A stretch of DNA of 64,000 bases from Ottowia flava (lineage in GTDB: Bacteria > Pseudomonadota > Gammaproteobacteria > Burkholderiales > Burkholderiaceae_C): assembly GCF_008017535.1 (NCBI RefSeq), contig NZ_VRUA01000008.1:1-64000 (forward strand), given 5' to 3'. Below the pieces are notes generated by a model. The model saw only the letters and a program-made list of their open reading frames with translations, was not told the DNA's origin and searched no databases. This document shows positions 1-64,000 of the stretch, piece by piece. Position 1 is the stretch's first letter. Each line of letters begins with the position of its first letter. The translations under genes were made by a program, and so were the position numbers.

Positions 1-26
1 GGCGCCTTGCTGGGGCAGGCTTTATC

Positions 27-980
27 TCACGGACGGGCGTAGCTCACTTCCAAGTAATTCGTGCAGACCTTCCTTAGGCGGGCCGTGTTCTTGGCCAAGC
101 CGCGGTAGCGCACCTTGGCGTAGCCGAACTGCTGCTTGACCACCCGGAACGGATGCTCGACCTTGGCCCTGATGCTGGCCTTGAGCTTCTCGGCCTTCTC
201 CCGAAGCCTGTCGAGCTCCCGCGCTGGATCGAGCCGGCGCCGCTTGCCAGGACGCATGGCCACTTCCCAGCGCACGACGCTGCCCTCGCACTCCTTGCGC
301 TTGTCCACGCCCTGGTAGCCCGCGTCGCCCCAGGCATCGCTTTCCTGCCCATGCAGCAAGGCCGCCGCCTGGGTGACATCGGCGACGTTGGCGGCCGTGC
401 CGATGACGGTATGCACCAGCCCCGAATCGGCATCCACGCCGATGTGGGCCTTCATGCCGAAATGCCACTGGTTGCCCTTCTTGGCCTGGTGCATCTCCGG
501 GTCACGCTTGCCCTCGGCGTTCTTGGTCGAACTCGGCGCGGCAATGATGGTGGCGTCGACCACCGTACCGGTCTTGAGCATCAAGCCCTGCCGGGCCAGG
601 GTGGCGTTGATGGCGGCCAGCACCTTCGGCGCGAGTTGCTGCTTCTCCAGCAGGTGCCGAAAGCGCAGGATGGTGGTCTCATCGGGCATGCGCGCCGAGC
701 CGTCGAGCCCGACGAAGCGCCGGTACAGAGGGCGCTCGTGCAGTTCCTCTTCCATGGCCGGATCGCTCAGGTTCCACCACAGCTGCAGGCAGTGGATGCG
801 CAGCATGGTCTCCACTGCAAAGGGTGGGCGGCCTCCCAGGGCCTGGTGCGCCCCGCGGGCATGGGGCTGGATCAACGCCACCAGCGTCGACCAGGGCACA
901 ACCTGGTTCATCTCTTCAAGGAAGACTTCCTTGCGCGTCTTCTTGGGCAGCGGGTCGAGGCCGAGGTTGATCTGGTCCAT
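27..980 (-). CDS. IS5-family DDE transposase
   Basis: A 317-residue transposase that catalyses cut-and-paste movement of the surrounding element. The N-terminus has the IS5 pattern (QPHARGAHQALGGRPPF) followed by LCLQLWWNLSD-like residues. The DDE catalytic core is visible: the first Asp in VVDATIIAAP, the second in DAGYQG, and the Glu in the helix before HPFRVVKQQFGY. Length and domain order are normal, so it looks intact and possibly active. The ATG at 978-980 lies about 65 bases inside the right terminal repeat. The last codons carry an internal copy of the terminal repeat (62-77). Confidence 0.92.
   Translation of the reverse strand: MDQINLGLDPLPKKTRKEVFLEEMNQVVPWSTLVALIQPHARGAHQALGGRPPFAVETMLRIHCLQLWWNLSDPAMEEELHERPLYRRFVGLDGSARMPDETTILRFRHLLEKQQLAPKVLAAINATLARQGLMLKTGTVVDATIIAAPSSTKNAEGKRDPEMHQAKKGNQWHFGMKAHIGVDADSGLVHTVIGTAANVADVTQAAALLHGQESDAWGDAGYQGVDKRKECEGSVVRWEVAMRPGKRRRLDPARELDRLREKAEKLKASIRAKVEHPFRVVKQQFGYAKVRYRGLAKNTARLRKVCTNYLEVSYARP
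62..77 (+). repeat. Internal copy of the IS terminal repeat
   Basis: The 16 bases TGCAGACCTTCCTTAG occur here inside the 3' end of the transposase gene and again, in the same orientation, at the right end of the element (1033-1048). It is therefore a direct repeat of the right terminus, including the presumed TTAG duplication. Confidence 0.8.
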
Positions 981-1032
981 GGCCCCGATCCTCGCTCATC
1001 CGATGCTTGCCTGCCACCGGGCCGGGAGGTTT

Positions 1033-1048
1033 TGCAGACCTTCCTTAG
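1033..1048 (+). repeat. Right terminal repeat of the IS5 element plus TTAG
   Basis: TGCAGACCTTCC forms the putative right terminus and TTAG the putative target duplication. Sequence beyond it (1049 onward) changes character and consists of gene debris. Confidence 0.6.
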
Positions 1049-1454
1049 CAGCCCTTGCACCTGAAATTGAAAAACAAAAAGAAAGAGCTAAGGCTGGGAT
1101 GCGTACGAAAGATTCCCGCCGTCGAGTTAGGGCGGCTCGACCGCTGGCCGACACAAAGCAGAGCCTCACGAACGGCCCTATGGCCGCCGTGAGGACAGTC
1201 AATTGCCACCATATACGACTCATCCGAGCGACGGCGGCGACCATGGCCAACGCAGAGGCTGTCCAGACATGAAGCAGGAGCGACGCACGCCGCAGTACAC
1301 GACGCGGTGGGAGGACGTTCCCATTGTGAGCGTGATCCCTGTGGTGTACGTCCAGATGGCTGCCGAACAAATCCCCAACGCATGAGCGTGCTTGCGTTGG
1401 AGCTGACGGGAGATGGTCCAATCGGGTCCATTTTTCTGAGAGTGTTTTGCGATT
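1049..1454. other. No intact gene; degraded DNA beside the IS
   Basis: About 400 bases without a credible gene. A plus-strand stretch near 1063-1200 can be read as a charged peptide beginning EIEKQKERAKAGMRTKD, which may be a remnant of a larger protein, but it has no start and cannot be assigned. Confidence 0.4.
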
Positions 1455-1862
1455 GTGATTTCGACATCTTCTTGGCCAGGCGGCTGGCTCCTGGCGACCA
1501 CGCTGATCCTTTGCTTCAGCGTCTGTGCTCCCACCCCGACATCGGCGCGTACGTCTCAGTTCGACAGAACGGCGTCACTAACACCCGAACCCAGCAGTTT
1601 TGCGCAGTGCCCGCAGTTTTTTATGGGCGGGAACCCTCCGGCCATCACACCCCGCCCTCAGCTGCGTGAGCTGTGCTACGAAGCCTTTGCGGTGCTGCAC
1701 AGTGGGACGACCCGACCCGAACGCCGGTCTATGTGGCGCAGCGTCTGAACCGACGCAGCGTCGAGGATGCGGACGAGAAGCGTGCCAAGAGATTCTTTGC
1801 AGATGCGCGGCTGCCCAGTGGCGAGCGGGCAGAGCTGGAGGACTACAGGAACTCCGGCAAAT
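1455..1862 (+). pseudogene. DNA/RNA non-specific endonuclease, truncated and frameshifted
   Basis: The frame opens with a signal-peptide-like segment (LLATTLILCFSVCA). It then reads FAQCPQFFMGGNPPAI and RELCYEAFAVLHSG, typical of the N-terminal part of secreted sugar-non-specific nucleases. Near 1705 the frame shifts; the next frame continues with TPVYVAQRLNRRSVEDADEK and ARLPSGERAELEDY. In intact relatives the catalytic DRGH motif follows within a few residues, but here homology stops at about 1860 and the DNA joins an inverted antitoxin fragment. With a frameshift and no active site it cannot work as a nuclease. The family call is from recognised motifs. Confidence 0.6.
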
Positions 1863-2034
1863 CCATCAGGGCTTGGTACTGGCTGCCCGACACCATGAAC
1901 AGGCGCTGATCTAGCAGGGTTTGCTCGGCGGCCAAGCAGGTGCTGTCCAGAATGAAGTCCGTCAGGGATTCATGCGCCACCTCGGCGGCACGGCGCAGCG
2001 CCACCTCCTGTTCGGGTGTAGCGCGTAGTCCCAA
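1843..2034 (-). pseudogene. DUF1778 (TacA-like) antitoxin fragment
   Basis: The reading frame gives LGLRATPEQEVALRRAAEVA, then SLTDFILDSTCLAAEQTLLD and RLFMVSGSQYQALMDL. This is the ribbon-helix-helix and linker region of DUF1778 antitoxins, which normally pair with a GNAT-family toxin. The usual C-terminal toxin-binding tail is missing, because the DNA joins the nuclease fragment at about 1860. No toxin gene lies nearby. The 5' end has only a TTG and no clear ribosome site, so it is probably truncated there too. Best read as a relic. Confidence 0.6.
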
Positions 2035-2072
2035 CCGAGCAGTGCGTACAGAAGGAGGACCGACTAGAAGGC

Positions 2073-2312
2073 ATGCCGGACTGGCCCGCCATGGCGCTGC
2101 GCGAACTGCAACAGGTGGCGGGTGATGCCTTGCCGCAGGACGGTGCCGAACTGTTCGCCGCGCTGTCGGCGATGAAGCAATGCGAACTGGTCAAGCGGCT
2201 GGCAGTGTGTGTGGCCGTGACAGTAAACATGGGGATACCCCGTGCCACCACGCAGCAACCGAACGCGGAACTGGCGCAGATCGAGGGGCTGGATAACCGT
2301 TCAGTTCCCTCC
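2073..2312 (+). pseudogene. ParB-like partition protein remnant
   Basis: The frame reads MALRELQQVAGDALPQDGAE, then LFAALSAMKQCELVKRLAVC and RATTQQPNAELAQIEGLD. This resembles the C-terminal helical part of plasmid- and ICE-encoded ParB-family proteins. The N-terminal ParB nuclease/HTH region is absent, and after about 2310 the frame runs across an unrelated gene on the other strand. The assignment is by remembered family resemblance only. Confidence 0.4.
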
Positions 2313-2316
2313 TTCG

Positions 2317-3009
2317 TCACTTTCTGCTCGCACCGTAACCATGGTGACCATGCCCATACTGCTTCGTTTGAGCCTTGCACAAGTAACTCGCCCGATAAAA
2401 GAACGCCGAAACCGACCCAGGATCGTTGCGCGCGAGCATGTACGACGGATTCTCAGTGAAATGCACTAGCGGCTTGGCGCTCTCGACTGTCTCATTCAGG
2501 GCACTTGCCCAAGCCTCCCAGATGCGATTGGCGATATTTCCGCCAGACGCTCGGTAGGTGCCCAGCCAATTAAAAGCGTGCCCATTCAAGAACATCGCGA
2601 AGTGGTAATGGACTCGACCACAATCACCGACCTCTCTCACCCAGAAGTATCGAACCTCGGTGTCATGGAAAAACGAGCCCTCCTTGGCAAGGCATTGCCT
2701 GTTATGCCTTATTTTTGCCTTGAACGACTCGATAAACCTGGATGCCACGGAATTGCAAAGCTCAACGGAGTTTGCATCCATACCCAGAGGAAGATGAAGA
2801 TCAAACCTGAACGCGAAGACCTTTGAATATTGGGTCAGTGACTTACATACCACCGCATGCAATGCCTCCAGGTACTCCTTGATCATGGGGTAGCTCCTCC
2901 CCATGACAGATAGTTCGTTGTACTCATCACCCAAATGTAAATGATGATTCTTACCTAATTCGTAATCCATAGCAACCTCACTCACTTCAATGCCTAACCA
3001 TTCATCCAT
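2317..3009 (-). CDS. Inovirus Gp2 family (YagK/YfjJ-type) protein
   Basis: A 230-residue protein recognised from its C-terminal half: VRYFWVREVGDCGRVHYHFA with a HYH metal-binding-like motif, then LFLNG-type residues, and an ending RASYLCKAQTKQYG. This is the pattern of the inovirus Gp2 / YagK-YfjJ family found in filamentous prophages and P4-like satellites. Members are suspected replication or mobilisation proteins related to HUH endonucleases, but the biochemical role is not settled. The ATG at 3007-3009 follows AT-rich DNA. The gene probably belongs with alpA (137 bases upstream, same strand) and the integrase. Confidence 0.75.
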   Translation of the reverse strand: MDEWLGIEVSEVAMDYELGKNHHLHLGDEYNELSVMGRSYPMIKEYLEALHAVVCKSLTQYSKVFAFRFDLHLPLGMDANSVELCNSVASRFIESFKAKIRHNRQCLAKEGSFFHDTEVRYFWVREVGDCGRVHYHFAMFLNGHAFNWLGTYRASGGNIANRIWEAWASALNETVESAKPLVHFTENPSYMLARNDPGSVSAFFYRASYLCKAQTKQYGHGHHGYGASRK

Positions 3010-3145
3010 GATGTTAGTATTTATTTATATTACCAATACCTAGATCAAAAATTAAGACAATCACTCAACTCACAAATCCCCCCCTCTAAGGAACAGCAGA
3101 AAATCATTCACACAACGAATTTCCCACTCTGGAAAAACGGGATGA

Positions 3146-3331
3146 TCAATAGGCCGCTCTCGACTCCTTTCGCTGACGCAACCACTCCTCAATCTCTTCC
3201 TGAAGCCAGCCAACGGATCGAGGTCCCAGCTTCAGAGGCTTTGGAAAGTGGTTGTTTTTCATGTACAGATAAAGCGTGGATCGTGGTAGGCCAGTTACCT
3301 CACGCACCATGGGGAGTCTCAATACCTTCAT
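3146..3331 (-). CDS. AlpA family phage transcriptional regulator
   Basis: A small winged-HTH (MerR-like) DNA-binding protein of about 61 residues starting MKVLRLPMVREVTGL, followed by RSTLYLYMKNNHFPKPLKLG and VGWLQEEIEEWL. This is the standard AlpA layout (helix-turn-helix, the P-x-P-x-K-L-G strand, then W-x-x-x-E-I-x-x-W). An upstream ATG at 3370 would add 13 residues not typical of the family, so the start at 3331 is preferred. AlpA proteins activate integrase or excision genes in P4-like elements. Here it sits two genes from the integrase and just upstream of the Gp2-like gene. Confidence 0.85.
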   Translation of the reverse strand: MKVLRLPMVREVTGLPRSTLYLYMKNNHFPKPLKLGPRSVGWLQEEIEEWLRQRKESRAAY

Positions 3332-3371
3332 GCCTTGCACCTTGCGAAGTTTCGTACAGAGCATTCCCACG

Positions 3372-3667
3372 GTCCGTTTTTCTTTATTGGGCCTGTCGTT
3401 TATTTACCATGGACGGGGAAGCACAGAGCCACGCGCGAGACAGGTCTCTCCCAGTGAACTTGGTCGACGTGAGTCCCCCATGGGCCGCCGGAAAACCAGG
3501 ACAGCCGGAAACAGTTCGCCAGATGGGCTCAATGACATTGACATGGAGCAGCTAATGAAAAGTGTCATATATTCAATCTACTTTTCTTCTAGAAGCAATC
3601 TACATTGCACCTCCATCATCTCTTTTTTTCATCTATAATTCATCATGTTTCCTCATGGAGAATCATC
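3372..3667. promoter_or_regulatory. Divergent intergenic region of the island
   Basis: About 300 bases between the divergent alpA (minus) and the RHH gene (plus). The right half (3560-3660) is AT-rich and should hold the promoter of the plus-strand gene. No operator could be assigned with confidence. Confidence 0.35.
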
Positions 3668-4570
3668 ATGGCAGTGAGCAGTGAAAAAAAAGACGTGCTA
3701 TCGATTTATTTTGGCGTACGACTAGCTTCCGAGCGCTTGTTTTCTCTTGTGTGGACCATGATTTGCACATACGATCCGCAATTTCAAAATCAAAACATCG
3801 AAGGAAATTCAGAAGAAATCATCAGATATTTAAACAACAGCCATGGGCTACGAGAAAATGTGAAAAACATGCTTCGATACGCCTTAATTCCAGACGAAAA
3901 TCTTGATTGGATCACAGATAGCAAACGGCAGCTCACATGGATTTTTAACTACATCAAATCGATCCCCGGAGCTCAAAAGTCCCCCATACGAGTTCCAATT
4001 CATTTATCAAAGAGAAATCAGGTCATTGCCTATCTTGACTATTGGTCAGGAACATCTCTCCCCGACGTACTGGCACGCCTTGGATTCAATCACACAATGC
4101 AGAGCAACTGGGAGATTCAAACCAAGCCGGATCGCCACTTTGACTGGCTGAAGAAAGATGGCAGCCCGGAAAAGATAAATTTCCTCTGGGATTGGCTGCC
4201 AGCCAATAGTGGAATATTTACTGGCAGGAATATATTTATCGGACATGAGGCAAGATTCAAAAACCACGAAGATGTTCTAATTTTCTCCGATCAAGCCAGA
4301 CTATCCAATGCAGACATTATTCTTCTGAACCAGAGAGCCCGGAGAACATGGCTCCAGCGGCAGCAGAGGGCCAAGGCGGTGGATAAAGGGCAATGCAATT
4401 TCGTACTAACAAAGAGCACGATCGCCAAGCTGGAAAAGCTCGCTCAAAAGCATCGCTCAAACCGAACCGAGATAATTGAATTGCTTATCAACGAGGAGTT
4501 CAGAAGCGAGCACCACATTCACCAAGTAAAGCTCCGCCCACTGAGTCCAGAAACCCAAAAAATAAATTAA
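3668..4570 (+). CDS. Uncharacterised protein with C-terminal ribbon-helix-helix domain
   Basis: A 300-residue protein of unknown function. The start ATG at 3668 is chosen because GGAG lies seven bases upstream; an ATG at 3605 in the same frame has no such site. The N-terminal 230 residues match no family I recognise. The last quarter has the pattern of a ribbon-helix-helix DNA-binding domain: CNFVLTKSTIAKLEKLAQKH (strand and first helix) then SNRTEIIELLINEEF (second helix). It is likely a DNA-binding protein of the island, perhaps a regulator or replication accessory. Its AT content is well above the chromosome average, suggesting recent transfer. Confidence 0.7.
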   Translation: MAVSSEKKDVLSIYFGVRLASERLFSLVWTMICTYDPQFQNQNIEGNSEEIIRYLNNSHGLRENVKNMLRYALIPDENLDWITDSKRQLTWIFNYIKSIPGAQKSPIRVPIHLSKRNQVIAYLDYWSGTSLPDVLARLGFNHTMQSNWEIQTKPDRHFDWLKKDGSPEKINFLWDWLPANSGIFTGRNIFIGHEARFKNHEDVLIFSDQARLSNADIILLNQRARRTWLQRQQRAKAVDKGQCNFVLTKSTIAKLEKLAQKHRSNRTEIIELLINEEFRSEHHIHQVKLRPLSPETQKIN

Positions 4571-4571
4571 T

Positions 4572-4587
4572 CGCCCCTAGAGGGGCG
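4572..4587 (+). terminator. Hairpin just after the RHH gene
   Basis: The inverted repeat CGCCCCT / AGGGGCG starts two bases after the stop codon and is followed by AT-rich sequence. It has no strong T-run, so it is a possible but weak terminator. Confidence 0.4.
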
Positions 4588-4804
4588 CGTAATATTTCAG
4601 AGGTATCACATTGCACGAAAAGGCCGTGCAATAGCCGAGCACATAAGCCATGGTCACGGCCACGGCCACGGCCATTTGGCTCTGACGGACAGGGTCTAGA
4701 TGTGGGTTCACCGAGAACCTCCTGACGGTTGCAGCGGTAGACCTGGATATGCGTGGAGCAATATCGATAGGATGTTTCTCAACGCGATTGCGAAGGGACT
4801 CAAC

Positions 4805-5998
4805 TCACGCGGACTTGGCACAAAAATGCGCCCATTCTTCCATCATCTGGCGCCGTTTCTCCAAGGCATCCCCCCGGCGGTAGGCGGCCTCGACCTTGCT
4901 CTCCAGCGTGTGCGCCAAGGCCTGCTCCGCCAGCTCCCGGGGGTAGTCGGTCTTCTCCCCCACCCAATCGCGGAAGGTGGAGCGAAAGCCGTGGGGCACG
5001 GCGTCCACGTTCATCCGGCGCATCACGGCCGTCATGCTCATGTCCGAGAGTGGCTGCCCCTTGGTGCCAGGAAACAGCAGTTCCGTGTCTTCAAATCGAG
5101 GGAGTTTGTGCAGTAAATCCATGGCCGCCTTGGATAGCGGGACACGGTGCTCGGTGCTGGCCTTCATCCGCTCGGCGGGGACCGTCCAGACGGCGGCTTG
5201 CCTGTCGATCTCCGACCAAGTCGCGCCCCGTGCCTCTCCGGACCGCGCGGCGGTTAGCACCACGAATTCCAGGGCGCGCGCCGCGATACCTTCGCGTTGG
5301 CGGAGATACGCCATGAAGCGCGGAAGATCCTCGACGGGAATGGCACGGTGGTGTTCGACCTTCTGGATCTTGGAGGGGGCCGCCAACACCTTGTCCAGAT
5401 GGCCTTTCCAGCGCGCCGGGTTCTCCCCGGTCCGGTATTTGCGCACGGTCGCCCAGTCCAGGATGGATTCGATGCGCCCCCGCAACCGGCTGGCCGTCTC
5501 GTTCTTCGTGCTCCAGATCGGCTCCAGGCAGGCGAGTACGTGCGGGAGATCGATCACCGACACGTTGAAATGGCCGAGGTGAGGCATCGCATAGGTCTCG
5601 AGCGTGTTCTCCCACTGCTGGCGGTGCTTGGGGTTGCTCCACTCGGGCGCCTTCGCCCGCAGGAACTCTTCCATGCACCAGCGAAATGTCTTTTCGGTGG
5701 CAGCCTGCGCGGCCAAGGCCATGCGCTGTTGCTTTCGCGGGGCCACGGGATCCACCCCTTCGCGCAGGCCGGCGTGGATCTCCCGAGCCTTGTCGCGAGC
5801 CTCGGACAGCCCCACGGAGGGATAGGCACCCAGGCCGATGTCGCGCCGCTTGTCACCCACCATCAGGCGCAGAACCCAGCCCCTATGGCCTGCGCTGACT
5901 CGCAAGTGCAGGCCAGGAGCACCGCCCACGGCATGCCGCCCATCGGTCTTGATCGCCGCCACGGCGCGATCGGAAAGCTGCCTGGCCACCTTGGGCAT
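4805..5998 (-). CDS. P4-type tyrosine integrase
   Basis: A 397-residue site-specific recombinase. The N-terminal 100 residues form the DUF4102 arm-binding domain (LSDRAVAAIK, GLHLRVSAGHRGWVLR, IGLGAYPSVGLSEAR). A central core-binding domain follows, then the catalytic domain with Arg in LTAARSGEARG, His-x-x-Arg in PHGFRSTFRDW, His in ALAHTLESKVEAAY and the nucleophile Tyr in AAYRRGD. Length is normal and all catalytic residues are present, so it looks functional. It likely integrates and excises the AT-rich island whose other genes lie to its left. Confidence 0.92.
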   Translation of the reverse strand: MPKVARQLSDRAVAAIKTDGRHAVGGAPGLHLRVSAGHRGWVLRLMVGDKRRDIGLGAYPSVGLSEARDKAREIHAGLREGVDPVAPRKQQRMALAAQAATEKTFRWCMEEFLRAKAPEWSNPKHRQQWENTLETYAMPHLGHFNVSVIDLPHVLACLEPIWSTKNETASRLRGRIESILDWATVRKYRTGENPARWKGHLDKVLAAPSKIQKVEHHRAIPVEDLPRFMAYLRQREGIAARALEFVVLTAARSGEARGATWSEIDRQAAVWTVPAERMKASTEHRVPLSKAAMDLLHKLPRFEDTELLFPGTKGQPLSDMSMTAVMRRMNVDAVPHGFRSTFRDWVGEKTDYPRELAEQALAHTLESKVEAAYRRGDALEKRRQMMEEWAHFCAKSA

Positions 5999-6424
5999 GG
6001 GAGGGTCTCCGCCAAAAAATCTTGTCCCACATTATGCCCACATAAAACACTGGCTGTGGCTAGAGCTGATTGGATCTTCTTGGACAACAAATAACAAATA
6101 ATCTATTTGAAATCAATAACTTACCAAACATCCATGGACATCATTGGAACTGCATTTAGCGGACGCCCTCTCCGCCACGGTGAGATCAACGACAGCCTTT
6201 GCAACGTATCCGGTTGCAAAGGCTTTGTCTTTTGGGTCGATCAGATCCGTCAGTCCGGCGTGGAACGGTCTCGCCCAATGCGCGGCAAGCCGCTCCCATG
6301 CGTGTCGGCCGCAGCCTCGCTTGCTGGCGTTGTTTCCATCCCTTTCAGAACGCCTCGATCGACTGCACTGAGGCACTGTCCAACTGGACCGAACACCTAG
6401 CGTCCCTGGGCTTCGGCCGCTAGC
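5999..6424. other. Intergenic region upstream of the integrase
   Basis: About 425 bases with no convincing gene. It must contain the integrase promoter (AT-rich part, 6040-6125) and possibly one attachment site. The rest has chromosome-like composition and includes the strong hairpin at 6195-6223. Confidence 0.4.
6195..6233 (+). terminator. Strong hairpin with T-rich tail
   Basis: GCCTTTGCAA and TTGCAAAGGC form a perfect 10-bp stem around a nine-base loop, followed by TTTGTCTTTT. It has the form of a rho-independent terminator on the plus strand, yet no gene ends just upstream, so it may be the remnant of a removed gene or insulate the island. Confidence 0.5.
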
Positions 6425-6706
6425 ATGGGTACCATGAACATCGTCATACCCTTGCTCGTGTTTTTCTTCATCGGCGGGGCGATGATCATGGCGCTTGGCG
6501 TATTCGTATTTCCGCTGTACCTGCTGGCGCTCTGGCACGCAAACAATAGCTTGGAAGAGGCGCACGCAGCGCAGCAACTGCTGGACCCTGATGGGGCTTC
6601 CAACGCTGAGCAGGTTTGTCCCTGTTGCGGTCAGGCTGTGCGTGTCCGAGCCCACCGTCGCAGGCGGCAGCGCAAGCAGCGGTATGCGCGGTCAGGTGAG
6701 GATTGA
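6425..6706 (+). CDS. Small membrane protein with CPCC motif
   Basis: A 93-residue open frame. Residues 4-37 are strongly hydrophobic (VIPLLVFFFIGGAMIMALGV and beyond), giving one long or two short membrane spans. A soluble tail follows with CPCCGQ, a zinc-knuckle-like motif, and then an arginine-rich end. No family was recognised. A second ATG at 6434 is equally possible and neither start has a good ribosome site. The hydrophobic segment and cysteine motif favour a real gene. Confidence 0.45.
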   Translation: MGTMNIVIPLLVFFFIGGAMIMALGVFVFPLYLLALWHANNSLEEAHAAQQLLDPDGASNAEQVCPCCGQAVRVRAHRRRRQRKQRYARSGED

Positions 6707-6866
6707 GCGCACAGGCAGCGGCTGTGAAATTGCACCGGACGACTGCTGCCCATTTAGCACCTGAGGCAGGCAGGCACACAGCCCGAAGTGCAGCCAAAAG
6801 GCTCTCCAGCCATGCTGGCGTGATGCCGGCTCTTCGGCCGTTGACCGCCCAGGTGGCCTTACTTGG

Positions 6867-7919
6867 TCAGCGACCGCCCTTGCGGTAGTACTGCGGCGTG
6901 TGACCTGTCCAGCGCGAGAACGCGTTCCTGAAGTTGGACACGTCGCTGTAACCCAGGCGCGAGGCCACTTCCACGGTGGACATGCGCGTTTTGCGAAGGT
7001 ATTCGATGGCCAGCAGCTTCCGTACACCCGCCAGCAGCTCGCGGTAGGTCGTGCCCTCGGCTTCAAGGCGGCGACGCAGTGTGCGCACCTGCATGCCCAA
7101 CTCAATGGCCATGGCTTCGGTGGTCAGGAACTGGCGCGGGGTCTTTTCCAGCAAGGCCCGCCGAACTTGCGAAGCGACGCCGCCGACGTGCGACATATCG
7201 GTCAGGAACTGCTGGCAGAACTCCTCGGCCATCAGATGGGACACCGCGTCCGGCGTACGACTGGGCTTGTCCAGCCAGTAGGGATTGATATCCCAGCGAT
7301 TGACGGGCTGGCCGAACAGCACCGGGCAGCCCAGGTATCCGGCGTAGCGCTCGGCATTGGGTGGCGCAGCGTAGACGAACGACACCGCCTGAAAACTGAA
7401 CTCGTCGCCATACAGATCGCGGCAAATCCGCGTCTGGGAAGCACTGAAAAATTCCAGCGCGAAACGATAGACCGGGTCGGTCGGGTCGGTGCTCAGGGCA
7501 ACGCCCATGGTCAGCCAGGCGAGTTGCTCCTCACGGGCGAAATTGAGCAGCCGAATGACCGAGCCCGTCACCTGGTTGTACTTGAGCGTGAACTGGATTT
7601 GCTCCAACAGCGTAGGGCTGCTCAGGATGCCGTAGCCGTACATCCCATACGCCGCAACATGCATGCGCGTACCAGCGCGAAAGGCGAGGTCAGGATCCTG
7701 TGACAGCCGCAGGCCGTTCTTGATCACCGTCAGGAGTTGGGCATAGGAAACGCGCGTCGAAGTCGAATACAGCATGTCGGGCGTCAGCCCGGTCCCAGAC
7801 AAAGCTTCCGGCGCGCCGACGCCCTCTTCCGCGAGCGTCGCCACGATGGCGGAGATTCTCTGCGGTGCGTACAGACGCGATTCCCAATCGAGCAGAAAAC
7901 TACTAGCAGTCATCTTCAA
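6867..7919 (-). CDS. AraC family transcriptional regulator (OruR/arabinose-binding-like N-terminus)
   Basis: A 350-residue regulator. The N-terminal two thirds matches the domain of OruR- and ArgR-type AraC proteins (RISAIVATLAEEGV, SYAQLLTVIKNGLRLSQDPD, AAYGMYGYGILSSPTL). The C-terminal 100 residues form the double helix-turn-helix: MAIELGMQVRTLRRRLEAEG and VEVASRLGYSDVSNFRNAFS, ending WTGHTPQYYRKGG. Its ligand is unknown. It reads away from the roadblock/ABC-phosphatase pair across a 524-base AT-rich gap, so it is a candidate regulator of that pair, but this is inference from position only. Confidence 0.9.
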   Translation of the reverse strand: MKMTASSFLLDWESRLYAPQRISAIVATLAEEGVGAPEALSGTGLTPDMLYSTSTRVSYAQLLTVIKNGLRLSQDPDLAFRAGTRMHVAAYGMYGYGILSSPTLLEQIQFTLKYNQVTGSVIRLLNFAREEQLAWLTMGVALSTDPTDPVYRFALEFFSASQTRICRDLYGDEFSFQAVSFVYAAPPNAERYAGYLGCPVLFGQPVNRWDINPYWLDKPSRTPDAVSHLMAEEFCQQFLTDMSHVGGVASQVRRALLEKTPRQFLTTEAMAIELGMQVRTLRRRLEAEGTTYRELLAGVRKLLAIEYLRKTRMSTVEVASRLGYSDVSNFRNAFSRWTGHTPQYYRKGGR

Positions 7920-8443
7920 GCTTCAATCACTAAAACACTTGCAACCACGGATTGCGTTTCAAAACGGAAAGTGCAACCACCATTCCCATCGTCCGAGTCC
8001 AAACGCATCCTGGACGCGCGCTGAATCGACTTGCCAAGTGCAATGGCACACACCTGTATTCAACTCGCAATCGATGTCATATTGGTATTACCACCAATCG
8101 AAACACCCCCCAGAGCATTCATTCACCCCATCGACTGTGGGCTCACGTTCACAACGTGAAGAAGTCAAGGTTAAGCCGAAATACCTCTCATTTTGATGGT
8201 TTAATTGACCTATTTCGATGTTAAATTTCTCCTCCTCCCTAGGCGAATTGACGCAATTACTGTCTATTTGGCCAAAGTCCACTCACATCGGTATATCCAT
8301 GTCCTTTTTTCACATTTCCATGAATAACTCACACGGCAAACATCGACAATCGATCATTTGTTACAAAAATTCAACAATCAATCCTATTTTTACTACTAAA
8401 GCTATAGAATTTCCCCGTTATCACTTGTTTCAAGGAAATCAAA
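7920..8443. promoter_or_regulatory. AT-rich divergent intergenic region
   Basis: About 520 bases between the AraC gene and the roadblock-like gene, with no open frame worth calling. Base composition is far more AT-rich than either flank, especially 8060-8440. The plus-strand promoter should lie close to the gene: a TATAGAAT-like segment is seen at 8401-8408 and AAGGAAA precedes the ATG at 8444. The unusual length and composition suggest several binding sites or imported DNA. Confidence 0.45.
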
Positions 8444-8848
8444 ATGTCCCTCGATGCCAAGCTCGCAAGCGTCAGCACTACGATCCCGGAGTGTGTTGCG
8501 GCCGGATATGTCGATATCGGCTCAGGCATGTTGCTGTCAGTCAAGACGGTCGACTCGCACCCCCAGGAAGTGATCGCGTTGCTGGCAGCGGCAACGGCCG
8601 ACATGTTTGCAGGCCCGAATATCAGCACGATCGAGCGGCTATTTAAAAAAGCTCGCGGCATCGCCGACGATGGGCATCACTATTTCCAGGAAATGGTGGT
8701 CAACAGCGACAACCTGGTGCACGTCTTCCTGCGCGGCAAGCAATATCCTGACTACGTGGCGGTCTTCGTCTGCCGAAAGAGCGCCAACCTTGGCATGGCC
8801 CTGACCAAGGCGCGCATGGCCATGCCTGAAATCGAAGGCGCGGTGTAA
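8444..8848 (+). CDS. Conserved roadblock/LC7-like small protein
   Basis: A 134-residue soluble protein: AKLASVSTTIPECVAAGYVD, SGMLLSVKTVDSHPQEVIAL, then NLVHVFLRGKQYPDYVAVFV and SANLGMALTKARMAMPEI. The order helix, strand pair, helix, strand trio resembles the profilin-like roadblock/LC7 fold, which in bacteria acts with small GTPases or kinases as a dimeric regulator. This is a fold-level inference, not an active-site match. A good ribosome site (AAGGAAA) precedes the ATG. The next gene, 67 bases downstream on the same strand, is an ABC ATPase-phosphatase fusion, and the two probably form one operon. Confidence 0.75.
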   Translation: MSLDAKLASVSTTIPECVAAGYVDIGSGMLLSVKTVDSHPQEVIALLAAATADMFAGPNISTIERLFKKARGIADDGHHYFQEMVVNSDNLVHVFLRGKQYPDYVAVFVCRKSANLGMALTKARMAMPEIEGAV

Positions 8849-8915
8849 TCCTTAAGCCGTACTCAGCTTCGTTTATCTGGCTGGTCTACCTATCCCGCTT
8901 TTTCCGGTTTTTTCG

Positions 8916-10445
8916 ATGTCTGCCCTCCAGCTTTCAGGATTCGGCGTCTGTTTTGGGCACCGGGTAATACTGTCGAACATCGACCTTGAACTTCCCGCAC
9001 AAGGTGTGGACGTTCTGATGGGGCCAGTCAAGACGGGTAAATCAACCCTGATGCGCACGCTCGCCGGTTTGAATGCCTGCACGACCATCCATCGGCATTG
9101 GGGATGCGCGAAACTGGCCGACCGACCGGTGGGTGCTGGCTGGCGGCCGACACTGGTGCAGCAGCATGCCGCGCTGTTCAAGTCTTCGGTTCAAGAAGCG
9201 GTGCTGGCACAGAGCGCGCCCGCCACGCGGGCACAGCGCGACGAGGCCGCTCGCGAGGCCTTGCAGGCCCACGGGTTGGGCAGCATCGCCAATGGGCTCC
9301 GCCAATCGGTGCTTGAGTTGCCGGTGCACCAACAGCGGGCGATCAACATCCTGGCGCATGCGCTGCCTTGCCCGCCGCTGCTGATGGTCGATGAGCCGAC
9401 CTACGGCCTTCCGCCCGATGCTGCCCAGTGGCTGGTGGACTGGCTGCGCGCGCTGGGGGACAAGGTGCGCCTGTTGGTGGTGCTGCACCACCAGGGCCAG
9501 GCCCGACGGCTGGCCGACCGCGTGGTGTTGCTCGGGGGAGGTGTTGTGCTGGCGCACGGGCCAAACCCGCGCTTTTTTACCCATCCAGTCAACGACTGGG
9601 TGCGCCAGTTCGCGCTAAGCGGCAGCTTGTCGGTAGCATCGCCGGACGCGCGGGAAGAAGACCTTGACCCCTCGGTTCCGCCGCCCCCGCGCCTGCCCCA
9701 GGCCGCGCTCGACGCGGTGGCGGAATTCACGCAACGCCCGCCTCCGGCAGCACCCGTCGCGGCGGCCGTGCCACCGCCCTCGCCGCGGCCTCCACCGCCC
9801 GTGGATGTGCCGGCGCTCGCATCGATCGCTGTCAACGGCCACGCCACGACGCCACCGGCCAGGCATTGTGCGTCCACGGCGCCCATGGCCACGGTCGGCG
9901 CAGCGCTGCCGCCGCTGTCCCGCACGGGGGTCGAGACGGCCTCCATGGTCGGAAAGGCGATCATGACCGAGTACCGCGGGCCACACGGCTTTCATTGGAT
10001 CATTCCCGGCACGCTCGCAGGCTGCGGCGAACCCGGCGCGATGGCGCCAATCGATTACGACATGCAGTTGCTCGCCAACCTGGGAATTTCACATCTCGTC
10101 ACCCTGACGGAGAATGACATCGACGAGAACGCACTCGAACGCAACGGCCTGAAAAACATCCACCTGCCCATCTTCGACCGCGAGGCGCCCTCCGTCACAC
10201 AGGCCTACATGCTGGTGCGGCGCATGCAGTTGCTGCTGGACCAGGGCCACGTCATCGCGGTGCATTGCAAAGCGGGCATTGGGCGCACCGGCACCATCCT
10301 CGCTGCTTGGCTGATACGTGAGGGGGGCCTGAGCGCATCCGACGCGATCGCCCGGCTGCGCAACATCCACACCTACTACGTGCAAACGCGCGAGCAGGAA
10401 GTCTTTCTCGAACGGTTCGAGCAGGACATTCTCAAGCGCACCTGA
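8916..10445 (+). CDS. ABC-type ATPase fused to dual-specificity phosphatase
   Basis: A 509-residue two-domain protein. Residues 1-240 resemble an ABC ATPase: Walker A GPVKTGKST (Lys42, with the second glycine replaced), Q-loop near LVQQHAALF, Walker B LLMVDEPT (Asp159, Glu160) and an H-loop-like LVVLHHQG. The ABC signature LSGGQ is not recognisable (LPVHQQRAIN stands at its place). Residues 255-335 are a proline-rich linker. Residues 345-509 are a dual-specificity/tyrosine phosphatase with the active-site loop HCKAGIGRTG (Cys451, Arg457) and a possible general-acid Asp near IFDREAPS. No membrane segments are seen, so it is probably cytosolic. Cosubstrates are unknown. It follows the roadblock-like gene. 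Confidence 0.85.
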   Translation: MSALQLSGFGVCFGHRVILSNIDLELPAQGVDVLMGPVKTGKSTLMRTLAGLNACTTIHRHWGCAKLADRPVGAGWRPTLVQQHAALFKSSVQEAVLAQSAPATRAQRDEAAREALQAHGLGSIANGLRQSVLELPVHQQRAINILAHALPCPPLLMVDEPTYGLPPDAAQWLVDWLRALGDKVRLLVVLHHQGQARRLADRVVLLGGGVVLAHGPNPRFFTHPVNDWVRQFALSGSLSVASPDAREEDLDPSVPPPPRLPQAALDAVAEFTQRPPPAAPVAAAVPPPSPRPPPPVDVPALASIAVNGHATTPPARHCASTAPMATVGAALPPLSRTGVETASMVGKAIMTEYRGPHGFHWIIPGTLAGCGEPGAMAPIDYDMQLLANLGISHLVTLTENDIDENALERNGLKNIHLPIFDREAPSVTQAYMLVRRMQLLLDQGHVIAVHCKAGIGRTGTILAAWLIREGGLSASDAIARLRNIHTYYVQTREQEVFLERFEQDILKRT

Positions 10446-10480
10446 AGCGCCAGTATTTTCAAGCGAAACTGGCCTGAAGC

Positions 10481-10497
10481 GCGCTCTTATAGAGCGC
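10481..10497. terminator. Hairpin between convergent genes
   Basis: GCGCTCT and AGAGCGC pair around TAT between the stop codons of the ABC-phosphatase gene (plus) and rpiA (minus). It lacks a long T-run. It sits in a stretch (10449-10515) ending CAACCAGCTATCAAAAG that looks like a diverged dispersed-repeat copy. Confidence 0.45.
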
Positions 10498-10506
10498 AAC
10501 CAGCTA

Positions 10507-11178
10507 TCAAAAGCGCAGTGTCCTGACCCCATTGGCCGTGCCCAGCAGGCACACGCTGGCCTTCTGGTGCGCGAAAACACCCACGGTGACGACGCCCGGC
10601 CATTGGTTGACCTCGCTTTCAAAGCCCAGCGGGTCGGTGATCGCCAAACCGCGCACGTCCAGAATGTGCTGGCCGTTGTCCGTCACCAGCGGCTGGCCGT
10701 CTTTCACGCGCAGCGTGGCCTGCGCATTCATCGCGGCAAACTGGCGCGCAATGCGCTGCGCCGCCATCGGGATCACCTCCACCGGCAGCGGGAACTGCCC
10801 CAGCACGTCGACCCGCTTGGAATCGTCCGCGATGCACACGAACTGGCGCGCCTGCGCGGCCACGATCTTCTCGCGCGTCAGCGCCGCGCCGCCGCCTTTG
10901 ACCAGGTAGCCCTTGGGGTCGATCTCGTCCGCGCCGTCGATGTAGACGGCCAGCTCGCCGACCTCGTTGGCGTCGTACACCGGGATGCCCAGTGCCTTCA
11001 GCCGCGCGGTAGACGCTTCTGACGACGACACGGCGCCGGCGATGCGGTCCTTGACCAGCCCGAGCTCGTCAATGAACTTGTTCACCGTCGATCCGGTGCC
11101 CACGCCCACGATTTCGCCGGGCACCACGTAGTCCAGCGCGGCCTGGCCGACCATGGCTTTGAGTTCGTCCTGGGTCAT
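10507..11178 (-). CDS. rpiA: Ribose-5-phosphate isomerase A
   Basis: A 223-residue enzyme interconverting ribose 5-phosphate and ribulose 5-phosphate in the cytosolic pentose phosphate pathway. The frame is open far upstream, but the protein starts at the ATG 11176-11178 ([18 protein letters not shown]). Family signatures follow: [14 protein letters not shown] (phosphate-binding loop), [23 protein letters not shown] with the catalytic Asp, and [12 protein letters not shown] with the catalytic Lys. Length is normal. It is divergent from pyrD, with 48 bases between the starts. Confidence 0.96.
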
Positions 11179-11226
11179 TTGCGACAATTCCTCCGGTTCA
11201 CACAATGTCTTGCGAAGAATTATCCA

Positions 11227-12297
11227 ATGGCCCTGCTCCCCTACGGTCTGGCGCGCCCCTTTCTGTTCAACCTGGACCCGGAGGCGGCGCACGAGATGAC
11301 CATCGACGCCCTGGCGCGCGGCGCCGGCACGCCGCTGCAATGGGCCTGGTGCGGGGCGCGGGTGGACGACCCGGTCATTGTGGCGGGCCTGCACTTCCCC
11401 AACCGCGTGGGCCTGGCAGCGGGCTTGGACAAGAACGCGCGCGCCATCGACGGCTTTGCCGGCATGGGCTTCGGCTTTGTCGAAGTCGGCACCGTGACCC
11501 CGTTGGCGCAGCCGGGCAACCCCAAGCCGCGCATGTTCCGCCTGCCGCAGGCCCATGCCCTGATCAACCGCATGGGCTTCAACAACGACGGGCTGGACGC
11601 GTTTGTACGCAACGTCAGAAACTCCCGATTTCATAGCAGATCGCGCAGTTCTGGCAAGGGCCAACGCATGATTCTTGGCCTGAACATCGGCAAGAACGCG
11701 ACCACGCCGATCGAGCGCGCCACCGACGATTACCTGATCGGCCTGGCCGGCGTGTACCCGCACGCCGATTACGTGACGGTGAACATCTCCAGCCCCAACA
11801 CCAAGAACCTGCGCGACCTGCAAAGCGACGCCGCACTGGATGCGCTGCTCGGCGCGCTGAAAAGCCGCCAGCGTGAGCTGGCCGACGAACACCGGCGCCA
11901 GGTCCCGCTGTTCCTGAAGATCGCACCGGACCTGGACGCCTCGCAGGTCCAAGCCATCGCGGACGCGCTGCGCCGCCACGCCATCGACGGCGTGATCGCC
12001 ACCAACACCACGCTGTCGCGCGAGGCGGTGCAAGGCATGCGCCACGCCGACGAGGCGGGCGGCCTGTCCGGCGCGCCGGTGCGCGAGGCCAGCAACCGCG
12101 TGGTGTCCGAGCTGCGCGCGGCCCTGGGCGAGGGCTTCCCGATCATCGGCGTGGGCGGTGTGATGAGCGGCGCCGACGCCGTTGCCAAGATCGACGCCGG
12201 GGCCGACCTGGTGCAGATCTACACCGGGCTGATCTACCGCGGCCCCGCGCTGGTGCAGGAAGCCGCCGCCCAGCTGCGCCAGCGCGCGGCCCGATGA
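11227..12297 (+). CDS. pyrD: Dihydroorotate dehydrogenase (quinone), class 2
   Basis: A membrane-associated FMN enzyme that oxidises dihydroorotate to orotate in pyrimidine synthesis and passes electrons to quinone. The start [20 protein letters not shown] is the usual class 2 N-terminus. [31 protein letters not shown] and [15 protein letters not shown] (catalytic Ser) are present, and LIGVGG-type FMN residues appear near the end. Oddly, between VRNVRNSRF and [10 protein letters not shown] the protein carries about 13 extra polar residues ([12 protein letters not shown]) coded by a dispersed repeat at 11627-11663. This loop lies before a core strand, so activity may be kept. The stop overlaps the next start (ATGA). 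Confidence 0.95.
11627..11663 (+). repeat. Dispersed repeat copy inside pyrD
   Basis: TTTCATAGCAGATCGCGCAG followed by TTCTGGCAAGGGCCA matches the dispersed repeat seen elsewhere in the window (for example TTTGATAGCTGGCTGCGCAG then TTCTGACAAGCGC in nirC). It keeps the reading frame. Confidence 0.7.
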
Positions 12298-13781
12298 ATC
12301 CGACCCCGGGGGCGCCGGAGCCAGCAGACCCACCGGGCCGCCCGGACATCGAAGCCACCGGCGTCGGATCGGCCCACCCGGCGCCGTCGCCCGCGCCGAG
12401 CGCACCCGATGGCCTGCCCCAGCCCGCGCGGCGCTGGGCCATGGTGTGCATCCTGATCGGCATTGGCCTCTCGGTGCTCGATTCGAGCGTCGTCAATCTG
12501 GCGCTGCCCACCATCGCACGCGATTTCGGCGGGCCGGCAGCGCATTCGATCTGGATCGTCAACGCCTACCAGCTGGCCGTGCTGATGCTGTTGCTACCCT
12601 TCGCCACCCTGGGCGACAAGGTCGGCTACCGCAAGGTCTACATCGGCGGTGTCATGGGCATGCTGGTCGGCAGCGCCGGTTGCCTGTTGGCGCGCGACAT
12701 GCCCACCCTGATCGCCTGGCGCGCCGTGCAGGGCGTGGGCGCGGCCGGGCTGATGGGCGTCAACGCCGCTCTGGTGCGCCTGACCTACCCGCGCGCCGAA
12801 CTCGGGCGCGGCATGGCCATCAATTCGGCCACCGTGGCGGCCACGTCCGTGGGCGGGCCGGCCATCGCAGCGGCCGTGCTGTCGGTCGCGCACTGGCCAT
12901 GGCTGTTCGCCATCAACCTGCCGCTGCTGGCCGGCCTGTTGTGGCTGGCCCCGCGCACGCTGCCATCGCCGCGCGGCAACCCGGCAATCCGCCTGCGCCT
13001 GGGTGACGTGTTGCAGAACGCCTGCACCTTCGCGCTGATCTTCCTGGGCGTCGAATTGCTCGGCACCCGCGCCAGCAGCAGCGCCACGCCCAACCTCACG
13101 CTCGGCGCAGCCATGCTGTTGGCCGGGCTGGCGATCGGCGCATGGTATGTGCGCGGGCAACTGGCGCGCAGCACGCCGCTGCTGCCGGTCGACCTGATGC
13201 GCAATCCGGTCTTTGCGCTCACCGTGGGCACGTCGGTGTTGAGCTTTGCGGCGCAGACGCTCGGCTTCGTCGCCATGCCGTTCCTGCTGCTCGGCGAGCA
13301 TGGCCGCTCCACCGCCGAAGCGGGGCTGCTGATGTCGGCCTGGCCGCTCGGATCGATCGTGGTCGCGCCCTTGGCTGGCCGGCTGATCGGTCGCGTCAAC
13401 GCTGGCGTGCTGGTCGCCATGGGCTTGGGCATCCTGAGCCTCGGGTTGGTCCTGCTGGCCACCCTGCCCGCAGCCGCCAGCAGTGTCCACATTGGCCTGT
13501 GCATGGCGCTGTGCGGTGTGGGTTTTGCGCTGTTCCAGTCGCCCAACAATTTCACGCTGGTGACTTCCGCGCCCACGCACCGTTCGGGTGGCGCCAGCGG
13601 CATGCTGGGCACGGCCCGCCTCATCGGCCAGACCAGCGGCGCGGTGGCGGTGGCCATCGTGTTCAGCGCGGTCGGCAGCCGCACCGGCGGTCCGATCACC
13701 GCCCTGTTTCTCGGTGCGCTGTCGGCCTTCGTGGCGGGCATGCTCAGCCTGCGGCGCCGGGCCGCGCTGGCGTCGGTGTGA
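12294..13781 (+). CDS. MFS transporter, DHA2 drug-exporter family
   Basis: A 495-residue inner-membrane protein with about 14 hydrophobic spans, the layout of the EmrB/QacA (DHA2) proton-driven exporters. The first 45 residues are proline-rich and probably cytoplasmic. Span 1 contains the family motif [32 protein letters not shown] is the loop 2-3 motif A and [14 protein letters not shown] is near motif B. The substrate cannot be told. The start ATG overlaps the pyrD stop by four bases, so translation is probably coupled. Confidence 0.92.
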
Positions 13782-13782
13782 G

Positions 13783-14910
13783 TCAGGAACCGGCCAACGC
13801 GGCGACAACGGCCTGCCCCAGCGCCAAGCAGCTGGTCAGACCAGGAGACTCAATGCCGAACAAATTGACCAGCCCGCGCACGCCGTGTTCGCGCGGGCCC
13901 TGAACCGCGAAGTCGGCCGCCGACTCGCCCGGTCCGCTGATCTTGGGGCGGATGCCGGAGTAGCCGGCCTGCAGCGCACCAGGGGGCAGGCCGGGCCAGT
14001 AGCGGCGCACTTCGGCGTAGAAGGCGTCGCCGCGGGCCGGATCGACCAGGTAATCGTCCGGGCCGTCCACCCATTGCACATCGGGGCCAAACTTGGCCTG
14101 GCCGCCCAGGTCCAGCGTCAGGTGCACGCCCAGGCCACCGGGTTCGGGCACCGGGTAAATCAGGCGACCAAAGGGTGCGCGGCCGCTCAGGGTGAAGTAG
14201 TTGCCCTTGGCGAAGTGCGCGCGCGGCACATGGTGCGCGGCCAGCCCGCGGGTGCGTTCGGCGAGCGCAACGGCCCCCAGACCGGCCGCGTTGACAACGG
14301 TGCGCGCGTGCAGGCGCACACCGCCTACCGCTTCAATTTCAATAGCTGCCTGCGCAGATGGTTGTAGGGCTGCAAGGCTAAAAACCTCTGAATTGACGGC
14401 CAGCATACCGCCCGCGTTCTCCAGATCGCCCAGCAGCGACAGCATCAGCCCGTGGCTGTCGACGATGCCCGTCGATGGCGACAGCAGCGCGGCGTGACAG
14501 GCCAGCGCAGGCTCCAGGGCCTGCGCCTCGGCCGCGCTGAGCAGGCGCAGGTCGTGCACGCCGTTGGCCGCGGCACGCCCCTGGATGGCCCGCAGCTCAT
14601 CGACCTGCGCGGCGCTGGTCGCCACGATCAGCTTGCCGCAGCGCTGGTGCGCCACGCCGCGCTCGGCGCAGTAGGCGTAGAGCATGTCCTTGCCCTGCAC
14701 GCACAGCCGGGCCTTCAGCGACCCTTGCGGGTAGTAGATGCCGGCATGGATCACCTCGCTGTTGCGCGCGCTGGTGGCGGTGCCAAAGGCTTCGGCGCGT
14801 TCCAGCACCATCACCTCGCGCCCCGCCAGCGCCAGCGCGCGGGCGACCGCCAGGCCAACCACGCCGGCACCGATGACGACGGTGTCCACGGTCTCAACGC
14901 CGTCGCTCAT
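13783..14910 (-). CDS. FAD-dependent oxidoreductase, L-2-hydroxyglutarate dehydrogenase-like
   Basis: A 375-residue flavoprotein. The frame is open upstream, but the ATG at 14908-14910 gives [20 protein letters not shown], a standard dinucleotide-binding N-terminus ([14 protein letters not shown]). [20 protein letters not shown] is the signature of the LhgO/YgaF group of DAO-family enzymes, and [12 protein letters not shown] lies near the C-terminus. The substrate is a 2-hydroxyacid or similar; L-2-hydroxyglutarate is the best guess. About 15 residues near 178-192 ([17 protein letters not shown]) come from a dispersed repeat. It overlaps the upstream amidohydrolase gene by four bases. Confidence 0.88.
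14335..14380 (-). repeat. Dispersed repeat copy inside the FAD oxidoreductase gene
   Basis: The plus strand reads AATAGCTGCCTGCGCAGATG then GTTGTAGGGC, almost identical to the intergenic copy at 19299-19338. It is read in frame in the gene on the minus strand. Confidence 0.8.
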
Positions 14911-15941
14911 GCTTCGAATCCTTCCAGGACGTGGCAGGCGTTGTCGCCCAGTTCGGCGCTGGCGTAGCCGCCCTCCAGCACCATCACCGTGGGCAATGCA
15001 AGTCGCTGCAGACGGGCGCCCAGGCGCGGGAAGTCGTCGGCCTGCAGGCCAAAGCCCGCAATCGGGTCGGCGCCAAAGGTGTCCAGCCCGAGCGAGACGA
15101 CCAGCGCGTCCGCCCCGTGCGCCGCCACACGCTGGCAGGCCGCGTCCAGCGCGTCGAACCAGGCATCGGGCCGCGTGCCCGCCGGCAGCGGCAGGTTCAG
15201 GTTGAAGCCCGCGCCCTCGCCCTCGCCGGTTTCGTCGGCGTGGCCGAGATAAAACGGATATTCCGTGCGTGGATCGCCGTGCAGGCTGACGAAGAGCACG
15301 TCGGCACGGCGGTAGAAGATCGCCTGCGTGCCGTTGCCGTGGTGGTAGTCCACGTCCAGCACCGCCACGCGCGCCGCACCGCCCTGGCGCAGGGTTTGCG
15401 CGGCCACGGCGGCGTTGTTCAGGAAGCAATAGCCGCCCATGAAGTCCGGCCCCGCATGGTGGCCGGGCGGGCGCGTGGCGCAGAACGCCGCGCGCTCGCC
15501 CGACAGCAGCGCGTGCGCTGCGCTGGCGGCGGCGTCGGCGCCGCCCTTGGCCGCGGCCCAGGTGCCCGCGGCCAGCGGGCTGCCGTTGTCCATGGCATAC
15601 AGACCGAGCCGGGCAATGAAATTGGCGGGCTCCACGTCACTGCGCAGCGTGCGCACGGGCCAGACCGAAGGGAACGGCTGCACGTCGGCGTTGGCCCCAT
15701 CCAGCGCCAGCCACTGCCGCCAGGCGTCCTGCAAAAAGGCCAGGTAGCGCGGCGCGTGCACTTCCGCCAGCACCGCGGTGCTGTCGTGCGTGGGCGACCC
15801 GACGGGCACGCCACGCGCCGCCAGGGCTTCCAGCACGTAGCGCGCGCGGGTCGGGTTCTCAAAGCACGGCACGCGCTGGCCGCGGAAGAATTCGTCGCGC
15901 GGGTTGTGGCCGGCCTGTTCGGGGTTGCTGAAGATGCGCAT
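14907..15941 (-). CDS. Histone deacetylase family / acetylpolyamine amidohydrolase-like protein
   Basis: A 344-residue zinc-dependent deacetylase. Visible signatures: [20 protein letters not shown] (tandem catalytic His), [17 protein letters not shown] (zinc ligands Asp and His), [11 protein letters not shown] with the third ligand, and [13 protein letters not shown]. The opening [20 protein letters not shown] is typical of bacterial acetylpolyamine amidohydrolases, which remove acetyl groups from polyamines or similar amines. The exact substrate is not shown by sequence. It is the first gene of a coupled pair with the FAD oxidoreductase. Confidence 0.92.
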
Positions 15942-16162
15942 GGACTGGGCAAGTGTGCAGACAGCAGATTATCGCAGCTTCGCAATCGCCTGTTCTGCCA
16001 GCACCGTCCACTGTCAGACAGCGCTGACACACCCAGGCCGCGCCGCCCTACCAGCCCACTGCAGGCGCGCCGACCCGCGTGCTGGCGCGTACCCCCTACA
16101 GTGGCCTTCGACTCGGGGACTTTCCCCGTCCCGCAATACCCGAAGTGCAAGGAGATCACACC

Positions 16163-16564
16163 ATGAAGCATCTGACCCCGACCCTCGCCGCGCTGCTGGC
16201 CGCCGCGTTCTTTTCCGGCCACGCCATGGCACTGACGAAAGCTGAGTACGACGCGGAGAAGGACCGCATCGAAGCGACCTACAAGTCCGAGAAGGAACAG
16301 TGCAAGTCGATGGCCGGTAACGCCAAGGACGTGTGCGAAGAGGAAGCTGAGGGCAAGGAAAAGATCGCAAAGGCCGAGCTGAAGGCGCAGCACGAGCCCA
16401 CGCCGCGCAACCACCAGAAGGTGCTGGAAGCGCGCGCCGATGCGACTTACGAAGTCGCCAAGGAAAAATGCGACGACCTGAGCGGCACCGCCAAGAACGC
16501 CTGCGAGAAAGACGCCAAAGCCGCGCACACCAGCGCCAAACAGGCGGCCAAGGCAGCCAAGTAA
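16163..16564 (+). CDS. Small secreted protein with internal repeats
   Basis: A 133-residue protein with a clear signal peptide (MKHLTPTLAALLAAAFFSGH then AMA) and a charged, lysine/alanine-rich mature part. Two related units contain Cys pairs: KEQCKSMAGNAKDVCEEEA and KEKCDDLSGTAKNACEKDA. The start is set by AAGGAG nine bases upstream of the ATG; an earlier in-frame ATG at 16079 would bury the signal peptide. Similar proteins are common in Comamonadaceae, without a known role. It is likely periplasmic and helical. Confidence 0.8.
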   Translation: MKHLTPTLAALLAAAFFSGHAMALTKAEYDAEKDRIEATYKSEKEQCKSMAGNAKDVCEEEAEGKEKIAKAELKAQHEPTPRNHQKVLEARADATYEVAKEKCDDLSGTAKNACEKDAKAAHTSAKQAAKAAK

Positions 16565-16660
16565 CCAGGCAAAGCGATCGCCGCCGCCTTGGACGGTGGT
16601 CGCGCTTTGCCCCCGACGAGCCGATCCGGTCGGCCGGGGCGCAAGAAAAAGAGAACTCAG

Positions 16661-16684
16661 GCCCGCTGAACAGCGGGCTTTTTC
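16661..16684 (+). terminator. Rho-independent terminator after the small secreted protein gene
   Basis: GCCCGCTG and CAGCGGGC form an eight-base stem with an AA loop, followed by TTTTTC. Confidence 0.85.
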
Positions 16685-16715
16685 ATGCATGCGCAGCGCG
16701 CACGCAGAGGCGGCT

Positions 16716-17576
16716 TCAGCCCAGGTCTTCCAGTTCGCGAAACACCGTCTGCTTGGGTGAAAAGCCGTGGTTCAGCGGACCAGCGCCGTGGCCGGTGCGC
16801 ACGCCCGCGCCGCTCTTGAGCGCGTCCAGCACGAAGCTGCGCGCCGCCTCGGCCGCCAGGCGCAGCGGCAAGCCCTGCGCCAGGAACGCCGCCAATGCTG
16901 ACGACAGGGTGCAGCCCGAGCCGTGCACGTTGGGCGTGTGCACGCGCTCCGAGCGCATTACGTGCGATTCGCCGCCGCGCTCGATCAGGTAATCCTGCAC
17001 TTCATCGCCCGCCAGGTGCCCGCCTTTCAGCAGCACCGCGCGCGCGCCCATCTGCAGCAGCGCCTGGGCGGCCGCCGGCATGTCGGCCGCGGTGGCCACC
17101 GGGCGCCCCAGCAGCAGCGCGGCTTCGTCCAGGTTGGGGGTGATCAGGTCGGCGCGCGGAAACAGCTCGCTCACCAGCGCCTGCACCGCATCCGGCTGAA
17201 TCAACGTGGCGCCGGTGGCCGAGACCATCACCGGGTCGAGCACCACGCGCGTCAGCCCGTGGCGGTCGATCGCCTGCGCAACCACGTGCACCAGCTCGGC
17301 GCTGTGCAGCATGCCGATCTTGACCGCGTGCGCACCGATGTCGGTGGCCACGGCGTCGATCTGCGCTGCCAGGAATTCCGGGGGCGCGGCGTGGATGGCG
17401 CTCACGCCCTGTGTGTTCTGCGCCGTCAGCGCGGTCACGGCGTTCATGCCGTAGCAACCCAGCGCGGCCAGCGTCTTCAGGTCGGCCTGGATGCCGGCAC
17501 CGCCGCCGGAATCGGAGCCGGCAATCGCCAGCACGCGCACGTATTCATGGGTAGGAGGAAGGGAATCCATCGACAT
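16716..17576 (-). CDS. thiD: Hydroxymethylpyrimidine/phosphomethylpyrimidine kinase
   Basis: A 286-residue ribokinase-family enzyme that phosphorylates HMP to HMP-P and HMP-PP for thiamine synthesis. Motifs: LAIAGSDSGGGAGIQADLKT, GCYGMNAVTALTAQNTQGV, RVVLDPVMVSATGATLI and the anion-hole region THNVHGSGCTLSSALAAFLA-like (here TPNVHGSGCTLSSALAAF). It is the last gene of the minus-strand thiamine run. A second ThiD domain lies in the upstream fusion gene, so the window encodes two copies of this step. Confidence 0.95.
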   Translation of the reverse strand: MSMDSLPPTHEYVRVLAIAGSDSGGGAGIQADLKTLAALGCYGMNAVTALTAQNTQGVSAIHAAPPEFLAAQIDAVATDIGAHAVKIGMLHSAELVHVVAQAIDRHGLTRVVLDPVMVSATGATLIQPDAVQALVSELFPRADLITPNLDEAALLLGRPVATAADMPAAAQALLQMGARAVLLKGGHLAGDEVQDYLIERGGESHVMRSERVHTPNVHGSGCTLSSALAAFLAQGLPLRLAAEAARSFVLDALKSGAGVRTGHGAGPLNHGFSPKQTVFRELEDLG

Positions 17577-17671
17577 TTCATCGGCCCTTTGGTCGAAACA
17601 AACATGTCCAGAGCGCCATTAGAGCAGGTGCACCAGCCATCCGTATTTCAGAGCGCAACCCTGCGGGCTTT

Positions 17672-19339
17672 TCAATCGGCGCACGCCAGCGACGGGTGCG
17701 GCAGCGCCGGCACCGGCAAGCGCGCGGCCGCACGTCCGCGCGCGATGGCGGCCTGCCAGCCCGGTGCCTGCGCGGCGGGGTCGTCGCCCAGCCCGCGCAC
17801 GATGCACACGCCCGCCGCGCCGCTGCGGGCAGCTTCTTCCGCCTGTGCGTGCTCCAGGATGCCGCCGATGGCCACCACCGGCGCGCCCGCCATCTGCACC
17901 CACCAGGCCAGGTTGTCCAGACCCTGCGGCACCCAAGGCATGTCCTTGGTCAGCGTGGGCCAAATCGGCCCGCAGGCCGCGTACCAGGGGTGCAGGCCGC
18001 GCGCGCGTGCCAGCTCCCACAGGCTGTGGCTGCTGATGCCCAGCTGCAGGCCGGTGGCGGCCAGCTCGGCACGCCCGGCGGTGCCCAGGGTGTGCAGGTC
18101 TTCCTGGCCCAGGTGGAGGGCCAGGTGCGGCGCAGCGCTGGGTTCGCGTTGCGCCAACGCGTGGGCGATGCGCCAGTGGTCGTTGACGACCAGGGTGGCG
18201 CTCGCCGCTTGGCAGGCGGTCAGGGCGGTTTGGAGCTCAGTTTCGAGGCCGGTGAACCATGGCGCGTCCACGTCACCCGGCGTCTTGATGCGCAACTGCA
18301 CCGTCTTCACGCCGGCCTGCAACACGCGCTGCACGCGCGCCGCGCTGTCGACGATGGCGTACAGGCCGAGGTCGGCATTCTCAGATGAAATTCGGCTCTG
18401 GCCCTTGTCCCATCTGCGCAGGCAGCTATCCAAATCGTAGTCGTCGCCCCAGCCCATGCAGGGCGTCAACGAGGGATCGGCGCCAAACCCGGCGGCCGCC
18501 GCCACGGGGCCAGCGCCCTGCCCCGCTGCATAGCCGCGGCGCAGCGCGTGGGTGGTCGCCATCTTGGCGAGCACCAGCGCATCGGGCGCGACAAAGCCCA
18601 GCGCCATCGCGGCGGCGGCGCTGCTGGCGAACGTGCAGCCGGTGCCATGGGTGTGCGGCGTGGCCACGCGCGGCAGCGCCAGCCAGCCACTGGCCAGCAG
18701 GGTCTGCACCCAGTCGAGCGACCAGGTGGGCTGCGCCGCGCCCTCGTCGCCGCCGGTCACGCAAACGCTGGCGGCGCCCAGGGCCTGCAGCGCGGCGGCC
18801 AGCGCGGGCGCGTCGGTGCTGTCCGGCAGGCCGGCGAGTCGCAGCGCCTCGCGCCGGTTGGGGGTGAGCAGCGTGGCGCGGGGCAACAGCAGGTCGCGGT
18901 AGGCGTGAAGGGTGGCCTCGCCTGCGAACGCAGTGCCGCTGGACGAGCGCAATACCGGGTCGACCACCAGCGCCACGCTGGGCTGGCGTTCGCGCAGGCG
19001 GTCCACCCAGCGGGCGACCACGGCGACTTGCTCGGGGCCGCCCAGCAGACCGGTCTTGATGACGGTGGGCGGCAGGTCATCGGCCAGGGCGGCGAGTTGC
19101 GCGTCCAGCACCTCGGGCGCGACGGGAACCACCTGCGTCACGGCCTGCGAGTTCTGCGCCGTGATGGTGGCAACCACGGGACACAGGTGCACACCGAACG
19201 CCTCGGCCGCGCGCTGGTCGGCCGCCAGGCCGGCGCCGCCACCGGAATCGTTGCCGGCAATGCTCCAGACAATGGGCTTGGCGTAGTCGGATACTTCTTT
19301 TTTTTTGATAGCTGCCTCCGCAGGTGGTTGTAGGGCCAC
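17672..19339 (-). CDS. thiDE: Bifunctional ThiD-ThiE protein (HMP-P kinase / thiamine-phosphate synthase)
   Basis: A 555-residue fusion. Residues 18-290 form a ThiD kinase (WSIAGNDSGGGAGLAADQRA, ALVVDPVLRSSSGTAF, HTHGTGCTFASSAAAAMALG). Residues 320-540 form a ThiE synthase joining HMP-PP and thiazole phosphate (LGLYAIVDSAARVQRVLQAG, VQLRIK, LVVNDHWRIAHAL, LHLGQEDLHTLG, VAIGGI). The linker DLDSCLRRWDKGQSRISSE (about 301-317) is coded by a dispersed repeat. The start is a GTG at 19337-19339, two bases after the thiG stop, and the first 17 residues (ALQPPAEAAIKKKEVSD) also come from a repeat copy. No later ATG precedes the ThiD core. Confidence 0.9.
   Translation of the reverse strand: MALQPPAEAAIKKKEVSDYAKPIVWSIAGNDSGGGAGLAADQRAAEAFGVHLCPVVATITAQNSQAVTQVVPVAPEVLDAQLAALADDLPPTVIKTGLLGGPEQVAVVARWVDRLRERQPSVALVVDPVLRSSSGTAFAGEATLHAYRDLLLPRATLLTPNRREALRLAGLPDSTDAPALAAALQALGAASVCVTGGDEGAAQPTWSLDWVQTLLASGWLALPRVATPHTHGTGCTFASSAAAAMALGFVAPDALVLAKMATTHALRRGYAAGQGAGPVAAAAGFGADPSLTPCMGWGDDYDLDSCLRRWDKGQSRISSENADLGLYAIVDSAARVQRVLQAGVKTVQLRIKTPGDVDAPWFTGLETELQTALTACQAASATLVVNDHWRIAHALAQREPSAAPHLALHLGQEDLHTLGTAGRAELAATGLQLGISSHSLWELARARGLHPWYAACGPIWPTLTKDMPWVPQGLDNLAWWVQMAGAPVVAIGGILEHAQAEEAARSGAAGVCIVRGLGDDPAAQAPGWQAAIARGRAAARLPVPALPHPSLACAD
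18399..18436 (-). repeat. Dispersed repeat copy at the ThiD-ThiE junction
   Basis: The minus strand reads GATAGCTGCCTGCGCAGATG then GGACAAGGGCCA, a near-perfect copy. It lies exactly between the two enzyme domains and is read in frame. Confidence 0.85.
19299..19338 (+). repeat. Dispersed repeat copy at the thiG-thiDE junction
   Basis: A T-run leads into GATAGCTGCCTCCGCAGGTG then GTTGTAGGGCCA. On the minus strand it supplies the GTG start and first codons of the ThiD-ThiE fusion. Confidence 0.85.
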
Positions 19340-19341
19340 GG

Positions 19342-20163
19342 TCAGTTTCCGATCAAAAACGGGTTACCGGTCACCGGGGTGGTGGCGGTGGCGAAGTCCT
19401 GCTTGGCCATCACGCCGGCGCGGTAGGCGGTGCGCCCGGCCTCAATGGCCTGGCCGAAGGCGGCGGCCATGCGCAGCGGGTCGCTGGCCTGGCTGACGGC
19501 GCTGTTCAGCAGCACGGCGTCGAAACCCATTTCCATGGCCTGCGCGGCGTGGCTGGGCGCGCCGATGCCGGCGTCGATGATCAGCACCACGTCCGGCAAA
19601 CGCTCGCGCAGCGTGCGCAGCGCAAAAGGGTTGATCAAACCCTGGCCGCTGCCGATGGGCGCGCCCCAGGGCATCAACAGCGGGCAGCCGGCGTCGAGCA
19701 GGCGCCTGCAGGTGACCAGGTCGTCGGTGCAGTACGGGAAGACGGTGAAACCGTCCTTAGCCAACTGCCGCGCGGCCTCGACCAGCTCCACCGGGTCGGG
19801 CTGCAACGTGTATTCGTCGCCCACGACTTCCAGCTTGACCCAGGGCGTGTCGTACAGCTCGCGCGCCATGTGCGCCAGTTGCACGGCCTCGCGCGCCGTG
19901 GTGCAGCCGGCGGTGTTGGGCAGCAGGCGCGCGCCCTGCGTCTGCATGGCGGCGCGGATGATCTCGACAAAGCCGTTGTCGCCCGCCGCCGCCAGCTGGC
20001 GCTTGAGGCCCACGGTGACGATCTGCGCGCCCGAGGCGACGATGGCCTCCCCCAGCACCTGGGGCGATGGGTAGCCGGCGGTGCCGAGCAGGAAGCGGCT
20101 GGTCAGCGCGGTTTCGCCGACCCGCCAGACGTCGGCGGCAGAAAAATCAAGAGTGGTGGTCAT
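19342..20163 (-). CDS. thiG: Thiazole synthase
   Basis: A 273-residue TIM-barrel enzyme that builds the thiamine thiazole ring from deoxyxylulose phosphate, dehydroglycine and ThiS thiocarboxylate. The ATG at 20161-20163 gives MTTTLDFSAADVWRVGE; the longer frame upstream is not family-like. The conserved barrel segments are TSRFLLGTAGYPSPQ, VKLEVVGDEYTLQPD (catalytic Lys), PYCTDDLVTCRRLLDAGC, LMPWGAPIGSGQGL and VLLNSAVSQASDPLRMA. It lies directly upstream of the ThiD-ThiE gene and is separated from thiC-thiO-thiS by a permease gene and a plus-strand gene. Confidence 0.95.
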   Translation of the reverse strand: MTTTLDFSAADVWRVGETALTSRFLLGTAGYPSPQVLGEAIVASGAQIVTVGLKRQLAAAGDNGFVEIIRAAMQTQGARLLPNTAGCTTAREAVQLAHMARELYDTPWVKLEVVGDEYTLQPDPVELVEAARQLAKDGFTVFPYCTDDLVTCRRLLDAGCPLLMPWGAPIGSGQGLINPFALRTLRERLPDVVLIIDAGIGAPSHAAQAMEMGFDAVLLNSAVSQASDPLRMAAAFGQAIEAGRTAYRAGVMAKQDFATATTPVTGNPFLIGN

Positions 20164-20318
20164 GAAGAGATTCGCTTGAATGCGTGAAAACGGAGGCAAG
20201 GGGAGGAGGCGGCGTCAGCAGGTTCCGACAAGGCGCGGGGGCAAACGCGCACAGAACCAGCACGGCGACACGAGCACGATGTCATTTCTGGTCGATTCTG
20301 CATTCCCAAGGAGCCCCC

Positions 20319-20711
20319 ATGAGCACCCCACCCCAAGCCGCCGACATTGAAAAACTGGAACACGCCTTTTGGCAAACCATCGTCGACGGTCGCCATCAGG
20401 AAGGCGCCGCGATGCTGACCGAACCGGCCGTCATGGTGATGGGCCGGGGCGCGATGCGCTTTGACCACGCGCAATACCTGCAGATGGCGGGTCAGGCCGA
20501 CGCCGCCATCGAAAAATTTGCGCTGTCCGACGTGGAGGTCCTGCTTCCCACCGACGATGTGGCCGTCATCACCTACAAGGTGCAGCGCACCATGAAGCCG
20601 GCTGGCGGCCAACCGGCCGAAATGGCCACGGTGGATTCGAGCACCTGGGTGCGCCAGGGCGGCCAGTGGCTGTGCGCCGTGCACACGGAAAGCATGGCGC
20701 CGGCCGCCTGA
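20319..20711 (+). CDS. NTF2-like (SnoaL/DUF4440) protein
   Basis: A 130-residue small protein with the NTF2-like layout: an N-terminal helix (IEKLEHAFWQTIVDGRHQEG), MLTEPAVMVMG, a long loop and a C-terminal sheet (VAVITYKVQRTM, STWVRQGGQWLCAVHTESM). Such proteins are enzymes, binding proteins or immunity factors, so no specific role can be given. AAGGAG lies six bases before the ATG at 20319. It is the only plus-strand gene in the thiamine region and is divergent from thiG by 155 bases. Confidence 0.85.
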   Translation: MSTPPQAADIEKLEHAFWQTIVDGRHQEGAAMLTEPAVMVMGRGAMRFDHAQYLQMAGQADAAIEKFALSDVEVLLPTDDVAVITYKVQRTMKPAGGQPAEMATVDSSTWVRQGGQWLCAVHTESMAPAA

Positions 20712-20784
20712 GCGCAGGCAAGGCGCGTCAGCGCGCCACCAATCGTGCTGGCGACGGCGCGGCCTACCCACCGATCCGCTCTTC

Positions 20785-20831
20785 ATTCGATAGCTTGCTG
20801 CGCTTGTCCGGCAATGCTTGGCGGTCAATTT
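20785..20831 (+). repeat. Dispersed repeat copy, diverged
   Basis: TTCGATAGCTTGCTGCGCTT then GTCCGGCAATG lies between the convergent NTF2-like gene and permease gene. Confidence 0.6.
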
Positions 20832-20833
20832 GT

Positions 20834-22318
20834 TCACAGATTCAACCACCCAGCCCGCAAGCCCCAGACGCCGATGCCAGCCGCCACCAGCAACGCGACA
20901 AACGCCAGCCACTCGGCGCGCGACAGCAGCGCGCGCCCATGTTCGCGCCGCGCCCAGGCGTACAACAACGCCCCCGGCGCGTACAGCAGGGCGGACAGCA
21001 GCAGGTATTTCATGCCGCCCGCGTACAGCAGCCACGCGGCGTACAGCACAGCGGCGGCGCCCACGCCCATGTCGCGCAGGCGCAGCGCAGCCTGCGCCGC
21101 CCCGTAGCCCTGCCCGCGCCAAGCCAGCGCCAGGGCAAACAGCGCCGCCCAGGTGTAGGGCAGCAGCACCATGGAGGTGCCCAGGTTCACCAGCGACAGG
21201 TAGGTCGAATTGCTGACCAGCGTGATCAGCAGAAAGGCCTGCACGCAGCCGCTGGTCAGCCAGAGCGCCGGGGCCGGCACGCCGCGCGCGTTTTCACGCG
21301 CCAGCCAATGCGGGGCCGTGCCGTCGCGCGCGGCCATGTACAGCGTCTCGCTCGACAACATCAACCACGACAGCAGCGCGCCAGACAGCGAGATCAGCAG
21401 CCCCACGCTGATCAGCGCCGCACCCCACGGCCCCACCACGTGCGCGAGCACATGTGCCATCGACGGGTTCTTCAGCCGCGCGAGTTCCGGTTGTGACAGC
21501 ACGCCCAGCGACAGCAGGCTCACCGACACCAGCAGCGCCAGCGTGAACAGAAAACCCAGCAACGTGGCGCGACCCACGTCGATGCGGCGCGCAGCGCGGG
21601 CCGAATACACGCTCGCGCCTTCCACGCCAATGAAGACCCACACGGTAACCAGCATCATCCCGCGCACCTGCTCGGTCACGCTGCCCAGCGCAGGGTTGGC
21701 ACGGCCCCAGATGTCCTGCGTGAAAAGGTCTGTGCGGAAAGCCAGCGCGACCAGCAGCACGAACAAGCCCAGCGGCACCAACTTGGCCACCGTGGTGATC
21801 TGGTTGATGACCGCCGCTTCCTTGATGCCGCGCAGCACGAGCGCGTGCATGGCCCACAGCATGACCGACGCGCAGCCCACCGCCAGCGGCGTGTTGCCGT
21901 CGCCAAACACCGGCAGGTAGTGGCCCAGCGTGCTGAACAGCAGCACGTAGTAACCCACGTTGCCGAGCACCGCCATGAACCAATAGCCCCAGGCAGAGCT
22001 GAAGCCCACGAACGGCCCGAAGCCGGCGCGCGCGTAGGCGTACACCCCCGAGTCCAGATCCGGGCGGCGCAGTGTCAGGTTCACGAACACGAAGGCCAGC
22101 GCCAGCATGCCCAGCCCGGTGATGCCCCAGGCCAGCGCCGTGGCGCCCACGCCCGCGCTGGCCGCGGTGTTCTGCGGCAGCGAAAAAATGCCGCCGCCGA
22201 CCATCGAGCCCACCACCAGCGCGGTCAGTGGGCCAAGTCGCAGTTGGGCAGGGGCGGTCAAGGCGCGGCTCCGTGCGCCCACAGGCTCAGGCGGTCCTGC
22301 ATGAAGCCTGCGCGCCAC
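20834..22318 (-). CDS. APC family amino acid permease (basic amino acid antiporter-like)
   Basis: An inner-membrane transporter with about 12-13 hydrophobic spans. The first spans contain VVGSMVGGGIFSLPQNTAAS and the line PDLDSGVYAYARAGFGPFVG, followed by GVEGASVYSARAARR. These are hallmarks of the arginine/ornithine-type antiporters of the APC superfamily. The start is uncertain: the frame opens at 22318, 47 bases after the YcxB-like gene, and a downstream GTG around residue 13 is also possible. It lies within the thiamine gene run, but nothing in the sequence shows that it moves a thiamine precursor. Confidence 0.88.
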   Translation of the reverse strand: MARRLHAGPPEPVGARSRALTAPAQLRLGPLTALVVGSMVGGGIFSLPQNTAASAGVGATALAWGITGLGMLALAFVFVNLTLRRPDLDSGVYAYARAGFGPFVGFSSAWGYWFMAVLGNVGYYVLLFSTLGHYLPVFGDGNTPLAVGCASVMLWAMHALVLRGIKEAAVINQITTVAKLVPLGLFVLLVALAFRTDLFTQDIWGRANPALGSVTEQVRGMMLVTVWVFIGVEGASVYSARAARRIDVGRATLLGFLFTLALLVSVSLLSLGVLSQPELARLKNPSMAHVLAHVVGPWGAALISVGLLISLSGALLSWLMLSSETLYMAARDGTAPHWLARENARGVPAPALWLTSGCVQAFLLITLVSNSTYLSLVNLGTSMVLLPYTWAALFALALAWRGQGYGAAQAALRLRDMGVGAAAVLYAAWLLYAGGMKYLLLSALLYAPGALLYAWARREHGRALLSRAEWLAFVALLVAAGIGVWGLRAGWLNL

Positions 22319-22364
22319 GCAGCGGCCACGTCGCCCTGCCGCCGCACATCCAATGGCAAGGCCG

Positions 22365-22889
22365 TCACCACAACTCGACCACCTTGCCGCCGTGGCGCTC
22401 CACCTGGGCTTGCAAAAAGTCCCGCATCGGATCGGGCAGGCTCTCGAGGGGCAGCGTCATGGGCGCGCCGCCGGCAAGGATCAGCGTCCAGTGCTCAGGG
22501 TACTGGCGCAACTGCGTCACGCGCGGCCAGGCCAGCGCAATCTCGCCGTGTCGAGTGGCGATTTGAAACCGCGCGTCCGACAGCGTCAGCTGCGCTGTCG
22601 CGGGCTCGCCCAGATCGCGCAACGCCACGCGCGCGCGCCGCGCCAGAAGCCAGCGCATCGACCATGCGAACAAAAAGCACAACAGCCACACCGCGGCCAG
22701 CGCCTTGTCCCACCACATGGAAGACGCGCTGGCCCACCCGAACAGCAAAGCTCCGGCCAATACGAGCATCGCCCACCAAAAGCTGGATCCAAACAAGCTG
22801 TGCCAGTAGCGGCGGGTCGCCATTTGCACCAGCTGCGGCGAATAGCGCAACTCGGCCTGAAGACTCACGCCCGCAGCGGCCACCCTCAA
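22365..22889 (-). CDS. YcxB-like membrane protein
   Basis: A 174-residue protein with two adjacent membrane spans (FWWAMLVLAGALLFGWASA and ALAAVWLLCFLFAW) and a C-terminal soluble domain of the YcxB type (DARFQIATRHGEIALAWPRV, PEHWTLILAGGAPMTLPLES). Function is unknown. Its ATG overlaps the thiS stop by four bases, which implies translational coupling within the thiamine operon. Confidence 0.8.
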   Translation of the reverse strand: MRVAAAGVSLQAELRYSPQLVQMATRRYWHSLFGSSFWWAMLVLAGALLFGWASASSMWWDKALAAVWLLCFLFAWSMRWLLARRARVALRDLGEPATAQLTLSDARFQIATRHGEIALAWPRVTQLRQYPEHWTLILAGGAPMTLPLESLPDPMRDFLQAQVERHGGKVVELW

Positions 22890-23134
22890 CCGCCCACGAT
22901 CGGCTGAAACAACAGCACCACGTCGCCCGCGACCAGCACGCGCTCGCGCGAGCCGCGCGCGACGAAGTCACCATTGACGGCGGTGCTGACGGATTTCTCT
23001 TCATGCCCCAGGGCGGTGACCAACTGCGCCAGTGTCGTGCCGGCGGCAAGCCAACGCGGATGACCGTCCAACTGGATAGGAACGGCGCCCGCGCCGGGTG
23101 CGTCTTGCGGAACAAAGATATCGGTACTTTTCAT
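22886..23134 (-). CDS. thiS: Sulfur carrier protein ThiS
   Basis: An 82-residue ubiquitin-like protein. The C-terminus ends VVLLFQPIVGG; the terminal Gly-Gly is adenylated and turned into a thiocarboxylate that donates sulfur to ThiG. STAVNGDFVARGSRE and VLVAGDVV are the usual beta-grasp segments. At about 16 residues the N-terminal extension before IQLDGHPRWLAAGTTLAQLV is longer than in the common 66-residue form. The ATG at 23132-23134 was chosen as the first in frame after a noncoding gap. Confidence 0.9.
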   Translation of the reverse strand: MKSTDIFVPQDAPGAGAVPIQLDGHPRWLAAGTTLAQLVTALGHEEKSVSTAVNGDFVARGSRERVLVAGDVVLLFQPIVGG

Positions 23135-23149
23135 GGCTTGGCCGGCGCC

Positions 23150-23180
23150 CAGATTGCGGGGCCAGCTATTCAAATCGCAG
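23150..23180 (-). repeat. Diverged dispersed repeat between thiO and thiS
   Basis: The plus-strand segment GCGGGGCCAGCTATTCAAAT resembles the core of the repeat in reverse orientation. It fills much of the 83-base gap. Confidence 0.45.
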
Positions 23181-23217
23181 CAAATTCGGCAATGTCGCAC
23201 CGCTACCACGCGGCGCA

Positions 23218-24369
23218 TCAATGCGCGGCTTCGGTTATACCCCCTGCCAGGGAAGGCAGGCCGAGGGCGTGCGCGGCCGGTGCGGCCAGCGCCTGTTCGA
23301 CCAGCGCCGGCGCCAGCAGCCAGCCGTGACGAAACAAGCCGTTGATCACCAGGCGGCGCCCCGTCCATTCGACGCGCGGGTTGTTGTCGGGCGAGGCCGG
23401 GCGCAGGTTGACGTCGAGCTTCAAGATGCGCGCCTCGGCCAGCGCTGGCACGACGCTGTGGGCGGCGGCCATCAACTCGGTCGCACTGCGCAGGCTGACC
23501 GGGGAGCGGTCTTCGCTTTCGACCTCGCTGGCGCCCACCAGCACGTCCTGCGGTGATCGCGGCACCACGTACACACGGTGGCGCGGGTGCAGCAGCCGCA
23601 CCGGGCGCGTGAGGCCGTGGCCCGGCGCCTGCAACCAGACCACTTCGCCGCGCACGCCGCGCACCGGCACATCGGGCCGCGCGCCCACGCCGCGCACGTC
23701 GATCACCACGTCAAACGCCAGCATGCGCCCGTCGGCCAGGCGCAGCGTGCCGCCGCCCTCGCCCGCCTCCACGGCGATCACGCGCTGGCCCCAGTGCCAG
23801 TCGACGCCAGCCGCGTCACCGTGCAGCGCCATCAATGTGGCCACGGTGTCGATCTGGCCTTCGCCCGGCAGCAGCCAGGCATGCGCCGGCCCCTGGATGG
23901 ACGGCTCCAGCGCGCGCAGCGCGGCCAGGTCCAGCGCCTGGGCGCCTTCCGGCGGGCTGGCGTCGCGCCAGGCGGTCGTGGCCGTGGCCGTGGCCAGTCG
24001 GTCCAGCATGCGGCGCGCCGAGCCCAGGTCGTTGCGGTGCGCCACCAGCAGGCTGCCACGGTCGGCAAAGGCGGGCTGTGCCGGCAGCGCTGCGGCGATG
24101 TCGCGCCACAGCGCCAGCGAACGCCAGCCCAGCGCGGCCACCGCAGGCTCGGCGTTGTCGAGTTCGGCCAGCGGACTGAGCATGCCCGCCGCCGTGAAAC
24201 CTGCCGCCGTGGGCACGTAGGGATCGGGCGCCTGGCTGCGCGGCACGGGCGCGGGTGAGGCGGCCGTGTCGAACACGCTCACCTGATGGCCCGCCCGTGC
24301 GAGCTGCCACGCCAGCAGGCGGCCCAGCAGGCCCGCGCCCGCCACCCCGATGCGCATCGACTCGATCAT
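23218..24369 (-). CDS. thiO: Glycine oxidase ThiO
   Basis: A 383-residue FAD enzyme of the DAO family that oxidises glycine to the imine used by thiazole synthase in aerobic bacteria. The ATG at 24367-24369 gives MIESMRIGVAGAGLLGRLLA, with the FAD-binding GAGLLGRLLAWQLA. TAAGFTAAGMLSPLAELDNA is the characteristic ThiO segment, and INGLFRHGWLLAPALV lies at the C-terminus. An upstream in-frame ATG would add residues coded by a dispersed repeat and is rejected. Confidence 0.92.
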   Translation of the reverse strand: MIESMRIGVAGAGLLGRLLAWQLARAGHQVSVFDTAASPAPVPRSQAPDPYVPTAAGFTAAGMLSPLAELDNAEPAVAALGWRSLALWRDIAAALPAQPAFADRGSLLVAHRNDLGSARRMLDRLATATATTAWRDASPPEGAQALDLAALRALEPSIQGPAHAWLLPGEGQIDTVATLMALHGDAAGVDWHWGQRVIAVEAGEGGGTLRLADGRMLAFDVVIDVRGVGARPDVPVRGVRGEVVWLQAPGHGLTRPVRLLHPRHRVYVVPRSPQDVLVGASEVESEDRSPVSLRSATELMAAAHSVVPALAEARILKLDVNLRPASPDNNPRVEWTGRRLVINGLFRHGWLLAPALVEQALAAPAAHALGLPSLAGGITEAAH

Positions 24370-24370
24370 G

Positions 24371-24432
24371 ATTTCGCTTTCAAAAAGATAGCTGGCTGCG
24401 CCCGATGGACGGGCGCTGCAGGTCAATTTGGC
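24371..24432 (+). repeat. Dispersed repeat copy between thiC and thiO
   Basis: AAAAAGATAGCTGGCTGCGC is followed by a GC-rich spacer and GGTCAATTTGGC, the extended form of the repeat. It fills the 64-base gap between the two genes. Confidence 0.65.
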
Positions 24433-24433
24433 A

Positions 24434-26332
<1,899 letters not shown>

Positions 26333-26400
26333 TCATGACAAGGACTCCGGATGACCTGTCGGGCGATGGTCCGCGTGCTGCGGAATGCCCTTGGGCTGCT

Positions 26401-26493
26401 GCTCTTCCTTACGCCGGTACTAACCGGATCAAGTTGACGGGTTCAGTCGATGTCTCGACCATCTCAGCTCGCCTGACGCGGGCACCCCGGAGT
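26401..26493 (-). ncRNA. TPP riboswitch (thi box)
   Basis: On the minus strand the 5' side begins CTCCGGGGTGCC and contains GAGCTGAGATGG with the CUGAGA element that binds the pyrimidine ring. The 3' side has CAACTTGATCCGGTTAGTAC then CGGCGTAAGGAAG, the conserved arm that binds the pyrophosphate. It lies directly upstream of thiC. When TPP is abundant it should reduce expression of thiC and following genes. In Gram-negative bacteria this is usually done by hiding the ribosome site; no obvious terminator is seen before thiC. Confidence 0.95.
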
Positions 26494-26575
26494 GTGCGCC
26501 GATGATAGCGCGCCCTGCAGCCCAGCGCGCGCTGAAGCTGTCTGCGTCAGCCTTTCGACAAAATTTTCGAGTCGC

Positions 26576-26604
26576 TTGAGAAGTCTCAATTTCCGGCATA
26601 TAAT
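26576..26604 (+). promoter_or_regulatory. Sigma-70 promoter of tRNA-Asn
   Basis: TTGAGA (26576-26581) and TATAAT (26599-26604) are separated by 17 bases. The tRNA begins 12 bases after the -10 element. Confidence 0.8.
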
Positions 26605-26615
26605 GCGAGGCTTGT

Positions 26616-26691
26616 TCCCTGATAGCTCAGTCGGTAGAGCGACGGACTGTTAATCCGCAGGTCCCTGGTTCGAGCCCAGGTCGGGGAGCCA
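26616..26691 (+). tRNA. tRNA-Asn (GTT)
   Basis: A 76-base tRNA including the encoded CCA. The acceptor stem is TCCCTGA paired with TCGGGGA (one T-G pair). The D-arm is GCTC..GAGC, the anticodon loop CTGTTAA carries GTT, and the T-arm contains GGTTCGAGCCC. All stems close. Confidence 0.97.
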
Positions 26692-26702
26692 ACAAACGCA
26701 AG

Positions 26703-26730
26703 GCCTCGCACGAAAGTGCGGGGCCTTTTC
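26703..26730 (+). terminator. Rho-independent terminator after tRNA-Asn
   Basis: GGCCTCGCAC and GTGCGGGGCC form a 10-base stem (one T-G pair) with a GAAA loop followed by TTTT. Confidence 0.9.
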
Positions 26731-26734
26731 GTTT

Positions 26735-27091
26735 CTAGGCGTGACGAAAACGTGACGGCGGCACCACGTTCCGCCCTTCCCGACTCAGCTCGATCCTGGT
26801 CGCCGCGGACAACAGGTTCTCGGTTGCAAATTTGGCGTAGCGATCCATCATGCTGCGCGACTTCCAGCCACCCAAGTCCTTGAGCTCGTTGCAGGACGCG
26901 CCTGCCTGACGGTGCCAAGAAGCCCAGATGTGCCGAAGAGCGTGAAACCGGAAATCGCTGATCCTGGAGCGATTCAACGCCATTTGCCAGGCCGTGTTGA
27001 TCCCGTCCCATCGGATGGGCTGGCCGTTATAGGTGAAGCAAAACTCCGGGTTCTTGCCGATCTTCGAACGATGCCATTCAGGGCGGCTCAC
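26735..27091 (-). pseudogene. Phage tyrosine integrase, C-terminal fragment
   Basis: The frame carries only the catalytic half of a phage-type integrase. [20 protein letters not shown] has the His-x-x-Arg box, [19 protein letters not shown] has the conserved Trp and the Tyr nucleophile, and the N-terminal arm, core-binding region and first catalytic Arg are missing. The 5' side stops at about 27091, close to the end of the amidohydrolase gene. Lying next to the 3' end of tRNA-Asn, it is probably the scar of an element once integrated there. Confidence 0.8.
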
Positions 27092-27122
27092 AGGTGCCCA
27101 AAAAACTGGGGCGATTCACAGT

Positions 27123-28058
27123 TCAAAGCCGCTTCAAACGCGGAAACAGCCGCTCCGCGTTACCTCGATCAATCGCATGCCGCTGCTCCGGCGTCAACGC
27201 AAACTCATCCAGCAAACGCGCGAAGTGCCAGGACCTTTGCTTGGGAGCAAACGGCCAGTCGCTGCCAAACGTGATGTGGGTGGGCTCGGCGAAGGCCAGC
27301 AGGCTGGGCAGCGCGTACGGGCTGCTGGACAGGGCCAGATCGAAATAGAAGCGCTTCAGACGCGCGCAACCCTGGGCCATGTCTTCACCATCATCGGCGC
27401 AGGCACGGGCCATGCGCTCAGCGGCGAACGGCACGAAGCCGCCGGCGTGCGACAGGATGATCTTCAGGTCAGGGTAACGTTCAAACGTGCCGACGCGCGC
27501 CAGGTTGATGGCGGCGCGCGTGGTGTCCAGCAGAAAGTCGGCCACGAAGGGCGCGATGCCGGGCACGGGTGGGCACGGCAGCGACGAGGGGTGGATGAAG
27601 ACCACGGCGCGGCGCGCGTTCAGCTCGGCCATCAGCGGCTCCCACGCCGGATCGCCCAGGTAGGTGCCGCGCACATTGGCCAGCAGTACAACGCCGTCGG
27701 CGCCCAGCACGTCGAAGGCGTGGCGCCCTTCGGCGATGGCGCCCTCCACGTCGGGCAGGGTCAGCGTGGCGAAGAAGCCGAAGCGGTCGGGCGCACCGCG
27801 CACCACGTGGGCGGCGAATTCGTTGACCTCGCGCGCCTTCTCGCGCGCCTCGCCGTCATCGCCCAGGTGGGCGCCGGGGGTGGACACGGACAGGATACCG
27901 GTGGCGATACCGGCGCCGTCCATCAGTTCCAGTGCGGCGGGCACGGTCCATTCGGGAATGGCGCGGCCACCGGCGTTGATGCCGCGCGACGCCAGCCACG
28001 CCGCATAGGCGGGCGGCACGACGTGCAGGTGGGTGTCGATGCGTTGATGGGTGGTCAT
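27123..28058 (-). CDS. Amidohydrolase family protein (ACMSD / decarboxylase-like)
   Basis: A 311-residue metal-dependent TIM-barrel protein. RIDTHLHVVPPAYAAWLASR has the HxH metal pair, VFIHPSSLPCP and KIILSHAGGFVPF the downstream His ligands, and THITFGSDWPFAP the conserved Asp. This is the layout of the aminocarboxymuconate-semialdehyde decarboxylase group (PF04909), which also includes aromatic acid decarboxylases. The substrate is unknown. The ATG at 28056-28058 is chosen over a longer frame. It is 14 bases from the Bug-type gene on the same strand. Confidence 0.88.
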   Translation of the reverse strand: MTTHQRIDTHLHVVPPAYAAWLASRGINAGGRAIPEWTVPAALELMDGAGIATGILSVSTPGAHLGDDGEAREKAREVNEFAAHVVRGAPDRFGFFATLTLPDVEGAIAEGRHAFDVLGADGVVLLANVRGTYLGDPAWEPLMAELNARRAVVFIHPSSLPCPPVPGIAPFVADFLLDTTRAAINLARVGTFERYPDLKIILSHAGGFVPFAAERMARACADDGEDMAQGCARLKRFYFDLALSSSPYALPSLLAFAEPTHITFGSDWPFAPKQRSWHFARLLDEFALTPEQRHAIDRGNAERLFPRLKRL

Positions 28059-28072
28059 GGCGCGCTCCTGCC

Positions 28073-29032
28073 TCACTCGGCTTTCAGGTCGGCCTGCTTC
28101 ACGGCGCCGGTCCACAGCTTCTGCTCACGCGCGAGAAAGTCGCGCGCATCCTTCACGCTGCCGCCCACTGGGTAGGTCGCGGCGGTCTGCAGTTTCTGCA
28201 CCAGCGCGGGCGCTTTCAGCGCCGCATTCACCGCATCGTTGAGCTGCTGCACGCGCGCGGCCGGCACGCCCTTGTTGGTGAACAGCATGAACCAGCCAGA
28301 CACCTCCAGCCCAGGCACGGTGGCCTTGGCCAGCGGGTAGGCTTCCAGCCCCGGCAACACCTGGCGGGAGGTGACGGCCAGCGCCTGCAGGCGCCCCGCC
28401 TTGACCAGCGGCAGCAGGGGCGCGATGCCGTCGACCGACACCTGCGTGTCGCCGCCGACCACCGACTGGATCGCCTGCCCGCTGGTGCCCATGGGCACGT
28501 TGCGCAACTGGATGCCCGCCATCTGCTCCAGCAGTTCACCGCTCAGGTGTGGGACCGACCCTCGCGAAGGGCTACCCAGGGTCAGATCGTCCGGCTTGGC
28601 TTTGGCCTGCGCCAGCAGTTCGCCCAGCGTCTTGATCCCGGTCTTGGGATTGGCCACAAACAGCATGGGCGTGTCGGCCACCACCGACACCGTCTCGAAG
28701 TCGCGCGCCATGTCGTACTTGGCCGCGCGGTAGAGCAGCGGCGTGAGCGTAACCACCGCAGCCTGCGCCAGCAGCACGGTGTTGCCATCGGCCTTGGCCG
28801 ATTTGGCGGCCAGCGTGGCGACGATGCCGCCCGCGCCGGGCCGGTTGTCGATGACCACGGGCTGGCCCAGGCGCTGCGTCAACTCATCGCCCAGCAGGCG
28901 CGCCACGATGTCGGGCGCGCTGCCGGCGCCTGAGGGCACCACCATGGTCAAGGGCGGGGTCGCGCCGGCCCAGCCGGCGGTGCTGATCAGTCCGGCGGCG
29001 ATGGCCAGGCGCACCCAGTGGCGTCGTTGCAT
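28073..29032 (-). CDS. Bug-family (TctC-like) periplasmic substrate-binding protein
   Basis: A 319-residue exported binding protein. The signal peptide is MQRRHWVRLAIAAGLISTAG followed by WAGA. LTMVVPSGAGSAPDIVARLL and QPVVIDNRPGAGGIVATLAA are signatures of the tripartite tricarboxylate transporter receptor family, greatly expanded in Burkholderiales and usually binding carboxylates. No TctA or TctB membrane genes are beside it, as is common for this family. It precedes the amidohydrolase gene and may supply its substrate. Confidence 0.93.
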   Translation of the reverse strand: MQRRHWVRLAIAAGLISTAGWAGATPPLTMVVPSGAGSAPDIVARLLGDELTQRLGQPVVIDNRPGAGGIVATLAAKSAKADGNTVLLAQAAVVTLTPLLYRAAKYDMARDFETVSVVADTPMLFVANPKTGIKTLGELLAQAKAKPDDLTLGSPSRGSVPHLSGELLEQMAGIQLRNVPMGTSGQAIQSVVGGDTQVSVDGIAPLLPLVKAGRLQALAVTSRQVLPGLEAYPLAKATVPGLEVSGWFMLFTNKGVPAARVQQLNDAVNAALKAPALVQKLQTAATYPVGGSVKDARDFLAREQKLWTGAVKQADLKAE

Positions 29033-29138
29033 GTGTCTTGTCTCCTGTCGGTGGAACGGACCACGGCAAAGCAGGCGATGGGCCCGCGTTTTGACCGTGT
29101 TGCCACGCAGCGTACGGGGCGTCAGAATTCGCGTCTAC

Positions 29139-29157
29139 GGCATGAATTGAGTATGCC
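29139..29157. promoter_or_regulatory. Candidate LysR operator
   Basis: GGCAT and ATGCC form a dyad around nine bases, just upstream of the lysR gene and in the divergent promoter region with the Bug/amidohydrolase pair. The position suits LysR autoregulation. It does not follow the T-N11-A rule strictly. Confidence 0.4.
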
Positions 29158-29168
29158 AAATCGATTTC

Positions 29169-30074
29169 ATGGATATCAGAACCATCGATCTGAACCTGCT
29201 GCCGGTGCTGGACGCCCTGCTGCGCCAGCGCAGTGCCACCCTGGCGGCGCGCGAGCTGGACATGAGCCAGTCGGCACTCAGTGCCGCCCTGGCGCGCCTG
29301 CGCAAGCTGCTGGACGATGACCTGTTCGTGCGCACGGGCCGCGGCCTGCTGCCGACAGCGCGGGCCAGCGCGCTGGCTGAGCCGGTTGCCGCCATCCTGG
29401 CGCAGGTGCGCGAGCAGGTGCTGCGCGCCGGGGCGTTCGAGCCCGCCACCGCGCAGCGCAACTTCCAGCTGCTGCTGTCCGACGTCGGCGCCTACGTGCT
29501 GCTGCCGCGCATCGTGCGCGCGGTGCGCCAACTGGCGCCCCAGGTGTCACTCACGCTGCACCCGCTGGGCGGCACCGACATTGCGGCCGAGCTGACCGAT
29601 GGCCGGATCGACCTGGCCATCGGCCACTACCCCGCCCTGCCCGACACGCTGTTCCAGCGCCGCCTGTTTGATCGCCATTTCGTCGGGCTGGTGCGCCGCG
29701 GGCATCCGCTGGCGAGCGGGTCGCGCCTGAACCTGCGCCGCTTCGCGGCCACGCCGCAACTGGTGGTGCGGCTGACCTCGGGCATCCAGATCCACATCGA
29801 CGAAGGCCTGGCGCAGCACGGCCTCAGTCGAGCAGACACGCTGGAGCTGCCGTCCTACCTGATGGTGCCGCCGCTGCTGGAAGCCACCGACTACCTGGCC
29901 GTTGTGCCCGGCCAGTTGGCCGACGCCTTTGTCGCCGATGGCCGGCTGGCCGTGGTCGACCTGCCCTTGCCTCTGCCCGAAAGCACCATCCGCATGCACT
30001 GGCACCGGCGCTTTCATGAAGACCCCGGCAATGTCTGGCTGCGCGGGGTGGTGGTGGCGGAGCTGGGCCTGTGA
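29169..30074 (+). CDS. LysR family transcriptional regulator
   Basis: A 301-residue regulator with an N-terminal winged HTH (DLNLLPVLDALLRQRSATLA, DMSQSALSAALARLRKLLDD, LFVRTGRGLLPT) and a C-terminal periplasmic-binding-like effector domain. The opening belongs to the NahR/NodD-type subgroup, which often responds to aromatic compounds. It is divergent from the Bug-type and amidohydrolase genes by 136 bases and probably controls them in response to their substrate. Confidence 0.92.
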   Translation: MDIRTIDLNLLPVLDALLRQRSATLAARELDMSQSALSAALARLRKLLDDDLFVRTGRGLLPTARASALAEPVAAILAQVREQVLRAGAFEPATAQRNFQLLLSDVGAYVLLPRIVRAVRQLAPQVSLTLHPLGGTDIAAELTDGRIDLAIGHYPALPDTLFQRRLFDRHFVGLVRRGHPLASGSRLNLRRFAATPQLVVRLTSGIQIHIDEGLAQHGLSRADTLELPSYLMVPPLLEATDYLAVVPGQLADAFVADGRLAVVDLPLPLPESTIRMHWHRRFHEDPGNVWLRGVVVAELGL

Positions 30075-30176
30075 TGGGTGGCTGAGCCCCGCCAACGCAG
30101 ATGTATGCACCAACACCCTTCTGGCAGCCCATGCAGGATGCTGGCACGACCCCGGCAGCAGCTTTGGAAAACTACT

Positions 30177-30230
30177 TATTTGATAGCTGCCTGCGCAGGC
30201 CTGGCATGGTCCGAAGGCCAATTTTTCTTG
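30177..30230 (+). repeat. Dispersed repeat copy, intergenic
   Basis: TTTGATAGCTGCCTGCGCAG then GCCTGGCATGG and GGCCAATTTTTCTTG form a long, well-conserved copy between the lysR gene and the alpha-E gene. Confidence 0.85.
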
Positions 30231-30279
30231 AGTGTTCCTAACGACTTCAGGACTTGTCTGGACGCCAGCCGTCCGGCTT

Positions 30280-31236
30280 TCAATCCGCTGAAACCAGAAA
30301 GTCCCGGCTGATGTGCCCGCCCAGCGCGTTCACCCGGTCGAGGAACTGCGTTAAAAAGGCGTGCAGCCCGGTCGCCAGGATCTCGTCGATGTGGCCAAAG
30401 CGCAGGTCGGCGCGCAGGCGGCCGGCGTGGCGCATGGTTTCGCCGACCGGGTCGGCGCCGACCAGGCGCAGGTTGCCCACCACTTCGCCCATGCAGTGGT
30501 GCAGCGAGCGCGGCATGTCGTGGCGGAGCATCAGCAGTTCGGCCACGCGCTCGGGCTCGATCACGTCGCGGTAGACCTTGCGGTAGACCTCGAACGCGCT
30601 CACGCTGCGCAGGATGGCCGACCAGTGGTAGAAGTCGTATTCGATGTCGCGCTCGCTGGCGGTGCCGAAGAAGTCGCTTTCGACCGCGTGAAACTTCACG
30701 TCGAGCAGGCGCGCGGTGTTGTCGGCGCGCTCCAGGAAGGTGCCCAGGCGCAGGAAGTGAAAGGCCTCGTCCTGCAGCATGGTGCCCAGCGTGACGCCGC
30801 GCGACAGGTGCGAGCGGAACTTGACCCATTCGAAGAACTCGCCCGCGTCGCGCTCGAACGCGCCGGCGCGGCGCAGGCGCACGATCTCCAGCCAGGTCTG
30901 GTTCAGCGTTTCCCACACTTCGGTCGTCAGCGTGCCGCGCACGGCGCGGGCGTTCTCGCGCGCGGCTTTCAGGCAGGCCATGATCGACGCAGGGTTGCCC
31001 TCGTCCAGCACCATGAAGTTCATAACGCCCTGCGGCGTGACCTCGCCGTGGCGCGCGGTGTAGGCCGGCAGCAGCTCGCTGATCGACAGGATGCCGGTCC
31101 AGCCGTGCTCGGACACCGCCGCCGACTGCGGCAGCAGCGAGGTTTCGTAGTGCACATTCAGCAGGCGTGCGGTGTTCTCTGCCCGTTCTGTGTACCTCGA
31201 CATCCAGAACAGGTGGTCGGCGGTACGGCTCAGCAT
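30280..31236 (-). CDS. Alpha-E domain protein
   Basis: A 318-residue all-helical protein of the alpha-E family: MLSRTADHLFWMSRYTERAE, NTARLLNVHYETSLL, then EAFHFLRLGTFLERADNTAR and YDFYHWSAILRSVSAFEVYR, with the repeated RAxNTAR motif. Its molecular role is unproven; families of this kind occur with circularly permuted ATP-grasp enzymes and transglutaminases and are predicted to take part in peptide modification. The ATG at 31234-31236 is the proper start. A duplicated copy of its first 21 codons lies upstream. Confidence 0.9.
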   Translation of the reverse strand: MLSRTADHLFWMSRYTERAENTARLLNVHYETSLLPQSAAVSEHGWTGILSISELLPAYTARHGEVTPQGVMNFMVLDEGNPASIMACLKAARENARAVRGTLTTEVWETLNQTWLEIVRLRRAGAFERDAGEFFEWVKFRSHLSRGVTLGTMLQDEAFHFLRLGTFLERADNTARLLDVKFHAVESDFFGTASERDIEYDFYHWSAILRSVSAFEVYRKVYRDVIEPERVAELLMLRHDMPRSLHHCMGEVVGNLRLVGADPVGETMRHAGRLRADLRFGHIDEILATGLHAFLTQFLDRVNALGGHISRDFLVSAD

Positions 31237-31263
31237 GACGGCTCCTCGGGCAGAGAACACCGC
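31169..31263. repeat. 17-bp inverted repeat flanking the alpha-E gene start
   Basis: GCGGTGTTCTCTGCCCG (31169-31185, inside the gene) and CGGGCAGAGAACACCGC (31247-31263, upstream) are perfect inverted copies about 60 bases apart, with the ATG at 31234-31236 between them. Confidence 0.85.
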
Positions 31264-31314
31264 GCGTGCTGCGCACGCCTGCGGTGTTGTGGCGAAAGAC
31301 CGCCTGCGGCGGCC

Positions 31315-31376
31315 TTTTCTGCCCGCTCGGTGTAGCGTGACATCCAGAACAGGTGATCAGCGGTGCGACTCAGCAT
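31315..31376 (-). pseudogene. Duplicated 5' fragment of the alpha-E gene
   Basis: On the minus strand an ATG at 31374-31376 opens MLSRTADHLFWMSRYTERAE, identical in protein sequence to the true gene start 140 bases downstream but with several silent differences. After about 21 codons the frame passes into unrelated GC-rich hairpin sequence (31257-31318). It follows the ATP-grasp stop by 12 bases. Confidence 0.85.
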
Positions 31377-31388
31377 GGTGCAACTTCC

Positions 31389-32858
31389 TCAAGCTTCCAG
31401 TACCCAGGTGTCCTTGGTCCCGCCACCCTGCGACGAGTTGACCACCAACGACCCTTGCTGCAGCGCCACGCGCGTCAGCCCGCCCGGCACCATCTGCACT
31501 TCCTTGCCCGACAGCACGAAGGGCCGCAGGTCGATGTGGCGCGGAGCGATGCCGGCGTCGACGTAGGTCGGGCAGCTCGACAGGCTGAGCGTGGGCTGGG
31601 CGATGTAGCCCGAGGGGTTGGCCAGCACGGCGGCGCGGAAGGCCTCGATCTCGGCGGCCGTGGACGCGGGGCCGACCAACATGCCGTAGCCGCCCGCACC
31701 GTGCACTTCCTTGACCACCAGCTCATGCAGGTTGGCCATGACGTACTGCAGGTCTTCCGGCTGGCGGCACATGTAGGTGGGCACGTTGCTGAGGATCGGC
31801 TTTTCGCCCAGGTAGAACTCGATCATCTTGGGCACGTAGGGGTAGATCGACTTGTCGTCCGCCACGCCGGTGCCGACGCCGTTGCAGATCGTCACGTGGC
31901 CGGCGCGGTAGGCTTCCATCAGGCCGGCGCAGCCCAGGGTGGAACTGGGGCGGAACACCTCCGGGTCCAGAAAGTCGTCGTCCACGCGGCGGTAGATCAC
32001 GTCCACCCGCTTGGGGCCGCGCGTGGTGCGCATGTAGACGAAGTCGTCCTTGACGAACAGGTCCTGCCCCTCGACCAGTTCGACGCCCATCTGCTGGGCC
32101 AGGAAGGCGTGTTCGAAGTACGCGCTGTTGTACATGCCGGGCGTCAGCACCACGACCGTGGGGTTGGCCGAGGTGCCGGGGCTGCTGTCGCGCAGGGTTT
32201 CCAGCAGCAGGTCGGGGTAATGGGCGACCGGTGCCACGGGGTGGCGCGCAAACAGGCTGGGGAACAGCCGCATCATCATCTTGCGGTCTTCCAGCATGTA
32301 GCTCACGCCGCTGGGCACGCGCAGGTTGTCTTCCAGCACGAAGTACTCGCCCTGCCCGTCCACGCGGCCGGCGCGCACGATGTCCACGCCCGAGATGTGC
32401 GAATAGATCTGGTTCGGCACATCCACACCCTGCATGACCTGGCGGTACTGCGTGTTCTTCAGCACCTGGTCTTTCGGGACGACGCCGGCGCGCAGGATTT
32501 CCTGGTCGTGGTAGACGTCGTGCAGGAAACGGTTGAGCGCCGTCACGCGCTGCACCAGGCCGCGCTCCAGGTGGTCCCATTCGTCCGCCGGGATGATGCG
32601 CGGGATCAAATCGAACGGAATCAAGCGCTCGGTGCCCGAGCCGTCCCCGTCCTTGGCGCCGTACACCGCGAAGGTGATGCCGACGCGCCGGAAGATCACC
32701 TCCGCCTCTTCGCGCCGGTCGCGCATCTGCTCGGCGCTCTGCCCGGCCAGCCAGGCCGCGTACTGCTGGTAATGCGAGCGCACGGCGGCGGCGGCATAGG
32801 CCTCGGGCAGCGCCGCCGCGTTGGCAAGCGATTCGTACATTTCATCGAACGGGTGCAT
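31389..32858 (-). CDS. Circularly permuted type 2 ATP-grasp protein
   Basis: A 489-residue enzyme of the circularly permuted ATP-grasp family. The start MHPFDEMYESLANAAALPEA follows the family; the longer frame is not used. Core segments: SGVDIVRAGRVDGQGEYFVL, EDNLRVPSGVSYMLEDRKMM, VLTPGMYNSAYFEHAFLAQQ, GVELVEGQDLFVKDDFVYMR and VKEVHGAGGYGMLVGP (glycine-rich ATP site). These enzymes are predicted to form amide bonds with ATP; the substrate is unknown. It lies upstream of the alpha-E gene on the same strand, the usual order for a two-gene unit. Confidence 0.92.
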   Translation of the reverse strand: MHPFDEMYESLANAAALPEAYAAAAVRSHYQQYAAWLAGQSAEQMRDRREEAEVIFRRVGITFAVYGAKDGDGSGTERLIPFDLIPRIIPADEWDHLERGLVQRVTALNRFLHDVYHDQEILRAGVVPKDQVLKNTQYRQVMQGVDVPNQIYSHISGVDIVRAGRVDGQGEYFVLEDNLRVPSGVSYMLEDRKMMMRLFPSLFARHPVAPVAHYPDLLLETLRDSSPGTSANPTVVVLTPGMYNSAYFEHAFLAQQMGVELVEGQDLFVKDDFVYMRTTRGPKRVDVIYRRVDDDFLDPEVFRPSSTLGCAGLMEAYRAGHVTICNGVGTGVADDKSIYPYVPKMIEFYLGEKPILSNVPTYMCRQPEDLQYVMANLHELVVKEVHGAGGYGMLVGPASTAAEIEAFRAAVLANPSGYIAQPTLSLSSCPTYVDAGIAPRHIDLRPFVLSGKEVQMVPGGLTRVALQQGSLVVNSSQGGGTKDTWVLEA

Positions 32859-32965
32859 CCCAAGGCCTCCTGCTGCCCGCCACCGCGCCACCATGCGCAG
32901 TTGCCGGCCAAGCTAGGATAGCAAGAAGGGCGCCAGCCCGGCAAAAGCCCCGGCTGGCGCGGCTT

Positions 32966-35485
32966 TCAAGGCAGCTGGTGCTGCCAGTAGCGGCGCCGCA
33001 GCGCGCGTTCGCACCCCAGCGCGCCGGGCTGTGCACTCCGCCAGTGCATCGCACCACAATGGGGCGAATCGACCACCGCGATGCCGCGTTCGGCATAGCG
33101 CGCGAGCACGGGCGCGGCGGGGTGGCCAAAGCGGTTGCGGTAGCCCGACTGCACCCAGGCCCAGCGCGGCGCCACGGCGTCGATGAATTCGGGCGTGGAC
33201 GAGGTCCGGCTGCCGTGGTGCGGCACCAGCAGCACCTCGGCGTGCAGCCCGGCGCCGTGCGCGTGCACCAGCGACAGCTCCTGCGCCGCCTCGATGTCGC
33301 CCACCAGCAAGGCACCGGCGCCACCGGCCGCGCGCACGCGCAGCACGCAGCTGAGGGCGTTCGGCTTCAGGCCCTTCGCGTCGTACAGCGCCGGCGTGGG
33401 GTGCAGCACCTCGAAACGCACGCCGTCCCAATCCCAATGCTGCCCCGTCAGGCAGCGCAGCACGGGGCGCACGCCGCGCAAGGGGTGATCGGCCTCCAGC
33501 GACGACAGCACGGCCGCTTGGGGCTGCCCGGTCAGCAGCGCCGCGGCGCCACCGGTGTGGTCGCTGTCGCGGTGGCTCAGCACCAGCGTGTCGACCCGTT
33601 CACCCAAAGCGCGCAGCAGCGGCAGTAGCACGCGGTCGCCGGCGTCGCTGTCCAGCGAATAGCGCGGGCCGGCGTCGTACACCAGGCTGTGCGTGGCGGT
33701 GCGCAGCAGCACGGCGTTGCCCTGCCCGACGTCGGCGGCCAGCAGCTCAAACTGCCCCGGCGCAGGTCGCGCCGGCTGCCACAGCAGCAGCGGCGCCAGC
33801 AGCGGCAGCCCCACCACCCGCAGCTGCCATGGCCAGGGCAGCGCGAGCATCAAGCCGCCGGCCACCGCGGCCGCGCCCAGCACCAGCGGCGCCTGCGCCA
33901 CGGCCACACTCGCGCCCGGCCAGGCCGCCAGCCACTGCAGCAGCGCGATCAGCGGCTGCAAGGCCCACGCCGCCGCTTGCCACAGCGGCGCCCACAGCAC
34001 GCCCAGCACCGCCAGCGGGGTGACGAGCACGGTCACCCACGGGATGGCCAACAGATTGGCCAGCAGCCCCACCACCGAAGCCTGCCCGAACAGCAGCAGC
34101 GACAGCGGCGTGAGCGCCAGCGTCACCACCCATTGTTCGCGCAACAACTGAACAAATCGACCGCCAGCGCTATAACCATCAGCGCTACCAGCTCCTGAAT
34201 CGGTAGCAAACAGCACCCCGACAGCGACAAAGCTCAGCCAGAAACCCGCCTGCAGCCAGGCCCAGGGGTCCCACGCCAGCACCAGCGCGCAGGCCAACAG
34301 CCAGGTCAGCCACCACGGCCAGCGCAGCCCGCTGACGCGCAGCGCAGCCACAGTGGCCAGCATCAGCACCGTGCGCTGCGCCGGAACGCCCCAGCCGCTG
34401 AACAGCGCGTACGCCGCCGCCAGCGCCACGCCGCCGACCAGGGCCGCGTGCGGCGCCGGCCAGCGCAGGCAGGGGTTGAAACGCGCCGGCCACCGCAGGC
34501 TCGAACTCCAGCGCGCGCTGCGCCGCCACGCCCAGCCGACCACGGCCGCGGCGAGCCACGCGAACATCGTGATGTGCAGGCCCGAAATGCTCATCAAATG
34601 CGCGACGCCCGTGGTGCGAAACAGGTCCCAGTCGCCGCGCTCGATCAGCGCCTGGTCGCCCGTCAGCAGCGCCGCAACCACCGCCGCGCGCCGCTGTGCC
34701 GCCGGGTCGGCAGACGGCGCGGCGGTGCGCATAATGCGGTCGCGCACCGCCTGGCGCAGGCGCTCGACGGCGTGACCTTCGCCGCTCGCCAGGCGCTGCG
34801 GCACGGTGTCGCTGGCGCCCGCGCGCACATAGCCGGTGGCGCGCACGCCCTGCTCCCACAGCCACAGCTCGTAGTCGAAGCCGTGCGGGTTGAAGTTGCC
34901 GTGCGCCGCCTTCAGCCGCGCGGTGAAGCGCCAGCGTTCGCCGGCGTGCAGCTCGGGCAGCGCGGCGCCGGTGCCGGGCGCCGTTGGCGCGAAGCCGCCA
35001 CCATCGCGGTACCAGCCGATCAAAAGGCGCGGCGGCACCGCCACCGGGCGGCCGTCCTGCGTGGCCTGCACCACGTCAAAGAAAAAACGCGTACCCTGCT
35101 CGCCCAGCTGCGGCATGCGCGCCACAACGCCGGTCAGCTGCAGGTCCACGCCTTCCAGCGCCGCACCGATCGGCGGCAGCTGCGTGGCGCGCCCGCCGGT
35201 CAGTGCGAAGGCGAGCAACGCGGCGCTGATGGCGGCCAAGGCCGTGACCGGCAACACGTGGCGGCGCCAGCGAACGACCACCCAGACGGCGCCTGCCGCC
35301 GACAGCAGCGCAGCCACCGCCAGCAGGGCGTACGCGGCCAGGCCCCACAGATCGCGCTGCTGCAATTGCAGTGCCGTGCCCGCGATCCAGCCGGCCAGCG
35401 CGGCGGGAAGCAGCCAGGCCGTGCGCGCGACAGCGGCGACAGAGCTGCTGCCCGGTTCATTGGCGTGCTGCGCAGGCGCGCTCAT
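32966..35485 (-). CDS. comEC: DNA internalisation competence protein ComEC/Rec2
   Basis: An 839-residue inner-membrane channel that moves single-stranded DNA into the cell in natural transformation. The N-terminal spans and soluble domain are followed by the competence domain (ATTGVAHLMSISGLHITMFAWL-type segment, seen here as VAHLMSISGLHITMFAWLA) and a C-terminal metallo-beta-lactamase-like domain with VLSHRDSDHTGGA and VPHHGSRTSS. Length is normal. A segment near residues 430-440 (TDSGAGSADGYSAGG) is coded by a diverged repeat. It divides the two ATP-grasp/alpha-E units. Confidence 0.94.
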   Translation of the reverse strand: MSAPAQHANEPGSSSVAAVARTAWLLPAALAGWIAGTALQLQQRDLWGLAAYALLAVAALLSAAGAVWVVVRWRRHVLPVTALAAISAALLAFALTGGRATQLPPIGAALEGVDLQLTGVVARMPQLGEQGTRFFFDVVQATQDGRPVAVPPRLLIGWYRDGGGFAPTAPGTGAALPELHAGERWRFTARLKAAHGNFNPHGFDYELWLWEQGVRATGYVRAGASDTVPQRLASGEGHAVERLRQAVRDRIMRTAAPSADPAAQRRAAVVAALLTGDQALIERGDWDLFRTTGVAHLMSISGLHITMFAWLAAAVVGWAWRRSARWSSSLRWPARFNPCLRWPAPHAALVGGVALAAAYALFSGWGVPAQRTVLMLATVAALRVSGLRWPWWLTWLLACALVLAWDPWAWLQAGFWLSFVAVGVLFATDSGAGSADGYSAGGRFVQLLREQWVVTLALTPLSLLLFGQASVVGLLANLLAIPWVTVLVTPLAVLGVLWAPLWQAAAWALQPLIALLQWLAAWPGASVAVAQAPLVLGAAAVAGGLMLALPWPWQLRVVGLPLLAPLLLWQPARPAPGQFELLAADVGQGNAVLLRTATHSLVYDAGPRYSLDSDAGDRVLLPLLRALGERVDTLVLSHRDSDHTGGAAALLTGQPQAAVLSSLEADHPLRGVRPVLRCLTGQHWDWDGVRFEVLHPTPALYDAKGLKPNALSCVLRVRAAGGAGALLVGDIEAAQELSLVHAHGAGLHAEVLLVPHHGSRTSSTPEFIDAVAPRWAWVQSGYRNRFGHPAAPVLARYAERGIAVVDSPHCGAMHWRSAQPGALGCERALRRRYWQHQLP
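34165..34200 (-). repeat. Diverged repeat inside comEC
   Basis: AGCGCTATAACCATCAGCGC then TACCAGCTCCTGAATC contains a small dyad (AGCGCTA, TAGCGCT-like) and matches the tail seen in the transglutaminase-gene copy (AATCAGGAGC). It is in frame. Confidence 0.45.
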
Positions 35486-35495
35486 TCACTATCCC

Positions 35496-35544
35496 ATTGA
35501 TAGCTGCTTGCGCAGGTGTCTGTAGGGCTGGCGGCCATTTTCTT
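35496..35544 (+). repeat. Dispersed repeat copy upstream of comEC
   Basis: TTGATAGCTGCTTGCGCAGG then TGTCTGTAGGGC and GGCCATTTTC lie 10 bases beyond the comEC start. It may overlap the comEC promoter. Confidence 0.85.
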
Positions 35545-35718
35545 TTGCAATCCTCCCTGGCGGGCACGGGCCACGCACGCGCCCTGCGCCAGCACCACAG
35601 CGTAGCGGATGCGCGGCTTGGCAGCGCCGCCGGTCAGCGCCCTGCCCTACACGCCGCTGGCCCGCCGCTTGCTAGCATGACTTCGTCCCCGGTACACCTT
35701 TGGCAGGCAACGCATTCC

Positions 35719-38700
35719 ATGGCCATTCACGTCGCCCTCACCCACGTCACCGACTACCGCTACGACCGGCCCGTGCAGCTGGGTCCGCAAACGGTGCGCC
35801 TGCGGCCGGCGCCGCACTGCCGCACGCCGGTGCTGTCGTATTCGTTGACCGTGCAGCCGGCGCAGCACTTCATCAACTGGCAGCAGGACCCGTTCGCCAA
35901 CTACCAGGCGCGACTGGTCTTTCCGGACAAGACCACCGACTTCCGTGTCACCGTGGACCTGGTGGCCGAGATGGCGGTCTACAACCCGTTCGACTTTTTC
36001 CTGGAGCCCTCGGCCGAGCGCTTCCCGTTCAGCTACACGCCCGAGCTGCGCGAAGACTTGGCGCCGTACCTGCAGGCCGACACGGCCACGCCGCTCGTCG
36101 CGAAGTACCTGGCCGGCATCGACCGCAGCGAGACGCCGACCATCGATTTCCTGGTGCAGCTCAACCAGCGCGTGCAGCGCGACGTGGCCTACCTGATCCG
36201 CATGGCGCCCGGCGTGCAAACGCCCGAGCAGACGTTGCAGTTGGCCAGCGGCTCGTGCCGCGATTCCGGCTGGCTGCTGGTGCAGCTGCTGCGCCACCTG
36301 GGCTTGGCGGCGCGCTTTGTGTCGGGCTATTTGATTCAGCTGGCACCGGACGTCAAATCGCTGGACGGCCCCAGCGGCACCGAGGTCGACTTCACCGACC
36401 TGCACGCCTGGTGCGAGGTGTATTTGCCCGGCGCCGGCTGGGTCGGCCTGGACCCGACCAGCGGCCTTCTGGCCGGCGAAGGGCACATCCCGCTGGCCTG
36501 CACGCCGCAGCCGTCGTCGGCCGCGCCCATTGAGGGGCTGATGGACGAAGCCGAGGTGCAGTTCAACCACACCATGACGGTGACGCGCCTGCTGGAAACG
36601 CCGCGCGTCACCCTGCCCTACAGCGACGCACAGTGGGACGCCATCCTGGCCGCCGGCGACGCGGTCGATGCGCAGCTGCAGGCCGGCGACGTACGCCTGA
36701 CCATGGGCGGCGAGCCGACCTTCGTCGGCGTGGACGACCCGGACGGCCTGGAATGGAACACCACGGCGCTGGGACCGACCAAGCGCGTGTTCGCGCTGGA
36801 CCTGCTGTACCGCCTGAAAGACCGCTACGCCCCGCGCGGCCTGCTGCACCTGGGCCAGGGCAAGTGGTACCCGGGCGAGCAACTGCCGCGCTGGGCGCTC
36901 AGCCTGTTCTGGCGCGAAGACGGCCAACCGCTGTGGCAGGACGCGCGCTGGCAGGCCGACGAGCGCCAGCCGCAGAACGCCACGACCGAAGACGCGCGCC
37001 GCTTCACCGAAGCGCTGGCCCAGCGACTGGGCGTGGGCACCGCCACCGTGCGCCCGGCCTACGAAGACACCTGGCACTACCTGCAGCGGGAGCGGCAGCT
37101 GCCCTTCAACGTCGACCCCTTCGACAGCCGCCTGGCCGACGAGGCCGAGCGCGAGCGCCTGCGCGCCGTCTTCACGCAAGGGCTTGACGCGGTCGTCGGC
37201 TACGCTCTGCCTCTGCACGCCACGGCGCAGCTCGAGAACCTGCCCGAGCCGTGGCCGTCCGCCGACGGGCAGCGCCCGCGCTGGCTGAGCGCGCGCTGGT
37301 GGTTCCGCGGCGACAGGCTGACGCTGGTGCCAGGCGATTCGCCCATGGGCTTCCGCCTGCCGCTGGCCAGCCTGCCGTGGGTCAGCGATGCCGATCTGGC
37401 GCGCCACCTGAATCCCGACGGCTTTGAAGAAAAAGAGCCTCTATCCGTAGATGAATCTGCGCAGGCAGCTACAGAATCAGGAGCAATTTCCAGCCCCTCC
37501 GAAGACGGCAAGGACCCGCGCGACCGCGCGCCAGCGCGCCATGAATCCGCCGCGTGGGTGCCACGCACCGCGCTGGTGGTCGAAGCGCGCGACCCGGTGC
37601 GAGGCCACAGCGTGCTGGAGGAATTCCCCGACATCGAAGGCGATGACGACGCCGCCAACGCCGCCCGCGCTGCGCGTGAGCGGCACCGCGCAGCGGTCGA
37701 GCGCTTCGCCCCGGTGGCCGGCGCGTCGCGCGTGCTCTACGTCTTCATGCCGCCGCTGGAGCGGCTGGAGGACTACCTCGACCTGTGCGCCGCCATCGAA
37801 GCCACCGCCGCCGAGATCGACCAGCCCGTGGTGCTGGAAGGCTACCCGCCGCCGCGCGACCCGCGCGTGAAGATGCTGCAGATCACGCCCGACCCCGGCG
37901 TGATCGAAGCCAACGTGCAGCCCGTGGCCAGCTGGCGCGAACTGGTTGGCAACACCGAATTTCTGTACCGCGCCGCGCACGAAGCGCGCCTGTCGGCCGA
38001 AAAGTTCATGACCGACGGCCGCCACACCGGCACCGGCGGCGGCAACCACGTGGTGCTGGGCGGTGCCACGCCGGCCGACAGCCCCTTCCTGCGCCGGCCC
38101 GACGTGCTGGCCAGCCTGCTGGTGTACTGGCAGAACCACCCGTCGCTGTCCTACCTGTTCAGCGGCCTGTTCATTGGCCCCACCAGCCAGGCGCCGCGCG
38201 TGGACGAGGCGCGCGACGACCAGTTGTACGAATTGGAGATCGCCCTGCAGCAGCTGCGCGCGCAGACCGGCGCCGCGCCGGGTGTCGTGCCCGAAGCCGG
38301 CGCCGTCGCGCCCTGGCTGGTCGACCGCACGCTGCGCAACCTGCTGGTCGACGTCACCGGCAACACGCACCGCAGCGAGTTCTGCATCGACAAGCTGTAC
38401 GCACCCGAAAGCCCCACCGGGCGGCTGGGCCTGCTGGAGTTGCGCGCGTTCGAGATGCCGCCGCACGCGCGCATGGCGATCGTGCAGCAGCTGCTGATCC
38501 GCGCGCTGGTGGCGCGCTTCTGGCGCACGCCGTACCCGCGCGCGCCGATCCCTTGGGGCAATGCGCTGCACGACCGCTTCATGCTGCCGGCCTTCGTGCA
38601 GGCCGACTTTGCCGACGTGCTGGCCGAGCTGCGACAGACCGGCTTTGCGCTGGAAGACGCATGGTTTGCGCCGCACCAGGAGTTCCGCTTTCCGCTGGTC

Positions 38701-39255
38701 GGCGAGCTGGACCTGCCCGGCCTGCGACTGACGCTGCGCCACGCGCTGGAGCCCTGGCACGTGATGGGCGAGCAGAACGCCGGCGCCAGCACGGCGCGCT
38801 ACGTCGATTCGTCGGTCGAGCGACTGCAGGTGCAGGTCAGCGGCTTCAACGCCGCGCGCTACGTGCTGGCCTGCAACGGGCGCGCGGTGCCGCTGCAGCC
38901 GCTGGGCGCCGAAGGCAGCTACGCGGCGGGCGTCCGCTTCAAGGCGTGGAACCCGTGGTCGTCGCTGCACCCGTCGATCGAACCGCAGGGGCCACTGACT
39001 TTTGACGTGATCGACAGCTGGAACCAGCGCAGCGTGGGCGGCTGCCGTTACCACGTGGCGCACCCCGGCGGGCGCAACTACGGCAGCTTTCCGGTCAACG
39101 CCTACGAAGCGGAAAGCCGCCGCCTGGCGCGCTTTTCGGTGGTCGGGCATTCGCACGCGCCGTCGGCCCTGACACCCGACGATGCAGCGCGCGCCGGCAG
39201 CCGCGCGTTTCCGTTCACGCTGGACCTGCGCCGCCACGCCCGCCCGCGCGCCTGA
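35719..39255 (+). CDS. Large transglutaminase-like protein with DUF2126
   Basis: A 1178-residue protein. The N-terminal 300 residues are a transglutaminase-like cysteine protease domain: ASGSCRDSGWLLVQLLRHLG (Cys), LHAWCEVYLPGAGWVGLDPT (His and Asp). A DUF2126 region follows (GGEPTFVGVDDPDGLEWNT, WYPGEQLPRWALSLFW, KFMTDGRHTGTGGGNHVVLG, EFCIDKLYAPESPTGRLGLL). It is cytosolic, with no signal peptide. Such proteins occur with ATP-grasp and alpha-E partners and are predicted to process or ligate peptides. Residues about 578-590 (ESAQAATESGA) come from a dispersed repeat within a poorly conserved loop. The ATG at 35719 starts MAIHVALTHVTDYRYDRPVQ. Confidence 0.92.
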   Translation: MAIHVALTHVTDYRYDRPVQLGPQTVRLRPAPHCRTPVLSYSLTVQPAQHFINWQQDPFANYQARLVFPDKTTDFRVTVDLVAEMAVYNPFDFFLEPSAERFPFSYTPELREDLAPYLQADTATPLVAKYLAGIDRSETPTIDFLVQLNQRVQRDVAYLIRMAPGVQTPEQTLQLASGSCRDSGWLLVQLLRHLGLAARFVSGYLIQLAPDVKSLDGPSGTEVDFTDLHAWCEVYLPGAGWVGLDPTSGLLAGEGHIPLACTPQPSSAAPIEGLMDEAEVQFNHTMTVTRLLETPRVTLPYSDAQWDAILAAGDAVDAQLQAGDVRLTMGGEPTFVGVDDPDGLEWNTTALGPTKRVFALDLLYRLKDRYAPRGLLHLGQGKWYPGEQLPRWALSLFWREDGQPLWQDARWQADERQPQNATTEDARRFTEALAQRLGVGTATVRPAYEDTWHYLQRERQLPFNVDPFDSRLADEAERERLRAVFTQGLDAVVGYALPLHATAQLENLPEPWPSADGQRPRWLSARWWFRGDRLTLVPGDSPMGFRLPLASLPWVSDADLARHLNPDGFEEKEPLSVDESAQAATESGAISSPSEDGKDPRDRAPARHESAAWVPRTALVVEARDPVRGHSVLEEFPDIEGDDDAANAARAARERHRAAVERFAPVAGASRVLYVFMPPLERLEDYLDLCAAIEATAAEIDQPVVLEGYPPPRDPRVKMLQITPDPGVIEANVQPVASWRELVGNTEFLYRAAHEARLSAEKFMTDGRHTGTGGGNHVVLGGATPADSPFLRRPDVLASLLVYWQNHPSLSYLFSGLFIGPTSQAPRVDEARDDQLYELEIALQQLRAQTGAAPGVVPEAGAVAPWLVDRTLRNLLVDVTGNTHRSEFCIDKLYAPESPTGRLGLLELRAFEMPPHARMAIVQQLLIRALVARFWRTPYPRAPIPWGNALHDRFMLPAFVQADFADVLAELRQTGFALEDAWFAPHQEFRFPLVGELDLPGLRLTLRHALEPWHVMGEQNAGASTARYVDSSVERLQVQVSGFNAARYVLACNGRAVPLQPLGAEGSYAAGVRFKAWNPWSSLHPSIEPQGPLTFDVIDSWNQRSVGGCRYHVAHPGGRNYGSFPVNAYEAESRRLARFSVVGHSHAPSALTPDDAARAGSRAFPFTLDLRRHARPRA
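37454..37489 (-). repeat. Dispersed repeat copy inside the DUF2126 gene
   Basis: ATCTGCGCAGGCAGCTACAG then AATCAGGAGCAATTT is the repeat in reverse orientation, kept in frame. Confidence 0.75.
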
Positions 39256-39298
39256 AGCCAGCCCGGCACGCGGGCCCTTGGGCGACAATAGCCGGGTC

Positions 39299-41929
39299 AT
39301 GTCTGCATCGGACACCGCATCCGAGGAATTGCGTCTCTTGCGCTCACAGTTTCAGGGCGCCAGCGGCGCACATTTTCCCCGCGCCGCCGAGGCGCACTAC
39401 GACGAGCTGTTCGGCCAGCGCGCCCGGGCCGTGACCGGCGCCAGCGCGGCCGACACGCCCCTGGCCCCGGCGTGGGCGAACTTCTTTCGCGCGCTGGGCC
39501 CGCAGGGCTGGTCGCAGCTGGACCAGCGCGCCACGCGGCTGGCGCGCCAGCTGCGCGAGAACGGCGTTTCCTACAACGTCTACACCGACGACGTGCAGTT
39601 GCAGCGGCCCTGGGCGCTCGACCTGTTCCCGCTGCTGATCACCCGTGCCGACTGGGCCCACATCGAAGCCGGTGTGCTGCAGCGCGTGCGCGTGCTCGAA
39701 ACGGTGATGGCCGATGCCTACGGTGAACGCCGCCTGCTGCGCGAAGGCCTGGTGCCCCCCGCGCTGGTGCAGGGCCACCCCGACTACCTGCGCGCGCTGC
39801 ACGGCGTGGCACCCGTCGGCGGCCAGCACCTGCACGTGGTGGCCATGGACCTGGCGCGCGGCCCCAACGGCCACTGGTGGGTGGTGTCGCAGCGCACGCA
39901 GGCGCCTTCGGGGTTGGGCTACCTGCTGGAAAACCGGCTGGCGGTGTCGAGCCAGTTTGCCGAGGCGTTCAACGCGTTGCATGTGCGGCGGCTGGCGGCC
40001 ACTTACCGCGATTTCATCGAGGGCCTCAAGCGCCTGGCGCCAGGCGGCGCCGACGCGCACGTCGCGCTGCTGACGGCGGGCCCGTACAACGAGACCTATT
40101 TCGAACAGTCCTACCTGGCACGCTACCTGGGTGTGACCCTGGTCGAGGGCAACGACCTCACGGTGCGCGGCGAGCGCCTGTTCCTCAAGACATTGCACGG
40201 CCTGCGGCCGGTGGATGCGCTGATCAAGCGCGTGGACGACGCCTGGGTCGACCCGCTGGAGATGCGCCCCGACTCGCGCCTCGGCGTGCCCGGGCTGGTG
40301 CAGGCGGTGCGCGCCGGCAACGTGCTGATGGCCAATGCACTGGGATCGGGCTTTCTGGAGTCGAGCGCGCTGCTGGGCTTTCTGCCCGCGCTGGCGCGCC
40401 GCCTGCTGGGCGAAGAACTGAAGCTGCCCGCCCTGCACACCTGGTGGTGCGGCGAACAGGCGGCCATGCAGGAAGTGCTGCCGCAACTGGCGCGTTCGGT
40501 CATCAAGCCGACCTACCCGTGGTCGCTGTCGCGCGGAACCTTCGAAGCCGGGGTCGGCCCGCTGATGGGCCCCGAACAACTGGCCGACTGGGTCGACCGC
40601 ATCCGACACACCCCGGACGAGCACACGGTGCAGGCCTTCCTGCCCACCTCGCAGACGCCAGTGTGGCGCAGCGGCCCGGAAGGCTCGCGCATGGCGATGC
40701 GCTCGTCCATCCTGCGCGTGTTCGCGCTGTCGGACGGCTCGGGCGACTGGCAGGTGCTGCCCGGTGGCATGGCGCGGCTGGTGGCTGGCGACGCCGGCAT
40801 CGCCAGCATGCAGAGCGGCGGCTCCAGCGCCGATGCTTGGGTGCTGGACGAACAGGCGCCCACCGACGAAACCGACCACAGCCCCCTGGCGCCCACCATT
40901 GCCGCCACGCCCGGGCCGCAAGGGCTGCCACGCGAGCGGCTCGTCACCAGCCGCTCGGCCGAAAGCCTGTTCTGGCTCGGGCGCTACACCGAGCGCGCCG
41001 AGAATGCCGCCCGCCTGGCGCGCATCACGCTCGAAGCACTGCACGGCGAGGAGGACGCCTCGCCCGCCATGCTGATGTGGCTGGGCCAGCTGGCCGAAAG
41101 CGCTGGCCTGACCGCCAGCGGCGAACCGGAACCGCTGCAATGGCGAGCCGAATTCGAACGCGCCCTGATTGCCCACCTGGGCGACACCCAAACGGTGCCG
41201 AGCGTCGGCTACAGCCTGTGGTGGCTGCGCAGCGCCGGCGCCGCGCTGCGCGAGCGCTTGTCGACCGAACACTGGAACTTCATCAAGCAGGCGCAGGAGC
41301 AGTTTCGCGACGACTGCGAAGCACTGAACCGCTTCGATCCGCCGGCTGCGTCGGACGCGCTGTCCGCGCTGGACCGCCTGAGCCAGAACCTCGCGGCCAT
41401 CACCGGCGCGCAGAACGACCGCATGTGGCGCGACGACGGCTGGCGGCTGCTTTCGGCCGGGCGTCAACTGGAGCGACTGGGCTTTCTGACCGACGCCCTG
41501 TCGCGCGGCTTCTACACCAACGCCGTGCACGACGCCGCGGGCTTCGGCGTGGTGCTGGACCTGTTCGACTCGGCGATCTCGTTCCATGCGCGCTACCAGC
41601 GCAGCCGCGAAATCCCGGCGCTGCTGGAGCACGTGGTGCTGAACTACCAGAACCCGCGTTCGCTGGCCTGGGTGGTGCAGACACTGAACGGGCGCCTGGG
41701 CTACCTGCACCAGCGCGAGGCGATGGGGGTTGAAAACCTGTCGCAGCGCCTGCGCCAGCCCGACATTGCGGAGCTGCCCACGCTGTGCGAGGCCGACGCC
41801 ATCGGTGATTTCGTCCCCCTGCAGGCGCTACTGCACGCACTGGGCGACGCGGCGGGCGAGCTGTCGGACGCGATCGCGCTGCGCTACTTCAGCCACACCG
41901 ACGACGCGCGCCGCAGCGTGGGGGCCTGA
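39299..41929 (+). CDS. Circularly permuted ATP-grasp / alpha-E fusion protein
   Basis: An 876-residue fusion. Residues 1-520 form a circularly permuted ATP-grasp domain (LRENGVSYNVYTDDVQLQRP, VAMDLARGPNGHWWVVSQRT, QAPSGLGYLLENRLAVSSQF, YNETYFEQSYLARYLGVTLV). From about residue 540, SRSAESLFWLGRYTERAENA opens an alpha-E domain that runs to the end. It is thus the one-gene version of the split pair on the minus strand, but the sequences differ enough that it is a paralogous system, not a recent copy. The ATG at 39299 follows the DUF2126 stop by 43 bases. Confidence 0.93.
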   Translation: MSASDTASEELRLLRSQFQGASGAHFPRAAEAHYDELFGQRARAVTGASAADTPLAPAWANFFRALGPQGWSQLDQRATRLARQLRENGVSYNVYTDDVQLQRPWALDLFPLLITRADWAHIEAGVLQRVRVLETVMADAYGERRLLREGLVPPALVQGHPDYLRALHGVAPVGGQHLHVVAMDLARGPNGHWWVVSQRTQAPSGLGYLLENRLAVSSQFAEAFNALHVRRLAATYRDFIEGLKRLAPGGADAHVALLTAGPYNETYFEQSYLARYLGVTLVEGNDLTVRGERLFLKTLHGLRPVDALIKRVDDAWVDPLEMRPDSRLGVPGLVQAVRAGNVLMANALGSGFLESSALLGFLPALARRLLGEELKLPALHTWWCGEQAAMQEVLPQLARSVIKPTYPWSLSRGTFEAGVGPLMGPEQLADWVDRIRHTPDEHTVQAFLPTSQTPVWRSGPEGSRMAMRSSILRVFALSDGSGDWQVLPGGMARLVAGDAGIASMQSGGSSADAWVLDEQAPTDETDHSPLAPTIAATPGPQGLPRERLVTSRSAESLFWLGRYTERAENAARLARITLEALHGEEDASPAMLMWLGQLAESAGLTASGEPEPLQWRAEFERALIAHLGDTQTVPSVGYSLWWLRSAGAALRERLSTEHWNFIKQAQEQFRDDCEALNRFDPPAASDALSALDRLSQNLAAITGAQNDRMWRDDGWRLLSAGRQLERLGFLTDALSRGFYTNAVHDAAGFGVVLDLFDSAISFHARYQRSREIPALLEHVVLNYQNPRSLAWVVQTLNGRLGYLHQREAMGVENLSQRLRQPDIAELPTLCEADAIGDFVPLQALLHALGDAAGELSDAIALRYFSHTDDARRSVGA

Positions 41930-41931
41930 GC

Positions 41932-42876
41932 ATGCGTCTGGCCGTCACGCACGACACCCGCTACGACTACCAGCCGCCCGTAGCGACTGCGCGGCACCTG
42001 ATCCACCTGATTCCGCCGCACACCCCGCGCCAGACGGTGCGCGACCACCGGCTGGAAGTCAGCCCCACGCCCACCGTGCGACGCGACGAGGCCGATGTGT
42101 ACGGCAACCAGCGCAGCATGATCGAGCTCGACCGCCCGCACGACGGCCTGCTGGTGCGCGCGCGCAGCCTGATCGACACCAGCGTACCGCCGCTGCCCGA
42201 GAGCAGCATGGCCTGGGAGGCTGCGCGCGAAGCCTTCCGCTACCGGGCCGAGCAGCCCTACCACGCGGCCAGTGAATTCGTTTTTCCCTCGGTTTACGTG
42301 CACCCGGGCGACGGGTTCGCTGCGTACGCGCGTGGCTGCTTCACCCCGGGGCGCCCGCTGATCGAAGCCGGGCGCGCGCTGATGCACCAGGTGCATAACG
42401 AATTCACCTACCGCGCCCACGTGACCGAGATCAACACGCCCGCGGCGCTGGCGCTGCAGCGGCGCGAAGGTGTGTGCCAGGACTTTGCCCACGTCATGCT
42501 GGCCTGCCTGCGCTCGCTGGGGCTGGCGGCGCGCTACGTCAGCGGCTACCTGCTGACCCAGCCACCGCCGGGCATGCCGCGTCTGGTGGGCAGCGACGCT
42601 TCGCACGCCTGGGTGTCGGTCTACCTGCCCGATCTGCCCGCGCAGCCGGGCAGCGACGGTCCCGGCGGCTGGTACGACCTGGACCCGACCAACGCGCGCG
42701 ATGGCTGGGGCACGCCGGGCGAGGATTTCGTGCGCCTGGCCATCGGGCGGGACTACGCCGACGTCTCCCCTCTGCGCGGCGTGATCAACGGCGCCGGGCA
42801 GCACCGCCTGCACGTGGGCGTTACAGTCGAACCGTACGAAGCCGACCAGCTGCCGCCCGAATCGCCCGCCAGCTGA
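41932..42876 (+). CDS. Transglutaminase-like domain protein
   Basis: A 314-residue cytosolic transglutaminase-fold protein. It opens MRLAVTHDTRYDYQPPVATA, the N-terminal beta domain usual in this family. The active-site segments are REGVCQDFAHVMLACLRSLG (Cys), SHAWVSVYLPDLPA (His) and WYDLDPTNARDGW (Asp). The start is two bases after the fusion gene stop, so the three plus-strand genes form an operon. It probably acts on the same peptide or amide substrate as its neighbours. Confidence 0.93.
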   Translation: MRLAVTHDTRYDYQPPVATARHLIHLIPPHTPRQTVRDHRLEVSPTPTVRRDEADVYGNQRSMIELDRPHDGLLVRARSLIDTSVPPLPESSMAWEAAREAFRYRAEQPYHAASEFVFPSVYVHPGDGFAAYARGCFTPGRPLIEAGRALMHQVHNEFTYRAHVTEINTPAALALQRREGVCQDFAHVMLACLRSLGLAARYVSGYLLTQPPPGMPRLVGSDASHAWVSVYLPDLPAQPGSDGPGGWYDLDPTNARDGWGTPGEDFVRLAIGRDYADVSPLRGVINGAGQHRLHVGVTVEPYEADQLPPESPAS

Positions 42877-42909
42877 CGGCCCCGATTTCCATCCAACCGA
42901 GACACCGCC

Positions 42910-43365
42910 ATGAGCATCCAGAGCCAACTTGACCAGCTGGGCATCACTCTGCCCCCCGTTTCCGTGCCCGCCGCAGCCTACGTGCCGTTCGTGCGCACCG
43001 GCGACCTGGTGTTCCTGTCCGGCCACATCGCCCGCAAGGACGGCAAGCCCTGGGTGGGCCGCATGGGCCAGGACATGACCACGGCGCAAGGCGCCGAGGC
43101 CGCGCGCGCCGTCGCCATCGACCTGATGGGCACGCTGAAGGCCGCCGTGGGCGATCTGGACAAGGTGCGCCGCATCGTCAAGGTGATGAGCCTGGTCAAC
43201 AGCACGCCCGATTTCACCGAGCAGCACCTGGTCACGAACGGCTGCTCCGAACTGCTGGCCCAGGTCTTTGGCGACAAGGGCGCGCACGCCCGCAGCGCCT
43301 TCGGTGTGCCCACGCTGCCGCTGGGCGCGTGTGTGGAGATCGAGCTGATCGCCGAGGTGGCGTGA
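42910..43365 (+). CDS. RidA family protein (YjgF/YER057c/UK114)
   Basis: A 151-residue trimeric protein: TGDLVFLSGHIARKDGKPWV, NGCSELLAQVFGDKGAHARS and FGVPTLPLGACVEIELIAEV, the last with the conserved Arg and Glu of the RidA/Rid family. Family members hydrolyse reactive enamines and imines or have related roles. It is longer than typical RidA and close to the subgroup with LGITLPPVSVPAAAYVPFVR at the start. It lies 33 bases after the transglutaminase gene. Confidence 0.9.
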   Translation: MSIQSQLDQLGITLPPVSVPAAAYVPFVRTGDLVFLSGHIARKDGKPWVGRMGQDMTTAQGAEAARAVAIDLMGTLKAAVGDLDKVRRIVKVMSLVNSTPDFTEQHLVTNGCSELLAQVFGDKGAHARSAFGVPTLPLGACVEIELIAEVA

Positions 43366-43400
43366 GAGCAGGCTCGGGGCACTTGACCCGGCGCGGCGTT

Positions 43401-43460
43401 TTCAGATCCAATCGGGCTCTGAGCCTACAGTCACCTGCGCGACAAGCTACCTTTTAAATA
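43401..43460 (-). repeat. Dispersed repeat copy, diverged
   Basis: TCAGATCCAATCGGGCTCTG, CCTACAGTCACCTGCGCGAC and AAGCTACC form a long variant in the gap between the convergent RidA and indolepyruvate oxidoreductase genes. Confidence 0.65.
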
Positions 43461-43508
43461 GCATCTTCGGTTCCGGCGTGGGCTTCCCTTGAGCGCCAGC
43501 GCACCAGC

Positions 43509-43539
43509 AAAAAAGGCGACCTATCGGGTCGCCCTTTTT
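43509..43539. terminator. Bidirectional terminator between convergent genes
   Basis: An A-run, GGCGACC, a four-to-five-base loop, GGTCGCC and a T-run form a hairpin that works as a terminator on both strands. It serves the RidA gene and the indolepyruvate oxidoreductase gene. Confidence 0.85.
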
Positions 43540-43562
43540 ATATCCAATCGGCGTCAAGACTT

Positions 43563-43597
43563 ACAGCCACCAGCGCAGGCAGCTATTCTTTCAATCG
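43563..43597 (-). repeat. Dispersed repeat copy
   Basis: CAGCCACCAGCGCAGGCAGC then TATTCTTTCAAT is the repeat in reverse orientation, just past the terminator. Confidence 0.75.
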
Positions 43598-43639
43598 CCT
43601 ACTGCCTGCGCTTGCGCCCGCCAACGGTGCGCTCGCCTC

Positions 43640-46600
43640 TTACGCCGTCTCGCGCTGGCTGCGGATCGCAATGCCCTTGATTTGCCCCGCCTCGGCCGTC
43701 GCGGGCCGCTGCGGCGCCGGGTAGCGCTCGGGGTTCAGGCGGTGCAGCAGTTCGGTTTCGCGCACGCGGGCCAGCGCCACGTTCGCCAGCTTGACGTGGC
43801 CATAGCCGCGCATCGACAACGGCAGCGCCGCGATCTGCGTGGCCAGCGCCAGCTGCTCGGCGCCAATTTGCGGCAGCAACTCGCGCACGCGGTCCTCGAA
43901 GCGCGTGATCAGTTCGCGCTCCATGCGGCGCTCGTCGGTGCGTCCGAACACGTCGAACACGCCGCCGCGCAGCGCCTTGCCCTTGGCCAGCCAGCGCATG
44001 GCGCGCCACATCCAGCTGCCCAGCTCGACCTTGCGCGGCGGCTCGCCCTGCTTGGCGCGGCTGAGCACCGGGGGCGCCATGTAGAAGCTCAGGCGCACGT
44101 CGCCTTCAAACTGCTGCGACAGCGCCTTTTCAAAGTGGCCGTCGGTGTACAGGCGCGCGACCTCGTACTCGTCCTTGTAGCTCATCAGTTTGCGCAGCGA
44201 CTGCGCGACGGCGCGCGTGAGCGGCCAGGCGTGTTCGTCTGCGCCCTGCAGCGTCAGCGCCTGCTCGGCCGCGTAGACCTCGCGCACCAGCTTGGCGTAG
44301 CGTTCGGCCCAGGCGGCGTTCTGCCAGGCGGTCAGGTGGCTCATGCCCTGGGCGATGAGGGCGTCGATGCCCCGCACTGCGGGCGCGTCTGGCTGGACGT
44401 GGTCGCCCAGCAGCGCTTCGCAGGCGCCGGGATCGGCCGCGGCCAGGCGGCCAAGCGAAAACGCCGCCACGTTCGACGCCACGGCCACGCCGTTCAACTC
44501 GATCGCGCGCAGCAGCGCGGACAGGCCGACGGGCACCAGCCCGCGCTGCCATGCGTAGCCCATGGCTAGGATGTTGGCGGTGACGGTGTCGCCCAGGAAA
44601 TCCTGTGCCAGCGTCTGCGCGTCAAAGGTTTCCACCCGGTCGTCGCCCGCGGCGAAGCGCAGCTTGCCCAGAAGCAGATCGGTCTTCAGGTCGGCGTCGG
44701 GGTTGCGCAGCGATTCGGCCACGGGGGTTTCGTGCACGTTGGCCAGCACGCGCGTGCGGCCGTGGCGCACGGTGCCCAACGCTTCCGGCTGCGCGGCGAC
44801 GACCGTGTCGCAGGCCAGCAGCGCGTCGGCCTGCTGGGTGTCGATGCGCACCTGGTTCAGGCGCTCGGGCACATCCGCCAGGCGCACGAAGGACATCACC
44901 GCTCCGCCCTTCTGCGCGAAACCCATGAAGTCCAGCACGCTGGCGCTCTTGCCTTCCAGGTGGGCAGCCATGGCGATGACGGCGCCCACCGTCACCACGC
45001 CGGTACCGCCCACGCCCGTGACGAGCAGGTCGTACGGCCCCGTCCAGCGGTGCAGCGCAGGTTGCGGCAGGCCATCCACCAGCCGCTTGAAGGCCGCCTG
45101 ACCGGCATCGCCCGCCAGCGCACCGGCCTTCTTGCGCAGCTTGCCGCCGGTCACACCGACGAAGCTGGGGCAAAAGCCCTTGGCGCAGGAATAGTCCTTG
45201 TTGCACGCGGTCTGGTCGATCTTGCGCTTGCGGCCGAGGTCGGTTTCCAGCGGCAGCACGGCGACGCAGTTGCTCTGCACGCTGCAGTCGCCGCAGCCTT
45301 CGCACACCGCTTCGTTGATGAACAGGCGCTTGGCCGGATCGACTAGCTCGCCCTTCTTGCGGCGGCGGCGCTTCTCGGCGGCGCAGGTCTGCTCGTAGAT
45401 CAGCACGGTGACACCATCCACGTCGCGCAACCGGCGCTGCACGGCGTCCAGCTGGTCGCGGTCGTGGAACTCGGTGCCCGCCGGGAACTTGCCCTTGATC
45501 GCGTCGTACTTGCCGATGTCGTCGGACAGCACCACGACCTGCTTGACGCCCTCGCTCTCGACCTGGCGCGCGATGGCGTCCACGCTGATGACACCGTCCA
45601 CCGGTTGGCCGCCGGTCATGGCCACCGCGTCGTTGAACAGAATCTTGTAGGTGATGCGCGCCTTGGCCGCCACCGCCTGGCGGATCGCGAGATAGCCCGA
45701 GTGGTAGTAGGTGCCGTCGCCCAGGTTCTGGAAAACGTGCGGCATCCGCGTGAAGCGCGAGTGCGACACCCAGTCCACGCCTTCGCCGCCCATCTGGATC
45801 AGGCCTTCGGTATCGCGCTCCATCCAGTTGGCCATGAAATGGCAGCCGATGCCCGCCTTGGCGGTAGAGCCTTCAGGCACCTTGGTCGACGTGTTGTGCG
45901 GGCAGCCCGCGCAGAAATACGGCAGGCGCTTGACACTGTCCGACGCGTTGCTGAGCAGCTCGGGCAGCGTGAAATCGCGCACGTGGGCGCGGCGATCGCC
46001 AAAGCGTTCGGGGAAATGGCGGATCAGCCAGTCGGCCGTCAGCTCGATCAGGCGCGAAGGGCGCAGCTCGCCCAGGCTGCTGACCAGCGGCTGGCCTTGC
46101 GCGTTTTTCTTGCCCAGGATCGCGGGGCGCGTATCGCTGGGCAGGTTGTAGAACAGCTCGCGCAGCTGGTTTTCGACGACGGCGCCTTTTTCCTCGATCA
46201 CCAGGATCTCGCGCAGGCCATCGGCAAACGCCGTGGCCCGACCCGCGTCGATCGGGTACGCCAGGCCGATCTTGTAGAGGCGCACACCGGCAACGGCCAG
46301 CATGTCTTCGGTGATTTCCAGGCGGCGCAGCACCTCCATCAGGTCGTAGTGCGCCTTGCCACAGGTGACGATACCCACCGTCGCCTGCGGCGCGGGGATG
46401 GTCAGCCGGTCGATCGAATTGATGGCCGAAAAGGCCGCCACGGCTTGCAACTTCTGCGCAAGCCGCTCTTCAATCTGTAGCGACGGAAAGTCCGGCCAGC
46501 GGTAGTGCAAGCCCTCTGCAGGCGGCTGGTGACCGGTGAGCGCGCGCACTTCGTCGGCGCTTTTCCAGGCAGCGACGCGTGCATTGATCGCGTCCAGATC

Positions 46601-47293
46601 GACGGTGGCGCCGCTTTCCACCACCTCGGACAGCGAGGTCAGCGCGACCCAGTTGCCCGAATAGCGCGACAGCGCCCAGCCGTACAGGCCGAACTCCAGG
46701 TGCTCGCCCACCGTGGCCGGAGCAACAACGGGCATGTGGTATGCCTGAAAAAGCTGATCGCTCTGGTGCGGCATGGAGGACGACACACAGCCGTGGTCGT
46801 CGCCCGCCACCACCAGCACGCCCCCGCGCGGCGAACTGCCGTAGGCGTTGCCATGCTTGAGCGCGTCGCCCGCGCGGTCCACGCCCGGGCCTTTGCCGTA
46901 CCACATCGCGAACACGGCGTCGCAGGTCTTTTCGGGATCGCTCTCGACGCGCTGCGTGCCCAGCACCTGCGTGGCGCCCAGTTCCTCGTTGATGGCGGGC
47001 ACGAAGTTCAGACCTTCCTCGCGCCAGGTTTTGCCCGCCTTCCAGATCTGCTGGTCGACCATGCCCAGCGGCGAGCCGCGGTAGCCGCTGACGAAGCCTT
47101 GCGTGTTGAGCCCGGCGGCCGCGTCGCGCCAGCGCTGCATCAGCATCAGGCGCACCAGCGCCTGCGTGCCGGTCATGAAAACCTGGCCTTCGCGGGCCCA
47201 GAGGTTGTCGGCCAGCTGGTAGCCCTGGCGGACGATGGTGTCGGGGGGGGCCGCGCCTGCGGTGGTCGCGGCGGTGGCAGAGGTGGCGTTCAT
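43640..47293 (-). CDS. Indolepyruvate ferredoxin oxidoreductase (fused)
   Basis: A 1217-residue TPP- and iron-sulfur-dependent enzyme that oxidatively decarboxylates aryl pyruvates to acyl-CoA during aromatic amino acid breakdown. The N-terminal part (GFVSGYRGSPLGMVDQQIWK, CAGCPHNTSTKVPEGSTAKA, GIGCHFMANW) is the pyrophosphate and alpha-like region. A ferredoxin-like segment follows (CEGCGDCSVQSNCVAVLPLE, CNKDYSCAKGFCPSF), then the gamma-like domain (LLVTGVGGTGVVTVGAVIAM). This single-chain form is usual in Burkholderiales. A divergent Lrp-type gene lies 145 bases away. Confidence 0.94.
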   Translation of the reverse strand: MNATSATAATTAGAAPPDTIVRQGYQLADNLWAREGQVFMTGTQALVRLMLMQRWRDAAAGLNTQGFVSGYRGSPLGMVDQQIWKAGKTWREEGLNFVPAINEELGATQVLGTQRVESDPEKTCDAVFAMWYGKGPGVDRAGDALKHGNAYGSSPRGGVLVVAGDDHGCVSSSMPHQSDQLFQAYHMPVVAPATVGEHLEFGLYGWALSRYSGNWVALTSLSEVVESGATVDLDAINARVAAWKSADEVRALTGHQPPAEGLHYRWPDFPSLQIEERLAQKLQAVAAFSAINSIDRLTIPAPQATVGIVTCGKAHYDLMEVLRRLEITEDMLAVAGVRLYKIGLAYPIDAGRATAFADGLREILVIEEKGAVVENQLRELFYNLPSDTRPAILGKKNAQGQPLVSSLGELRPSRLIELTADWLIRHFPERFGDRRAHVRDFTLPELLSNASDSVKRLPYFCAGCPHNTSTKVPEGSTAKAGIGCHFMANWMERDTEGLIQMGGEGVDWVSHSRFTRMPHVFQNLGDGTYYHSGYLAIRQAVAAKARITYKILFNDAVAMTGGQPVDGVISVDAIARQVESEGVKQVVVLSDDIGKYDAIKGKFPAGTEFHDRDQLDAVQRRLRDVDGVTVLIYEQTCAAEKRRRRKKGELVDPAKRLFINEAVCEGCGDCSVQSNCVAVLPLETDLGRKRKIDQTACNKDYSCAKGFCPSFVGVTGGKLRKKAGALAGDAGQAAFKRLVDGLPQPALHRWTGPYDLLVTGVGGTGVVTVGAVIAMAAHLEGKSASVLDFMGFAQKGGAVMSFVRLADVPERLNQVRIDTQQADALLACDTVVAAQPEALGTVRHGRTRVLANVHETPVAESLRNPDADLKTDLLLGKLRFAAGDDRVETFDAQTLAQDFLGDTVTANILAMGYAWQRGLVPVGLSALLRAIELNGVAVASNVAAFSLGRLAAADPGACEALLGDHVQPDAPAVRGIDALIAQGMSHLTAWQNAAWAERYAKLVREVYAAEQALTLQGADEHAWPLTRAVAQSLRKLMSYKDEYEVARLYTDGHFEKALSQQFEGDVRLSFYMAPPVLSRAKQGEPPRKVELGSWMWRAMRWLAKGKALRGGVFDVFGRTDERRMERELITRFEDRVRELLPQIGAEQLALATQIAALPLSMRGYGHVKLANVALARVRETELLHRLNPERYPAPQRPATAEAGQIKGIAIRSQRETA

Positions 47294-47438
47294 GAGCTTG
47301 TCTCCGGTGGGATCGGCTTGTCGTGTGTCGCAGGCAGTCCGTCACTTTAGGTCGCTCGATGAAAAAAAGGTGCCCTGAAAACGCTGAGATAACGCCAAAA
47401 TAGGAATCCCATTCTCGAAATAGACATCATTTAAGAAC
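47294..47438. promoter_or_regulatory. Divergent promoter region, indolepyruvate oxidoreductase and Lrp
   Basis: The 145-base gap must hold both promoters. The segment 47360-47440 is AT-rich relative to the genes and is a likely target of the Lrp-type regulator. No consensus operator is obvious. Confidence 0.45.
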
Positions 47439-47960
47439 ATGATTCTTGATCACTACAGTCTGGCCATCCTGCGCGAGTTGCAGCGCGACGCACGCCAAAC
47501 CGTGCAGCAGATCGCCGAGCGCGTCGGCCTGTCCACCACGCCGTGCTGGAAGCGCATCAAGGACATGGAGGCCGCGGGCGTGATCACCGGCTACAGCGCG
47601 CTCGTCGACCGAGGGCGTGTCGGCTTGGGCCTGCTGGTGCTGGCCGAGGTCAACCTGAGCCAGCACAGCGCCGACACGGTGCACGCCTTCGAGCGCGCCG
47701 TGCAGGCGACGCCCGCCATCGTGCGCTGCTTGTCCACCACCGGCCAGGCCGACTACGTGCTGAGCGTGTTGGCCCCCGACATCGCCGCCTACGAGCAGAT
47801 TCTTCACACCGAACTGTTCCGGCTGCCTGGCGTAACGCACGTGCGCTCGTCCATCGTGCTCAAGGAAGTGAAGGCCGATGTGCGCCTGCCGGTGCCGGCG
47901 CAACCGCCCGAACCGGCCCCGGCGCCAAGACGCCGGCGGCGCGCCGCAGACGGGGGTTGA
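47439..47960 (+). CDS. Lrp/AsnC family transcriptional regulator
   Basis: A 173-residue regulator with an N-terminal HTH (DHYSLAILRELQRDARQTVQ, IAERVGLSTTPCWKRIKDME) and a C-terminal RAM effector domain (VLAEVNLSQHSADTVHAFER, LSTTGQADYVLSVLAPDIAA, GVTHVRSSIVLKEVK). The tail is Pro/Arg-rich. Divergent from the indolepyruvate oxidoreductase gene, it probably regulates that enzyme in response to an amino acid such as an aromatic one. Confidence 0.92.
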   Translation: MILDHYSLAILRELQRDARQTVQQIAERVGLSTTPCWKRIKDMEAAGVITGYSALVDRGRVGLGLLVLAEVNLSQHSADTVHAFERAVQATPAIVRCLSTTGQADYVLSVLAPDIAAYEQILHTELFRLPGVTHVRSSIVLKEVKADVRLPVPAQPPEPAPAPRRRRRAADGG

Positions 47961-48053
47961 GGGCATCGCAGCGGTCTTGTCCGACAGACAGGCGGCCCGG
48001 GCGCCCGCCATCATCGCTTGCACCCTTCCCCTAACCCACCGGAGACGATCGCC

Positions 48054-48257
48054 ATGCGCCGCCCAGCCACACCCCCGTCGCTGCACTGGAGGTTCACGGT
48101 GCTGACCTTGCTGGCCGTGGTGGTAGCGTTCGGGGTGCTCGCGCTGCTGCCGACGACCCCGCCGGTGACGCACGACGAAGTCAGTGGTGCCATCGACCAC
48201 CTGATCGGCGCCGACAGCGGCCACAGCTCCCCACCCGCCACCGCGCCTACACGCTGA
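48054..48257 (+). CDS. Small single-span membrane protein
   Basis: A 67-residue frame with one clear membrane span (FTVLTLLAVVVAFGVLALLP) flanked by Arg at the N-terminus and an acidic, Ser/Pro-rich tail. GGAG lies nine bases before the ATG. An upstream ATG is in frame but has no ribosome site. Function is unknown. Confidence 0.5.
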   Translation: MRRPATPPSLHWRFTVLTLLAVVVAFGVLALLPTTPPVTHDEVSGAIDHLIGADSGHSSPPATAPTR

Positions 48258-50427
<2,170 letters not shown>

Positions 50428-50428
50428 G

Positions 50429-50565
50429 CCCCCTGTGCCGCTGGCGCGGCTTCCCCGCGGGGGACGGCGCCAGTGGCCGGTTCAAGCCCGGCCACGGCGC
50501 CCGCTGAGATGGCCTGCTCCGCGGCCCGCTTGGCGGCTTGCTTCGCAGCCGCCCACGGATGAGCC
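50429..50565 (+). repeat. GC-rich intergenic repeat, first copy
   Basis: Begins CCCCCTGTGCCGCTGGCGCG, goes through CGGGGGACGGCGCCAGTGGC and ends in GGCCTGCTCCGCGGCCCG and a GGCGGCTTGCTTCGC-like hairpin. It lies between nirS and nirM and shares the CCCC...GGGGGACG and GCCTGCTCCGCGGCC parts with 52566-52730. Confidence 0.7.
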
Positions 50566-50627
50566 GTGGATGTGCTGACGATCCCCGGGCACCAGCCGGT
50601 GCCTGATTTCACCAAGGAGATGTTTCG

Positions 50628-50936
50628 ATGAAATCGCTTGCTTTGATCGCCACCGCGCTGGCCTTTGTCGCCACGCCGGCGCTGGCCAACCCTGAAGCCG
50701 CCATGACCAAGGGCGGCTGCATGGCCTGCCACGCCAAGGACAAGAAGCTGGTGGGCCCGTCCTTCAAGGACATTGCGGCCAAGTACAAGGGCCAGGACGT
50801 CAGCGCCAAGCTGATGGACAAGGTGCGCAAAGGCGGCTCGGGCGTGTTCGGCCCGATCCCGATGGCGCCTAACGGCCCCGACAAGATCAGCGACGCCGAT
50901 CTGAAGGCTGCTGTCGACTTCATCCTGAAGTCGTAA
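50628..50936 (+). CDS. nirM: Cytochrome c-551
   Basis: A 102-residue periplasmic class I cytochrome that passes electrons to NirS. The signal peptide is MKSLALIATALAFVATPALA. The heme site is CMACH (31-35) and the distal Met is in FGPIPMAPNG. AAGGAG lies about 12 bases before the ATG. Normal size for c-551. Confidence 0.93.
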   Translation: MKSLALIATALAFVATPALANPEAAMTKGGCMACHAKDKKLVGPSFKDIAAKYKGQDVSAKLMDKVRKGGSGVFGPIPMAPNGPDKISDADLKAAVDFILKS

Positions 50937-50956
50937 GCGGATCCACGGGCTTCGAC

Positions 50957-51325
50957 ATGCGCTGGAAAACTTCTCTTTTGATAGCTGGCTGCGCAGTTCT
51001 GACAAGCGCTGCAGCCGCAAAAGACCTCAACTCCGGCGCCTCTGACACCACCCTGCCCGCCGCGCGCCAGACCCAACTGGTGCGCATGGTGCGGCAGGAC
51101 TGCGGCTCGTGCCACGGCATCCAGCTGACCGGCGGTCTGGGCCCCGCGCTCACGCGCGAACGCATGACCGAGATCCCGCTCGACAGCCTCGTCGCCGTCA
51201 TTTACCAAGGCCGCCCCGGCACGCCCATGCCCGGCTGGAAGACCATGATCAGCGAGCCCGAGGCCGCCTGGATCGCCCGGCGTCTGCAGACCGGCTTCCC
51301 TCTGGATTCGGGCCCGGCGCCCTGA
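50957..51325 (+). CDS. nirC: Cytochrome c55x NirC
   Basis: A 122-residue exported monoheme cytochrome used in heme d1 maturation. The heme site is CGSCH (49-53), and GRPGTPMPGWKTMISEPEAA contains the distal Met. The signal peptide MRWKTSLLIAGCAVLTSAAA is unusual: its hydrophobic core is coded by a dispersed repeat copy (50972-51008). The position between nirM and nirF is standard. Confidence 0.9.
   Translation: MRWKTSLLIAGCAVLTSAAAAKDLNSGASDTTLPAARQTQLVRMVRQDCGSCHGIQLTGGLGPALTRERMTEIPLDSLVAVIYQGRPGTPMPGWKTMISEPEAAWIARRLQTGFPLDSGPAP
50972..51008 (+). repeat. Dispersed repeat copy forming the NirC signal-peptide core
   Basis: CTTTTGATAGCTGGCTGCGC then AGTTCTGACAAGCGC aligns with the pyrD and ThiD-ThiE copies. 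It codes for LLIAGCAVLTS in frame. Confidence 0.75.
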
Positions 51326-51332
51326 TCCCTCC

Positions 51333-52565
51333 ATGAAACTTTCAGCCATGCGCCTGGCCCTCGCCTTCCGGTTTTCCACCCTGCTGCTGGCCGCTGGCCT
51401 GCTGGCAGGCTGCGCCACGTCAGGCACCTCGTCTCCCTCATCTTCCCTGCTGGTGCCGCCTGAGCGCGGCAACGGCGACCTGGGCCTGGTGATCGAGCGC
51501 GAATCCGGCACCCTGGGCGTACTCGACACCACCGCCCGCACGCGCCTGGGCACGGTCGCTGGCCTGGGCGACTTGTCGCACGCCTCGGTCGTGTTCTCAC
51601 GCGACGGCGCGCTGGCCTACGTGTTCGGGCGCGACGGCGGGCTGACCAAGGTCAACCTGCGCACCGGCGCCATCGAAGGCCGCGTCATGCAGGCCGGCAA
51701 CAGCATCGGCGGCGCCATTTCGACCGATGGCAGCCTGATCGTCGCGCAGAACTACCAGCCCGGCGGCGTGAAGGTGTTCGACGCGCGCACGCTGGAACAG
51801 TTGGCCGACATCCCGGCTGTGGTGGACGGCAAGGCCTCGCGCGTGGTGGGCCTGGCCGACATTCCGCGCAACCGCTTCATCTTTTCGCTGTTCGACGCGG
51901 GGCAGATCTGGATCGCCGATCTGGCCGACCCCAGGCAGCCCAAGATCCAGAAATTCGCAGGCATCGGCAAACAGCCCTACGACGCGCTGATCACGCCCGA
52001 TGGCCGCCACTACATCGCCGGCCTGTTCGGCGAGGACGGCCTGGCCAAGATCGACCTCTGGGCGCCCGAGCCGAAGGTGGAACGCATCCTGCCCGGCTAC
52101 GGCAAGGGCCAGCAGCCACTGCCCGTCTTCAAGATGCCGCACCTGCGCGGCTGGGCCGTGGCCGGTCGCCACGCCTACCTGCCCGCCGTGGGCCGCCACG
52201 AAGTGCTGGTGGTCGACACGCAGACCTGGCAGGAAGTCGGCCGCATCCCGGTCGCCGGTCAACCGGTGTTCGTGATGGCGCGGCCCGACGGGCGCCAGGT
52301 GTGGGTCAACTTCGCGGTGCCAGACTACGACACGGTGCAGGTGATCGACACGCAGACGCGCCAGATCGTCCAGCGCTTGAAGCCCGGCAAGGCGGTGCTG
52401 CACATGGAATTCACCCCGCGCGGCGACGCGGTGTGGATCAGCACGCGCGACGACCACCGGATCTCGGTGATCGACACGCAGGGTTTCAAGACGCTGGCGA
52501 CGCTGCCGGCCAAGTCGCCAAGCGGGATCTTCTTTACGTCTCGCGCTGCGCGCACGGGGTTCTGA
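51333..52565 (+). CDS. nirF: Heme d1 biosynthesis protein NirF
   Basis: A 410-residue lipoprotein needed for heme d1. The signal sequence ends with the lipobox LLAGC (Cys27), so it is anchored in the periplasmic face of a membrane. The rest is a beta propeller related to the d1 domain of NirS (LGLVIERESGTLGVLDTTAR, ASVVFSRDGALAYVFGRDGG, YIAGLFGEDGLAKIDLWAPE, HMEFTPRGDAVWISTRDD). An internal ATG five codons in is also possible. It starts seven bases after nirC. Confidence 0.95.
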   Translation: MKLSAMRLALAFRFSTLLLAAGLLAGCATSGTSSPSSSLLVPPERGNGDLGLVIERESGTLGVLDTTARTRLGTVAGLGDLSHASVVFSRDGALAYVFGRDGGLTKVNLRTGAIEGRVMQAGNSIGGAISTDGSLIVAQNYQPGGVKVFDARTLEQLADIPAVVDGKASRVVGLADIPRNRFIFSLFDAGQIWIADLADPRQPKIQKFAGIGKQPYDALITPDGRHYIAGLFGEDGLAKIDLWAPEPKVERILPGYGKGQQPLPVFKMPHLRGWAVAGRHAYLPAVGRHEVLVVDTQTWQEVGRIPVAGQPVFVMARPDGRQVWVNFAVPDYDTVQVIDTQTRQIVQRLKPGKAVLHMEFTPRGDAVWISTRDDHRISVIDTQGFKTLATLPAKSPSGIFFTSRAARTGF

Positions 52566-52730
52566 TGGGACACCCCCCTGAGCGGCTTCGCCGCTTCCCC
52601 CCGCTCTCTTCGCGCTGCGCGCTTCGGGCAGGGGGACAACGCCGATGCCCGGCGCAGGTCCGGGCATGGCGTTTGCTGGGGCGGCCTGCTCCGCGGCCTT
52701 TCGCGCGGTGGGGCGCGGTGCGGTGCGGGG
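52566..52730 (+). repeat. GC-rich intergenic repeat, second copy
   Basis: The region opens GGGACACCCCCCTGAGCGGC, then CCGCTTCCCCCCGC and GCAGGGGGACAACGCCGATG, and reads GCGGCCTGCTCCGCGGCC near the end. It is the second copy of the element seen between nirS and nirM and has several nested hairpins. It separates nirF from the siroheme decarboxylase genes by 261 bases. Confidence 0.65.
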
Positions 52731-52826
52731 CTTTTGCCAAGGGTGCTGCAACGCCGTCGTTCAAGGCTGCTGCGTCGAATCTCGGCGCGTGGACAGTGGC
52801 AGGAGTGGGCACCGGGACGGATCGAC

Positions 52827-53888
52827 ATGCCTGACACATCGCGCGCTTTGCGCTCCGCCCTGCCCGACTCGCCAGCCTGGCTGCCGCGCCTGCTGAACGA
52901 ATGGCAACGCGGCTTTCCCTTGGCAAATCGGCCATTTGCCCTAGTGGGACAAGCGCTGGCAGCTACAGAAAACGAAGTGATCGACGCCGTCGCCAGCCTG
53001 CTGGCCAGCGGCGCGGCCAGCCGCCTGGGCGGGGTGTGGGCGCCGGGCGCGGGTGGCAGTGCGCTGCTGTGCGCGATGGCGGTGCCGCCGGCGCAGCTGT
53101 CGGAGGTGGCGGCGCGGGTGTCGGCGCACCCGGGGGTCAACCACAACTACGAGCGCGAACACGGCATCAACCTGTGGTTCGTCACCACCGGCTGCGACGC
53201 GGTCGCGGTCGAATTTGCGCTGCGCGACATCGAACGCGACACCAGCCTGCCGGTACTGCGCCTGGCGATGCAGCGCGCTTACCGGATCGATCTGGGGTTT
53301 GACCTGCACCGCCCTGCGGGCGCTGGCGGCGTGCAGCAGCGCGCGCCCAAGGTGCGCGCCGAACACGCGCCGCTGGCCGCGCTGGTGGAAGCCGGCGTGC
53401 CGCTGGTGCCGGCGCCCTACGCACAGTGGGCGGCGCAGCTCGGCTGCAGCGAGGCCGAGGTGCTGGCGCAGTTGCAGGCCTGGCTGGACGCCGGCACGCT
53501 GCGGCGGCTGGGCTTGGTGGTGCGCCACCACGAGGCCGGTTTTGCCGCCAACGCCATGACGGTGTTCGACCTGCCGGATGATCAGGTCGACACCTTTGGC
53601 GAGCGCCTGGCTGCGCAGCCGGGCGTGACGCTGTGCTACCGCCGCACGCGCGCGGTGGGCTGGCCCTACAACCTGTACTGCATGGTGCACGGCCGCAGCC
53701 GCGAAGACACGCTGGCGCTGCTGCAGGCCGCCATCGCTGGCGCCGGGTTGCAGGCCGCGCCGCAGCAGGTGCTGTTCAGCCGCCGTCGCTTCAAGCAGAC
53801 CGGCGCGCGCTACTTTCGGCCCTTGCCCACGGGCGATGCTCAGCCCGCTGGCCCGTCGGCCGCACCGGAGCCCGCCCATGCTGACTGA
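52827..53888 (+). CDS. Siroheme decarboxylase, double-domain (NirD-NirL type)
   Basis: A 353-residue Lrp/AsnC-like protein with two tandem HTH-RAM units, residues about 15-180 and 195-330. In NirDLGH proteins these enzymes decarboxylate siroheme to didecarboxysiroheme on the way to heme d1. Segments seen: LLNEWQRGFPLANRPF, ASRLGGVWAPGAGGSALLCA, GVNHNYEREHGINLWFVTTG (family His/Tyr motif) and TLCYRRTRAVGWPYNLYCMV. The start ATG is 52827; ATGs further upstream lie in repeat DNA. Residues 34-50 are coded by a repeat-like stretch but still fit the family. It overlaps the next gene by 11 bases. Confidence 0.85.
   Translation: MPDTSRALRSALPDSPAWLPRLLNEWQRGFPLANRPFALVGQALAATENEVIDAVASLLASGAASRLGGVWAPGAGGSALLCAMAVPPAQLSEVAARVSAHPGVNHNYEREHGINLWFVTTGCDAVAVEFALRDIERDTSLPVLRLAMQRAYRIDLGFDLHRPAGAGGVQQRAPKVRAEHAPLAALVEAGVPLVPAPYAQWAAQLGCSEAEVLAQLQAWLDAGTLRRLGLVVRHHEAGFAANAMTVFDLPDDQVDTFGERLAAQPGVTLCYRRTRAVGWPYNLYCMVHGRSREDTLALLQAAIAGAGLQAAPQQVLFSRRRFKQTGARYFRPLPTGDAQPAGPSAAPEPAHAD
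52929..52975 (-). repeat. Repeat-like segment inside the NirD-NirL type gene
   Basis: CCATTTGCCCTAGTGGGACA then AGCGCTGGCAGCTAC matches the intergenic copy at 58629-58680 over most of its length. Confidence 0.6.
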
Positions 53889-54915
53889 CCCGCTGCACCC
53901 GCCTGCGCCGCGCCTGCCGGTCGGCATCGAGCTGGACGACGCCCGCCTGATCGACCACCTGCAACTGGAACTGCCGTTGACCGAGCGCCCGTTCGCCGAC
54001 ACCGGCGCCGCGCTGGGCATGAGCGAAAGCGCCGTGATCGAGCGGCTGGACCACCTGCTGAGCGCGGGGGTGCTGACGCGCCTGGGCCCGCTGTTCCAGA
54101 TCGAACGCGCCGGTGGCCAGTTCATCCTGGCGGCGCTGGAAGTGCCCGAAGCGCGCTTCGCCGAAGTCACGGCGCTGGTGAACGATCTGCCCGAAGTCGC
54201 GCACAACTACCTGCGCGACCACCGCTTGAACATGTGGTTCGTCGTCGCCGCCGAAACGCCCGAAGCCGCCTGGGCGGCCTGCGACCGCATCGAAGCGGCC
54301 ACCGGCCTGCCCGTGCACGCCTTCCCGAAGGAGCGCGAATTCTTCGTCGGCCTGTACTTGCCGCTGCTGACCCCCGCGCGCCAGGCAGCGGCGCCCTCGC
54401 TACCCCGAGGCAGCGCCGGCGCCCCCGCCCACAGGTTGAGCGATGACGACCGCGCACTGATCGCCGCCACCCAGGCCGGCCTGCCCCTGGTCGCGCGGCC
54501 CTACGACAGCGTGGCCGCCCTGCTCGGCACCACCGGCGCCGCCGTGCGCCAGCGCCTGGCCGATCTGCTGGCCGCCGGCGTGGTGCGCCGCGTCGCCGCC
54601 GTGCCCAACCACTACCGCCTGGGCTACGTCGCCAACGGCATGAGCGTGTGGGACGTCGACGACGCCGAGGTCGACCGCCTGGGCGAGTTGCTGGGCAGCC
54701 AGCCCGCCGTCAGCCACTGCTACCGCCGCCCGCGCAAGGCCGGCGTGTGGCGCTACAACCTGTTCGCCATGCTGCACGGCCACAGCCGCGACGAGGTGCT
54801 GGCCCAAGCCGAAGCGGTAGCCCAGCTGCTGGGCCCCGCGTGCCGCGCACACGACGTGCTGTTTTCCAGCGCGATCCTGAAGAAAACGGGCCTTAGGCTA
54901 CGGCAGGCGATCTAA
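53878..54915 (+). CDS. Siroheme decarboxylase, double-domain (NirG-NirH type)
   Basis: A 345-residue paralogue of the preceding protein, again with two HTH-RAM units (1-165 and 190-345). LPLTERPFADTGAALGMSES and EVAHNYLRDHRLNMWFVVAA lie in the first unit; RPYDSVAALLGTTGAAVRQR and VSHCYRRPRKAGVWRYNLFA in the second. With the preceding gene it supplies the four NirD/L/G/H-like domains in two chains. The ATG at 53878 overlaps the upstream stop. NirJ, NirE and NirN genes do not follow. Confidence 0.85.
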   Translation: MLTDPLHPPAPRLPVGIELDDARLIDHLQLELPLTERPFADTGAALGMSESAVIERLDHLLSAGVLTRLGPLFQIERAGGQFILAALEVPEARFAEVTALVNDLPEVAHNYLRDHRLNMWFVVAAETPEAAWAACDRIEAATGLPVHAFPKEREFFVGLYLPLLTPARQAAAPSLPRGSAGAPAHRLSDDDRALIAATQAGLPLVARPYDSVAALLGTTGAAVRQRLADLLAAGVVRRVAAVPNHYRLGYVANGMSVWDVDDAEVDRLGELLGSQPAVSHCYRRPRKAGVWRYNLFAMLHGHSRDEVLAQAEAVAQLLGPACRAHDVLFSSAILKKTGLRLRQAI

Positions 54916-55089
54916 AAGGTTGCTGAAATACCTCACGCGACCCACCGCGCAACGCTGGCGCCCACGCGCGCAAGACAGTGCGGCATGCGTGAATACGGCA
55001 CTTTCACCGAGAGCCTGTTCAGCGCTAAGAAGCTTGACGACTTCGTGTCGGCCCGGGCCGGCAGCCAGCCTGCCCGCACTCGGCGACGG
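54916..55089. other. Convergent gap after the nir operon
   Basis: 174 bases with no gene seen and no obvious terminator hairpin with a T-run. Confidence 0.4.
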
Positions 55090-56214
55090 CTACGCCGCCA
55101 CCTTCGGCGCGCAGGTCGGGCAGCTCACGGTGCCCAGGCGCCGGTGGTAGAGCACCTCGACGCCGCTGGCCACTTCCGCGCCACAGTGGTCGCACAGCGT
55201 CGCTGCGGACAGGGTTTCGCGCTCGAAGCCTTCGGTGTAGATCTCGACGCCGCCTTCGACGCGCGGCCAGCTGGTCGACTTGACGATGTCGGGGCGAAAG
55301 TACTCCTCAAAACGCGTCCAGCGCTGGATCTGCGCTTCGCTCAGGCCATGCTCACGCAGCGTCTGCACCATCAGCGACTGGCGGAAGTCGAACAACTCGT
55401 GCGTGATGATCATCCAGTGGTGCGCATTGCGCGGGCGGTCGCCGAAGTAGATCTTTTCTCCGGTCATGGCCAGGCGCAGGAACGAATACTGCTTGTCGAT
55501 GGCGCGCTCGATGGTCACGCCGCGGAAGAACGGTCCAAGCCGCTCATCCGCATAGACCTTGGGGTAGAAATCCTCCAGCACCGCACGTACGGTGCGCCCC
55601 TCGTCCAGCTCGTGCCACAGCGCGAGGTCGGTGTGCGTCATCGGCAGGCCCTGCGACGGCACGCCGTCGAACGGGCCGCGCACCTCGAACATCCAGCCGA
55701 ACTCGGCGTCCGGGCCAAAGCCTTCGGGCAAGCTCGTGCCGGGGCGCAGCCTCAGCTCGCCAGTCATGACCATGTCGACCGCCGGGTCGGAAGTGATCAC
55801 GATCTCCGGCTCCACCCCGCTGGCGGTGACGACGCGCAAGGTCTGCCCCCGGCGGTAGCGCAGCGCAGGCTGCGGCTCGAAGATCAGCCGCACCACCCCG
55901 TCGTCGTGACCTGCGGCTTCGCACAGCATGCACGCAGTCAGCAGGTCGTCGGGCTGCGGTGCCCTCAAGTGCATCGGGCCTTGCGCATGGCACTGGCAGG
56001 GCAGCAGGTAGTGCATGCGCACCAGGTGATCAGACAGGCCGTGCTGCGCCGCCGCGGGCACCGGGCCTTCCGTGCACTGCATCAGGCAGGTGTGGCAGGA
56101 GCCGCTTTTGCACGAGAACGGCGCATCGATCCCGACGCGCAGCAGCGCGTCGAGCACGGTTTCACCCTCCCACGGCTCGACCGATTGGCCCCCGAAGTTC
56201 AAAGAAGCAGGCAT
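55090..56214 (-). CDS. [2Fe-2S] ferredoxin fused to a globin-like domain
   Basis: A 374-residue fusion. Residues 1-80 are a plant-type ferredoxin with cluster ligands Cys35, Cys40, Cys43 and Cys73 (spacing 4, 2, 29). Residues about 85-180 look like part of a ferredoxin-reductase beta barrel (EPQPALRYRRGQTLRVV). Residues 200-305 resemble a truncated haemoglobin (VRAVLEDFYPKVYADERLGP, RAIDKQYSFLRLAMTGEKIY, RPRNAHHWMIITHELFDFRQ with candidate proximal His). The tail has CDHCGAEV and CPTC, a zinc-ribbon pair. The ATG at 56212-56214 follows GGAGGTGCC. It may handle NO; this is inference from domains and context. Confidence 0.75.
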   Translation of the reverse strand: MPASLNFGGQSVEPWEGETVLDALLRVGIDAPFSCKSGSCHTCLMQCTEGPVPAAAQHGLSDHLVRMHYLLPCQCHAQGPMHLRAPQPDDLLTACMLCEAAGHDDGVVRLIFEPQPALRYRRGQTLRVVTASGVEPEIVITSDPAVDMVMTGELRLRPGTSLPEGFGPDAEFGWMFEVRGPFDGVPSQGLPMTHTDLALWHELDEGRTVRAVLEDFYPKVYADERLGPFFRGVTIERAIDKQYSFLRLAMTGEKIYFGDRPRNAHHWMIITHELFDFRQSLMVQTLREHGLSEAQIQRWTRFEEYFRPDIVKSTSWPRVEGGVEIYTEGFERETLSAATLCDHCGAEVASGVEVLYHRRLGTVSCPTCAPKVAA

Positions 56215-56283
56215 GGCACCTCCCACAGGTCAACAGTGACAGCCTTAAATATTAGTACTTTCGTATTTATTTACAGTCAGGGT

Positions 56284-56297
56284 TTGACCTGTGTCAC
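56284..56297 (-). promoter_or_regulatory. FNR/DNR-type operator upstream of the ferredoxin-globin gene
   Basis: TTGACCTGTGTCAC on the plus strand is one base short of the TTGAC-N4-GTCAA dyad used by DNR/NnrR. It is 70 bases from the gene start and matches the type of site seen before nirS. Confidence 0.6.
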
Positions 56298-56408
56298 CCA
56301 GCAGGACGACGTATTGCACTGGCAACGAACGCATTTCGCCCGCGCGACCGGGCTGCGCCCCGCCCAGCGCGCAAGCGGCCACGGTCGGCGTCTGCCCCGA
56401 GCGCTGAC

Positions 56409-57506
56409 TCAAGCGCGTGCGCGGCGGCGCATGCCCAGGGCACCCAGTGCCGCAGCCAGCAGCCCGGTCAGCATCAGGCCCCATTCACCCATGGTCGGCA
56501 CCGCCACGGGCGCGACCGCCGCAAAGCGCGCCGACACGGTGACATTGGAAGTGACGGCCGCCACGCTGCAGCTGGCGCTGGTGCCAGACGCAGCACAGGC
56601 GTCGCCCCAGCCGGCCAATTGGTAGCCGGCAGCGGGCGTGGCCGTGCAGGCGAGCGGCTGGCCGTCGCTCACGGTCGCGGGGCAGTTGATGCTACCGTTG
56701 GTCGGCGCAGTCACGTTCACCAGCCAGACGCCTGGAATTTGCTCAAACGCCGCCTCGACGGCGCAGCTGGCGGTCGGCTCGCGCACCGTGATCGCCGTTC
56801 TCGACGCATTGGTGCTGACGCCGCTGGACGAAGCGCCGCAGCTGCCGCCGACGGCGCTGACCAACCGATAGCCCGGCTGCGGGCTGACCGTGACATAGCC
56901 TGTGCCGCCCGAACTGGCAGTTTGCTGCGACGCCGGACTGACGCTGCCGCGCCCGGCCGAGCCGGCTGCCACGCTGGCGCTGATGGTCAGCGTACTGCCG
57001 GCGGCGCCTCCGCGCACCAGGCGGACGTTGTAGTCGCCCCGCCCAAATAGCCCGAGCGTGGGGTTACCGGTGACGAAATCGATCGCCATCGGAAAAATCA
57101 TGGTGGGCGGCTGGCTGGCTGTCCAGAATGTGCTCGCCGGCGCACCGGGAAACGCCGTCGCGTTGATCGCGGGCGTGCTGCCAGCCTCCACCAATCCCTG
57201 CAGTTCCTGAAAACTGGGCACGCGCCAGTCACTGAAGCCGCCCAGCGCATCGGCGTTGGCTTCTGCCGCCGTGGCGAGCGCCACTGTCCAGGAGTTGTAG
57301 ACGGCGGCGGTGCCAGTGCAGGTTGCGCCGTCCCAGCTTTGGCCCAGGGCGCAACGCTGCCAGATCATCTGCGTGGCACCGTCCGTCACCACTGCCCCGT
57401 TGGGCGTAAAAGGCGCAGCCCACGCAGCGCTGCTGACCAGGGCGGATAGGCCCAACAGGGCGATGGCGACAAATTGGCGCAGCGAGGAAGGTGCGTTTGG
57501 CATCAT
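56409..57506 (-). CDS. Secreted DUF1566-like protein with IPTL-CTERM tail
   Basis: A 365-residue exported protein. The signal peptide is within FVAIALLGLSALVSSAAWAA. The first half carries a DUF1566/Lcl-like domain (MIWQRCALGQSW, FSDWRVPSFQELQGLVE, STFWTASQ). The middle has two or three beta repeats (GGTGYVTVSPQPGYRLVSAV, VNVTAPTNGSINCPATVSDG, AGYQLAGWGDACAASG). The end has the IPTL-CTERM form: VPTMGEWGLMLTGLLAAALG followed by MRRRARA, a sorting tail for a dedicated protease. It is probably exported to the cell surface. Confidence 0.85.
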   Translation of the reverse strand: MMPNAPSSLRQFVAIALLGLSALVSSAAWAAPFTPNGAVVTDGATQMIWQRCALGQSWDGATCTGTAAVYNSWTVALATAAEANADALGGFSDWRVPSFQELQGLVEAGSTPAINATAFPGAPASTFWTASQPPTMIFPMAIDFVTGNPTLGLFGRGDYNVRLVRGGAAGSTLTISASVAAGSAGRGSVSPASQQTASSGGTGYVTVSPQPGYRLVSAVGGSCGASSSGVSTNASRTAITVREPTASCAVEAAFEQIPGVWLVNVTAPTNGSINCPATVSDGQPLACTATPAAGYQLAGWGDACAASGTSASCSVAAVTSNVTVSARFAAVAPVAVPTMGEWGLMLTGLLAAALGALGMRRRARA

Positions 57507-57529
57507 GAAGTTTTTCGATAAAAGTGCTG

Positions 57530-57570
57530 TCAGCCTTACAAGGACGTGCGCGGACAGCTATGGTTTCAGG
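57530..57570 (-). repeat. Dispersed repeat copy, diverged
   Basis: CAGCCTTACAAGGACGTGCG then CGGACAGCTATGG resembles the reverse form of the repeat. Confidence 0.5.
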
Positions 57571-57663
57571 ATCGGCGGCATCACGCACCGCAAGTGCCTG
57601 ATGACTGGGAGAAATCGAATGTTCTGCTTACTAAGCGTGTCGATTAAACCGACTCGCCGCCGA

Positions 57664-57697
57664 TGTTCATATCCCTGAAACTGGGTATTTTTCGGAG
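57664..57697 (-). promoter_or_regulatory. Operator-like motif, left copy
   Basis: The minus strand reads GAAAAATACCCAGTTTCAGG then GATATGAACATCGG. It pairs with the right copy at 57821-57852 in opposite orientation. Confidence 0.55.
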
Positions 57698-57820
57698 ATT
57701 CATGCCCAGCGCGCGGCGACCGGGGCGCGCGGCGGCTGGCCCGGATGCGTGACTTCTGACCTGCGGGCCGGTGTGCATTGGGCCGGCAGCCCCTGGCGTT
57801 CGCCGATCCCTCACATACCC

Positions 57821-57852
57821 CGCGAAATACCTGAGTTCAGGGATGTTCAAAT
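57821..57852 (+). promoter_or_regulatory. Operator-like motif, right copy
   Basis: The plus strand reads GAAATACCTGAGTTCAGGGA then TGTTCAAATCGGG, matching the left copy across about 25 of 32 positions. Confidence 0.55.
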
Positions 57853-57908
57853 CGGGCGCGTTGCCGCAAAGTCGCGCTATCTTTCTACTGATTGGCCCGC
57901 CCTCCCAA

Positions 57909-58586
57909 GTGAACCCACCCCTCCTTTCCGCCGAAACCACCCTGCCCGCCCCCGTGTTGGTGGTGGAGGACGAGCCGCTGATCCGCCAGCGCCTGCGCGA
58001 TGTGCTGCTGGGCCTGGGGTATGCGCCCGATGCGCTGAACTTCGCCGCATCGCTGGCCGAGGCGCGCGGCTTCATGGCCACCGAGCCGGTGGCGTTGGCG
58101 CTGGTCGACCTTGGCCTGCCGGACGGTAGCGGCATTGACCTGATCGCCGAGTGGCGCGCGGGCGATGCGGCGCTGCCGATTCTGGTGATTTCGGCCTGGA
58201 GCACCGAAGACGCCATCCTGGCCGCGCTGCGCGCCGGGGCGACGGGCTATGTGCTGAAGGAGCGTGACGACCTGGAGGTCAGCCTGTCGATCCGCAGCGT
58301 GCTGCGCGGCGGCGCGCCGATCGACCCGTTCATTGCGCGCCGCATCATCGCGGAGCTGCAGCCGGTGGCGAGCCCGGCCGCGCAACTGGACGAGCCGCTG
58401 AGCGCGCGCGAGCAGCAGATCCTGTGCATGGTGGCCGATGGCATGAGTAACCGCGAGATCGCAGACGGGCTGAACCTGTCGCGCCACACGGTGGAATGCC
58501 ACGTCAAGCACGTGTACCGCAAGCTGGCGGTGAACTCGCGCGTGCGGGCGATCAGTGAAGCGCGCAGCCGCGGGCTGCTGGGTTGA
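57909..58586 (+). CDS. LuxR-type response regulator
   Basis: A 225-residue regulator (from the GTG at 57909). The receiver domain has VVEDEPLIRQRLRDVLLGLG, the phosphorylated Asp in ALVDLGLPDGSG and a conserved Lys in GYVLKERDD. The C-terminal LuxR HTH is LSAREQQILCMVADGMSNRE and LSRHTVECHVKHVYRKL. An ATG at 57843, which lies within the operator-like motif, would add 22 residues. It is partnered with the sensor kinase 102 bases downstream. Confidence 0.9.
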   Translation: MNPPLLSAETTLPAPVLVVEDEPLIRQRLRDVLLGLGYAPDALNFAASLAEARGFMATEPVALALVDLGLPDGSGIDLIAEWRAGDAALPILVISAWSTEDAILAALRAGATGYVLKERDDLEVSLSIRSVLRGGAPIDPFIARRIIAELQPVASPAAQLDEPLSAREQQILCMVADGMSNREIADGLNLSRHTVECHVKHVYRKLAVNSRVRAISEARSRGLLG

Positions 58587-58628
58587 AGCCAGAATGCCGG
58601 GTGTGCCCGGCGTGGCGCGCCCGGCGAT

Positions 58629-58680
58629 ATTTTCAATGAAATTGGCAATTTGCCCTACAACCACCTGCGCTGGCAGCTAT
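58629..58680 (-). repeat. Dispersed repeat copy upstream of the sensor kinase
   Basis: GGCAATTTGCCCTACAACCA then CCTGCGCTGGCAGCTATTG is a clear copy in reverse orientation. Confidence 0.8.
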
Positions 58681-58688
58681 TGTTTTTG

Positions 58689-60773
58689 ATGCGCATGGTG
58701 TCGATGTTTTGCTCGTTGTCCCGCCTGTTCGGCGGGCAACGCCTGGCGGCGTTCGCAGGCGTCGCTGGGCCGCGGCTGTGCGGCGCGGCAGCGCTGGCCT
58801 GGGCGGGGATGGTGGTTCTTGCGGCGCTGCTGCACACCCTGCCAGCGCAGGCGCAGGGTGCCCATGGCTCGGGTACCGCACCTCGCACGGCCCCGCAGGC
58901 CAGCGGCGCGGCCGCAGGCTGCGCGCCGCAAATCACCGACGTGCACGCCGTGCGCGGGCAGGACCCGGGCGACGTGCGCCGCGGACCGCCCACCCGCCTG
59001 CCTGCTTCGGCCTGGACGCCCGTCACGCTGCCCGATCGCTGGAGCGACCCGCACCGCTGGCCGCATTTCGACGGCGAGGTCTGGTACCGCATCGACTGGC
59101 GGCTGCCCTGCCCGTCGGCGCCCGGTGCAGCGGCGACCGATGTGGCGTTGTCGCTCGACTCCCTGAACATGGCGGGCGAGGTGTGGCTGAACGGCACCTT
59201 GCTGTGGCGCGACCGCCACCTCACGGAGCCGCTGTCGCGCAGCTGGTTCATGCCGCGCTACTGGCTGCTGCCGGCGCACCTGCTGCGGCCAGACGCCAAT
59301 GCCGTGTGGGTGCGCGTGCTGGGCCTGCATGTGCAGTCGCCTGGCCTGGGCGGTGCGCAGATCGGTCCGGCCGACGGCGTGTTCGCGGCGTACCAGAATC
59401 TTCTGTGGCGCCAGCGCACGCTGCTCACGCTGAACCTGGCGGTGTCTGGCACGTTGGGCGTGCTGTTCTTCTTCGCCTGGGCCATGCGGCGCAGCGAAAA
59501 GGCCTATGGCTGGTACGCCCTGGCGGCGTTCACCTGGGTGCTGTATGCCGCCAGCCTCCTGGCCACCGAGACTTGGCCATTCCGCGATTCGGTGATGGCC
59601 GCGCGCGCGAATATGACGGCGCTGGTGCTGTACGTGGCGGCCTTCAGCGTGTTTACCGCGCGCTTCGCCGCCCGCCCTACGCCCAGGATGGACAAGGCGC
59701 TGGCCCTGCTGGTGTTCGCCATGGTGGCCATGGTGTGGCTGTGCACGGTTTCCGCCCTGGACCATGTGCTGCTGGCCGCCTTCCTTGGCGCGGCCCTGAT
59801 CTACCTGTTGGCCTGCCTGCGCTTTGTGGTGTGGGCGCTGCAGAGCCGCCAGGCCGACCAGCTCATGCTGGCCGCCTGCCTGACGGTGTTCGCCGTGGTC
59901 GGCGCCCACGACGTGCTGATCCTGGTGCGCCTGCTGCCCGACGCCGTGCCGTGGACGCCCTACAGCAGCCTGGCCGTCACGCTGTGCATGGCGCTGGTGC
60001 TGGGCTGGCGCCTCGCGCACACCATGCGCCGCATCGAGCGCTTCAACGTCGAGCTGACCCACAGCGTGGCGCACGCCCGCGCCGAGCTGCAGACCACCAT
60101 GGCGCGCGAACACGCCCTGGTGCTGCGCAACACCCGCCTGAACGAGCGCCTGGGCATCGCCCACGAGCTGCACGACGGGCTGGGCGGCTCGCTGGTGCGG
60201 TCGATCGCCATGGTGGAGCAAGCGCGGGCGCCGCTGGAAAACCGCCAGGTCCTGTCAATCCTGAAGCTGCTGCGCGACGACCTGCGCCAGATGATCGACA
60301 GCGGCTCCAGCACCGGCGTGACGGTGCCCGCCACACCTCAGCAGTGGCTGGCGCCGCTGCGCCACCGCTTCACGCGCCTGTTCGACGAGCTGGACATCCG
60401 CTCCAGCTGGCACTACCCGCCCGACTGGCAGCAGCCGCCCAACGCCCTGCAATGCCTGGCGCTGACGCGGGTGGTGGAAGAGGCGCTGACCAACGTCATC
60501 AAGCACAGCCGCGCCAGCCAGGTGGACGTGACGCTGGCCCATGGCGACGACCAAGACGTGGTGCTGCGCATCGAGGACGACGGTGTGGGCTTCGACGTGA
60601 ACGCCGTGCAGGCCGCTGGCGTCAGCGTGGGCATGCGCAGCATGCAGGCGCGCATAGCGCGCGTGGGGGGCGAGCTGTACGTGCAGTCGGTGCCCGGTGG
60701 CACCGTGCTGACGGTGCACCTGCTGCCCGCCCTGATGCCGGACAGTGCGCCGGCGCCGCTGTATCGCGATTGA
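58689..60773 (+). CDS. Sensor histidine kinase with 7TM-DISM sensor
   Basis: A 694-residue membrane kinase. An N-terminal signal/anchor is followed by a periplasmic jelly-roll domain (RWSDPHRWPHFDGEVWYRID, SLNMAGEVWLNGTLLW) and seven membrane spans, the 7TMR-DISM type. The cytosolic part has a coiled region, the HisKA_3 dimer domain with phosphoacceptor His (GIAHELHDGLGGSLVRSIAM) and a HATPase_c domain (VVEEALTNVIKHSRAS, IEDDGVGFD). The ATG at 58689 avoids residues coded by the repeat; several later ATGs are also possible. It should phosphorylate the preceding LuxR regulator. The signal is unknown. Confidence 0.9.
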   Translation: MRMVSMFCSLSRLFGGQRLAAFAGVAGPRLCGAAALAWAGMVVLAALLHTLPAQAQGAHGSGTAPRTAPQASGAAAGCAPQITDVHAVRGQDPGDVRRGPPTRLPASAWTPVTLPDRWSDPHRWPHFDGEVWYRIDWRLPCPSAPGAAATDVALSLDSLNMAGEVWLNGTLLWRDRHLTEPLSRSWFMPRYWLLPAHLLRPDANAVWVRVLGLHVQSPGLGGAQIGPADGVFAAYQNLLWRQRTLLTLNLAVSGTLGVLFFFAWAMRRSEKAYGWYALAAFTWVLYAASLLATETWPFRDSVMAARANMTALVLYVAAFSVFTARFAARPTPRMDKALALLVFAMVAMVWLCTVSALDHVLLAAFLGAALIYLLACLRFVVWALQSRQADQLMLAACLTVFAVVGAHDVLILVRLLPDAVPWTPYSSLAVTLCMALVLGWRLAHTMRRIERFNVELTHSVAHARAELQTTMAREHALVLRNTRLNERLGIAHELHDGLGGSLVRSIAMVEQARAPLENRQVLSILKLLRDDLRQMIDSGSSTGVTVPATPQQWLAPLRHRFTRLFDELDIRSSWHYPPDWQQPPNALQCLALTRVVEEALTNVIKHSRASQVDVTLAHGDDQDVVLRIEDDGVGFDVNAVQAAGVSVGMRSMQARIARVGGELYVQSVPGGTVLTVHLLPALMPDSAPAPLYRD

Positions 60774-60786
60774 ACGGCGGCCGCAT

Positions 60787-60811
60787 GGGGGTGCGATTCC
60801 CCCGTTTTTTT
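60787..60811 (+). terminator. Rho-independent terminator after the sensor kinase
   Basis: GGGGG and CCCCC pair around seven bases, followed after one base by seven T. Confidence 0.65.
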
Positions 60812-60819
60812 GCTACCTA

Positions 60820-60860
60820 AAGAATAGCTGTCCGCGCAGATGGCTGTAGGACAAAAAGCC
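60820..60860 (+). repeat. Dispersed repeat copy
   Basis: AGAATAGCTGTCCGCGCAGA then TGGCTGTAGGACAAAAAGCC lies between the convergent sensor kinase and DUF1854 genes. Confidence 0.8.
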
Positions 60861-60925
60861 AAAAACACCAAGAATCAGACCTGGAAGCCGGCCCAGGGCG
60901 TCTGGCCACCGTCGGCCAGCCCCTG

Positions 60926-61399
60926 TCACAGGAAGCGGTCGAGCAGCTTGCGGCTGTGCCGATCCATCGCCTGCAGGTCGCGAATCAGGTACTGCACGCC
61001 GTGGTTGTCGTTGACGATCAAGAGGCCGGGGCCCAGGCGGCGGATGTCTTCCTCGCCTTTCAGCACGAAGCTGGTGGCACCGCGGTCGGTCTCGACGTCC
61101 CAGGTGCTGGGCGTGCCGAAGCTGCTGACGCTTTTCAGGCGCTGCAGCACGGGCATGAATTCGCGCTGCTCCAGCGCCTGGGCGACCAGGGCGCGGGTCG
61201 GCTCGGGCAAGGCGGACAGGCGCTCGACCCAGGCCAGCTCGTGCCCGTCGACGTCCAGCAGGCTGATGCCTTCGTCCGGCGCGGCAATGGGGAAGGCGCG
61301 CACGGCGACCACGCCTTCGTGGCGCTGGCCCTCGCCGTCGGTCAGCACGAGACGGCCGAAGGCGTCGCGCTCCAGATCGAACACGGTGTGCACGCTCAT
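60926..61399 (-). CDS. DUF1854 protein, cyanophycin-associated
   Basis: A 157-residue protein of the DUF1854 family found beside cyanophycin genes: FDLERDAFGRLVLTDGEGQR, GVVAVRAFPIAAPDEGISLL, LKSVSSFGTPSTWDVETDRG and IVNDNHGVQYLIRDLQAMDR. The function is unproven. Its start overlaps the ABC transporter stop by four bases, which implies coupled translation. Confidence 0.88.
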   Translation of the reverse strand: MSVHTVFDLERDAFGRLVLTDGEGQRHEGVVAVRAFPIAAPDEGISLLDVDGHELAWVERLSALPEPTRALVAQALEQREFMPVLQRLKSVSSFGTPSTWDVETDRGATSFVLKGEEDIRRLGPGLLIVNDNHGVQYLIRDLQAMDRHSRKLLDRFL

Positions 61400-63729
61400 G
61401 GCTGGGTCTCCTCGGCGGCGTCGGGTGCGCCGGGCTCGGCGCGGTGGCTGTGGGGCATCGGGGGTGGCGCTGGCGCGGGCTGCAGGCTGGCGTCGTCCAC
61501 TTCCAGCATGCGGTCGCGCTCGGCCTTTTCCTGGCGCGCCTGCGCTTCGTACAGGCGCCAGTAGGCGCCGCGCCGGGCGATCAGCTGCTCGTGCGTGCCC
61601 TCTTCCACCTTGTCGCCCTTGTCCATGACGACCAGGCGGTCGGCCTTGCGCAGCGTGGACAGGCGGTGGGCGATGGCGATAGTGGTGCGCCCGCGCACCA
61701 GGTTGTCCAGCGCCTTCTGGATCTCGCGCTCGGTTTCGGTGTCGACCGAGGCGGTGGCCTCGTCCAGGATCAGGATGCGCGGGTTGATCAGCAGCGCCCG
61801 CGCGATGCTGATGCGCTGGCGCTCACCGCCCGACAGGCCCTGGCCACGCTCGCCCACCAGCGAGTCGTAACCCTGCGGCAGGCGCAGGATGAATTCGTGC
61901 GCGTGGGCGGCGCGCGCGGCCGCCACGATCTCTTCGCGCGTGGCGTCGGGTTGGCCGTAGGCGATGTTCTCAGCGATGGTGCCGAAGAACAGGAACGGCT
62001 CCTGCAGCACCAGACCGATGTTGCGGCGGTAATCGGCCACGCGCACGTCGCGCAGATCCACCCCGTCCACCAGGATGGCGCCCTCGGTCACGTCGTAGAA
62101 GCGGCAGATCAGGTTGACCAGCGTGCTCTTGCCCGAGCCGCTGTGGCCCACCAGGCCGATCATCTCGCCCGGCTCGATGGTCAGGTTCAGCCCGCGGATG
62201 ACCGAGCGGTTGCCGTAGCGCAGCGCGGCGTCTTTCACTTCGATGCGGCCTTCCACATGCCCCAGCGGGACCGGGTTTTTGGGCTCGGGCACGCTGGAGA
62301 CGTGGTCCAGGATCTCGAAGATGCGCTTGGTGCCCGAGGCCGCCTTTTGCGTGACCGAGACGATGCGGCTCATCGAATCCAGCCGGGTGTAAAAGCGCCC
62401 GATGTAGGCCAGGAACGCGGTGAGCACACCGACGGTGATCTGCTGCTTGCTGACCAGCCAGATACCGCAGGCCCAGACCACCAGCAGGCCGATTTCGGTC
62501 AGCAGCGTGACGGTGGGCGAAAACAGCGACCACAGCTTGTTCAGCTTGTCGTTGACGGCCAGGTTGTGGCGGTTGGCGTCCTTGAAGCGGCCCGCCTCGC
62601 GGTCTTCCTGCGCGAAGGCCTTGACCACGCGGATGCCGGGGATGGTGTCGGCCAGGACGTTGGTCACTTCGGACCAGACGCGGTCGATCTTCTCGAAGCC
62701 GGTGCGCAGACGGTCGCGCACGACGTGGATCATCCAGCCGATGATGGGCAACGGCACCAGGGTGACCAGCGCCAGCGTCGGGTTGATGGTGAACAGGATG
62801 ATGGCCGTCATCACGATCATCAGCACGTCGGTGGCGAAGTCCAGCAGGTGCAGCGACAGAAAGACGTTGATGCGGTCGGTTTCCGAGCCAATGCGCGCCA
62901 TCAGGTCACCCGTGCGCCGGCCGCCGAAGTACTCAAGTGAAAGCTTGAGCAAGTGTTCGTAAGTTGTTGTTCTTAAATCGGCGCCGATCCGTTCGGACAC
63001 CAGGGCCAGGATGTAGGTCTTGGCCCAGCTGAGCACCCAGGCCAGCAGCGCCGAGCCCAGCAGGCCCGCCAGCAGCATGGCGACCAGACCGGTGTCGATC
63101 TGCTGACCGGCCTGGAACGGGATCAGCACCTTGTCCATCAGCGGCATGGTCAGGTACGGCGGCACCAAGGTCGCTGCCGTGGCCGCCAGCGTCAGCAGGA
63201 AACCGGCCAGCAGCTGCCAGCGGTACGGGTGGGCAAAGCGCCACAGGCGAAACAGCGTCCACGTCGAGGGCGGCTTGTCCTCGACAGCGGTGTCACCATC
63301 CTCGATCAGGGCGGCCGGCAGGTCGGCCGCAAGCGCGGGTGTGGCGAGAGCGGCCGCGGCCGGGTCGGCCTGGAGCGCTTCAAACTGGTTCAAAAGGCGC
63401 AGGGCGGCCGGGTTCTGCCCCAGCGTGAAGCGCCAGACCGCCAGCTGGCCGTCTGAGTCGCGCAGCGCCAGGGCGCCGACGCCGGCGTGGTCCGTGTGCG
63501 AGAGGGTCAGCCCAGGGCGCAAATCCCAGCTTTGCCACCCTGTTTCATCCGGAAACCGTGAAATAAGCCGTTGATTTGTAATGAGCACGGCGCCGCTGCC
63601 AAAGCGCAGTTGCGCGTCCAAGTCAACTTCTAGCACCCCCAGCACGTTTTCAGAGGGTCGCAGCGGCGCTCCTTCTGCCAGTGCTTGTGTCATCGGGAAG
63701 GGGGAAATCTGTTGCGACATGGAATGCAT
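61396..63729 (-). CDS. ABC transporter (permease-ATPase fusion), cyanophycin-associated
   Basis: A 777-residue half-transporter. The N-terminal 150 residues are a soluble extension specific to this group (LGVLEVDLDAQLRFGSGAVL, WRFTLGQNPAALRLLNQFEA). Six membrane spans follow (about 170-460), then the ATPase with Walker A LVGHSGSGKSTLV, signature GLSGGERQRISIARALL, Walker B RILILDEATASVDT and H-loop IAIAHRLSTL. It resembles lipid/peptide exporters. It is likely linked to cyanophycin metabolism by its position next to DUF1854 and cphA. Start is the ATG at 63729 or 63720. Confidence 0.9.
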   Translation of the reverse strand: MHSMSQQISPFPMTQALAEGAPLRPSENVLGVLEVDLDAQLRFGSGAVLITNQRLISRFPDETGWQSWDLRPGLTLSHTDHAGVGALALRDSDGQLAVWRFTLGQNPAALRLLNQFEALQADPAAAALATPALAADLPAALIEDGDTAVEDKPPSTWTLFRLWRFAHPYRWQLLAGFLLTLAATAATLVPPYLTMPLMDKVLIPFQAGQQIDTGLVAMLLAGLLGSALLAWVLSWAKTYILALVSERIGADLRTTTYEHLLKLSLEYFGGRRTGDLMARIGSETDRINVFLSLHLLDFATDVLMIVMTAIILFTINPTLALVTLVPLPIIGWMIHVVRDRLRTGFEKIDRVWSEVTNVLADTIPGIRVVKAFAQEDREAGRFKDANRHNLAVNDKLNKLWSLFSPTVTLLTEIGLLVVWACGIWLVSKQQITVGVLTAFLAYIGRFYTRLDSMSRIVSVTQKAASGTKRIFEILDHVSSVPEPKNPVPLGHVEGRIEVKDAALRYGNRSVIRGLNLTIEPGEMIGLVGHSGSGKSTLVNLICRFYDVTEGAILVDGVDLRDVRVADYRRNIGLVLQEPFLFFGTIAENIAYGQPDATREEIVAAARAAHAHEFILRLPQGYDSLVGERGQGLSGGERQRISIARALLINPRILILDEATASVDTETEREIQKALDNLVRGRTTIAIAHRLSTLRKADRLVVMDKGDKVEEGTHEQLIARRGAYWRLYEAQARQEKAERDRMLEVDDASLQPAPAPPPMPHSHRAEPGAPDAAEETQP

Positions 63730-63803
63730 ACGTAGCGGGCCGAATACCTCTGGGCAATTCGGCCCCGATCACCAGAAATTCAAGGAAAGCGAGCGCACTC
63801 CCC
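63730..63803. promoter_or_regulatory. Short divergent region, ABC transporter and cphA
   Basis: The 74 bases must hold the promoters of both directions or a shared regulatory site. Nothing more specific can be assigned. Confidence 0.4.
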
Positions 63804-64000
63804 ATGAGGCGAATCGATCAAAGCGAGCGTGTCGCCACCAAAGGTGGCGGATTGTATCCGCGGCCTTTGCTGGCCTCGACACTGGCATCAGCCGACAACG
63901 GCGTCGAATCCACGCCGGCGCCCGCCGCCGTCGCACGCACCTTCCCCGACATGGTGATCCGCCAGATGACCCACCTGCGTGGGCCCAACATCTGGACCTA
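63804..64000 (+). CDS. cphA: Cyanophycin synthetase, N-terminal part (runs off window)
   Basis: The first 65 codons of a gene cut by the window end. The frame starts MRRIDQSERVATKGGGLYPR and reaches MTHLRGPNIWT, matching the conserved N-terminal RGPN-W segment of cyanophycin synthetases, which add Asp and Arg to a storage polymer with ATP. The N-terminus before it is longer than usual. The ribosome site is weak. Divergent from the ABC transporter and DUF1854 genes, it confirms a cyanophycin locus. Confidence 0.75.
   Translation, partial: MRRIDQSERVATKGGGLYPRPLLASTLASADNGVESTPAPAAVARTFPDMVIRQMTHLRGPNIWT

Follow-up and report, generated by a model that had tools for sequence, protein, structure and literature searches.

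Background

The window analysed here, a stretch of 64,000 nucleotides from Ottowia flava (contig NZ_VRUA01000008.1, positions 1 to 64,000), contains two neighbouring genes, A and B, which an earlier note proposed to encode a roadblock-like protein and a fusion of an ABC-type ATPase with a dual-specificity phosphatase (DSP). The question raised by this locus is whether the two act together and, if so, in what kind of pathway. The pair has been kept together in many bacteria, often next to a Ras-like switch protein, and has the look of a bacterial signalling device not described before. Among the matches listed in searches of a literature that excludes most subscription journals, no description was found of an ABC-DSP fusion with a roadblock protein as its neighbour.

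Genome samples and gene calls

The named-genome set consists of 79 loci from the best 80 of 246 relatives of A, so its rates describe close relatives of A; neighbours in it were counted if they lay no more than 6 kb from A and on its strand, the permease count taking in recurrent clusters only. B was scored at a threshold of 1e-30 in a sample of 250 genomes, and matches to A with E<1e-50 are termed strong in a class-wide sample of 369 genomes. In the window's family, 19 genomes carry A; in these a GTPase was searched for at 1e-10 and with a second query at 1e-8. The fusion alignment comprises the window's B and 48 other non-redundant fusions (49 sequences). Neighbourhoods were annotated with a simple gene caller, some of whose calls may be wrong, and clusters c9, c27, c34 and c52, which look like antisense ORF artefacts of the caller, were left out. 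Three of the Ruegeria plasmid matches (n=5) were inspected.

Pairing of A and B

Both open reading frames lie where they had been placed, and the pair is real: A occupies 8444..8848 and B 8916..10445, both on the + strand, with a gap of 67 nt (8849..8915) between them. This arrangement is consistent with a single transcript; no terminator-like site was found on the + strand between 7800 and 10700, and in relatives, where 58 pairs were measured, the median gap is 48-51 nt. Among the 79 named-genome loci (best 80 of 246 relatives), the DSP half of B adjoins A on the same strand at 74, in the order B-A at 58 and A-B at 16, and at a further three a contig end falls inside B; the two others are an orphan A (L134) and an A that lies 88 nt from the start of its contig (L143). 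In the sample of 250 genomes, A occurs in 19, B in 17 and both in 16 (hypergeometric 2.4e-21, a value that ignores kinship), and the conserved co-occurrence that the earlier note proposed to check is borne out. Strong matches to A are found in 8 of the 369 class-wide genomes, and B is present in all six of those that lie outside the window's family.

Within the 19 family genomes, A occurs at 23 places and is paired with B at 20 of them; it stands without B nearby at the remaining three (L065, L076 and L077). The A of L065 is beside an FHA gene, among neighbours that look prophage-like by eye, and that of L076 is flanked by autotransporter-type genes, of which one was checked by Pfam. One of the 17 genomes with a B match (G066) was matched by the ABC half only and has no A.

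Control of the pair by the AraC gene across the upstream gap, which had also been suggested, was rejected as the neighbourhood is not conserved at other loci: an AraC cluster was seen next to A in the window and its two nearest relatives, L059 and L082, and at no other locus, and in both of these relatives a PAS-chemoreceptor gene sits between AraC and A. The gap itself shows no more than a weak promoter-like site at 8343, a single imperfect inverted repeat and short repeats present in two copies.

Gene A encodes a predicted roadblock-fold protein

The 134-residue product of A is predicted by AlphaFold2 (pLDDT 91.5) to adopt the order H-EE-HH-EEE-H, with elements H3-11, E17-24, E29-35, H41-56, H58-71, E83-87, E91-97, E104-111 and H116-132, in which the alpha-beta-beta-alpha-beta-beta-beta-alpha fold of the Roadblock/LC7 superfamily is present. 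Roadblock-family chains are its top structural matches in both Foldseek and VIA, the best solved match being MglB (6hjm_K; VIA Z 16.4, rmsd 2.0 over 117 residues), and profilin rows start in the VIA ranking at Z ~11. The roadblock assignment, for which structure prediction had been proposed as a check, is supported by the predicted fold. Searches of Pfam and NCBIfam returned no family for A at E<=1, PF03259 included; profile comparison with neighbouring canonical roadblocks gave a probability of 88% (E 3e-6). We take A to be a roadblock (MglB-like) protein, probably a derived form related to the second MglB found in Group 3 MglA systems. A phage collection searched with A gave no match.

Two cysteines of A, Cys17 (codon 8492-8494) and Cys110 (codon 8771-8773), are kept in 59/59 aligned relatives. 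The A of G614 has Thr at the position of Cys110, and this genome possesses B, which counts against an indispensable cysteine pair. The B of G614 is divergent and falls outside the matches listed at 1e-20; it too is an ABC-DSP fusion that lacks LSGG.

Gene B encodes an ABC-type domain fused to a predicted phosphatase

The 509-residue B protein (AlphaFold2 pLDDT 86.8; Foldseek top match PstB) consists of an ABC domain (residues 1-240; 8916..9635), a mostly low-confidence, Pro/Ala-rich linker (residues 273-353; 9732..9974) and a DSP domain (residues 354-509; 9975..10442). Its N-terminal part matches ABC_tran (PF00005, E 1.2e-7), and its C-terminal part matches PF22785 Tc-R-P (5.4e-26), PF22784 PTP-SAK (6.2e-19) and PF00782 (1.6e-13, with a score above the family cut-off). 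Its best relative among the 250 sampled genomes shares 71% identity with it over residues 2-508. Since 48 other non-redundant fusions could be aligned with it, B is a true fusion, and a frame error or accidental joining is ruled out. Three outcomes named beforehand as counting against the pair, namely a lack of co-occurrence, a frame error in B and a lack of roadblock fold in A, were each contradicted by the results.

The residue numbers given earlier for Lys42, Asp159/Glu160 and Cys451 are correct. In the ABC domain, Gly36, Gly41, Lys42 and Ser43 of Walker A (residues 36-44), Gln83, Asp159, Glu160 and His191 are present in 49/49 fusions. The signature is another matter: there is no LSGGQ at residues 133-141 of the window's B, LSGG is found in 0/49 aligned fusions, and it is present in 7/7 other ABC ATPases examined from the window's genome. 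The fourth Walker A position carries Lys39 in place of Gly, as in 10/49 fusions. A canonical ABC dimer needs the signature motif for ATP hydrolysis. With the contacts to ATP kept and the signature for canonical dimer hydrolysis lost, ATP is probably a regulatory ligand, and the motif pattern of the 49 fusions supports the earlier suggestion that the domain more likely binds ATP than hydrolyses it canonically. In the DSP domain, the loop HCxxGxGRTG (HCKAGIGRTG in the window's B, with His450, Cys451 and Arg457) and Asp421 are invariant in 49/49. What persists across all the aligned fusions is an ABC domain without its signature motif, and, judging by these residues, it is probably an ATP-binding switch on a phosphatase whose active-site residues are intact. 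Across the 49 fusions, the stretch that separates the column of residue 240 from that of residue 354 is 32 to 189 residues long.

Recurrent neighbours of the pair

Among the 79 loci (best 80 of 246 relatives), a GTPase gene lies near A at 16, a PF03259-type roadblock gene at 13, a gene of cluster c17 at 12 and a ferredoxin-globin gene at 17; the GTPase and roadblock neighbours support the signalling setting that had been proposed for the pair. Outside the window's family, the pair is usually accompanied by such a GTPase, and often by MglB-type roadblocks and a ferredoxin-globin protein as well. An operon of Thiobacillus (L159) unites them, with c17, GTPase, B, A, roadblock, a CxxCxxCC protein and a ferredoxin-reductase-globin in succession. 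From similarity, taxonomy and neighbours, we label the GTPase as putatively Group 3 MglA-like, a link that is absent from the earlier note. Group 3 MglA GTPases are found in beta- and gamma-Proteobacteria according to PMC4316618. The window's genome keeps these parts apart: A-B is at 8.4-10.4 kb of the window and the ferredoxin-globin gene at 55 kb, and the GTPases and roadblocks, including a GTPase operon, are on other contigs. Within the family, the GTPase is adjacent to A-B in two genomes only (G086 and G208). The overlap of GTPase with A is 11/31, or 7/27 (p 0.0016, ignoring kinship) when the four weakest GTPase matches are left out. G146, of the same genus, has kept the GTPase of the window's genome (91%); it gave no match to A or to the ferredoxin-globin protein, and the 17 genomes with B do not include it.

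The ferredoxin-globin gene of the window (55093..56226, - strand), about 45 kb from A-B, had been overlooked. Its product of ~378 residues joins a 2Fe-2S ferredoxin (Fer2, 1.7e-12) to a truncated globin (Bac_globin, 5.3e-10), ends in a C-terminal four-cysteine motif, and is 43% identical to the copy in the A/B operon of L128. All genomes found to carry such a gene also carry A, 8/8 in the sample of 250 and 5/5 in that of 369, or 12/12 after allowing for one shared genome and ignoring kinship. This close companionship points to a candidate input of the proposed pathway. Denitrification was considered as a common theme and rejected: no nirS-type gene was seen by eye around five family copies (L211-L215), so that the nirS-type neighbour in the window may be incidental.

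Other neighbours were set aside. In Comamonas and Delftia, the trypsin-PDZ protease (c5), response regulator (c2), GAF-GGDEF protein (c4), ArsC-family protein (c3), purine-type permease (c23) and ABC permease (c12) are, in our judgement, likely to reflect lineage synteny; c4 and c12 could matter to the pair. The earlier statement that no transporter span lies nearby needs a small correction, as an MFS transporter gene (PF07690) at 12294-13781, ~1.8 kb downstream, places membrane proteins in the surroundings.

A proposed mechanism and its alternatives

Taking together the folds, motif conservation, pairing, GTPase neighbourhood and ferredoxin-globin co-occurrence, all observed by computation, we give roughly even chances to the proposal that A and B make up a phosphatase-roadblock unit gated by ATP, which serves Group 3 MglA signalling and receives a redox or gas input. 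Formation of an A-B complex, gating by ATP, the substrate, the direction of the signal and the role of the cysteines are what we infer for it. A and B would form one signalling unit, in which A may dock B and, where present, the Group 3 MglA-like small GTPase; the state of the GTPase and the occupancy by ATP would determine how active the B phosphatase is or where it is placed, and this phosphatase would dephosphorylate a partner. A redox, O2 or NO cue might come from the ferredoxin-globin protein and possibly be sensed through the conserved cysteine pair of A. A broader version, which we hold tentatively and at less than even chances, is that of a new G-protein/phosphatase system with a ferredoxin-globin sensor, a relay of Group 3 MglA-like GTPase and cysteine roadblock, and an ATP-gated ABC-DSP output, mostly reduced in the window's family to the roadblock and phosphatase, the rest being scattered or lost. 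If true, this would be a bacterial pathway that joins a Ras-like switch to dephosphorylation. The outputs of Group 3 MglA GTPases are, to our knowledge, largely undescribed, and a concrete candidate for one is this phosphatase, which is conserved, probably carries an ATP-binding switch and is tied to a roadblock protein.

How far the GTPase belongs to the unit is where the main alternative departs from this proposal. No GTPase was detected, at 1e-10 or with the second query at 1e-8, in 8 of the 19 A-carrying family genomes, one of which (G003) has the B nearest to the window's B in the family sample, so the pair may act alone, and A and B are nonetheless paired at nearly all of the family's A places (20/23, as given above). 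A is also better conserved than B (mean column identity 76% vs 37%, the B linker included), as expected for a hub. A self-contained ATP-sensing phosphatase module, in which A serves B as platform or inhibitor and the GTPase is only an optional partner in some lineages, would account for these observations. We regard it as possible and on balance rather unlikely, as the six strong-A genomes outside the family all have an MglA-like GTPase, adjacent in five, and weaker A-like sister genes lie mostly beside such a GTPase (within ~1.5 kb at 12/18 places).

That the pair is instead a conflict or mobile-element module, an effector and regulator resembling polymorphic-toxin-associated DSP domains, is improbable. 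The top Pfam match of B is named for a polymorphic toxin DSP (Tc-R-P), copies of A occur in two IMG/VR contigs and in the prophage-like L065, and the distribution of the pair is patchy; however, the viral copies of A are without B in the IMG/VR stretches examined, in PADLOC A had no match and B matched weakly, through its ABC domain alone (best mad3, 2.8e-7), no toxin or immunity gene was noticed on inspection of recurrent neighbours, and operons with a ferredoxin-reductase-globin gene give no hint of conflict. It is more improbable still that B serves an ABC transporter as its nucleotide-binding subunit, the phosphatase being an accessory, a reading for which the closest solved ABC folds (the transporter NBDs PstB and MlaF) and a PF00528 ABC-type permease at 7/79 loci of the best 80 of 246 relatives (167-597 nt before B in six of the seven) might speak, but LSGG is lost in 49/49 fusions, no recurrent permease cluster is found within 6 kb at the other 72/79 loci, and in the two loci inspected, L101 and L119, the permease is adjoined by its own LSGG-bearing ATPase gene on the opposite strand.

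Comparison with known systems

The proposed phosphatase-roadblock unit has its nearest counterpart in the Group 3 MglA/MglB systems (Wuichet and Sogaard-Andersen 2014, PMC4316618), for which the available text describes a GTPase, one or two MglB-type roadblocks and a further protein of unknown family; a GTPase, such roadblocks and a protein of unknown family also occur in the wider A/B operons. That further protein has a receiver-like N-terminus and a wHTH C-terminus; c17, its candidate counterpart at the A/B loci, shows only a sub-threshold HTH in Pfam. A differs from Group 3 MglBs in having no PF03259 match and in its conserved cysteine pair. In the portion of the paper available, A, the ABC-DSP fusion and the ferredoxin-globin protein are not part of the Group 3 description, and its main text contains no word beginning with "phosphatase".

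The roadblock fold of Myxococcus xanthus MglB extends over the whole length of A, and that of MglC (7ct3) is shared with A at Z 11.3 (rmsd 3.3 over 109 residues, VIA); identities to A are 15-20%. We know of no B-type partner in the MglB/MglC systems of M. xanthus. Human DUSP23 (2img, 4erc) and a bacterial DSP family protein (25xa) have the same P-loop as the DSP domain of B; they stand alone, whereas that of B is fused behind an ABC domain via a long and variable linker. PstB and MlaF share with the ABC domain of B the fold, Walker A, Q-loop, Walker B with its Glu, and H-loop, but B-type fusions lack LSGG and mostly have no permease nearby. MlaF works with the STAS protein MlaB, so that the small partner is a STAS protein in that case and a roadblock protein in the case of B. 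A precedent for the proposed link between A and the ferredoxin-globin protein is HGbRL of Methylacidiphilum, a globin fused to a roadblock domain and proposed in PMC4476040 to act in signalling; HGbRL is one fused protein, whereas A and the ferredoxin-globin protein are encoded by separate genes, together with a phosphatase partner.

A conserved two-gene module

Both open reading frames, and the Pfam domains of the second, bear out an earlier note's description of a pair of adjacent genes, gene A (8444-8848, + strand, 134 aa) and gene B (8916-10445, + strand, 509 aa), the second encoding an ABC_tran domain with a dual-specificity phosphatase (DSP) behind it. The A-B module is real and conserved. 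Among 250 sampled genomes of the family Burkholderiaceae_C, A was found in 19, B (at E<=1e-30) in 17 and both in 16; the single genome with a B match and no A (G066) matches the ABC half only, and B lies beside A at 20 of the 23 A places of the A-carrying genomes. A survey of 79 named-genome loci, from the best 80 of 246 relatives of A, supports the co-occurrence that the note had proposed checking: 74 have the DSP half adjoining A on the same strand (order B-A in 58, A-B in 16), and the median gap is 48-51 nt in the 58 pairs measured. The contig ends inside B in three further loci, L134 holds an orphan A, and L143 is a locus that cannot be judged for pairing. Within the best 80, relatives of A occur in other Burkholderiales, Rhodocyclaceae, Gallionella, Stenotrophomonas and Lysobacter, and also in other gamma-proteobacteria, Myxococcus and Acidocella.

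Gene A: fold and conserved cysteines

Searches of Pfam and NCBIfam with gene A gave nothing at E<=1. The roadblock fold attributed to it is borne out by a confident AlphaFold2 model (pLDDT 91.5, 59-sequence alignment), and by the 50 Foldseek matches listed, which are chains of the roadblock family (MglB, MglC, archaeal roadblocks, Ragulator subunits). With a second structure aligner, MglB superposes at Z 16.4 (rmsd 2.0 over 117 residues) and profilins enter the ranking from Z ~11 downward. Profile comparison with the canonical roadblocks of neighbouring operons (probability 88%, E 3e-6) agrees with the predicted fold. Cys17 and Cys110 are kept in 59/59 aligned relatives and likewise in 3/3 Ruegeria relatives, and the strong A of G614 has Cys17 with Thr at position 110; in a sister family of A the pair is found in 0 of 22 rows. 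From roadblock topology, the two residues (start of strand 1 and end of strand 5) presumably lie close together. Members of the sister family, which lack both cysteines (L181-L198), stand mostly beside a GTPase of the Group 3 MglA-like kind, sometimes in tandem.

Gene B: architecture and motifs

The AlphaFold2 model of B is good for both the ABC and DSP domains, with a low-confidence linker at about residues 273-353. In an alignment of the window's fusion with 48 non-redundant fusions of named genomes, Gly36, Gly41, Lys42, Ser43, Gln83, Asp159, Glu160 and His191 are identical in 49/49, as are Asp421, His450, Cys451, Gly454, Gly456, Arg457, Thr458 and Gly459, and the residue numbers first assigned to B are correct. 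The ABC signature was rightly called degenerate: LSGG is found in none of the 49 fusions and in all seven other ABC ATPases examined from the window's genome. The altered Walker A glycine (Lys39) proves to be a subgroup trait (10/49). These counts suggest that selection keeps the nucleotide contacts and phosphatase site of B and has let the canonical ABC cross-dimer motif go; ATP may thus be a regulatory ligand.

A link between A-B and an ABC transporter is a weak alternative. PstB is the best solved structural match to B's ABC domain (Foldseek), and seven of the 79 loci from the best 80 relatives have an ABC-type permease gene (PF00528) no more than 6 kb from A on the same strand, 167-597 nt before B in six (L101, L113, L116, L118, L119, L121). 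In the two examined, L101 and L119, the permease has its own ordinary LSGG-bearing ATPase gene on its other side, and we take it as a lineage neighbour. Also recurrent, in Comamonas/Delftia loci, are a purine-type permease, a trypsin-PDZ protease, a GAF-GGDEF protein and an ArsC-family protein.

Association with small GTPases

In Thiobacillus, Rhodocyclaceae, Alcanivorax, Lysobacter, Thiohalophilus and other loci a small Ras-like GTPase accompanies the A-B pair, and subsets of these loci add a canonical roadblock (PF03259, 4.6e-14 in L159), the recurrent neighbour c17 (HTH matches sub-threshold only), a CxxCxxCC protein and a ferredoxin-reductase-globin protein. Of the 79 loci from the best 80 of 246 relatives, 16 have the GTPase within 6 kb of A and on its strand; by the same measure the canonical roadblock is present in 13, c17 in 12, the ferredoxin-globin protein in 17 and the CxxCxxCC protein in three.

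In the class-wide sample, strong A (E<1e-50) occurs in 8/369 genomes and weak A alone in 15 others. All six strong-A genomes outside the window's family carry B, the divergent G614 copy included, and a GTPase of the Group 3-like kind (a label given by similarity, taxonomy and neighbours), adjacent in five. At 18 weak A-like places no B match was found in the stretches examined, and a GTPase lies within ~1.5 kb of 12, the L190 stretch being truncated. This distribution suggests that A derives from a second MglB of a Group 3-like lineage and gained B as a partner. Among A-carrying family genomes, two queries detected no GTPase in 8/19, which suggests that A-B may also act without one.

Association with a ferredoxin-globin protein

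The window encodes a ferredoxin-truncated globin-CxxC protein (55093-56226, - strand; Fer2 and Bac_globin domains), of a type whose C-terminal four-cysteine motif is common to 17 aligned sequences. At 1e-30 it is found in 8/250 family genomes, spanning seven genera, and all eight carry A (hypergeometric 2.2e-10, or 2.9e-9 without the window's genome, ignoring kinship). Its globin-cysteine part, at 1e-25, is found in 5/369 class genomes, all strong-A (1.0e-9, or 4.7e-8 without the window's genome, again ignoring kinship); pooled, 12/12 distinct ferredoxin-globin genomes carry A. The converse fails, since 11 of the 19 A-carrying family genomes have no ferredoxin-globin at 1e-30. Within the family the gene is beside A in G208 only; it is 45 kb away in the window's genome, distant or on another contig in G018, G086, G126, G181 and G231, and on a different contig in the fragmented G008. 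Of the genomes outside the family, G372, G445 and G558 have the gene near A, and G614 has it on a separate contig. Because the two genes are so often far apart, their association is more than hitch-hiking alone.

The window's genome and its near relatives

The window's genome has a GTPase operon on another contig, C1 (L170 6958-11819, - strand), in the order roadblock, PAS protein, phosphonate-binding-like protein, 192-aa protein, c17-like protein, GTPase and a last protein whose roadblock match is sub-threshold. On a third contig, C45 (L171 4854-6146, + strand), a second small GTPase has two roadblock-like genes directly downstream, one scoring under the Pfam cut-off. A and the ferredoxin-globin gene were sought in three same-genus genomes (G015, G146, G230) and are absent from all, and G146 retains the first GTPase at 91% identity; A-B and the ferredoxin-globin gene thus seem to form a layer above the GTPase system that can be separated from it. 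A DDE transposase (PF01609, 27-980, - strand) and a phage-type integrase (PF00589, 4805-5998, - strand) upstream of A-B possibly mark a mobile stretch.

In the two nearest relatives, L059 and L082, a divergent PAS-chemoreceptor gene (10625-12244 in L059, where it was Pfam-checked, and 4638-6215 in L082), absent from the window, lies between A and the AraC gene; by eye, the PAS domain of the C1 operon resembles that of the L059 chemoreceptor. The window's cytochrome cd1-type gene (PF02239, 48517-50424, + strand) is followed by what appear by eye to be further cytochrome- and nir-like genes.

Unpaired copies, interpretation and relation to known systems

On three Ruegeria plasmids (L079, L080, L081; ~7.7-23.7 kb) an A-family gene shares an operon with four dynamin-family genes and with protein kinase, FHA, PP2C and substrate-binding genes; the ABC-DSP fusion is absent from these operons. 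At 8830-9800 (+) in the prophage-like L065, A lies ~0.2 kb downstream of an FHA-domain gene, with a protein kinase gene (245-1303, -) ~8 kb off. Such proximity to phosphorylation genes would favour a protein substrate for B. Lone A-family genes also occur on two IMG/VR contigs (L199 and L200, both at 10001-10396; 62% and 56% identity to A), with B absent from the stretches examined, and in L076 (5985-12130, - strand) a second, unpaired A is flanked by two autotransporter-type genes that belong to one cluster.

On our reading, A-B would be an ATP-gated phosphatase together with its roadblock platform, serving Group 3 MglA-like signalling in genomes that have a GTPase and able to act without one in others. 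Two precedents lend plausibility to the proposed input and output. Methylacidiphilum has a fusion of a globin with a roadblock domain (PMC4476040), and mutating an orphan mglB of a Group 3 system in Snodgrassella reportedly changed motility, probably via type IV pili (PMC11112851). The note's observation is right, and its main idea of a signalling pair stands in part. No description of the module was found in the open-licence literature searched, and the main text of Wuichet and Sogaard-Andersen (PMC4316618) has no words beginning with "phosphatase". As outlined in that text, Group 3 systems of beta- and gamma-Proteobacteria comprise MglA and one or two MglB proteins, together with an unknown protein that has receiver-like and winged-helix-like parts, a composition that the wider A-B operons resemble. 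By its fold and its neighbourhood A-B is linked with MglA/MglB-type signalling, and we judge it not categorically new.
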